Positions 1 through 27,075 of a DNA stretch of 27,075 nt are shown in pieces; within the stretch, counting starts at the first letter, position 1, and every line of letters starts with the position of its first letter. The stretch lies in the IMG/VR virus record IMGVR_UViG_3300044846_003122, positions 1 through 27,075 of that record. One strand, 5' to 3'. The notes below the pieces were generated by a model. It was not told where the DNA came from and did no database searches. It worked only from the letters and a program-made list of their open reading frames with translations. Source of the stretch: a virus. The position numbers and the translations under genes were made by a program.

Positions 1-207
1 GACATGGTGAACAGCCCGCCCCACTACCAAGGCGACGGGATCGAGTGCATCGACGCCATCCGTGCCGCGCTGACCCCCGAGGAGTTCCGTGGCTATTGCA
101 AGGGGAACGGTCTGAAATATGTTTGGCGCGAGCGCAACAAAGGCGGCGACCAAGACCTTGCCAAGGCCGCGTGGTATCTGAACCGACTGAACCAAGAGAA
201 GCCATGA
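1..207 (+). CDS. DUF3310-like small phage protein (5' end probably cut by window edge)
   Basis: The frame is open from base 1 and reads Asp-Met-Val-Asn-Ser-Pro-Pro-His-Tyr at the edge. In DUF3310 proteins the (D)xVNxPxHYxxG motif usually lies inside the N-terminal part, so the ATG at 4 may be internal and the true start upstream. The motif GIECIDAIRAALTPEEF and the C-terminal KYVWRERNKGG..DLAKAAWYLNRL match the usual DUF3310 pattern of about 60-70 residues. The biochemical role is unknown; members are common in phage early or replication regions. Its TGA overlaps the ATG of the next gene (ATGA at 204-207), so the two are translationally coupled at the head of the plus-strand cluster. Family assignment is by recalled pattern, not by a search. 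Confidence 0.8.
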   Translation, partial: DMVNSPPHYQGDGIECIDAIRAALTPEEFRGYCKGNGLKYVWRERNKGGDQDLAKAAWYLNRLNQEKP

Positions 208-476
208 ACGAACAAATCGACGACGGAGGACCGGCGTTTCCGCATAGCTCGCAACCACTGGACGCGCAGGGAAATCCGATGTGCGGCGAACACAGCGAAT
301 GGGGAATGACCCTCCGCGACTACTTCGCGGCTGCGGCTTTGACTGGAATTTGCGCACACGCCACTGCAATCAAACAAGGAATGGAGCAGACTGGAGACGA
401 GGCACCTCAATTTGCGGCGGATTCCGCCTATGAGGTGGCCGACGCGATGCTCGCCGCCAGAAAGGAGAAGCCATGA
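204..476 (+). CDS. Conserved small phage protein (DGGPAFP / GMTLRDYFAAAAL type)
   Basis: This 90-residue protein starts at the ATG overlapping the previous stop; an earlier in-frame ATG at 45 would lie inside the DUF3310 gene in another frame and is not used here. It carries the recurrent phage motifs DGGPAFPH (residues 7-14) and GMTLRDYFAAAAL (residues 35-47), then a helical C-terminus AYEVADAMLAARKEK. Proteins with this layout are frequent in phage early regions and have no known function. The stop overlaps the next ATG (473-476), with GGAG-type purines just upstream of that start. The gene is real by motif and by ATGA coupling on both sides. No enzymatic residues are evident. Confidence 0.8.
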   Translation: MNEQIDDGGPAFPHSSQPLDAQGNPMCGEHSEWGMTLRDYFAAAALTGICAHATAIKQGMEQTGDEAPQFAADSAYEVADAMLAARKEKP

Positions 477-958
477 GCGACCCGAACAATCTAGAAGGCC
501 CGCCGCCGACCCCGGAAGAACGAGCCGCGATGGCTCGCGAGCTGGACGCGGTAGCGCCGACGCCTGCGGAAAAATTCCGGCTGATGTTCGGGCCGCGACC
601 GACCCCAAGGACGGACAAGGCGGAATATCAGATCCGTCTTGGTCGCTACCGGGGGATGGTTGTCCGCCCAGACTTTGCTCGCGAACTCGAACGAGAACTC
701 GCCGAAGCACTCGGAACCATCAGCATGGCGATCAATTCGGCGAACGCTCGTCAGGCAGAAACCGAGCACGCTCGGCGGCGACTCGCCGAGGCTCGGGAGC
801 AGCGGGACCGGTTGGCGAGGGAACTGCAAGGAATCAGCGAAGTCACCGCGCAAGCGTGGGAGCTGACGTTTAGTGAGTTTGAACGCGAGTTTTTGCCTTG
901 GGCGCAAAACCGATGCCGCGCAGCCCTCGCCGCGCTGAAAGGAGGGACCGATGAGTGA
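473..958 (+). CDS. Coiled-coil protein, paralogue of the next gene
   Basis: 161 residues. A Pro-rich N-terminus is followed by a PTPRTD motif (about residues 43-48), then a long charged helix with RELAEA (codons at 692-709) and RRLAEA (776-793). These are spaced 84 nt, which is 28 residues or four heptads. The protein ends in ALAALKGGTDE. The following gene has the same PTPRTD start, the same RELAEA blocks and an almost identical ALTELKGGTDA tail, so the two look like products of a tandem duplication. The final codons also encode a strong ribosome-binding site (AAAGGAGGG at 938-946) for the next gene. Function is unknown; a structural or partner-binding coiled coil is an inference. Confidence 0.75.
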   Translation: MSDPNNLEGPPPTPEERAAMARELDAVAPTPAEKFRLMFGPRPTPRTDKAEYQIRLGRYRGMVVRPDFARELERELAEALGTISMAINSANARQAETEHARRRLAEAREQRDRLARELQGISEVTAQAWELTFSEFEREFLPWAQNRCRAALAALKGGTDE

Positions 959-1490
959 CCGACCGACACCAAGGACGGACGCACTCAAAGCCGAATACCT
1001 GAAATCCACCCCGGTTCCGTGGACGGCGCTCATGACTTGCGGAACACTCGAACGCGAACTCGCCGAGGCGTATGAGGAACACGGCGAGCTGCACAAGGTT
1101 GCCACTGACCTCAACGCCCGACTACGGGTGGTTGCCCGCGAACTCGCCGAGGCGCGAGAGGAAGGCGAGGAGCAAGCGCGACTGCTCGGCATGAGCGGAG
1201 AGCGCGAAGCCGGACTGCTCGCCGAGATTGACCGGCTGAAGCGCGAACTCGCCGAGGCGCGGGAGGAGATCGACGAGTGGTTTGCGGTGTTCCAGTTCGC
1301 CTCCAAATGTGCTGGCGACATGCGAAAGCAGCGGGACCGGCTGGCGACCGTGCTGCGAGACATCAAAAATCGGGCGCTTGACGAGACGGTCAGGCTGCAC
1401 CCCGATGCCGACGCTAAGGGATGTGTTGACGATTGCCTCGAATGGGCGGAATCCGCCCTCACCGAGCTGAAAGGAGGGACCGATGCGTAG
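951..1490 (+). CDS. Coiled-coil protein, paralogue of the preceding gene
   Basis: 179 residues starting MSDRPTPRTD, eight bases inside the preceding gene. An 18-bp sequence encoding RELAEA recurs exactly at 1053-1070, 1137-1154 and 1242-1259. The spacings of 84 and 105 nt are 28 and 35 residues, both whole numbers of heptads, which is what a growing coiled coil requires. A compact C-terminal part contains two cysteines (GCVDDCLEWAESAL). The final 20 bp, including the SD for the next gene, are identical to the end of the preceding gene. Function is unknown; the repeat architecture suggests oligomerisation. Confidence 0.75.
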   Translation: MSDRPTPRTDALKAEYLKSTPVPWTALMTCGTLERELAEAYEEHGELHKVATDLNARLRVVARELAEAREEGEEQARLLGMSGEREAGLLAEIDRLKRELAEAREEIDEWFAVFQFASKCAGDMRKQRDRLATVLRDIKNRALDETVRLHPDADAKGCVDDCLEWAESALTELKGGTDA

Positions 1491-1791
1491 TCCCCAGATC
1501 ACCCGCGACCGGCACGGCATCCTTGAGGTAGCCGAGTGCGACCCAGCGTTCATCTGCACCCGCGACTCCCTTGAGTATCTGATTGGGTTACACAACGAAA
1601 TGGTCGAGCAACGCAACCTGCTGGCGACTGCGCTGAAAGCGTGCCGCGAGGACTCCTGCGAACTGCTCGGCGAGCGCTCATGGTGGAAGGACGAGCCACG
1701 TTGCAACTACAGCAACAGATACGACGAGACCGCAGAAAACATCGTCCGCGCCAATGAGGCGCTCGACTCAATGGGACCGACCGAATCATGA
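1483..1791 (+). CDS. Hypothetical early phage protein
   Basis: 102 residues, unrecognised. Its start overlaps the preceding stop in a different frame (GATGCGTAG) and is served by the AAAGGAGGG purine run at 1470-1478. Its own TGA overlaps the helicase ATG at 1788, so it is inside the same coupled cluster. The sequence has a central helix (SLEYLIGLHNEMVEQRNLLATALKA) and three cysteines. The register and composition of this helix resemble the helical parts of the two coiled-coil genes before it, without their RELAEA blocks. No catalytic motif is seen. Confidence 0.7.
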   Translation: MRSPQITRDRHGILEVAECDPAFICTRDSLEYLIGLHNEMVEQRNLLATALKACREDSCELLGERSWWKDEPRCNYSNRYDETAENIVRANEALDSMGPTES

Positions 1792-3107
1792 AGACACTCT
1801 ACCCCCAGCAAAGGAAATCAGTCGACCTACTCAAGCAGGCGCTCACCCAATATGGCAGCGCACTCGATAGCAGTATGACAGGTGTTGGCAAAACCGTCAT
1901 CGCTGCAAGGACCGCCCTTGAACTCGGGTGCCCTGTAGCGATCCTGTGCCCGAAGATTGTCATCCCTCAGTGGGAGCGGGAGCTCGCCGAAGTCGGCCTC
2001 ACCCCACTGTTTGTGACGAACTACGAGAAGATCAAACGCGGCAACGGGGACCACCTCACCAAGGTGGGCAAGAAGCTGTTCCGCTGGCAGCTGCCTGCGG
2101 ATGCACTCCTGATCGTAGACGAGTGCCATAAATGCAAATCACCATGGAGCCAAAACGCCCAGATGCTCATCGCCGCCGTGCAGCAGGGCTACAAGACCCT
2201 GTTGCTCTCAGCTACCGCTTGCCAAGACCCGACCGAGATGCGCGCCCTTGGCTTTGCTCTTGGACTACACGCTCTGAACAAACCGGTGGGGAATACCCGC
2301 AGCTGGTTCGGGTGGATGATGCACCTCGGCTGTAAGCAAGACCCTTGGAAGAACTGGAAACCGGGACCCCGAGCCCGGCTCACTGAGATCAACAAGGAGC
2401 TCTATGGCACCCGTGCCGTCAAGCTCACCCCCGCCGATCTTCCGGGAGCCTTCACGGAGTCGCGGGTCATCACGGAGCCTCTGGCCTTCGGAGCCCTGTC
2501 CGACATCGCCAAGTTCTACGAGCAGCACGGTGTTACTGCTGAGATCATCGAAGGTGCGCTGGACGGCACCAACCCACCGGAGCCCCACGTGCTGACCCAG
2601 ATCCTGCGGGCCCGCCAGCTGGCTGAGGCGGCGAAGGTTCCAGATCTTGTTGAGATGATCACCGACGCGGTGGCCGAAGGCTACAGCGCCGCCGTGTTCG
2701 TGAACTTCACCAACACGGTAACCGCCCTGAAGGACGTCCTCGGCAGCAACGTCTCCATGGTCTACGGCGGCCAGAGCGCGGCCGACCGTGAGCGAGACGT
2801 GCAGCTGTTCCAGAGCAACGAGAACCGCGTCATCGTCTGCAACATCGCAGCCGGTGGGGTTGGGGTCTCCCTGCACGATGTGCATGGTGGACACCCTCGG
2901 ATGGCGTTCATCAGCCCCACGTTCAACGTCAAGGAATACGTCCAAGCCCTTGGGCGGGTCCACCGCGCTGGCGCACAAACCGCTTGCGTCCAACGAGTTC
3001 TAGTGGCTGCGAAAACTATTGAGGAAAAAATAGTTGCCAAGCTCGAAGAGAAGAGGCAAGACATGGACACGCTTCACGCGCAACCAACCCTGAATCCTGA
3101 ATCCTGA
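1788..3107 (+). CDS. SF2 helicase, SNF2/DEAD-like
   Basis: 439 residues with a complete superfamily 2 motor. Walker A is TGVGKT at residues 31-36, Walker B is DECH at 111-114 after LLIV, motif III is SATA at 141-144, and motif VI is QALGRVHRAGA at 386-396, where the two Arg are the expected arginine fingers. ATP-driven translocation on duplex DNA is the family role; in phages with this layout it probably assists replication or recombination. The start overlaps the previous stop, so it is coupled to the early cluster. The C-terminus is a short tail whose last codons lie in a 7-bp tandem repeat (CTGAATC, four copies), which supplies the stop. The DECH box and QxxGRxxR resemble SNF2-type phage helicases more than UvsW. 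Direct substrate is not shown. Confidence 0.9.
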   Translation: MKTLYPQQRKSVDLLKQALTQYGSALDSSMTGVGKTVIAARTALELGCPVAILCPKIVIPQWERELAEVGLTPLFVTNYEKIKRGNGDHLTKVGKKLFRWQLPADALLIVDECHKCKSPWSQNAQMLIAAVQQGYKTLLLSATACQDPTEMRALGFALGLHALNKPVGNTRSWFGWMMHLGCKQDPWKNWKPGPRARLTEINKELYGTRAVKLTPADLPGAFTESRVITEPLAFGALSDIAKFYEQHGVTAEIIEGALDGTNPPEPHVLTQILRARQLAEAAKVPDLVEMITDAVAEGYSAAVFVNFTNTVTALKDVLGSNVSMVYGGQSAADRERDVQLFQSNENRVIVCNIAAGGVGVSLHDVHGGHPRMAFISPTFNVKEYVQALGRVHRAGAQTACVQRVLVAAKTIEEKIVAKLEEKRQDMDTLHAQPTLNPES

Positions 3108-3117
3108 ATCCTGAATC
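3090..3117 (+). repeat. Tandem 7-bp repeat, 4 perfect copies of CTGAATC
   Basis: Four uninterrupted CTGAATC units at 3090-3096, 3097-3103, 3104-3110 and 3111-3117. They span the last codons and TGA of the helicase and run up to the ATG of the next gene at 3120. Because 7 is not a multiple of 3, the unit offers a TGA in successive frames. Confidence 0.95.
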
Positions 3118-3119
3118 CT

Positions 3120-3350
3120 ATGAACAACATGCAGAACGTAATCAAGCTCGAAGGCGGCCCGAAGCACGGACACACGGTTCCGGAACCAGAGGAGCAGCAC
3201 GCCACCATCACGGAGCCCATCACCGGATTCGTGTGGGAGAACGGCCAGCCCACGGAGAAGACCAAGAAGGGCTTCGCCATCTACCAATACTTCTCAGAGA
3301 AGGGTCGCGCTTTCTGGTCCCACAACGAATGGGTTACTGTCGAGGGGTGA
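3120..3350 (+). CDS. Small hypothetical protein (GGPKHGHTV type)
   Basis: 76 residues. The N-terminal KLEGGPKHGHTVPEPEE followed by an aromatic stretch AIYQYFSEKGRAFWSHNEW resembles a widespread family of small phage proteins with the layout GGPxxGxxV...Y.....WxH. Their function is unknown. The ATG at 3120 follows the CTGAATC repeat directly and has no Shine-Dalgarno sequence. The next gene has a related GGLADGQRH opening and could be a distant relative. Start choice is supported by position only; an internal Met at 3129 is the alternative. Confidence 0.65.
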   Translation: MNNMQNVIKLEGGPKHGHTVPEPEEQHATITEPITGFVWENGQPTEKTKKGFAIYQYFSEKGRAFWSHNEWVTVEG

Positions 3351-3384
3351 GCTGCAGTTCGGAACTACCAAACGAATCCAGAGT

Positions 3385-3690
3385 ATGGAACCGACAACCC
3401 CATCACGCTCGGCCCTTTTCATCGGCGGCCTCGCCGACGGGCAGCGGCACCCTGATCCAGATCGCCCCTACTGGGTGATGGCCCGCCACAGCTACCGTCC
3501 GATCCACCCGCACCATTACCCAGAGCCAGTCTCTTACAAAACCGAAGAGGCGGTCTACCGCCGCGAATGCCTGCGGTCTGGTAGCGAGGAGTGGGTGATC
3601 TACGTGCTTGACTCGCTCACAACGACGCAAGCTATGAGGATGATGGTTAGCGGGTATTCACCACGGGAACGCAGGCCCAACCAACACTGA
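3385..3690 (+). CDS. Small hypothetical protein (GGLADGQRH type)
   Basis: 101 residues, unrecognised beyond its pattern. FIGGLADGQRHPDPDRPYW near the N-terminus is followed by a His/Pro/Tyr-rich middle and a C-terminal EEWVIYVLDSLTTTQAMRMM. The GGxxDGQ opening and the aromatic, Arg-containing core are like the preceding gene. This suggests both belong to one broad family of small phage beta proteins with unknown role. No SD precedes the ATG. The 34-bp gap to the preceding gene is compact and holds nothing visible. Confidence 0.6.
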   Translation: MEPTTPSRSALFIGGLADGQRHPDPDRPYWVMARHSYRPIHPHHYPEPVSYKTEEAVYRRECLRSGSEEWVIYVLDSLTTTQAMRMMVSGYSPRERRPNQH

Positions 3691-3716
3691 GAAGTAAGAG
3701 CAAAAATCAAACGACT

Positions 3717-4124
3717 ATGAAAACACACATCTGGAACCTTACCAAGGCCTTTCCCGGAAAGGTCAACTTCATCGACAGCAACAACGTGATCCTCGGCTAC
3801 GACCTCCATCAATGCTGCTGTGAGCACGCCTTCTGGACGATCAGCGAAACGCCCGACGGGAAAAACCCGATCTACGAAGGTGACGTGCTTGCAGAGCAAG
3901 AGATCGAACTGGATGGCTACGTCTTCGACTCCAAATTCTGCGAGCGTGAAAGCGCGGGTAATGAATGGGACGAGGGAGGCGCAGCGATCTTCAAACTGTT
4001 GGGACGCCGCTCATTGTTTTCGGAACTGCCGGATCTCTTCCTGCGGTTGGTGAACCACCATAACGGCTACTACTCGCACGGCTTCACCTTCCGGGGTTCG
4101 GTCATCATTGAGGACTATCTTTGA
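3717..4124 (+). CDS. Conserved hypothetical protein (DUF7448-like pattern)
   Basis: 135 residues. The central segment NNVILGYDLHQCCCEHAFWTI and the C-terminal LVNHHNGYYSHGFTF match a family found in phages and bacteria that I recall as DUF7448. The diagnostic elements are the acidic/Cys/His block (QCCCEH, residues 33-38) and HHNGYYSHGF near the end. Clustered Cys and His suggest metal binding, which is only an inference. The ATG sits in an A-rich, SD-less context (AAACGACTATG). The gap of 57 bases to the next gene contains a TTGACA with no matching -10. Confidence 0.65.
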   Translation: MKTHIWNLTKAFPGKVNFIDSNNVILGYDLHQCCCEHAFWTISETPDGKNPIYEGDVLAEQEIELDGYVFDSKFCERESAGNEWDEGGAAIFKLLGRRSLFSELPDLFLRLVNHHNGYYSHGFTFRGSVIIEDYL

Positions 4125-4181
4125 TTTGGTGGGTGAACGTCCGCCCTCTGGCACCTGCCGACAATCAAACCTTGACACAAA

Positions 4182-4436
4182 ATGGAAGCATCTAACGACA
4201 CCCCCGCGCAGACGAAACCACTGATGGCAGGTTGCCAGCAGGAGCCTTGTTCTCGGTCTTCCGAAGAGTTCGTTCCGACCGCCGACAACGTGAAATCGTT
4301 CCGAGACGAGCCACTGCGCGAAGGGGACTTCGCGGTGGAGTGCTCAAATCCCGGAAACTTCCTGAAGGTCCATCCGAACGTCTTCGGACAAATGGCCAAT
4401 CACCCGGCATACAGCTACTTCCGCAAAAAGCCATGA
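4182..4436 (+). CDS. Small hypothetical protein
   Basis: 84 residues, not recognised. It is polar, with Cys at residues 18 and 23 and an aromatic C-terminus ending HPAYSYFRKKP. The stop overlaps the ATG of the next gene (ATGA, 4433-4436), which supports both reading frames. The start has the context CACAAAATGG with no Shine-Dalgarno sequence. Confidence 0.55.
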   Translation: MEASNDTPAQTKPLMAGCQQEPCSRSSEEFVPTADNVKSFRDEPLREGDFAVECSNPGNFLKVHPNVFGQMANHPAYSYFRKKP

Positions 4437-4600
4437 TCGCGCAATTCCAATGGTATCGCCGCTGGCGTGGTGGTCGGTGGGTGAAAGTCTGCGGGCTGTT
4501 CTTTGGCAGCGTGTGGGTTCGGGTTGGCCCGGAATGCCTAGAGCGTGTCGATGAAGACTATTCCGAGAACAGAGAATTACCCCAACCCGAAGTCGAATAA
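4433..4600 (+). CDS. Small Trp/Arg-rich hypothetical protein
   Basis: 55 residues, starting at the ATG that overlaps the preceding TGA. The first 32 residues are Trp/Arg-rich and hydrophobic (FQWYRRWRGGRWVKVCGLFF), the last 20 acidic. The hydrophobic run around residues 18-30 is too short and too interrupted to call a membrane segment. The ATGA coupling is the main evidence that it is translated. Confidence 0.5.
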   Translation: MIAQFQWYRRWRGGRWVKVCGLFFGSVWVRVGPECLERVDEDYSENRELPQPEVE

Positions 4601-4602
4601 TT

Positions 4603-4932
4603 ATGCCAATGACCGAACGTGAAATGCGCCTAGCCCAAGAGGCTTTGGCGAAGAGACCCATCACCCCAGCCGAACCGGTGCCTGAGTCGATGCTCAAGGC
4701 TCCGGGGAGGAAGAAGTCGACGGGTGTTCGAGACGCCCTCCACTCAAAGATGAAGGCCGCGAATGAGGCCTACCAGAATGGGAGCAAGTGCCTACGCACC
4801 CGAGACGTCGAACTTTGGTTTGGCCTCAAACCGGGAAGCCTCAAGCAGTGGAGGTCCATCCGGCTCCGCAATGGAAAAGACGGAGTGATCGGAGCCTACA
4901 TGCCCCGAAAGAAAAAGGAAGAACGCGCTTGA
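4603..4932 (+). CDS. Small basic protein, possible HTH-like segment
   Basis: 109 residues, basic, ending in RKKKEER. Residues about 66-85 (TRDVELWFGLKPGSLKQWR) have the spacing of a helix-turn-helix: hydrophobics, a Gly at the turn and a basic recognition-like helix. This is a visual resemblance only. The start is in the AATTATG context shared with three other genes in this window and has no SD. DNA binding would fit the basic charge, but no family is recognised. Confidence 0.55.
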   Translation: MPMTEREMRLAQEALAKRPITPAEPVPESMLKAPGRKKSTGVRDALHSKMKAANEAYQNGSKCLRTRDVELWFGLKPGSLKQWRSIRLRNGKDGVIGAYMPRKKKEERA

Positions 4933-4986
4933 CCTACGAGACGGCTACAAGTAACCAACCACCTGAACCCCGAAACTAAATCAATT

Positions 4987-5463
4987 ATGACATCCATCGA
5001 ATTCTACCTCACGGCTCTCCCAGCCGGTTACCGCGAACGCGCTTTGGCCAATTTCCAAAGTCAATCTGGATCTTTCAAAAGTAAGAGGGAAGTCAGCAGC
5101 GCATGGAACGCCCTCGAATACGCCTTTGATTGGTGCGAGACCCCAGAGGGGCATGATTTCTGGGAGGCTCTCACAAACTGGTTGGAGCATGGCGGAAACA
5201 AGCCAGCCCTCCCTGTAGAGGACTCCGACACCGCAAGTGCGCTACGTGGCAGCCCATGCCACTACCGCGTATTGCGACTCAATGGAGGCACCACCCGCGT
5301 TGAGCCCAGATTCTTCTCTCTGGAGACGGCTAGGATCGAAGCGCTCCGGCTGGCGGGCCAGCACCAAGGAGAATCCTTCGAGATCGTCAAATGCCTCGGC
5401 GCGGCACGCTGCGTCAAGCCGAGCATTTTCTGGAACGACGGAATCAACCCAGACGAAGAATGA
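4987..5463 (+). CDS. Conserved hypothetical phage protein (YLxxLPxxYRxxAL)
   Basis: 158 residues. The N-terminal part (EFYLTALPAGYRERALAN, then SAWNALEYAFDWCETPEGHDFW) resembles a recurrent small phage domain of unknown function marked by LPxxYR and by W..TPxGHDxW. The C-terminal half (from about residue 90) looks like a separate beta-rich segment, so the gene may be a two-domain fusion. The start is AATTATG without an SD. The TGA overlaps the next ATG (5460-5463). Confidence 0.6.
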   Translation: MTSIEFYLTALPAGYRERALANFQSQSGSFKSKREVSSAWNALEYAFDWCETPEGHDFWEALTNWLEHGGNKPALPVEDSDTASALRGSPCHYRVLRLNGGTTRVEPRFFSLETARIEALRLAGQHQGESFEIVKCLGAARCVKPSIFWNDGINPDEE

Positions 5464-5594
5464 TCCGATACCGAATCCGCTATTGGGCAAAGAAAGCTTG
5501 CAAGCTTATCGGATTCTGCTTCCGTTGCCACACCCGCCTGAACTACACCAGAACCGGAGCCGGAATCTGCCCGCGCTGCGGGCTACGACACTAG
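5460..5594 (+). CDS. Zinc-ribbon peptide, 44 residues
   Basis: The ATG at 5460 overlaps the preceding stop, so the earlier in-frame ATG at 5391 is unlikely. The protein is very basic at its N-terminus (RYRIRYWAKKACK) and carries two CxxC knuckles, CFRC (residues 23-26) and CPRC (38-41). This is the pair expected for a small treble-clef or zinc-ribbon fold. Such peptides bind nucleic acid or proteins; the target is unknown. It is shorter than the default limits of many gene finders. Confidence 0.65.
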   Translation: MIRYRIRYWAKKACKLIGFCFRCHTRLNYTRTGAGICPRCGLRH

Positions 5595-5597
5595 ACC

Positions 5598-5972
5598 ATG
5601 AGCCAAGAACTGTTCGCTGGACACCTCCGTGTAGATTACAAGCACTGCCCCCATTGCATGAAGCTGCAGCGGTGGTTCTATGAGGGTGAAACACACCTAG
5701 GCAGATGTGATTACTGCGGCGGCCTAAGTCACCCACCTGAGCGGGTTTTGCCTGAACGCACGGATGAGTGGATAGCTCAGGCGCTGGGAACCGAAATCTC
5801 GATTGTGCAGAAAAAAAATCTGCACGGTAGGATCTCCTGTGGGTGGTTCAGCGAGAGTAAGGTGCTCATCGCAGAGGCCGCAGATTACGGACACACTCTG
5901 AGCCCTGTATTCGACAAAATCTTAGAGCTCGCCCACGAAGAGGCAGCTAAACGCAACCAATCCCAACCATGA
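5598..5972 (+). CDS. Zinc-ribbon hypothetical protein
   Basis: 124 residues beginning MSQELFAGHL. Two CxxC pairs, CPHC (residues 17-20) and CDYC (37-40), give a second zinc ribbon directly after the 44-residue one. The C-terminal half is unrelated to it (an alpha/beta segment with SESKVLIAEAADYG). The TGA overlaps the start of the Cas4-like nuclease gene (ATGA, 5969-5972), so it is translationally coupled to it. A role as partner of that nuclease is an inference from coupling only. Confidence 0.65.
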   Translation: MSQELFAGHLRVDYKHCPHCMKLQRWFYEGETHLGRCDYCGGLSHPPERVLPERTDEWIAQALGTEISIVQKKNLHGRISCGWFSESKVLIAEAADYGHTLSPVFDKILELAHEEAAKRNQSQP

Positions 5973-7117
5973 GCCAAGAAACCAACCTACCCGACCACTC
6001 CGACCGCGCGCATGCCGTGTTCGGTCCGTCGAGCCTGAAGTATTACGCCAAGTGTCCCGGATACCATGGGCGCGATAGCACGAACCCTGCGGCCGAGATG
6101 GGCACGCGGATTCACGAAGCGCTTGAAGTCCGTGACCCGAGCGCCCTGCAGACGGAGCAGGAGCAGCAGATCTACGACACCATGCTCAAGGATGAGCTTG
6201 AAGTCTTCGACCAGCTGTTCGGCGGCACTGAAGGCGTGACCATCCTTCGGGAGCATCGCCTCGTGCTGGACATCCCCGTGCAGACCCCGACGTTCGGCAC
6301 CTCTGACATCGTCTCCTACAAAGGGACGATTGGCCTGCAGGTCGACTACAAGAGCGGCGTGAGCAAGATCGACGAGGTGCGCGACAACTGGCAGGCGAAG
6401 GCCTACGTCGTCGGCATGTTCCAGATGTTCCCATTCTTGGAGCGCATCCACTTCGTGTTCCTCATCCCCCAACGTGGTGAGGTCCTTGCGGACTTCTTCA
6501 CTCGGGATGAACTCCCACGCTTGGTGCAGGAGATCGCCGACGTCGTCAGCGTGGCTGAGAAGATCCGCCCGAAGTGGGACAACGGTGGTCAGCCCGACCT
6601 CGAAGATCTTGGGCCTTCGGTCAACTGCCACTTCTGCAGGCACGAGGACAACTGCCCCGCACTTGGTGCTGTGGCAGTGGCTGTCGCTCGCAAATACAAC
6701 CCGCTCGGCATCCCCGATGGCCCTATTGACAGCACGAACATCAGCGACCCGCAGGTGATCGGAAAGCTCTACACGGTCGCCAAGATCCTTGAAGGGTGGG
6801 CCAGCGGGATCAAGCGCAAGGCAGTTCTCATGGCTGAAGACGGTGTCGAATTCGATGACCTCAAACTTCGTTCTCTCGGTTCTTTGAAAAAAACCGTTGA
6901 CAACAACGGGCTCGCTGAACTAGGAATCCAGCACGGACTGACGAAAGACGAGATCATCGCAGCCGCCAACCTCACCATGAACCAACTCGCAGAAGCCATC
7001 GGAAGCAAAGCCGCCCGTGGGCGGAAGACATCGGCGATCCGATCCTTCGAAGAAGACGCCCTTGATCGGGGTGTGGTTGAAGTCGGACCAGTCCGACACA
7101 CGCTTTCCTCCAAATGA
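5969..7117 (+). CDS. Cas4/RecB-like PD-(D/E)XK nuclease with Fe-S-type cysteines (DUF2800-like)
   Basis: 382 residues. PD-(D/E)XK motifs are present in order: GTRIHE with His49, FGTSDIV with Asp113, the core DYK (Asp126, Lys128) and QAKAY with Gln142. Cys29 (AKCPG) and the C-terminal set C220-x2-C223-x5-C229 form the C...CxxC-x5-C pattern that binds a 4Fe-4S cluster in Cas4 and AddB nucleases. The family resects DNA ends; in phages it often stands next to an SSB-like gene and PolA, as here, and so probably works in recombination-dependent replication. The C-terminal 130 residues are a helical extension. Coupling to the zinc-ribbon gene is by ATGA. No CRISPR array or cas1/cas2 is present, so an adaptation role is not implied. 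Confidence 0.85.
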   Translation: MSQETNLPDHSDRAHAVFGPSSLKYYAKCPGYHGRDSTNPAAEMGTRIHEALEVRDPSALQTEQEQQIYDTMLKDELEVFDQLFGGTEGVTILREHRLVLDIPVQTPTFGTSDIVSYKGTIGLQVDYKSGVSKIDEVRDNWQAKAYVVGMFQMFPFLERIHFVFLIPQRGEVLADFFTRDELPRLVQEIADVVSVAEKIRPKWDNGGQPDLEDLGPSVNCHFCRHEDNCPALGAVAVAVARKYNPLGIPDGPIDSTNISDPQVIGKLYTVAKILEGWASGIKRKAVLMAEDGVEFDDLKLRSLGSLKKTVDNNGLAELGIQHGLTKDEIIAAANLTMNQLAEAIGSKAARGRKTSAIRSFEEDALDRGVVEVGPVRHTLSSK

Positions 7118-7132
7118 ACCGGAGGTTGAATT

Positions 7133-7228
7133 GGGGTGGTGGACGAGTGGTTTAAGTCTGACCTTGGATAAGCGGGGGTGTGGTCCAAGCCATGCCGACG
7201 CACGCCGGTTCGAATCCGGCTCACCCCA
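7133..7228 (+). tRNA. tRNA-like gene, class II (Ser-like) with irregular anticodon arm
   Basis: A 7-bp acceptor stem GGGGTGG (7133-7139) pairs with TCACCCC (7221-7227), followed by discriminator A7228; the pairing extends outward by TT/AA. The T arm is perfect: GCCGG, loop TTCGAAT, CCGGC (7204-7220). The D arm GAC...GTC (7142-7158) has the Ser-type loop GAGTGGTTTAA. The middle does not give a normal 5+7+5 anticodon arm. The options are GACC/GGTC (7160-7163/7182-7185) with an 18-nt loop containing GGA, or CTTGGA/TCCAAG (7163-7168/7184-7189) with a 15-nt loop. The total of 96 nt would fall to 85 if about 11 nt in the loop were an insertion. CCA is not encoded. The anticodon is unassigned. Confidence 0.55.
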
Positions 7229-7362
7229 AAACGAATACCCACTGCCGCCTCGTCAGAGCGGACTCCGGATCAGTCACCGGATATTTTCCTCCGAATGAGG
7301 AGAAGGGCACCGGTGGGTGTCCTAGCCTTATGGCAGCCCACCACAAAGCAGAAACAAGAACC

Positions 7363-8043
7363 ATGAGCTCCAAAACGGAAGCAGTTGAAGTGGTTGCGGC
7401 CCCCGCAACCGAAGCCCCGCAGAACACCGCCGTCGCCGCTCGCCCGAGCACCGGCATGGCGTTCGTCGCTGACGACATCGAGATCCCACGTCTCAACGTC
7501 GTGCAGAAGATGAGCACCATCGAAGGCCCCATCGGCTCGGTGACCATCGACAAGGAAGAAGTCCTGCTGCAAGCCGAGCAGAAGACCCACGTCGTGGTGA
7601 TCAGCGCCGTCAAGAAGTGGAAGGAAGACGTCCCCTACGACGACGATGTGATCCCGAAGATCGCGCTCACCCAAGCCGACGCTGACCGCATTGCTGCGGA
7701 AAGCAGCTACGAGGTGACCGAGTTCGCCGAGATCATCATCCTGATCCCTCAGTTTGAGGGTGCCGACGAGTCGCTGTTCCCCTACCCGATTGGTGACAAG
7801 AACTACCAGCTCGGCCGCATCACGGTCCAGAAGGACGCATACCGCTTGACCTACAAGCGCCTGTTCACCTTCCAGACCTTCAACCCCAACAGTTCCGTGG
7901 CTGCCCGCCAGTGGTTCTTCGGGACTGAGCTGATGTCCAAGGGCAAATACACTTGGTATGTCCCGACCCTCTCCGTCTCGCCGGAAGCTACTCCGGAAGC
8001 GGTGCTGGAATTTGTCAACAGCCTGACAGGAGGTGCTCGATGA
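7363..8043 (+). CDS. Conserved phage replication-module protein, possible ssDNA-binding role
   Basis: 226 residues from the ATG at 7363; ATG 7330 is an in-frame alternative, and a start at 7180 would sit inside the tRNA-like gene. An Ala/Pro-rich tail of about 30 residues leads to IEIPRLNVVQKMS and a beta-rich domain. Further conserved-looking blocks are KKWKEDVPYDDD, GDKNYQLGRITVQKDAYR and SKGKYTWYVPTLS. I recall this pattern from environmental phages, where it has no assigned activity. Its place between a Cas4-like nuclease and PolA is where an SSB usually lies, hence the tentative role. Its TGA overlaps the next ATG. The 134-bp leader between the tRNA-like gene and this start can form several short hairpins. 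Confidence 0.6.
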   Translation: MSSKTEAVEVVAAPATEAPQNTAVAARPSTGMAFVADDIEIPRLNVVQKMSTIEGPIGSVTIDKEEVLLQAEQKTHVVVISAVKKWKEDVPYDDDVIPKIALTQADADRIAAESSYEVTEFAEIIILIPQFEGADESLFPYPIGDKNYQLGRITVQKDAYRLTYKRLFTFQTFNPNSSVAARQWFFGTELMSKGKYTWYVPTLSVSPEATPEAVLEFVNSLTGGAR

Positions 8044-8261
8044 ACCCAATCGACGTGCTGACCAAGGAAGCCGAAGGCATGCGCGCGGCCCTCGTCGAAA
8101 TCGACCACAACCTGCTGCAAGCACAAGTGCAGCGGGCCAACCTGAGCGTCCTGCTTGGTGCGGTCGAGAAGGAGATTGCCCGACTCCAAGAGGAGCCAGT
8201 TCAACTTGAGCTGGATCTTGGTGACAAGGTGGTCTCGTTCCCGACCCCGATTGCCAACTGA
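8040..8261 (+). CDS. Small coiled-coil protein
   Basis: 73 residues from the ATG overlapping the preceding TGA, with a clear Shine-Dalgarno sequence (AGGAGG at 8029-8034). Residues about 8-52 are one amphipathic helix with Leu/Ile spacing suited to a coiled coil, ending in VEKEIARLQEE. The last 20 residues are a short beta/Pro tail. No family is recognised. It is the last gene before an intrinsic terminator, so it closes the nuclease-SSB-like transcription unit. Confidence 0.6.
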   Translation: MNPIDVLTKEAEGMRAALVEIDHNLLQAQVQRANLSVLLGAVEKEIARLQEEPVQLELDLGDKVVSFPTPIAN

Positions 8262-8270
8262 TGAACCCTG

Positions 8271-8316
8271 AGCCCCGCGCTCCCTCTGCATAAGGGGGTG
8301 CGGGGCTTCTTCTTGC
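8271..8316 (+). terminator. Intrinsic terminator before DNA polymerase gene
   Basis: AGCCCCGC (8271-8278) pairs with GCGGGGCT (8300-8307), with further pairing of CTCCC to GGGGG inside. The stem is followed by TCTTCTT. It lies in the gap between the coiled-coil gene and the polymerase start at 8338 and fits rho-independent termination or attenuation on the plus strand. Confidence 0.8.
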
Positions 8317-8337
8317 CTTCCGCTAAAAAACAGAATT

Positions 8338-10116
8338 ATGAGAATTACATACGCAGCAGACTTTGAGTCCTATTATGACGCCGATTGCTCCATCAAAACC
8401 CTCGGCGCTCGGGGCTACTTCTCGCACCCAAACTTTGACGCCTACTTAGTGACCATCGTCGGGGATGACGGCTCATCCTTCGCCGGGCACCCGCGAGACT
8501 TTGACTGGACCCTCTTCAATGGTGCCGTCGTCCTCTCCCACAACGCTTCTTTCGACGAATCCCTCTACCTCTACGGTGTGGAGCAGGGGTGGTATCCTGC
8601 ATGCCAACCCGCCGAGTGGCACTGCACTGCCGACATGGCTGCGTTCCTCGGACTGCCCCGATCCCTCAAGGGGGCGGCCGCTTCCGTGTTTGATCTCACC
8701 GTCGACAAGAACGTCCGCGACAACATGAAGGGCAAGCGGTGGGAGTCCATGACCCCGGAGTTCCGTGAGGAGGTGATCAACTACGCGATCAAGGACTCCG
8801 AGCTCTGCCTTCAGCTCTGGCAATCCCTCGGCGAGAAATGGCCCGAGCGGGAGCGCCAGATCAGCGCGATGAACCGCCGAGTGGGCCAGCGCGGCCTGCC
8901 GATGGACACTGATCTGCTGAAGCGTAATCTGGAGCACATCAAAACGGAACTGTTCAACGCGGAGCAGGCGATCCCGTGGACGAAGGACTACACGCCCTTG
9001 TCCCGCAAAGCCTTCAACCAGCAGTGCCGCCAGCAGGGAATCACCCCGCCGTCGTCGCTCGCCCAAGACAGCGAGGAGGCGGACAAGTGGTTTGCCGAGC
9101 ACCAGCAAGCCTGCCCTTGGGCCCGTGCCGTGCAGAACTACCGGCGCATCAACTCCTTCATGCGCAAGCTCGAAGCCTTCGACGCTGGCACGATGCCTGA
9201 CGGTCGCTACTACGGCGGCCTGATGTATTGCGGAGCCAACCCGACCGCTCGCTTTTCCGGCTCCGGCGGGAACCTCAACCTGCAGAACCTTCCCCGCGAG
9301 GAAACCTTCGGCGTCAACTTCCGGCACATGGTCCGCCCACGCGAAGGTCGCAAGCTCGTCGTGGTTGACCTCGCCCAGATCGAAGTGCGCACCCTCTTCT
9401 GGTGGGCCAAAGACCAGAAGGGTCTGGACATGATCCGGGAATCCCCCGACATCTACGAGGTGATCGCCATCATTCTCGGGATGCACGATCCGGCGAACGG
9501 CCAGCTCAGAGACAACAAGCCGCTCCGGCAGAAGGTCAAGGCGATGGCTCTCGGCTGCCAGTTCGGTCTCGGCCCTGATGGGTTTGCCGCCTACAGCGGG
9601 ATGACCTTGGACGAAGCCACGGATGCCGTGAACCTCTACCAGAGCCGGATGCGCACCATCGTCAAGTTCTGGGGTGAGCTCAAGGAGGACATGATCATGT
9701 CGTCATCCCTCGGGGAGAAGCTTCAGATTGACTTGCCTTCGGGTCGGTCGATGGATTATGGCACCCCCCGTAAGATGAAGACCGTGTCGAGCACCGGAAA
9801 GATGCGCTTCGCGCACGTCGGCAAAATGGTCCGCAACGGCCAGCTTCGCGACTTCCGGCTGTGGCACGGGCTACTGGCGGAGAACTGCGCACAGGGGCTG
9901 GCCCGAGACATCTTCTCGGAGATGCTCCTGCGCATCGACAAGGCGGGCCACGAGATCATCCTGCACGTGCATGACGAAGTGGTGATTGAATGCGATGCTG
10001 ACAAAGCAGAAAACGTGCTCGCCGAAGTGATCAAGATCATGTCTACTCCTCCTGCTTGGATTCCCGACATCCCGCTCGCGGCTGAAGGCCACGTGCTCGA
10101 CTGCTACTCCAAGTGA
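8338..10116 (+). CDS. DNA polymerase, family A, with 3'-5' exonuclease
   Basis: 592 residues, a compact phage PolA without a 5'-3' nuclease. The DnaQ-like exonuclease has DFE (Asp8, Glu10), HNASFD (Asp73) and YAIKD (Asp153). Polymerase motif A is VVDLAQIEVR with catalytic Asp344, and motif C is HVHDE (545-547). The O-helix reads RQKVKAMALGCQFG: Arg397 and Lys401 match E. coli R754/K758, while the positions of F762 and Y766 hold Leu405 and Phe409. Leu at 762 is a known natural variant in phage polymerases, linked in the viral-ecology literature to slower, more accurate synthesis and often to temperate phages. The start is AATTATG with no SD, just after a terminator. It is the replicative polymerase, with the primase-helicase following 13 bp later. 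Confidence 0.93.
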   Translation: MRITYAADFESYYDADCSIKTLGARGYFSHPNFDAYLVTIVGDDGSSFAGHPRDFDWTLFNGAVVLSHNASFDESLYLYGVEQGWYPACQPAEWHCTADMAAFLGLPRSLKGAAASVFDLTVDKNVRDNMKGKRWESMTPEFREEVINYAIKDSELCLQLWQSLGEKWPERERQISAMNRRVGQRGLPMDTDLLKRNLEHIKTELFNAEQAIPWTKDYTPLSRKAFNQQCRQQGITPPSSLAQDSEEADKWFAEHQQACPWARAVQNYRRINSFMRKLEAFDAGTMPDGRYYGGLMYCGANPTARFSGSGGNLNLQNLPREETFGVNFRHMVRPREGRKLVVVDLAQIEVRTLFWWAKDQKGLDMIRESPDIYEVIAIILGMHDPANGQLRDNKPLRQKVKAMALGCQFGLGPDGFAAYSGMTLDEATDAVNLYQSRMRTIVKFWGELKEDMIMSSSLGEKLQIDLPSGRSMDYGTPRKMKTVSSTGKMRFAHVGKMVRNGQLRDFRLWHGLLAENCAQGLARDIFSEMLLRIDKAGHEIILHVHDEVVIECDADKAENVLAEVIKIMSTPPAWIPDIPLAAEGHVLDCYSK

Positions 10117-10129
10117 AATTCTACGCAAA

Positions 10130-12289
10130 ATGAAATACCGCAGCATCAAGAACCTCCGCGCTACGGCCGTAACCGTCACCGACGGACCGCCCGTGGCAGT
10201 CAACCCCGTCCCCACATTCCCCAACAAGCCCGCCTACCGAGCGTGGTGTGCCGACGCTTCGACGGACCACGTATTCTACACCCTCGCCGAGGGGGACAAC
10301 CCTTCGGCCCGCATCGCGGAAGAGAACCCCGTCAACAAAATCCACGGGTTCATCGCCGACTACGATGCGCCGGTCGAATGGGATCGCGTTGACCAGCTGG
10401 TGAAGGATCGCGGCAACGGGGCCCCTGCGCCAACTTGGCGCACCCGAACCCAGTCGGGGTATGCCCGACTGATCTGGGAATTCGAAGAACCGCTCCCGCT
10501 CTCCCCGCAGCTGGCCGAGCCATTCCTCAAGCGTCTGTCGGACATGCTCCAAGCATCCAGACTCCTTGGCGGGTTTGACCGCACCAGCCTCAAGCCGAGC
10601 CAGCACTTCGAACTCGGAACCGAGTGGGTCCGAATGGGAGACCCGCTTCCGGAAACCGCGACGCATCCGATCCTGCTCAAGGCTTCAAGTGACGTGGTTA
10701 TCCGGTCGGAGGACACAAACATCCCCATCGACGACGTCGCAGCCGAAGTCCTCAAGCGGTTCCCGAACCGCTGGAACGGGGAGTTCACTGTCGGGGCTCG
10801 TGGTCCCCTATTCTGGATCGACGACGGCATTGATCGTGAAGGGTGCCAGATTCGGGAAGACGGGATGGTCTGCTACTCGGATCGTGCCGGTAAGGGTTTC
10901 GTCTCTTGGCGTGAGATTCTCGGCAAGAAATTCGTCGAGCAGTATGAGGAGAAGAAGCTCGGTTCGCTGATCGGCCAATACTGGTTCAGCGGCAAGAGCC
11001 ACTACAAGCTACTCAACGGCGGGCCGATGGCGATCCCGAAGGAGCAGCTCGTCTTGGAGCTGCGACGAATGGGGTTCAGCCCGAAGCCGAAGAAGGGACA
11101 GGCGCTCTCCGAAGTGGAGCAGGCCTTGCTCTACATCAGCAACGACTGCCGCGTGGACGAAGTCGCTCCCGTGGTCTTCTCGAAGGACCGAGTGGTCGAC
11201 TTCAACGGCAAGAAGATCCTCAACAACTGCAAGGCGATCCCCGTGCAACCTGCTGAGAATGGGGACATTACGAACTGGCCGTGGCTGAACTCTTTCATCT
11301 CCCCGTTCTTCGCGGAGGATGACGAAGGCAACCCGACGCTCCCCTACTTCCTCGCTTGGTTCCAGCGGATCTACCTCGCTGCAATCAACTCCCGTCTGGA
11401 TCAGGGACAGCTGCTGATCCTGCTGGGACCGACAGGGCACGGTAAGTCCTTCTTGACAAACCAGATTGTGGCGGGAGCCCTTGGCGGTTTGGCTGACGCA
11501 AGTGACTACCTCTCGGGTAAGACGAACTTCAACCGCGACCTCTGCGGCGCGGCCGCGTGGGTCATCGACGACTCCACGGCAGCGGCCACCTACTCGGACC
11601 AGCGGAAATTCGTCGAGCTCACCAAGCGATGCGTGGCCAACCCACGGCTCGAATACCAAGCCAAGTATGCGGACACCATCCCGCTCCCTTGGGCCGGTCG
11701 AGTCATGATGTCCCTGAACATCGACGCCAACTCACTCGCCGCCCTGCCGACCCTTGACAGCAGCAACCGCGACAAGGTGATCGCCCTTCGGGTCAACGGG
11801 AAGTTCCGCATGAAGTTCGGGACCAACGAGCAGAACGAAGCGCGGGTCCGCAAGGAACTGCCCTTCTTCCTGAAGTGGCTCGTCGACTGGAAACCGCCCG
11901 CCCATGTTGCGGACTCCAGCCGGTTCGGTGTCGCCACCTACATCGACTCCTTCGTGGAAGCCGCCGCCTACGACAACTCCAGCCGCAGCGCGATTGCCGA
12001 GATGATCGAGTTCTTCAGCAAGAAGGTTCGCGAGCATTCCGGCCTGACCAAGTGGCGCGGCACTCTGACCGAGTTCCAAGTTGTCCTCCACGACAGCAAC
12101 GGTGGTCGCTCCGTCGGCAACAGTGTCAACCTCGAATTCATCCGACGCGGGATGACGGTCATCGAGGAGGTGTGCCAGCACAACAAGCACATCCGCCCCG
12201 TGCGGAGCTTCGGTCGCGGCGGTGGTAAGATCTGGGAGATCGACCTCTCCCCCGACTTCGACATCGACCAGTCCGACGTCAACGAGTAA
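10130..12289 (+). CDS. Primase-helicase: AEP-like N-terminus plus SF3/D5-type ATPase
   Basis: 719 residues. The N-terminal third contains IADYDAP with the Asp-x-Asp pair (77, 79) and QSGYARLIWEFEEPL, a layout typical of archaeo-eukaryotic-type primase domains in phages. The C-terminal part has Walker A GPTGHGKS (433-440), Walker B WVIDD (477-481) and a sensor Asn in MMSLNID (530), as in SF3/D5-like helicases. The protein would prime and unwind at the fork for the polymerase encoded just upstream. The ATG context is GCAAAATGAAA with no SD. Its stop (12287-12289) overlaps the end of the convergent minus-strand nuclease gene by 11 bp. A linker of about 200 residues (roughly 200-400) is unassigned. 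Confidence 0.85.
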   Translation: MKYRSIKNLRATAVTVTDGPPVAVNPVPTFPNKPAYRAWCADASTDHVFYTLAEGDNPSARIAEENPVNKIHGFIADYDAPVEWDRVDQLVKDRGNGAPAPTWRTRTQSGYARLIWEFEEPLPLSPQLAEPFLKRLSDMLQASRLLGGFDRTSLKPSQHFELGTEWVRMGDPLPETATHPILLKASSDVVIRSEDTNIPIDDVAAEVLKRFPNRWNGEFTVGARGPLFWIDDGIDREGCQIREDGMVCYSDRAGKGFVSWREILGKKFVEQYEEKKLGSLIGQYWFSGKSHYKLLNGGPMAIPKEQLVLELRRMGFSPKPKKGQALSEVEQALLYISNDCRVDEVAPVVFSKDRVVDFNGKKILNNCKAIPVQPAENGDITNWPWLNSFISPFFAEDDEGNPTLPYFLAWFQRIYLAAINSRLDQGQLLILLGPTGHGKSFLTNQIVAGALGGLADASDYLSGKTNFNRDLCGAAAWVIDDSTAAATYSDQRKFVELTKRCVANPRLEYQAKYADTIPLPWAGRVMMSLNIDANSLAALPTLDSSNRDKVIALRVNGKFRMKFGTNEQNEARVRKELPFFLKWLVDWKPPAHVADSSRFGVATYIDSFVEAAAYDNSSRSAIAEMIEFFSKKVREHSGLTKWRGTLTEFQVVLHDSNGGRSVGNSVNLEFIRRGMTVIEEVCQHNKHIRPVRSFGRGGGKIWEIDLSPDFDIDQSDVNE

Positions 12290-12791
12290 TCGGCTCACGC
12301 GGGTCTCGTAGTTCCGAAATCGGGACTACGAACTCATCCGCCCGACAAAGCCTTCCATCCAATGGGTTCACAGAGCCCATGGGGTGGAAGGTTGCTTTTT
12401 GTGCAAACTCATCAGCAAACAGCCAACCGAGCGCCCACATCGTGGTCCGGTTAACATGCAGCCGCATGAAGTAGTAGACGTCGCACTTGGTGGCGAGCTT
12501 CTCCCGTTGGTCCTCCGCCGCGTAGACCCGCGCAACGAAGTGGGGTTTCGGGCGCACGGTTCCGGTTCCGGTTTTGACGTCAACGGTGAGACCGTTCTCC
12601 AGCTCGATGTCGTGGCTGAAGCGCCGATGACCGACCCGCTCGCCTCCGAGCAGCATGTGGGCCAGCGTCTCACCGGCAGCACCCGTGAGGTTCCCGACCC
12701 CTTTGGTCAGAGACCCCTCAAGGCGGCCGATTTGGCTCGCCTCCTCGTGAATGCGTTTCCGTGTGTTGGCATCTACTTTGATCTCAATCAC
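12279..12791 (-). CDS. PD-(D/E)XK-like nuclease, last gene of the minus-strand block
   Basis: The start is uncertain: GTG at 12791 (170 residues) or TTG at 12797. Both lie just after the preceding stop at 12805; the longer ATG frame from 13067 overlaps that gene and is unlikely. The core reads HDIELENGLTVDVKTGTG: an acidic residue, a beta strand and D-x-K, the signature of PD-(D/E)XK nucleases. A downstream amphipathic strand MWALGWLFADEF is also typical of small phage resolvase-like or restriction-type members. It begins with a basic helix (DANTRKRIHEEA). Its distal position after structural genes, facing the replication block, fits a DNA-processing role, but the substrate is unknown. Two hairpins lie within its coding sequence (12306-12331 and 12351-12391). 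Confidence 0.6.
   Translation of the reverse strand: MIEIKVDANTRKRIHEEASQIGRLEGSLTKGVGNLTGAAGETLAHMLLGGERVGHRRFSHDIELENGLTVDVKTGTGTVRPKPHFVARVYAAEDQREKLATKCDVYYFMRLHVNRTTMWALGWLFADEFAQKATFHPMGSVNPLDGRLCRADEFVVPISELRDPREPITR
12306..12331. terminator. Perfectly folding hairpin at convergent gene ends
   Basis: TCGTAGTTCC (12306-12315) pairs with GGGACTACGA (12322-12331) through 10 bp including one T-G pair, with loop GAAATC. It lies 17 bp after the primase-helicase stop and inside the 3' coding part of the minus-strand nuclease. No T-run follows it on either strand, so it may be an RNA 3'-end stabiliser rather than a terminator. Confidence 0.45.
12351..12401 (+). terminator. Intrinsic terminator for the replication operon, inside the antisense gene
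   Basis: A 16-bp stem (12351-12366 with 12376-12391; one mismatch, one T-G pair) with a 9-nt loop is followed on the plus strand by TTGCTTTTT. It is about 60 bp after the primase-helicase stop. The same bases encode the C-terminal part of the convergent nuclease, so the terminator is embedded in antisense coding sequence. Confidence 0.75.
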
Positions 12792-12804
12792 AGCAAGGGA
12801 GGGC

Positions 12805-13767
12805 TCAATACATGTTGGGCATGATGCTGCGGCCGCCAGTCCCGAACGGGTCGATGGACAGACGCGGCAAGGCAGAGCCAGCAGCGGAGGCGGCTTCTTC
12901 GTCGAGCAACTTGGTGCATCGCTGCCAGTGATACTCGGCTCGCTCAAGGTCAGCGTTGTCTTCCGCCATCCGGCCGAGCAGACCGTGCTTGAGCGCCCCG
13001 ATGTTCGAGACGTAGCAGATGTCGTCGTCATCCTCCAAGGGGCGGAACGCGCGCTTGCAAAGGACATGCACCGTGGTCTCCCCGTCGGTCGAACGGTTCA
13101 GGCGGAAGCGCCGGTAGCGAGTCGCACCTCCATTCGGGCCAACCGTAGCAATCGTGGTGTCGGCATCCTCCGCTGTGGTCCGGATGTCGAACGCGGCGGT
13201 CAAGCCGTTGAACTGGATCGAATGGATGTTGGTCACAGCGACCGGTTCCTCGTCGGAGTCAAAGAACTGGAAGGTGTCTGGTGGGAGTGTAGCTGAACTA
13301 GAGCGGAAAACCTTCTCCCCGTTTGACGCAACAACGGTGATGGAGCTTCCGTCAGTGCCGGGGTTCCATGGCTCGTATCGGTGATCCGAAGCGGCGGGTG
13401 CGACGTATAGGGAGAAGACCCCAGCCTCCGGGAGTTGTCGCAGGGTGGGCCAATAGCCCGCGTCGATCAGACCCCAAGAGAGATCGCCCGTATCGTAGGA
13501 GGTGCCAACCGATTTGAAGTCGTGCCAGAGAGCACGAGCCGGAACCGGGGACCCGTTGACCAGCGTGTGCAAGATAGCGTCGGCATCGTCAGGCAGGGTG
13601 ACGTGCGAATCAACCACCGGTAGGCTATACTGCACGGTGAGGTCGCGGTAGGTTCCCGTGCTGTAAATACGGGACAGCACCTGATTGATGCTCGCAAGGA
13701 AACTGCCGCCCGGCTCGATGTATTCACCGAGGACGTTGCGGAGCTGGTTGGTGGTCAGGGCTGGCAT
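12805..13767 (-). CDS. Structural protein, possible head-tail adaptor (gp11-like)
   Basis: 320 residues. The N-terminus (LRNVLGEYIEPGGSFLASINQVLSRIYSTGTYRDL) and the pattern YSLPVVDSHVTLPDDADAIL recall environmental phage proteins placed at the head-tail junction. The C-terminal helix ALKHGLLGRMAEDNADLERAEYHWQRCTKLLDEE resembles the helical part of T7 gp11-type tail tubular or gatekeeper proteins. At 320 residues it is longer than T7 gp11 (about 200), because of a central beta-rich insertion. A TAGTAT-type promoter lies immediately upstream, with the -10 only six bases before the ATG, so the transcript may be leaderless. The adaptor role is an inference; a virion component is more certain. 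Confidence 0.6.
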   Translation of the reverse strand: MPALTTNQLRNVLGEYIEPGGSFLASINQVLSRIYSTGTYRDLTVQYSLPVVDSHVTLPDDADAILHTLVNGSPVPARALWHDFKSVGTSYDTGDLSWGLIDAGYWPTLRQLPEAGVFSLYVAPAASDHRYEPWNPGTDGSSITVVASNGEKVFRSSSATLPPDTFQFFDSDEEPVAVTNIHSIQFNGLTAAFDIRTTAEDADTTIATVGPNGGATRYRRFRLNRSTDGETTVHVLCKRAFRPLEDDDDICYVSNIGALKHGLLGRMAEDNADLERAEYHWQRCTKLLDEEAASAAGSALPRLSIDPFGTGGRSIMPNMY

Positions 13768-13773
13768 GGGTGG

Positions 13774-13802
13774 ATACTATCGGGTTTCCGGTCAAAGCTC
13801 AA
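13774..13802 (-). promoter_or_regulatory. Sigma70-type promoter, possibly giving a leaderless mRNA
   Basis: On the minus strand, TTGAGC (13797-13802), a 17-bp spacer and TAGTAT (13774-13779). Six bases separate the -10 from the ATG at 13767, which would place +1 at or next to the start codon. Confidence 0.55.
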
Positions 13803-13814
13803 TGGCAAAAAACA

Positions 13815-13940
13815 TCACGCCTTCTTGATCTTCACGGCTCCGGTGTGCAGCTCCTTCTTGAGCTTCTGCTGCTGTTTCGGCTCAAGCGGGGATACCTTGG
13901 ACAGCAGGTAGGCTACCTGCTTCTGGGTTTTGGTTTTCAT
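13815..13940 (-). CDS. Small basic protein, 41 residues
   Basis: This reading frame is below usual length limits. It reads MKTKTQKQVAYLLSKVSPLE, then a Gln/Lys-rich helix and HTGAVKIKKA. The ATG (13938-13940) overlaps the TGA of the upstream gene (13937-13939), the ATGA arrangement used across this genome. The pattern (VAYLLSKxSPLxxxQxxKLKKELxxGxVKI) looks like a family of tiny phage proteins found among virion genes. I recall the pattern but no function. The basic charge could fit nucleic-acid or chaperone-like binding, which is speculative. Confidence 0.65.
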   Translation of the reverse strand: MKTKTQKQVAYLLSKVSPLEPKQQQKLKKELHTGAVKIKKA

Positions 13941-14983
13941 GGTGGGGTGTAGGGTCCGTGACTCAGGATAAAGGAGACGGTGTTGGCGAGCTCAGGTGGT
14001 CCGGCGGGGTTGCCAAGAGTAGCCCACCCACGATCAAAGGTGGTAGTGCCAGTAGCGGTGGACAAGAGAGTGTGCCCACTCAGTGGGATCAAGAACACAG
14101 CCCCCTGAACGGTGTCCTCATCTGGGAAGCGGTCGTGCAAGTCTACCCGACGCCATCCGCCGAAGAGCTGTTTGTTGTCGTCCCGAAAACTCTCCTGACC
14201 AAGAAGAGCCCCAGTTGGGAGGGTTACGACTTGGGTGAGGTCTGTGCTGAATTCAACCGCCCCTGTAGGCTGGGGGGTCTCGGAGAAGCTGAACGCCACA
14301 ATGGGCAGTTCTACGGCAGCGATGGAAGGCCTACCTGAATAGGTCCCAAGGGAATACTCCACGAGAGTCAGCGTTTTGAGGCCTGCTGCATAGTCGGAAG
14401 AGTAGACTACGTTGGGTAGGAAGTTGCCCGCAAAGAAATCAAAGATGCTGTCATCAAAAGTGGTGCCATCCCTTTTGTCCTCAAGAGCGGTAGTTAGCTC
14501 CTCGTCGGTAATCGGATCGGACCATTCGGTCACTTCTGTTTTTGTTCCACTCCAAACACCCGTGGCTTGGCTGACGTAAGTGGTGGCGGTCTCAGTCTCA
14601 GTGAAAGTCGGAGAACCGAACGTAGGGTTGGTCGTCAGCGGCGGGGTCCATACTTCTGGGGTGTCCTCGATTTCCGGTGGGTCCTCCGTGTCCAACACAG
14701 TGTCGTTATTGGCGGTCACGCTGGAGGACCACCCGCGAGTGTAGGTTTCGGTGTGGATCGCTGGGGTGACAGTGTAGGTCGTGTCGGGTGTTGGGGATGG
14801 GTTGTCCTTCTTCATCCCTACGTAGGATGTGGTGATGGTGAGCTTCTTGTAGTAGGTGAACTCCCCCTCCCACTCCCTTACGAACCCGTTAGTGAAAATC
14901 GAAACAATCATGCTGCGATAGCGAATGCAGCCCACCGACGTAGGTATGGGCTTGGGGTAGTTGGGCTGGATCATGATCCCCAT
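13937..14983 (-). CDS. Thr-rich probable virion protein
   Basis: 348 residues, no recognised family. Threonine and short beta-strand patterns dominate (e.g. TFTETETATTYVSQATGVWS), with few charged helices except one acidic segment (DEELTTALEDKRDG, mid-protein). This composition is typical of surface beta-structural phage proteins. The start is MGIMIQ at 14983, three bases after the stop of the upstream gene; the Met at residue 4 is an alternative. The stop overlaps the ATG of the 41-residue gene. A tail or fibre-associated role is an inference from composition and location. Confidence 0.6.
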   Translation of the reverse strand: MGIMIQPNYPKPIPTSVGCIRYRSMIVSIFTNGFVREWEGEFTYYKKLTITTSYVGMKKDNPSPTPDTTYTVTPAIHTETYTRGWSSSVTANNDTVLDTEDPPEIEDTPEVWTPPLTTNPTFGSPTFTETETATTYVSQATGVWSGTKTEVTEWSDPITDEELTTALEDKRDGTTFDDSIFDFFAGNFLPNVVYSSDYAAGLKTLTLVEYSLGTYSGRPSIAAVELPIVAFSFSETPQPTGAVEFSTDLTQVVTLPTGALLGQESFRDDNKQLFGGWRRVDLHDRFPDEDTVQGAVFLIPLSGHTLLSTATGTTTFDRGWATLGNPAGPPELANTVSFILSHGPYTPP

Positions 14984-14986
14984 GGC

Positions 14987-15571
14987 TCAAACAGCGCTGG
15001 CGTTGACGTCGCGGAAGGCAGCATACAGGTTTGGGGGCATGAACACAACCCACGCGTTCCCACCTCCGGAAGGGACCTCAGTAGTTACGACATCCCCATC
15101 CTTGTTGAACTTACCCCACAGGATGTCAAACTCGCCATCGACCGCCGAGCCACCGCTGATTTTTGGGTAGTCCTCCGTGCCCGACGGGGAGCCATTCACG
15201 ACAAACTCCACGCTGCTCACGGTGCCTGCGCTCCCGATGGCGGCATACCCCGTAGCGATGGTGTAGACCGTCGGGGTATAGGTTCCCTTGAGGTGGATGT
15301 AGTTGTCCCCAGCGCTGAGGGCTAGGGATGGCGGCGTAGCCGCGTCGAGCGGGGTTCCGCTAATCGTCGGCATCACGTTGTTGACAAACCCCGGAGCGAT
15401 GAGGACATTACTCCCACTGACGTAGGCGACGAGGGGGTCTCTATCCTCAGCGGCTTCGCTCGAACTGGGTGTGAAAACAGAGATCCCAGTTCGGATGTCG
15501 CAATACCCCCCGTAGCCCGAAGCGGGGACCGTGGGCAGGTTTCGACCTGAAACGAATGGGTCTTCAGCCAT
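14987..15571 (-). CDS. Hypothetical beta-rich structural protein
   Basis: 194 residues from MAEDPFVSGRNLP at 15571, where ATG overlaps the upstream TAA (TAATG). A longer frame from 15625 would run inside the upstream gene and is rejected. It is rich in Gly, Ser, Thr and Val with repeated beta-strand patterns (NYIHLKGTYTPTVYTIATGY, and YPKISGGSAVDGEFDILWGKF). The C-terminal WGKFNKDG... and GNAWVVFMPP blocks recall phage proteins encoded next to tail fibres. No catalytic motif is visible. It is coupled both to the upstream 410-residue gene and, with a three-base gap, to the Thr-rich gene. Confidence 0.6.
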   Translation of the reverse strand: MAEDPFVSGRNLPTVPASGYGGYCDIRTGISVFTPSSSEAAEDRDPLVAYVSGSNVLIAPGFVNNVMPTISGTPLDAATPPSLALSAGDNYIHLKGTYTPTVYTIATGYAAIGSAGTVSSVEFVVNGSPSGTEDYPKISGGSAVDGEFDILWGKFNKDGDVVTTEVPSGGGNAWVVFMPPNLYAAFRDVNASAV

Positions 15572-16803
15572 TAGGGTGTAGCCGGAGGGGTTGGTTGGAA
15601 GATGGTGACCTTTGTTCGCATCCAACCCCCACGAAAGGGTTTCTGTTCGTCAGATGCCACCACAGAAGCAGGCCACGTCGTCGGTGCGGTAGCAGGCCAT
15701 GAAGCAACAACGCCCGTGACTGACGAGTATTTTGGATGGTTTGTCATCACAACATTGATTAACCCAGCCGGATGGAGGCACGGCCCAACTGACCAGCTGT
15801 AGAAGGGGGAGTTGACCACAATAGGCAGTGGCTGCATCACTTCCGGGGCTTGGATTGATGTAAACTTCTGGGGGGACCACGTTATGACAACTTGGGCCCT
15901 GCATGGGCCACGATACGCCTCCTTCGACAAGTAGGGCTCGGCGTATGTTTCCGACCCCCCTTCCCGTAGGTTATAGACTCGGTTCTCAACGCCACCTAGA
16001 ATAGCGGGCCAAACGTAGTCCTCAGTGGTGAAATAGTCATGAATCGTGGCGATGCCGCCGGAGAGGGTCACGGCAACAACCTGCTTGCGATCCACGACAT
16101 ACCAATCATCCGAGAGCTGTTGGCCCGTCCGCTCGTAGCCGTCGGTCTGAAGACCCCAGTAGGCGTTGGTCGGAGCCGTGAATAGCTGGGACGCCGTCAG
16201 AGTCGTGGGGGTCGTCACAACCACCTCACCCGCGTAGTAGAAGCTGGTCTCCTGATGGAGGGGCTTCCCATTCAGGTCGTCAACTCCAATAGTGACCGCC
16301 GTGTATTTCTGGACATAGGTGCGCTTCTCGATGACGTAGAGGGACCGAAGAGCTTCATCCGCATCCTGCTGGACGCGGTCCATCAGCACGTAGTTGAGAC
16401 CATCAAACTTCCCGTCCGGTCCGGTGGGCATGGGCGCACCAGAAGCGGGGGACACGGGATCGAAATCCTCACGGGGGATCACGTAGATCCGCTCGACCAC
16501 AGGGAAGCTGCGGCCGCCCATGGAAGCCTCCCCATACTGGAAGTTGTAATCATCCTGCGCTTCACGGCGGGCCGCGTAGAAATACTGGTAGAAGAGCCCC
16601 TGCTCATCCGCCGTCTTGACAAGAACCAGCTCGTGATCCGGCCACCGTTTGGTGTCGGGGTGCGGGGTGCCATACTCAGGGATGTCAGCCCCCACTCGCT
16701 GGGCATCGACGGTCTCAACAAAGAGAATGTCCTCGACGCTCGGGGATACGAACGTGAGGACGCGCTGTCGGTTGGGGGCTAGATTCTTGGCGGAGATCGG
16801 CAT
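15571..16803 (-). CDS. Hypothetical structural protein (410 residues)
   Basis: The start is taken as ATG 16803 (MPISAKNLAPNRQRVLTFV); a TTG at 16821 would add six residues. The N-terminal half is mixed alpha/beta with WPDHELVLVKTADEQGLFYQYFYAARREAQDDYNFQY. The middle contains RTYVQKYTAVTIGVDDLNG, and the C-terminal half is beta-rich with many aromatic residues. A near-consensus -35 (TTGACA) with a TAGGGT -10 lies 18 bp upstream, so this gene probably opens its own transcription unit of tail-associated genes. I do not recognise the family. Environmental phages often carry such 400-residue proteins between fibre and tail genes. Confidence 0.6.
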   Translation of the reverse strand: MPISAKNLAPNRQRVLTFVSPSVEDILFVETVDAQRVGADIPEYGTPHPDTKRWPDHELVLVKTADEQGLFYQYFYAARREAQDDYNFQYGEASMGGRSFPVVERIYVIPREDFDPVSPASGAPMPTGPDGKFDGLNYVLMDRVQQDADEALRSLYVIEKRTYVQKYTAVTIGVDDLNGKPLHQETSFYYAGEVVVTTPTTLTASQLFTAPTNAYWGLQTDGYERTGQQLSDDWYVVDRKQVVAVTLSGGIATIHDYFTTEDYVWPAILGGVENRVYNLREGGSETYAEPYLSKEAYRGPCRAQVVITWSPQKFTSIQAPEVMQPLPIVVNSPFYSWSVGPCLHPAGLINVVMTNHPKYSSVTGVVASWPATAPTTWPASVVASDEQKPFRGGWMRTKVTIFQPTPPATP

Positions 16804-16821
16804 TGGGCTAGGGGTCGACAA

Positions 16822-16850
16822 ACCCTAGTAGGATCAGAGCCAAGTGTCAA
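16822..16850 (-). promoter_or_regulatory. Sigma70-type promoter flanked by 8-bp inverted repeats
   Basis: On the minus strand, TTGACA (16845-16850), a 17-bp spacer and TAGGGT (16822-16827). GGGTCGAC (16812-16819) and GTCGACCC (16857-16864) form an inverted repeat around it. It would drive the 410-residue gene with a leader of about 10 nt. Confidence 0.5.
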
Positions 16851-16923
16851 GCTTCAGTCGACCCGCGATCAGCTCAAAACAGACGTAGGCTATGACGAGC
16901 CAGATTCCGGATACGGGGTTCAT
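16834..16923 (-). CDS. Tiny membrane peptide, 29 residues
   Basis: This reading frame is too short for default gene finding. ATG at 16923 overlaps the TGA of the upstream gene (ATGA, 16920-16923). The peptide is MNPVSGIWLVIAYVCFELIA followed by GRLKLDTWL. Residues 4-20 form one hydrophobic segment long enough for a membrane helix, followed by positive charges. Its end overlaps the promoter at 16822-16850. A membrane role is inferred; it is outside the main lysis cassette. Confidence 0.45.
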   Translation of the reverse strand: MNPVSGIWLVIAYVCFELIAGRLKLDTWL

Positions 16924-17306
16924 GGTTCAGGAAGGGGTTCGGGGTTCGGTTCAGGGGTGGGCTCGGGCTCCGGAGGCGGGACGATGAAGAAGGCTCCGTT
17001 TGAGAATCCGATGTCAGACCTCCCCGGCAAGACCGGCGCGCGGTTGGTGAGCTCTGGGTCGTCGAAGGCGTCGAGGGCTGCGTTCAGTGCAAGTGCTGCC
17101 TTGAGGGTCTCCTCATTCCGAGCAAAGGTGACTTGGATGTTATCATTGAGGATGGGAAGAAGACGCTCGTCTTCGAGAGCCCAATACTCACGGTGCTCGT
17201 GCGTCATCACGACAGCGGCGTAGTGGAGCGCGGTCGCGATCCGTTTGGCGCGGGCGTTGTTTTCGTCTCGGTCTTTTTCGAGCTGGGTCTTTGGGGTTGT
17301 GAGCAT
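16920..17306 (-). CDS. Small protein with Pro-Glu-Pro tail
   Basis: 128 residues from ATG 17306 (MLTTPKTQLEKDRDENNARA); an in-frame TTG at 17315 is the alternative start. The N-terminal 95 residues are helical and charged. The C-terminus is a run of PEPEPTPEPNPEPLPEP, an extended low-complexity tail seen in proteins that span gaps or tether domains. It lies 13 bp after the stop of the tail fibre gene. A fibre-associated or chaperone role is possible, but no family is recognised. A similar EPTPEPTPAP tract occurs in the gene at 22838-23014. Confidence 0.6.
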   Translation of the reverse strand: MLTTPKTQLEKDRDENNARAKRIATALHYAAVVMTHEHREYWALEDERLLPILNDNIQVTFARNEETLKAALALNAALDAFDDPELTNRAPVLPGRSDIGFSNGAFFIVPPPEPEPTPEPNPEPLPEP

Positions 17307-17318
17307 TTTATTCAATAA

Positions 17319-19766
17319 TTAGGGTCGAGTGATTCGGGTGTTCATCCCCCAGTAATCAATAGACAGGTTGCATGTCGCGTTGATGGTGTTCTCGATGCAG
17401 AAGATTGGCGAGTAGTTGGCGGCAGGGACCGAGGAGATCCCCGTATTGATCTGAGTCCCATTGATGGTAAACACCCACTGACCAGATTGGTAAGTCATAT
17501 CGACGACCAGCCAAGTGTTGGCAACAGCTGGGATGCCCGTGTCAATTATTACACCAGCTACTTCATTCACCACCGTATGGAAGAAAATCCTCCAGTTCGC
17601 GTGACCGCCGTTTCCATATTCCTGCCACGTCACCGTGCCATCAACAATGCTACCCCCATAGGCGGTGGGCCATGTAGGCTGGGTAGCCCCTGTTGTGCCG
17701 CCAGCTGAGGCTAGGTATCGCCGTCCATTTGGGGTGGTAGGGCGTCGAATCTCACCAGCGGCGACCACTTGATTCGCCGTCCAAGCCGTTGGGATTTGCG
17801 TGTAATTCAGAACAAACTTCCGCACGGTAGCATTTTGGGATTGCTGTGACGTCCCAAACCCAAGATCAATTCGCGAGTTCAGGCTACTGAATTGGGTTCT
17901 GTGGGTGATCCGAGTTGTGTCATTCTCGATGGATGACAGAAAGAATCCAAAATTGCCATTTGCGTTGCTTGCATCCCAATACAAAAATTGGTTGCCTCTA
18001 AATAGGGCGGATGTGTGTAGGCCTGCTACTCCGAAACCCGGAACAAGGTTGGATGGTCGGAAGGTTCCGGCCCCGTTTGCGTCGACTCTATACCATCGCA
18101 GTTGCCCGATGTTGGAATCGCCATCAATCCCGCCGATGAAATCATCTCGGAGGATGATCGCACCGAAATCAGTTGCCAAGGAATCGGCATCCGCCCGCGT
18201 GATGAGCGAATTCGCCGCCGGGGTGCCGGTCCCGGCGCTGGTCGGGCGGGTGGGCGAGGAAAAGGCCCATGCACCTGACGCCGTGACTGTGCCAGACAAG
18301 AGTCCGAGTTGGGGCACAAGTGTCGAGTCCAGCAGCACGTTGCCCGATGCGTCAGGGAGGATGTAGAACCGACTTGTGCCACTCGCTGCGGAGCTGAGTG
18401 TCCAATCGAGAGTTCCATCAGTCGTCGAGGACAATGCGTTGCCGCCACCAAGCGTGAGTGTTGATGTCCCGGACAGATTGGTTGACACCGTAGAAAATGC
18501 AGCATCGCCCTCGGAACTTCGCCTAACGATAGTGCTCGACCCATTGGCCTCTGAAGCGTCAGTGATGTCTGCGCTCACGTGGGTGTGCGCGGTCGGGGCA
18601 TCACCAACAAGAGCGATTGTCCCTGAACTGTCTGGGAGAGTCCAAGTTACCCCGTCCATTGATAGCGGGAAAACTAGTGATGAAGCAGAATAGGGATCAC
18701 CACCCCGGAAATCCAATGTGTTGATCCCAAGAACCATCCCTGTGCCGCTCGAAAGAGTTCCAACTTCCGAGAAGTAGCATCGCCCAGATGAGTCGCGTCT
18801 TGCTACCTTATTGGCTCCACCGATTACGGAAGAAGTGGCATCAGAAACCTGAGAAGAGGTGACGCTTGGATCTTGATTACTCCAGAGCCCCGTCCCTAAG
18901 TCGTAACGCAGCACCTGCCCCGTCGATGGTGAGGTGATCGTGACATTATGCAACTCCTCCAGCTCGTAGCCGTTTTGGATCGCTACGTAGATGATGCCCT
19001 GCGTTGGATGGGCGGAAACTACGATGCCAACGTAGACTAGATGATTCGGGGCGGATGGCTTATCAATCGTCCACGCTCCAGCCGTGTCTGGCGAGAGGTA
19101 GAGTTGATCCCCAGCTTCAAGCGCCTGAGTGTTGACGTTTTCCAAGTCGCCACTCGTAATGACGTAGCCGGTCGCGTTGTGGGCAATGTCGGCCTTCACG
19201 AATCCGATGGTCTGCGCCGAGTTCGCGTCGTTGTCCGCCTGCGCCTTCGTGATCGTCGGTCGCTGGCCGCTCGCCCCGTTGATGAAAACAATCGAGCCTT
19301 TCGCGATGGTCGCGCCGGTCGTATTACGGACGAAAACCTCCACGTTCTTCGCGGTCGCGGTTCCTGCCGCAAGTTCCCGCTGCACGAAAGCGGTGGTCGC
19401 GATGCTAGTGTCATTGTCTCCGGCCGCTGCTGTTGGCGCTGTTGGGTTGCCTGTGAAGACAGGCGACGCCAGAGGTGCCTTTGCGTCAAGTGCAGTCTGT
19501 AGGTTGACTACATCAGAAATAGGGTGGGTGTGTGCCGACGGAGGGAACGATTGTGGTTTGTTGGTGATCGCGCTCCAGTCTGTCGTGCCCGCTGGACCGG
19601 TAGGGCCCGCTGGCCCAGTTGGTCCAGTGGCACCCGTAGGACCTTGAAGGCCAGTAGCCCCAAGACCAGAGATGGTCAGGGTGTAGGTATCCGCTACGAC
19701 TTCGAGGACGTAGGGTTCTTCTACGACCTCTAGGTTGTATGGGTGCTCTGTGGAGGAATCGGACAT
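17319..19766 (-). CDS. Tail fibre with collagen-like segment
   Basis: 815 residues. The N-terminal 35 residues (possible virion-anchoring part) precede eight Gly-X-Y triplets at residues 36-60 (GAT GLQ GPT GAT GPT ...), a collagen-like triple helix that forces trimerisation. Next come HTHPISDVVNLQTALDAKAPL and SPVFTGNPTAPTAAAGDNDTSIATTAF, standard phage fibre modules. A long beta-repeat shaft contains a second THTH block (SAHTH at 77-81; PTAHTHVSADITDAS later). Near residue 700 TQPTWPTAYGG and DGTVTWQEYG form a module common in environmental fibres. The end is a jelly-roll-like region with WVFTINGTQINTG and CNLSIDYWG. It is the likely receptor-binding protein. The ATG context is CTGACCTATG, overlapping the preceding gene's stop region. 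Confidence 0.85.
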   Translation of the reverse strand: MSDSSTEHPYNLEVVEEPYVLEVVADTYTLTISGLGATGLQGPTGATGPTGPAGPTGPAGTTDWSAITNKPQSFPPSAHTHPISDVVNLQTALDAKAPLASPVFTGNPTAPTAAAGDNDTSIATTAFVQRELAAGTATAKNVEVFVRNTTGATIAKGSIVFINGASGQRPTITKAQADNDANSAQTIGFVKADIAHNATGYVITSGDLENVNTQALEAGDQLYLSPDTAGAWTIDKPSAPNHLVYVGIVVSAHPTQGIIYVAIQNGYELEELHNVTITSPSTGQVLRYDLGTGLWSNQDPSVTSSQVSDATSSVIGGANKVARRDSSGRCYFSEVGTLSSGTGMVLGINTLDFRGGDPYSASSLVFPLSMDGVTWTLPDSSGTIALVGDAPTAHTHVSADITDASEANGSSTIVRRSSEGDAAFSTVSTNLSGTSTLTLGGGNALSSTTDGTLDWTLSSAASGTSRFYILPDASGNVLLDSTLVPQLGLLSGTVTASGAWAFSSPTRPTSAGTGTPAANSLITRADADSLATDFGAIILRDDFIGGIDGDSNIGQLRWYRVDANGAGTFRPSNLVPGFGVAGLHTSALFRGNQFLYWDASNANGNFGFFLSSIENDTTRITHRTQFSSLNSRIDLGFGTSQQSQNATVRKFVLNYTQIPTAWTANQVVAAGEIRRPTTPNGRRYLASAGGTTGATQPTWPTAYGGSIVDGTVTWQEYGNGGHANWRIFFHTVVNEVAGVIIDTGIPAVANTWLVVDMTYQSGQWVFTINGTQINTGISSVPAANYSPIFCIENTINATCNLSIDYWGMNTRITRP

Positions 19767-19769
19767 AGG

Positions 19770-20111
19770 TCAGGGGGCTACGGCAGTGATGTTCGGGGAC
19801 ATGATCACGTCACCGAAGAGGATGCGGCGGTTGGTGCTTCCTACACGCCAGAAGGCATCCCACTTGTAGTTCTTGGAGACATCCAGAGCAAGGGTCGCCG
19901 CGTTGGTGAGCTGGAAGGCTACTGTGTTCGTGAGGGGGTCTACGACGCAGTTGAACGTAGCGGCCAGTGGTTTGCGGTGCTCTTCGCGGATTTGAGCTGA
20001 AAACGTAGACCCAACCAACGAGACCACCGTCCCAGAGGGGTTTTTGATCTGCAGCGAGAACGACTTCTCTGCTCCGCGTTCAATGTTGAGGTTCCGTCGT
20101 GCAGCACTCAT
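19770..20111 (-). CDS. Small tail-assembly protein (BppU N-terminus-like pattern)
   Basis: 113 residues. The layout is RGAEKSFSLQIKNPSGTVVSLVGSTFSAQIREEH, then TFNCVVDPLTNTVAFQLTNAATLAL, then YKWDAFWRVGS..RILFGDVIMS. It matches a small beta-sandwich family found upstream of fibre genes and related in pattern to the N-terminal domain of BppU baseplate proteins. It probably links the fibre to the virion. The fibre gene starts three bases after its TGA (TGACCTATG). A TTGACG-17-TAGTAT promoter precedes it, so adaptor and fibre are likely transcribed as a unit with the downstream genes. Confidence 0.65.
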   Translation of the reverse strand: MSAARRNLNIERGAEKSFSLQIKNPSGTVVSLVGSTFSAQIREEHRKPLAATFNCVVDPLTNTVAFQLTNAATLALDVSKNYKWDAFWRVGSTNRRILFGDVIMSPNITAVAP

Positions 20112-20127
20112 GGGTCAGGGTGCGCGA

Positions 20128-20156
20128 ATACTACCCTCTGCGGGTATTGGCGTCAA
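20128..20156 (-). promoter_or_regulatory. Sigma70-type promoter for the adaptor-fibre unit
   Basis: On the minus strand, TTGACG (20151-20156), a 17-bp spacer and TAGTAT (20128-20133). The predicted leader is about 10 nt. The -35 overlaps the last codons and stop of the amidase gene. An imperfect inverted repeat (AATACCC / GGGTAGTATT) covers the -10 and spacer. Confidence 0.6.
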
Positions 20157-20716
20157 GCTTTGTTGGAAGCCCAAGCGTAAAGCGCATCCGCGTAGGTGCT
20201 GGCGAGGAGCTCGCGAGAGTCGCTGTAGATCTCGGTCTCCTTGGCATTGGACCCGAAGAAGGGTTCCAGAAGCACGGCAGGGCAAGGAGTGAGCCGCAAG
20301 AAACCCGCTCCTCTGTGTTTGGCGTTACGGGCAAGGATGCCCCGATTCACGGCACGCGGATAGGCTGCCCGGTGGGCTTGCAGGAAACAGGTTGCGAGTT
20401 TCTCGCTGCGCTTGCTGGAACCCCAGAAGAGGTATTCGTAGCCCTCGGCCGAAGGGCCTGCGCTGTTGAAATGGAACTCAACGGCTGCATCTGCCCGCAG
20501 GCGGCCGACCCTATTGGCAACCCACCGCATGGCAGTGTCGTAGTCGACCGCGTCGTAGGACTTGATCACATGGGCTTTGTGCCCACTTTCCCTAAGCAAT
20601 TCAGCCACTCGCTCGGCAAGTGGGGCGTTGAACGCGTGCTCTGAGACTCCACGGGTGTTGATGGCTCCGCGATCTCCGACTCGGGAATGACCTACGCAAA
20701 GGGCAAATGTGCTCAT
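20153..20716 (-). CDS. Endolysin: N-acetylmuramoyl-L-alanine amidase (Amidase_3-like)
   Basis: 187 residues. CVGHSRVGDRGA at the N-terminus supplies the first His (10), EHAFN the Glu (26), AVEFHFNSA the second His (82) and LLEPFFGSNAKE the catalytic Glu (151). This is the H-E-H...E zinc set of Amidase_3 enzymes, which cut between N-acetylmuramic acid and L-Ala in peptidoglycan. There is no signal peptide, so export would depend on a holin. The start overlaps the stop of the one-TM gene upstream (20713-20716). There is no separate cell-wall-binding domain, as expected for a gram-negative-type endolysin. Confidence 0.85.
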   Translation of the reverse strand: MSTFALCVGHSRVGDRGAINTRGVSEHAFNAPLAERVAELLRESGHKAHVIKSYDAVDYDTAMRWVANRVGRLRADAAVEFHFNSAGPSAEGYEYLFWGSSKRSEKLATCFLQAHRAAYPRAVNRGILARNAKHRGAGFLRLTPCPAVLLEPFFGSNAKETEIYSDSRELLASTYADALYAWASNKA

Positions 20717-20904
20717 GGTTTCAGTTTGCGGACAGAACGATAGAGGGCAATAGCGCCGACGACAATGCCGATCAGCAGTGAGGTGATCCGCAAGGCATAT
20801 TCCACCTGCTCCTGAAGAGAGGTGATAACGCCAAGCGCGGGGGCTGATACCCCCACGACGTAATCCAAAACTCGATCCACTGGTGTCCCGTGCCCTTCTG
20901 TCAT
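20713..20904 (-). CDS. Holin candidate, one membrane segment
   Basis: 63 residues. An amphipathic N-terminal half with VVGVSAPALGVITSLQEQV is followed by a clear membrane helix ITSLLIGIVVGAIALY (residues 40-55) and a basic C-terminal tail RSVRKLKP. Size, single helix, positive tail and ATGA overlap with the amidase all fit a small holin. Its own start overlaps the stop of the lipoprotein gene (20901-20904). The alternative holin is the two-TM peptide at 21219-21371; which one is lethal cannot be told from sequence. Confidence 0.65.
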   Translation of the reverse strand: MTEGHGTPVDRVLDYVVGVSAPALGVITSLQEQVEYALRITSLLIGIVVGAIALYRSVRKLKP

Positions 20905-21131
20905 TTGAGTTCTCCGATGATTACCGCCCGACGGTAGCTGTAGTGGCTGTGAAACCTTTGCCCTCGGCCGCGCACGATACCCTCTTCAAAGCGGTAGTCG
21001 TGTCCATCAATCAAGCGAACCGACGGCGGATCGTAGAGCGCGCTCTCGTTTCCTTTGGAGCCTTTGCCCGAGTCGAAGAAGCCGCAGCTGGGCAGAAGGA
21101 GAGCCATCAGCAGCAAGGCGGTCGATTTCAT
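20901..21131 (-). CDS. Lipoprotein, possible o-spanin
   Basis: 76 residues from MKSTALLLMALLLPSC; an in-frame ATG at 21146 adds five residues. A short basic start, a Leu-rich core and the lipobox LPSC (Cys16) predict export and lipidation. The mature 61 residues are polar with YDPPSVRLIDGHDYRF and HSHYSYRRAVIIG. The first 125 bases overlap the upstream gene in a different frame, which is the arrangement of overlapped i-spanin/o-spanin pairs. Together with the adjacent holin candidate and amidase this makes an o-spanin plausible. The Pro at -2 of the lipobox is unusual but tolerated. Confidence 0.6.
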   Translation of the reverse strand: MKSTALLLMALLLPSCGFFDSGKGSKGNESALYDPPSVRLIDGHDYRFEEGIVRGRGQRFHSHYSYRRAVIIGELK

Positions 21132-21222
21132 CTTCGATGCGGTCAATTTCGGTCTCGCGTTGCCACTGCACCCAAGCCACGTAGGCTTCGAGTGCAGCGG
21201 TGATCGCGGCGAGTGGGTTCAT
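21007..21222 (-). CDS. Coiled-coil lysis-cassette protein, possible i-spanin
   Basis: 71 residues. A moderately hydrophobic N-terminus (PLAAITAALEAYVAWVQW) precedes a charged helix RETEIDRIEDEIDRLAADG and a second one ending in RLQRKRERAL. The DRLxxDGSPxAxLRLxxLxQRL pattern recurs in small phage proteins of alphaproteobacteria-type phages. Its start overlaps the stop of the two-TM gene (ATGA) and its 3' half overlaps the lipoprotein gene out of frame. An i-spanin role is suggested by that overlap, but the membrane anchor is weak because Glu12 interrupts it. Confidence 0.55.
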   Translation of the reverse strand: MNPLAAITAALEAYVAWVQWQRETEIDRIEDEIDRLAADGSPSAQLRLLRLGQRLQRKRERALRSAVGSLD

Positions 21223-21371
21223 TTGCTGTCGGCGGCCTTGACCAGACCAAGGCCAGCGGTGATGCCTGTGACGAGCACCGCCCAGTTGGCGACGCCTGTG
21301 TTCAGGAACTCAACGGTGGCGTTGGCGATAGCAGCGACAATGGTGGCGATTCCGAGTGCAGTGGTTTTCAT
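21219..21371 (-). CDS. Two-TM small membrane protein (50 residues)
   Basis: This reading frame is below usual length limits. MKTTALGIATIVAAIANATV and a second hydrophobic run NWAVLVTGITAGLGLV are separated by a short polar turn, with a C-terminal KAADSK. The ATG at 21371 follows the preceding stop (21374-21376) by two bases and its TGA overlaps the next ATG (21219-21222). The pattern (MKTTxxGIxTIVAAxANA...AxxxGxGLxKAADxK) is a frequent phage membrane peptide found next to lysis genes. A holin or antiholin role is an inference. Confidence 0.6.
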   Translation of the reverse strand: MKTTALGIATIVAAIANATVEFLNTGVANWAVLVTGITAGLGLVKAADSK

Positions 21372-21373
21372 CG

Positions 21374-22072
21374 TTACATGGAGTAGACTTTGACGGCAAA
21401 CTTGCCGGGGGTGAGCTTCAGCAGCGAAGGGTCCGAGTTGACCATCTTGAGGATCTGCTTCATCTTGCCCTGATCCGCACGGGATTGGGGATCAAACGAA
21501 GAGCCGTGGGTCTTGGAGAAGAAGGACTGGACGACTTCGTCATCGGCAACGATGTTGGCCCTCGGGGCCGCGTCCATTTTAGCGACAATACCACCATCGT
21601 CCTGTCTGGGGGTCAGCATCGTGCCCGTCCCCTTCTCTGAAGGAGCGGACTTCATGGTGGCCTTGCGGAGGGGGCTTACATTAGTCATTGGCACCTTCTC
21701 GACTTCTTCCCGACCCGAGTCCATAGCTTCTGCATCCTCAAGAATCCGATCCGTTTGGAGATCCTCGCGATCCGAGAACTGCTTGCTGATCTTCTCTGCG
21801 CGGGCTTTTGCTTCACCGTCAGCTGCTTTGTCCTTTCCCCCTCCATATCCGAGCATCTCAGAGATCTCAGACCTTTTACGTGCTGTTACTTCGTCTGGGC
21901 CCTCATCCTTCGCGGAATAGAAACGCTCGTCTACAACACGATTCGCGTTCGCCGCAGCCTTGCGTTTCTCCTGAGAGCGGCGCTGGACTTTGTCCCGCTG
22001 AATGTCTTTCGCGGTGTTGGAGAATCCCGCCTCAACGGCGTCCAAGAACGAATTGATCTTTTCCCTAATCAT
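21374..22072 (-). CDS. Charged hypothetical protein
   Basis: 232 residues, rich in Lys, Glu, Asp and Arg. Long disordered or helical stretches dominate (KAAANANRVVDERFYSAKDE, and DGEAKARAEKISKQFSDRE). A compact C-terminal segment follows (ADQGKMKQILKMVNSDPSLLKLTPGKFAVKVY). No family is recognised. The C-terminal part could be a folded domain docking on the virion, while the N-terminal 170 residues look flexible. It is located between small acidic genes and the lysis cassette. Confidence 0.6.
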   Translation of the reverse strand: MIREKINSFLDAVEAGFSNTAKDIQRDKVQRRSQEKRKAAANANRVVDERFYSAKDEGPDEVTARKRSEISEMLGYGGGKDKAADGEAKARAEKISKQFSDREDLQTDRILEDAEAMDSGREEVEKVPMTNVSPLRKATMKSAPSEKGTGTMLTPRQDDGGIVAKMDAAPRANIVADDEVVQSFFSKTHGSSFDPQSRADQGKMKQILKMVNSDPSLLKLTPGKFAVKVYSM

Positions 22073-22087
22073 GAGTTTGGTAGGATG

Positions 22088-22312
22088 TTAACGTTGAGCC
22101 ATACCGCGTTCGACAGCGGCCATGAAGTTTGCGGGTTCTTCCTGCTCCATCTCAGACTCTTCTTCCTCACCCTCTTCCATCTCAGGAAGCGGCATGCCAT
22201 CAACGGCAAGGGCGTAAAGCTGACCGTCGCGAACCTCAAAGGTCACGGGGAGCTCGAACTCAGGCTCTTCGGGCGGGGTGAACCCTTCTGGCATTGGGAT
22301 GTAAGCGGGCAT
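22088..22312 (-). CDS. Small acidic protein
   Basis: 74 residues. Residues 1-40 have a beta pattern (ELPVTFEVRDGQLYALAVDGMP), then comes a Glu-rich run (MEEGEEEESEMEQEE), then a short helix. The start has the CTGACCTATG context seen at two other genes here and no SD. The Glu-rich tract is a low-complexity acidic tail. Function is unknown. Confidence 0.5.
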   Translation of the reverse strand: MPAYIPMPEGFTPPEEPEFELPVTFEVRDGQLYALAVDGMPLPEMEEGEEEESEMEQEEPANFMAAVERGMAQR

Positions 22313-22372
22313 AGGTCAGCGTGTTGGGTAAAGTGTGCCGGAAACAAGGTGCAGGGTCAAGGTAAAACGAGC

Positions 22373-22528
22373 TCACCTGCCTCGCGACGGGCGAATTTCC
22401 TTGCCATTCGTCGGAGGATCGTAGGGATCAATTCCGCGCTGCTCCTTCGGCCGCAACGGGTCGGTTACCAAGAGGAAGAGGGCGTAGAGCAAGGAGGTCA
22501 CGTTGCCCATTTTTCCTTTGTTCTTCAT
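22373..22528 (-). CDS. Small protein with one hydrophobic segment
   Basis: 51 residues from ATG 22528 (MKNKGKMGNVTSLLYALFLL); a longer frame from 22579 would start inside the terminator hairpin and is disfavoured, and ATG 22507 is a shorter option. A hydrophobic segment (NVTSLLYALFLLVTD) is preceded by Lys residues and followed by a charged, Pro-rich tail. It may be membrane-associated. No family is recognised. Confidence 0.4.
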   Translation of the reverse strand: MKNKGKMGNVTSLLYALFLLVTDPLRPKEQRGIDPYDPPTNGKEIRPSRGR

Positions 22529-22540
22529 GGGTTTAGCGGC

Positions 22541-22597
22541 AAAAAAGAAACCCTGCAGCCCGCTCGGCGCTGGGTGCAACGAGAAGGCTACAGGGTT
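22541..22597 (-). terminator. Intrinsic terminator on the minus strand
   Basis: AACCCTGTAGCC (minus strand, from 22597) pairs with GGCTGCAGGGTT (to 22549) in 12 bp with one G-T pair. A 25-nt loop has an inner CTCG/CGAG pairing. The run TCTTTTTT (22548-22541) follows. It lies 19 bp after the stop of the 69-residue gene. Confidence 0.75.
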
Positions 22598-22615
22598 CAG
22601 GGTTCGGGAATGGGG

Positions 22616-22825
22616 TTAGGCTAGTGTGAGCCCCAGAGCAATAGCAAAGTCAGCAACCGAGATGGTCCGCACTGCGCGGGCGCTGGAGTCATAGATCTGG
22701 ATCAGATCCAGCTTGCTGAGCTGCGCTGCGGTGGGGCTGGCCGTGCCGCCCGTGAAGGTGCCGGAGGCAACAAGTCTCTGGGAACCCAGAGGGGCGAGAG
22801 TCGGGGCGTCGTCAAGAGTAGGCAT
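22616..22825 (-). CDS. Small protein with shared DLIQIYDSS..R.ISVADFA module
   Basis: 69 residues. An N-terminal beta/Ala/Thr segment (LVASGTFTGGTASPTAAQLSKL) precedes DLIQIYDSSARAVRTISVADFAIALGL. The second half matches modules in the two genes upstream (DDLLAVIDSSDRRSPKRATVAQVI and DRVLLFSVSNKRMISVSLAEIAAF). Such a D-L-x-V-x-D/S-S...R-x-S-V-x-x-x module occurs in phage fibre and neck proteins. It would fold as a small beta-alpha unit. The next element downstream is the terminator at 22541-22597. Confidence 0.6.
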   Translation of the reverse strand: MPTLDDAPTLAPLGSQRLVASGTFTGGTASPTAAQLSKLDLIQIYDSSARAVRTISVADFAIALGLTLA

Positions 22826-22837
22826 AGAGGGGGTTGG

Positions 22838-23014
22838 TTATGGGTTGGTGGAGGCGAAAGCTGCAATTTCAGCGAGAGAGACAGAAATCATGCGCTTGTT
22901 GCTAACGCTGAAAAGCAAAACCCGATCTTCGGGAGCCAGCGTCGGGCGGAGCGGTGGTGCCGGTGTGGGTTCCGGTGTGGGTTCCAGTGTGGGTTCCTTT
23001 TCTTGTTCGGTCAT
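22838..23014 (-). CDS. 58-residue protein with Pro-Glu repeats and shared module
   Basis: Just below the length cutoff of many gene finders. MTEQEKEPTLEPTPEPTPAP is a repeat tract coded by a 12-bp unit occurring three times. DRVLLFSVSNKRMISVSLAE follows, the module shared with both neighbours. The ATG at 23014 has a C/A-rich leader without an SD. The stop lies 12 bp before the next start. The shared module and tight packing are the main evidence for translation. Confidence 0.6.
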   Translation of the reverse strand: MTEQEKEPTLEPTPEPTPAPPLRPTLAPEDRVLLFSVSNKRMISVSLAEIAAFASTNP

Positions 23015-23025
23015 GGTTGTAGGGA

Positions 23026-23517
23026 TTAGGCGATGCGTGTGATTTTGAGGAGGAAGTATCCTGCGGCCGGATCATACACACTGAACACCGCTAGATTATC
23101 TGTGGGGTTTGAGACGTTAACCTCAACCACTGTTGAAGATCCTGTGAAAGATTCTAATACCATGCCAGACGTGGAATTGAGGCTCCCGTAACCTGAGACA
23201 ACTCGGAGCCCCGTAAACACTAGGGGGAACTCGGCTCCGACAGCGAAGGAGCTTATAGAAACAGACTGGCTAGGGAGGGAGGATGGACCAATTTCAATCC
23301 GAAACCTGCCCGTCATCCCTCCCTCAAGGAGGACCCCCGGAACAGGGGACAGATATCCGTCAATCACGTAACCCCCGCCGGAGTATCCTGACCCAGCCCC
23401 AATCACCTGCGCCACAGTAGCGCGCTTAGGAGAGCGGCGATCCGAGGAGTCGATTACTGCAAGCAGGTCGTCAGCCGTAGGGACGGTTGGGGGAAAGGTA
23501 GGGATGTCGGAGAGCAT
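23026..23517 (-). CDS. Beta-rich protein with N-terminal shared module
   Basis: 163 residues. Residues 14-41 (TADDLLAVIDSSDRRSPKRATVAQVIG) carry the module shared with the next two genes. A Gly/Tyr linker (GSGYSGGGYVIDGY) follows, then a beta-rich domain of about 110 residues ending SVYDPAAGYFLLKITRIA. The DLLAVIDSSD..K..T..Q module is common at the N-terminus of phage tail or spike proteins and could attach to the capsid or neck. A TAGTAT promoter with a palindromic operator-like site lies just upstream, after the capsid terminator, so this gene starts a new unit. Confidence 0.6.
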   Translation of the reverse strand: MLSDIPTFPPTVPTADDLLAVIDSSDRRSPKRATVAQVIGAGSGYSGGGYVIDGYLSPVPGVLLEGGMTGRFRIEIGPSSLPSQSVSISSFAVGAEFPLVFTGLRVVSGYGSLNSTSGMVLESFTGSSTVVEVNVSNPTDNLAVFSVYDPAAGYFLLKITRIA

Positions 23518-23543
23518 GGGCGCAGGGTTTGAGAGACTGGTGA

Positions 23544-23572
23544 ATACTACAGGCTACCGATGCAGGGTGCAA
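23544..23572 (-). promoter_or_regulatory. Sigma70-type promoter overlapped by palindrome
   Basis: On the minus strand, TTGCAC (23567-23572), a 17-bp spacer and TAGTAT (23544-23549). The perfect inverted repeat TGCAAGA-TTAT-TCTTGCA (23568-23585) covers most of the -35 and upstream bases. The predicted leader is about 25 nt. Confidence 0.6.
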
Positions 23573-23585
23573 GATTATTCTTGCA
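23568..23585. promoter_or_regulatory. Operator-like palindrome
   Basis: TGCAAGA and TCTTGCA separated by TTAT: a perfect 7-bp inverted repeat overlapping a -35 box. The size fits a dimeric repressor or activator site. No regulator gene is recognised in the window. Confidence 0.45.
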
Positions 23586-23610
23586 GGATGGAGGTAGCCG
23601 GAGGGCGGAA

Positions 23611-23645
23611 AGAAAAACCCCCTCCACCGTGAGGCAGAGGGGGTT
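23611..23645 (-). terminator. Intrinsic terminator after the capsid gene
   Basis: AACCCCCTC pairs with GAGGGGGTT (9 bp, perfect; 23637-23645 with 23616-23624), followed on the minus strand by TTTCTTT. It is about 40 bp after the capsid stop. Confidence 0.85.
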
Positions 23646-23652
23646 CAGGAAG

Positions 23653-23684
23653 CATAGCAGGGTGTGGGGGCTCACCCTGCTATG
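23653..23684. terminator. Second perfect hairpin next to the capsid stop
   Basis: CATAGCAGGGTG (23653-23664) and CACCCTGCTATG (23673-23684) form a 12-bp perfect stem with an 8-nt loop, three bases after the capsid stop codon. No T-run follows. It may protect the capsid mRNA 3' end or pause polymerase before the terminator at 23611-23645. Confidence 0.5.
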
Positions 23685-23687
23685 GGG

Positions 23688-24977
23688 TTAGACAGCGGGG
23701 GCGGATGTTTTGCGATTGAAGAGCAGCACGTAACCGAACTCGGTCTTGATCGGCTTGGTGGCGGAAGCCATCACACCACGGAAGAAACCGATGGTGCCGT
23801 CCGGGTTGGTCAGCTCGTTGGCGATGTTCTTCCAGTCGAACTTGCCCCGATAGGTGAGCGGGTCGAAGGTCAGACCAGAAGCACCACTGATCGGCTCGGG
23901 GATCTGGGACTCCATCACGTCTTGGTGCAGCACGTAGGCGGCCTCAAAGTCGGCGGTTTCATAGGCCGCGTTCGGCGTGATGACACCCTTGTCGCTGGAG
24001 ACGTAGGGATACACACGGTTGAGGGTGGCATTGCCGGAATCGCCAACGAAGCGGGGGGCGAGGTCGTCGATGAGGTGGTAGAACCCACGGTGGCTGCGCT
24101 CAATGCCGAGGGGGGCGATGAGCTCGCTGACCTTGGCGTTGTTGTAGCGGTAGTCGTCGCGGATACCGGCTTCGACGATCAGCTGGTAGGAGGCTTCCGA
24201 GGAGCAGACCAGACCGAAGACGGGGCGGGCGTTCTCGCGGCCGTAGGCATTGGCACCGGCACCCTGACGGACCAAGCGGAAGTAGATCGAATCAAGGACC
24301 TTGTTCGAGATATTGCCGGTCGGGTCCGCCGTAAGGTTGACGTTCTCAGACGCGACGCCTTCGGTGTTGGTGAGATACTCCGAAGTAGTCGCAGGGCTGG
24401 CCATGAGGGCCACGGTGTTGCCGCAGACGCGGTCATACTCGTCGCGGTAGCGCTCTTCCCACGAGTAGCGGGTCGAATCGGTCAGCGCATCCATGACAGC
24501 GCGGAGCTGCTCTTGGCGATAGGCGGCGAACCGGAGATCCTCCACGTTGATGCGGGGGGACTCAACGACCCCGCGCTTCAATGCGTATTGCTTGAGCTGG
24601 CGGGCGAAGGTGATGAACGACTTGCCGGTTTGGGCTCCAATGTTGGTGTCCTGAGCGCCGGGGATGATCTGATCCACAGTGCTCGCTGTATTTACCGTGC
24701 CTTCCGCAGCATTAGCTCCCACTTCAGACCAAGTGACGCCAAGGGTGGTGCCTGTGGAGGAAGTGCGGGGGAGGGCGCGGTCATAGACCAGAGTGCCAAG
24801 TGTGTAGCCCATTCCCGAAGGGAATGTGGTCTGCTTGATGAGGTCCATCCACGGGCTGGTGTGGACTGTGCGCCGATGGATGTCCTGACCAATGCGGTTG
24901 GCCTCTTGGGTCAGGATGGTGTCGATGACTTCAGTGCCTGTAGACAGCGAGAAAGTCTGGTCAAGTTTGACAGCCAT
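23688..24977 (-). CDS. Major capsid protein
   Basis: 429 residues, beginning MAVKLDQTFSLSTGTEVIDT. It follows a portal-small protein-scaffold order. Its own promoter, long leader and following terminator are what is expected for the most abundant virion protein. It has a helical N-terminal arm (VIDTILTQEANRIGQDIHRR), an alternating alpha/beta core and a C-terminal KTEFGYVLLFNRK, consistent in size with HK97-fold capsids without a cleaved delta domain. No protease gene is visible in the window. The ATG sits in AATTATG without an SD, so high translation must depend on the leader. The identity is inferred mainly from context and composition. Confidence 0.75.
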   Translation of the reverse strand: MAVKLDQTFSLSTGTEVIDTILTQEANRIGQDIHRRTVHTSPWMDLIKQTTFPSGMGYTLGTLVYDRALPRTSSTGTTLGVTWSEVGANAAEGTVNTASTVDQIIPGAQDTNIGAQTGKSFITFARQLKQYALKRGVVESPRINVEDLRFAAYRQEQLRAVMDALTDSTRYSWEERYRDEYDRVCGNTVALMASPATTSEYLTNTEGVASENVNLTADPTGNISNKVLDSIYFRLVRQGAGANAYGRENARPVFGLVCSSEASYQLIVEAGIRDDYRYNNAKVSELIAPLGIERSHRGFYHLIDDLAPRFVGDSGNATLNRVYPYVSSDKGVITPNAAYETADFEAAYVLHQDVMESQIPEPISGASGLTFDPLTYRGKFDWKNIANELTNPDGTIGFFRGVMASATKPIKTEFGYVLLFNRKTSAPAV

Positions 24978-25178
24978 AATTCAGAAAAGTGAAAAGTTGG
25001 AAAGTGGGGTTGGTTGGAAAAACAAGAACGGTGGGTCATCGCTGAAGCGGGCGATTGGCTCAGTGGCCGTAGTAGCTTCAAGGTTGACTCAGCCTGTTTA
25101 ACACCCAGTCTTTCGAACTGTATTCCTCCTTTCGGAGTGGCTCAGAGCAAGCCGTGACGTGGTGGGATCAGGAGGGTC
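24978..25178 (-). promoter_or_regulatory. Structured leader of the capsid mRNA
   Basis: About 200 nt between predicted +1 and the capsid ATG, without an ORF of note. On the minus strand it can form GGCT-7-AGCC, CTCC-GAAA-GGAG (GNRA-type tetraloop, then GGAGG), CAGT-TCGAAAG-ACTG, and GAAGC...GCTTC enclosing GGC/GCC. The last 45 nt are unstructured and pyrimidine-rich up to GAATTATG. I do not recognise a known riboswitch. It could be a translational enhancer or a regulatory RNA. Confidence 0.5.
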
Positions 25179-25184
25179 ACGGGT

Positions 25185-25213
25185 ATAATGCAACAAACCC
25201 GATTGGTTGTCAA
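25185..25213 (-). promoter_or_regulatory. Capsid promoter
   Basis: On the minus strand, consensus TTGACA (25208-25213), a 17-bp spacer and CATTAT (25185-25190). The -35 lies at the centre of the 35-bp palindrome at 25191-25225 and the left arm fills the spacer. Confidence 0.6.
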
Positions 25214-25225
25214 TCGGGTTTGTTG
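25191..25225. promoter_or_regulatory. 14-bp perfect inverted repeat over the capsid promoter
   Basis: CAACAAACCCGATT (25191-25204) and AATCGGGTTTGTTG (25212-25225) with a 7-nt loop GGTTGTC. As DNA it is an operator-like palindrome over the -35 and spacer. As RNA from the scaffold transcript it would be a hairpin 33 bp after that gene's stop, without a T-run on the minus strand. On the plus strand it is followed by AGATTTTTG. Confidence 0.8.
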
Positions 25226-25257
25226 AGATTTTTGTGCAATTCTGTTTTTGGGCTCCA

Positions 25258-26412
25258 TCAACCGCCGAAGGCCGCGTTGACAGCATCAGCAAAGGAGCGA
25301 CCGTCAGCCGTCGGGCCCGCGCCTGTGAACGAGCTCGCACCGCCACCGCCAGCACGCGGAGATGCGCGGTCGTATTTGGAGAGCTTGTCCGTCAGGGTGT
25401 CGAGCTCCTTGCGGAGGGAGACGTATTCCCGAGCGATCTTCGGGAGGAGTTGCGCCGCATACGACTGGAAGGCAGCGTCTACAGGGTTCAGGGTGCTTGG
25501 GTCGGTCTCGGCGACCTTCTTGCTGAGAGCGGCGAAATCCACCCCGTCAACGCCTTCGAGGAAGGTCAGCTTGGCGCGGATCTTGTCAGCGACCGCAGAG
25601 GCCGCTTTCTGGCGCTCTGCAGCCCTCTCAGCGAGTTGCTGCTTGGTTTGGGTCTCAGTGAGCTGCTCCGCCTCGCGGAGGGCTTCCTGAGCGTTCTCCT
25701 GCAGCACAGAGCGCTGGTGCAGGATGGGCTTGATCTGCTCGATGATCTTGTAGACGCGGAAACGGTCGCGGTCGGAGGCAGCGGCGAGGATGTCGGCAAG
25801 GGCTTCCTCCTGCGCGGCTTCGTCTTCCAAGGCAATGGCGTCGAGCAGCTCGTTGGCATCCACTTGGTATTTCTCGGCGATAGCGTCGGTCTCGGACACG
25901 AGCTCAGCCAGCGGCTGAGCAACGAGCTCCTTGTAGATCTGGCTGGACTCCAGCTTGGTGACCAGCAGCTCCTTCTCGTATTCCTCGACGCGGTTCTTGA
26001 GCTGGTCGTATTCGGGGTTGTCAGCAATGGCTTCGAGTTCCTTCAGGCGGGCTTCCCGTTCGTTGAGGGAGGACTCCAGCTCGGACAGGCGGGTCTTGCT
26101 GGACTTCAGCTCGGACTTCAGCTGCTTGAAGCGGCGTGCGGCCTGCGGGGTCCAGTCTTTGCCCACGTCGTCAGCGCCGTCGAGCTCGTCAAGGGGGCTG
26201 TCGGTCTCGGTGGCTTCCTCGGTCTCAGTGGCGGTGGTGGTCTCAAGTTCCTGCTCGCCGGACGCGTCGTCTTCGGTGCCGCTCGGGATCTCGGCAAGGC
26301 CCTTCGGCTCCGGGGCATCGTCGAGCCCTGTGTCGAAGTCGGCGAAGGCTTGGTCGATGCTGCCAATGAACCCGTCTTGCACGGGGGCTGTTTCAGTAGG
26401 GGTGTTTTCCAT
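25258..26412 (-). CDS. Scaffold protein (probable)
   Basis: 384 residues from MENTPTETAPVQDG at 26412, five bases after the preceding stop; ATG 26439 would overlap that gene. The N-terminal 100 residues are acidic and disordered (TTTATETEEATETD). A helical coiled-coil region follows (RRFKQLKSELKSSKTRLSEL to QKAASAVADKIRAK), then a short Gly-rich tail (SPRAGGGGASSF) and an end motif FADAVNAAFGG. Acidic, highly helical proteins between portal and capsid genes are phage scaffolds, with the C-terminal helix usually contacting the capsid protein. Identification rests on position and composition. Confidence 0.75.
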   Translation of the reverse strand: MENTPTETAPVQDGFIGSIDQAFADFDTGLDDAPEPKGLAEIPSGTEDDASGEQELETTTATETEEATETDSPLDELDGADDVGKDWTPQAARRFKQLKSELKSSKTRLSELESSLNEREARLKELEAIADNPEYDQLKNRVEEYEKELLVTKLESSQIYKELVAQPLAELVSETDAIAEKYQVDANELLDAIALEDEAAQEEALADILAAASDRDRFRVYKIIEQIKPILHQRSVLQENAQEALREAEQLTETQTKQQLAERAAERQKAASAVADKIRAKLTFLEGVDGVDFAALSKKVAETDPSTLNPVDAAFQSYAAQLLPKIAREYVSLRKELDTLTDKLSKYDRASPRAGGGGASSFTGAGPTADGRSFADAVNAAFGG

Positions 26413-26417
26413 AAAGG

Positions 26418-26759
26418 TCAATCGTTGAGGTGGCTCCATTCTTCAGGCAACAAAGATCCAGACTTGCCTGCGGGGGCAATGGTGAGGGCTTGTAGGTCGC
26501 GAAGAGCGTCACGGTAACCTGCGAGCCACGAATGGCGCAGCTCGTTGTTTTCGGCCGGACGGTTGAGGTGCGCGTAGGAGGGGAGCGCAGCGTCGAGCAG
26601 GGTGGCTTGAGCCACTTGGAAGGCGGGCTCAGAAAGGATCTCCCGAAGACGGGAAACCATGATGGGGTCTTGGAACCACTGTTCCAGTTTGCGAGGAATC
26701 GCGGGCTTTGTGCCAAACATGAACGGTTTGTAGCTGCCCGCGCGGGGGCAGTCAATCAT
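26418..26759 (-). CDS. Small protein between portal and scaffold
   Basis: 113 residues, with possible later start MFGTKPAIPRKLEQW at 26720. It is mainly helical: EQWFQDPIMVSRLREILSEP, then ATLLDAALPSYAHL, then WLAGYRDALRDLQALT. A small helical protein of this type between portal and scaffold is common in podovirus-like genomes, with no assigned role. It ends six bases before the scaffold start. Confidence 0.55.
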   Translation of the reverse strand: MIDCPRAGSYKPFMFGTKPAIPRKLEQWFQDPIMVSRLREILSEPAFQVAQATLLDAALPSYAHLNRPAENNELRHSWLAGYRDALRDLQALTIAPAGKSGSLLPEEWSHLND

Positions 26760-26779
26760 TTGTTGTCAAAAATTTCGGG

Positions 26780-27075
26780 TCAGCGGCCACCGAGCGACAG
26801 CGCCTTGTCGGCATCGCGCAGGGCTTGCTCCTGCTGGAACTTCGCCTCACGGATTCTCATGTCGAGCTCGGCCTTCTGGCGGGCGATGTCCATCTTGAGC
26901 TGGTGCTCCTGCATCTTCAGCTCGGCTTGGGTGGGTCCCTGCGCGCCTTCGGGGGCAGCGGCAGCAGTAGCGGCCGCGCCCTGCTGGGCTGCGTCGCGCT
27001 GCATCTTCATGATCTTGCGGCCTGTGTTGGTCAGGACTTCCTGAGCGATCTGCAGCAGCTGCTTGATCTCGGCCA
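26780..27075 (-). CDS. Portal protein C-terminus (partial, runs off the window)
   Basis: The frame is open to the right edge; the visible 97 codons encode AEIKQLLQIAQEVLTNTGRK, then an Ala/Gln-rich stretch, then a long charged helix (KMQEHQLKMDIARQKAELD) and end KALSLGGR. A Met at 27010 is internal. Long helical, Gln/Ala-rich ends are typical of the barrel region of phage portals, and the gene order (portal, small protein, scaffold, capsid) fits. The 20-bp gap to the next gene has no terminator. The assignment cannot be firm without the N-terminal part. Confidence 0.55.
   Translation of the reverse strand, partial: AEIKQLLQIAQEVLTNTGRKIMKMQRDAAQQGAAATAAAAPEGAQGPTQAELKMQEHQLKMDIARQKAELDMRIREAKFQQEQALRDADKALSLGGR

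Follow-up and report, generated by a model that had tools for sequence, protein, structure and literature searches.

A conserved pseudoknotted leader upstream of the capsid gene in uncultured lake and ocean phages

The capsid leader and its predicted transcript

The viral DNA analysed here (IMG/VR record IMGVR_UViG_3300044846_003122, 27,075 nt, hereafter the window) contains an intergenic gap of 280 nt (25257-24978) between a scaffold-like gene, which ends at 25258, and the gene of the major capsid protein, both on the minus strand. What does this gap hold, and does it have a part in the expression of the capsid? A first-pass annotation had proposed a new structured RNA here, built from several adjoining hairpins, and the features of the locus that bear on this proposal are collected in Table 1. 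The genes for DNA polymerase, helicase and an exonuclease-like protein of the window phage lie on one strand, and its structural genes on the opposite strand. The capsid gene was identified by fold, as Pfam and PHROGs profiles gave no match for either the capsid or the scaffold; the top PDB matches of its AlphaFold model, which is of low confidence (pLDDT 56), are all phage capsids, the best with an E-value of 1.5e-6.

A consensus scan found the best sigma70-type site of the right half of the window inside the gap, with 10 of 12 consensus matches (TTGACA-17-CATTAT). Because of this promoter-like site at 25213-25185, a transcribed leader of about 200 nt is expected, and the position of the promoter predicts a transcript start near 25178. 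Most relatives likewise have a TTGAC(A) promoter upstream of the motif that we call domain A below. The palindrome around the -35 box may be an operator, or the end or terminator of the upstream operon overlapping the promoter. A palindrome around TTGACA is also kept in freshwater relatives, where its sequence differs (for example AGCTTCGTACAA...TTGTACGAAGCT).

No intrinsic terminator was found in the leader between its folded domains and the capsid ATG, and no conserved pairing was found across that ATG, so that the leader leaves it unhidden. The tail that precedes the ATG is indeed pyrimidine-rich and free of a Shine-Dalgarno (SD) motif, as had been noticed at first, but this is ordinary, since just 3 of the 24 window genes checked have an SD-like motif.

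Table 1. Features of the capsid locus, in positions of the window.
Feature	Positions	Strand	Details
Palindrome around the -35 box	25191..25225	.	CAACAAACCCGATT-gacaacc-AATCGGGTTTGTTG; perfect; -35 box central; arms about 14-16 bp, stem on + strand
Sigma70-type promoter	25185..25213	-	-35 TTGACA (25213-25208), 17-nt spacer, -10 CATTAT (25190-25185)
Domain A	25102..25164	-	helix P1 around H-type pseudoknot
P1, 5' strand	25156..25164	-	CACC (25164-25161), GUC (25158-25156); pairs with 25110-25108 and 25105-25102
S1 hairpin	25139..25153	-	GGCUU-GCUCU-GAGCC; GG and CC invariant; third pair covaries C-G/U-A
Invariant loop and pseudoknot strand	25143..25148	-	GCU (25148-25146); CUG (25145-25143)
Linker hairpin within pseudoknot	25126..25137	-	CUCC-GAAA-GGAG; freshwater group only; four covarying pairs
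Pseudoknot, 3' strand	25118..25120	-	CAG, partner 25145-25143; 3/3 pairs changed on both sides
Conserved tail	25113..25117	-	UUCGA (relatives: UUCUA)
P1, 3' strand	25102..25110	-	GAC (25110-25108), UG internal loop, GGUG (25105-25102)
Domain B pseudoknot	25038..25079	-	GAAGC (25079-25075)/GCUUC (25048-25044) interlaced with AUCGC (25055-25051)/GCGAU (25042-25038)
Domain B inner hairpin	25057..25068	-	GGC (25068-25066) with GCC (25059-25057)
Unstructured pyrimidine-rich tail	24978..25036	-	reaches capsid ATG; no SD, no intrinsic terminator
Major capsid protein gene	23688..24977	-	HK97-type fold predicted; PDB fold matches
Two hairpins directly after capsid stop	23615..23684	-	CATAGCAGGGTG/CACCCTGCTATG, then terminator-like GAACCCCCTCTGCC...GGGGGTTT with TTCTTT

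Covarying pairs and a family absent from Rfam

As a single sequence the leader is modestly stable (-50.9 kcal/mol, z = -1.84, with 9 of 200 shuffles equally stable), and the case for structure beyond chance comes from covariation and not from this stability. The leaders of the relatives have in common the motif GG-nn(n)-GCU-XXX-n-CC, followed after a linker by X'X'X'-UUCUA. Among 132 copies, collected as regular-expression matches that did not demand pairing of XXX with X'X'X', the two strands are fully complementary in 123; each of the three positions has changed on both strands, and there are eight to about ten kinds of pair combination (CUA/UAG, CUG/CAG, CCG/CGG, CCA/UGG, UCG/CGA, UUG/CAA, CUC/GAG and CUU/AAG). 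The 11-15 nt upstream of the motif pair with the stretch directly downstream to form helix P1; these arms are hypervariable in sequence among copies, and yet the duplexes of 74 dissimilar copies average -9.2 kcal/mol, far below the -4.2 (sd 0.2) obtained when partners are mismatched. The cells of P1 that are not Watson-Crick hold G.U in 36 cases and A.C in 14, a proportion that is reversed with shuffled partners, and this excess of G.U implies that RNA of this strand is the folding molecule. That the gap holds no functional RNA, and owes its likeness among relatives to a DNA element or to inherited similarity, might be argued from the palindrome with the -35 box close by and from the modest stability of the sequence by itself; such an explanation is made barely credible by the compensatory changes found at every pseudoknot position, by a P1 that varies and yet pairs, and by the wobble bias of the sense strand.

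In the window itself the P1 duplex amounts to -9.7 kcal/mol, and the minimum-free-energy fold of the 5' domain contains P1 together with the GGCUU/GAGCC and CUCC/GGAG hairpins. The latter two correspond to stems listed in the first-pass annotation (GGCT/AGCC and CTCC-GAAA-GGAG), which are real and show conservation or covariation across 22 freshwater relatives. That the loop letters GCU and UUCUA are fixed would imply more than simple blocking, namely recognition or tertiary contacts. In one leader, L174, GCU/UUC has changed jointly to GUU/UCC in both copies of the motif, and this joint change suggests that the invariant GCU and UUC letters are opposed in an extended helix.

Domain A occurs once in the freshwater relatives and twice in tandem in the marine ones, nearly always before the capsid gene; the group to which the window belongs adds to its one copy a second, different pseudoknot, domain B. 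Covariation in domain B lies in the AUCGC/GCGAU stem, which reads GUCGC/GCGAC, GUUGC/GCAAC or GCCGC/GCGGC in relatives, whereas the near-invariant GAAGC/GCUUC arm is supported by conservation and context. The original listing of GAAGC/GCTTC enclosing GGC/GCC thus had its stems right but overlooked the pseudoknot, as GCTTC lies in the loop of AUCGC/GCGAU. A CAGT/ACTG stem that had also been listed is not conserved, with all four of its pairs in only 6 of 22 relatives; the left half of this rejected hairpin is a pseudoknot strand and the right half overlaps a P1 strand. The region is structured as had been proposed, but its real fold consists of two pseudoknots and an enclosing helix. Across 22 aligned freshwater leaders, the window included, 96.4% of the cells are paired in this two-pseudoknot structure, 13 of its 23 pairs show changes in both partners, and covariation scores 0.304, compared to 0.161 (sd 0.011) for shuffled and at most 0.108 for slid controls. 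RNAalifold, which is unable to represent pseudoknots, instead proposes to pair columns 23/29 and 24/28 in the interior, in competition with the pseudoknot. The conserved fold of the capsid leader is, in our judgement, almost certainly real.

A covariance model was built from 16 freshwater relatives, leaving out the window and its nearest relative; it was kept to freshwater leaders because MAFFT put the CC strand off by one column when marine and freshwater leaders were combined. The model recovered the held-out window at 67.9 bits (E = 5.7e-19) with no other match in the 27 kb, found the held-out L001 at 64 bits, and gave a single match per record in eight viral records, of which seven had contributed to it. 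Rfam 15 at its gathering threshold gave no match for the window and 18 relative loci; at relaxed E-values the leader gives weak matches at chance level, and the marine leader L054 gives none up to E = 1. Literature searches returned no description of a capsid-leader pseudoknot element. The search against Rfam with a covariance model that had been proposed at the outset bears out the capsid leader as a new structured RNA, supported by covariation in homologues and by absence from Rfam. The window has all the parts by which the family is defined, namely P1 around GG-nn-GCU-XXX-n-CC ... X'X'X'-UUCNA, with complementary XXX and X'X'X', upstream of a capsid gene. As judged by comparative sequence evidence, the leader belongs to a family of cis-acting structured RNAs that had not been listed before. 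In a phage lineage that is widespread in lakes and oceans but uncultured, this well-supported family, absent from Rfam, is the mark of a single gene, and its covariation is clean enough for the direct design of probing and reporter tests.

Small riboswitches come to mind for a compact pseudoknot with fixed letters. In the preQ1-I, SAM-II and crcB/fluoride classes a hairpin loop pairs downstream, and crcB has an extra hairpin in its connecting loop; the capsid leader resembles them in topology, including the extra hairpin of crcB, but has other letters and no Rfam match. A riboswitch or other ligand sensor would also require an expression platform, which is absent here (there is no alternative terminator and the ATG is not sequestered), and would have to be limited to a single structural gene in a single phage lineage, all of which makes it very improbable.

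A proposed bracketing of the capsid message

The other minus-strand leaders had been put at 0-25 nt in the first-pass annotation, yet the gap downstream of the capsid gene alone measures about 170 nt and holds two hairpins. A hairpin after the capsid stop was found in 70 of 72 relatives, compared to 10 of 365 random stretches, at a median of 8 nt from the stop codon and with a median of 14 bp; these hairpins mostly lack a U-run, with at least five T in 14 of the 70. An element tied to the capsid gene, its position at or near the predicted 5' end and the hairpin after the stop are three facts that suggest a unit dedicated to capsid expression. The leader probably protects or boosts the message of the capsid, the most abundant one of the phage. 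The reading that we prefer, with a probability of roughly 40%, is that it would serve as a 5' mRNA cap for capsid expression, acting on stability or translation; the translational role first proposed for it is thus possible. On this reading the host polymerase would initiate at the sigma70-type promoter and the nascent 5' end would fold immediately into the knotted domains, becoming poorly accessible to decay of the RNase E type, which depends on the 5' end, while the open pyrimidine-rich tail would offer a free landing site to ribosomes and the strong hairpin just after the stop codon would shield the 3' side. The outcome would be a capsid message that is stable, heavily translated and for the most part separate inside the late operon, with a role like that of the bracketed gene 10 of T7. 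All four metagenome-assembled genomes (MAGs) with capsid-unit contigs contain RNase E/G. In most of the marine leaders whose promoter is clear, 13-21 nt separate the end of the -10 box from the GG of the motif, compared to 31 nt in the window; marine P1 is accordingly expected to begin at about the first transcript bases, and masking of the 5' end would be weaker in the freshwater group of the window, where P1 lies some 10-20 nt inside the predicted transcript.

The message of T7 gene 10 has a structured leader and a terminator after the gene, and 5' stabilisers of the ompA type are known. These systems resemble the present one in that a structured 5' leader and a 3' hairpin bracket an abundant capsid message; they differ in that T7 uses simple stem-loops and a phage polymerase, whereas here there are a host-type promoter and conserved pseudoknots with fixed letters. 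Two pseudoknots have been kept although simple stem-loops would do for 5' protection, which suggests a more specific role. The leader might also be a protein-free phage RNA module of new fold that acts directly on the host machinery, and whose tandem pseudoknots, fixed in their loop letters, would bind the RNA polymerase, the ribosome or a decay enzyme of the host and so commandeer expression of the capsid message; we consider this rather doubtful. The leader offers a compact, testable handle on high capsid expression in uncultured phages, and is a candidate for a portable expression or stability element.

The main rival to a 5' cap is an antiterminator like the put RNA of phage HK022, in which the nascent leader would bind the elongating RNA polymerase, allow it to pass the hairpin or terminator behind the capsid gene and so have the tail genes transcribed. 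Position and size fit: putL and putR are phage RNAs of about 70 nt directly downstream of a sigma70 promoter, which act without a dedicated protein, and the leader, like putL (PMC9378689), closely follows a sigma70-type promoter; it is about 70 nt long with two units in tandem in marine phages, has no expression platform and is accompanied by terminator-like hairpins downstream of the capsid gene. However, put RNA is described as two stem-loops (PMC9378689), with neither a pseudoknot nor these letters, whereas the conserved pairing here requires a pseudoknot; the plain stem-loops of HK022 stand at early promoters, the present motif accompanies the capsid gene alone, and the majority of post-capsid hairpins have no U-run. 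An antiterminator of this kind is therefore unlikely.

Distribution in lake and ocean phages

A search with the capsid protein gave 73 loci in IMG/VR and no relatives among the 50,697 phage records of INPHARED. The strict marine form of the domain A motif is present in 86 IMG/VR stretches, often as two copies 54-81 nt apart, and the 80 of these loci that were examined have it before a capsid gene wherever that gene is in view. A looser scan of 1.0 Mb on both strands gave 101 matches, 97 of them in capsid leaders.

This strict linkage to one gene would suit a protein-binding operator, with the capsid, the scaffold or another phage protein binding domain A and thereby tuning capsid synthesis, and so would the fixed GCU and UUCUA loop letters amid freely changing helices and the tandem copies, which are compatible with dimeric or cooperative binding. 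Yet the ATG lies neither inside the domains nor next to them, and we know of no HK97-type capsid that regulates itself through its leader. An operator is thus also improbable, and comes next after the antiterminator among the rivals to a 5' cap.

Five MAG contigs (L162-L166) carry both the motif and the capsid gene, and are assigned to Opitutae (two contigs of one MAG), Verrucomicrobiales, Blastopirellula and Acidimicrobiaceae. These labels hint at Verrucomicrobiota, a planctomycete and an actinobacterial MAG as possible hosts, with binning errors possible. They also bear on whether the pseudoknots might mechanically stop the 5'-3' exonuclease RNase J, in the manner of the exonuclease-resistant RNAs (xrRNAs) of flaviviruses. 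Viral xrRNAs block bacterial RNase J1 in vitro (PMC5760640), and they are, like the capsid leader, compact, pseudoknotted and often tandem; they differ from it in having no sequence relation, in lying in the 3' UTR rather than the 5' UTR, in their hosts and in a ring fold that is not evident here. RNase J passes the cut-off only in the Acidimicrobiaceae MAG and not in the other three of the four, bins that may be wrong, and this weakens a reading that we hold to be quite improbable.

In more distant relatives, compared by eye, the fold of domain A persists beyond its sequence letters. L070, with a capsid 46% identical, has an S1 of GCU/AGC; in L248, 39% identical to L070, the two copies read GCC/GGC and CCC/GGG; and among L249-L251 (35-36%), L249 and L251 pair as CGGG/CCCG, L250 has one G.U pair, and the P1 energy of L249 is weak. 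The motif was not seen by eye in L252-L255, whose capsids are the most distant (26-28% identical to L070). A sister group (L034-L036, L038, L040, L042 and L043), likewise read by eye, carries GUCC-UGC-CAGU-GGGAC ... ACUG-CGCUA, in which the topology of P1 and pseudoknot is as in domain A and the letters differ. Between the domain A copies of marine leaders (L054, L056 and L240, for example) there recurs a small hairpin with a loop like CUNUG, followed by a ACCCACAUAGA-like stretch; this hairpin resembles the GGC-CUAUGC-GCC hairpin of domain B.
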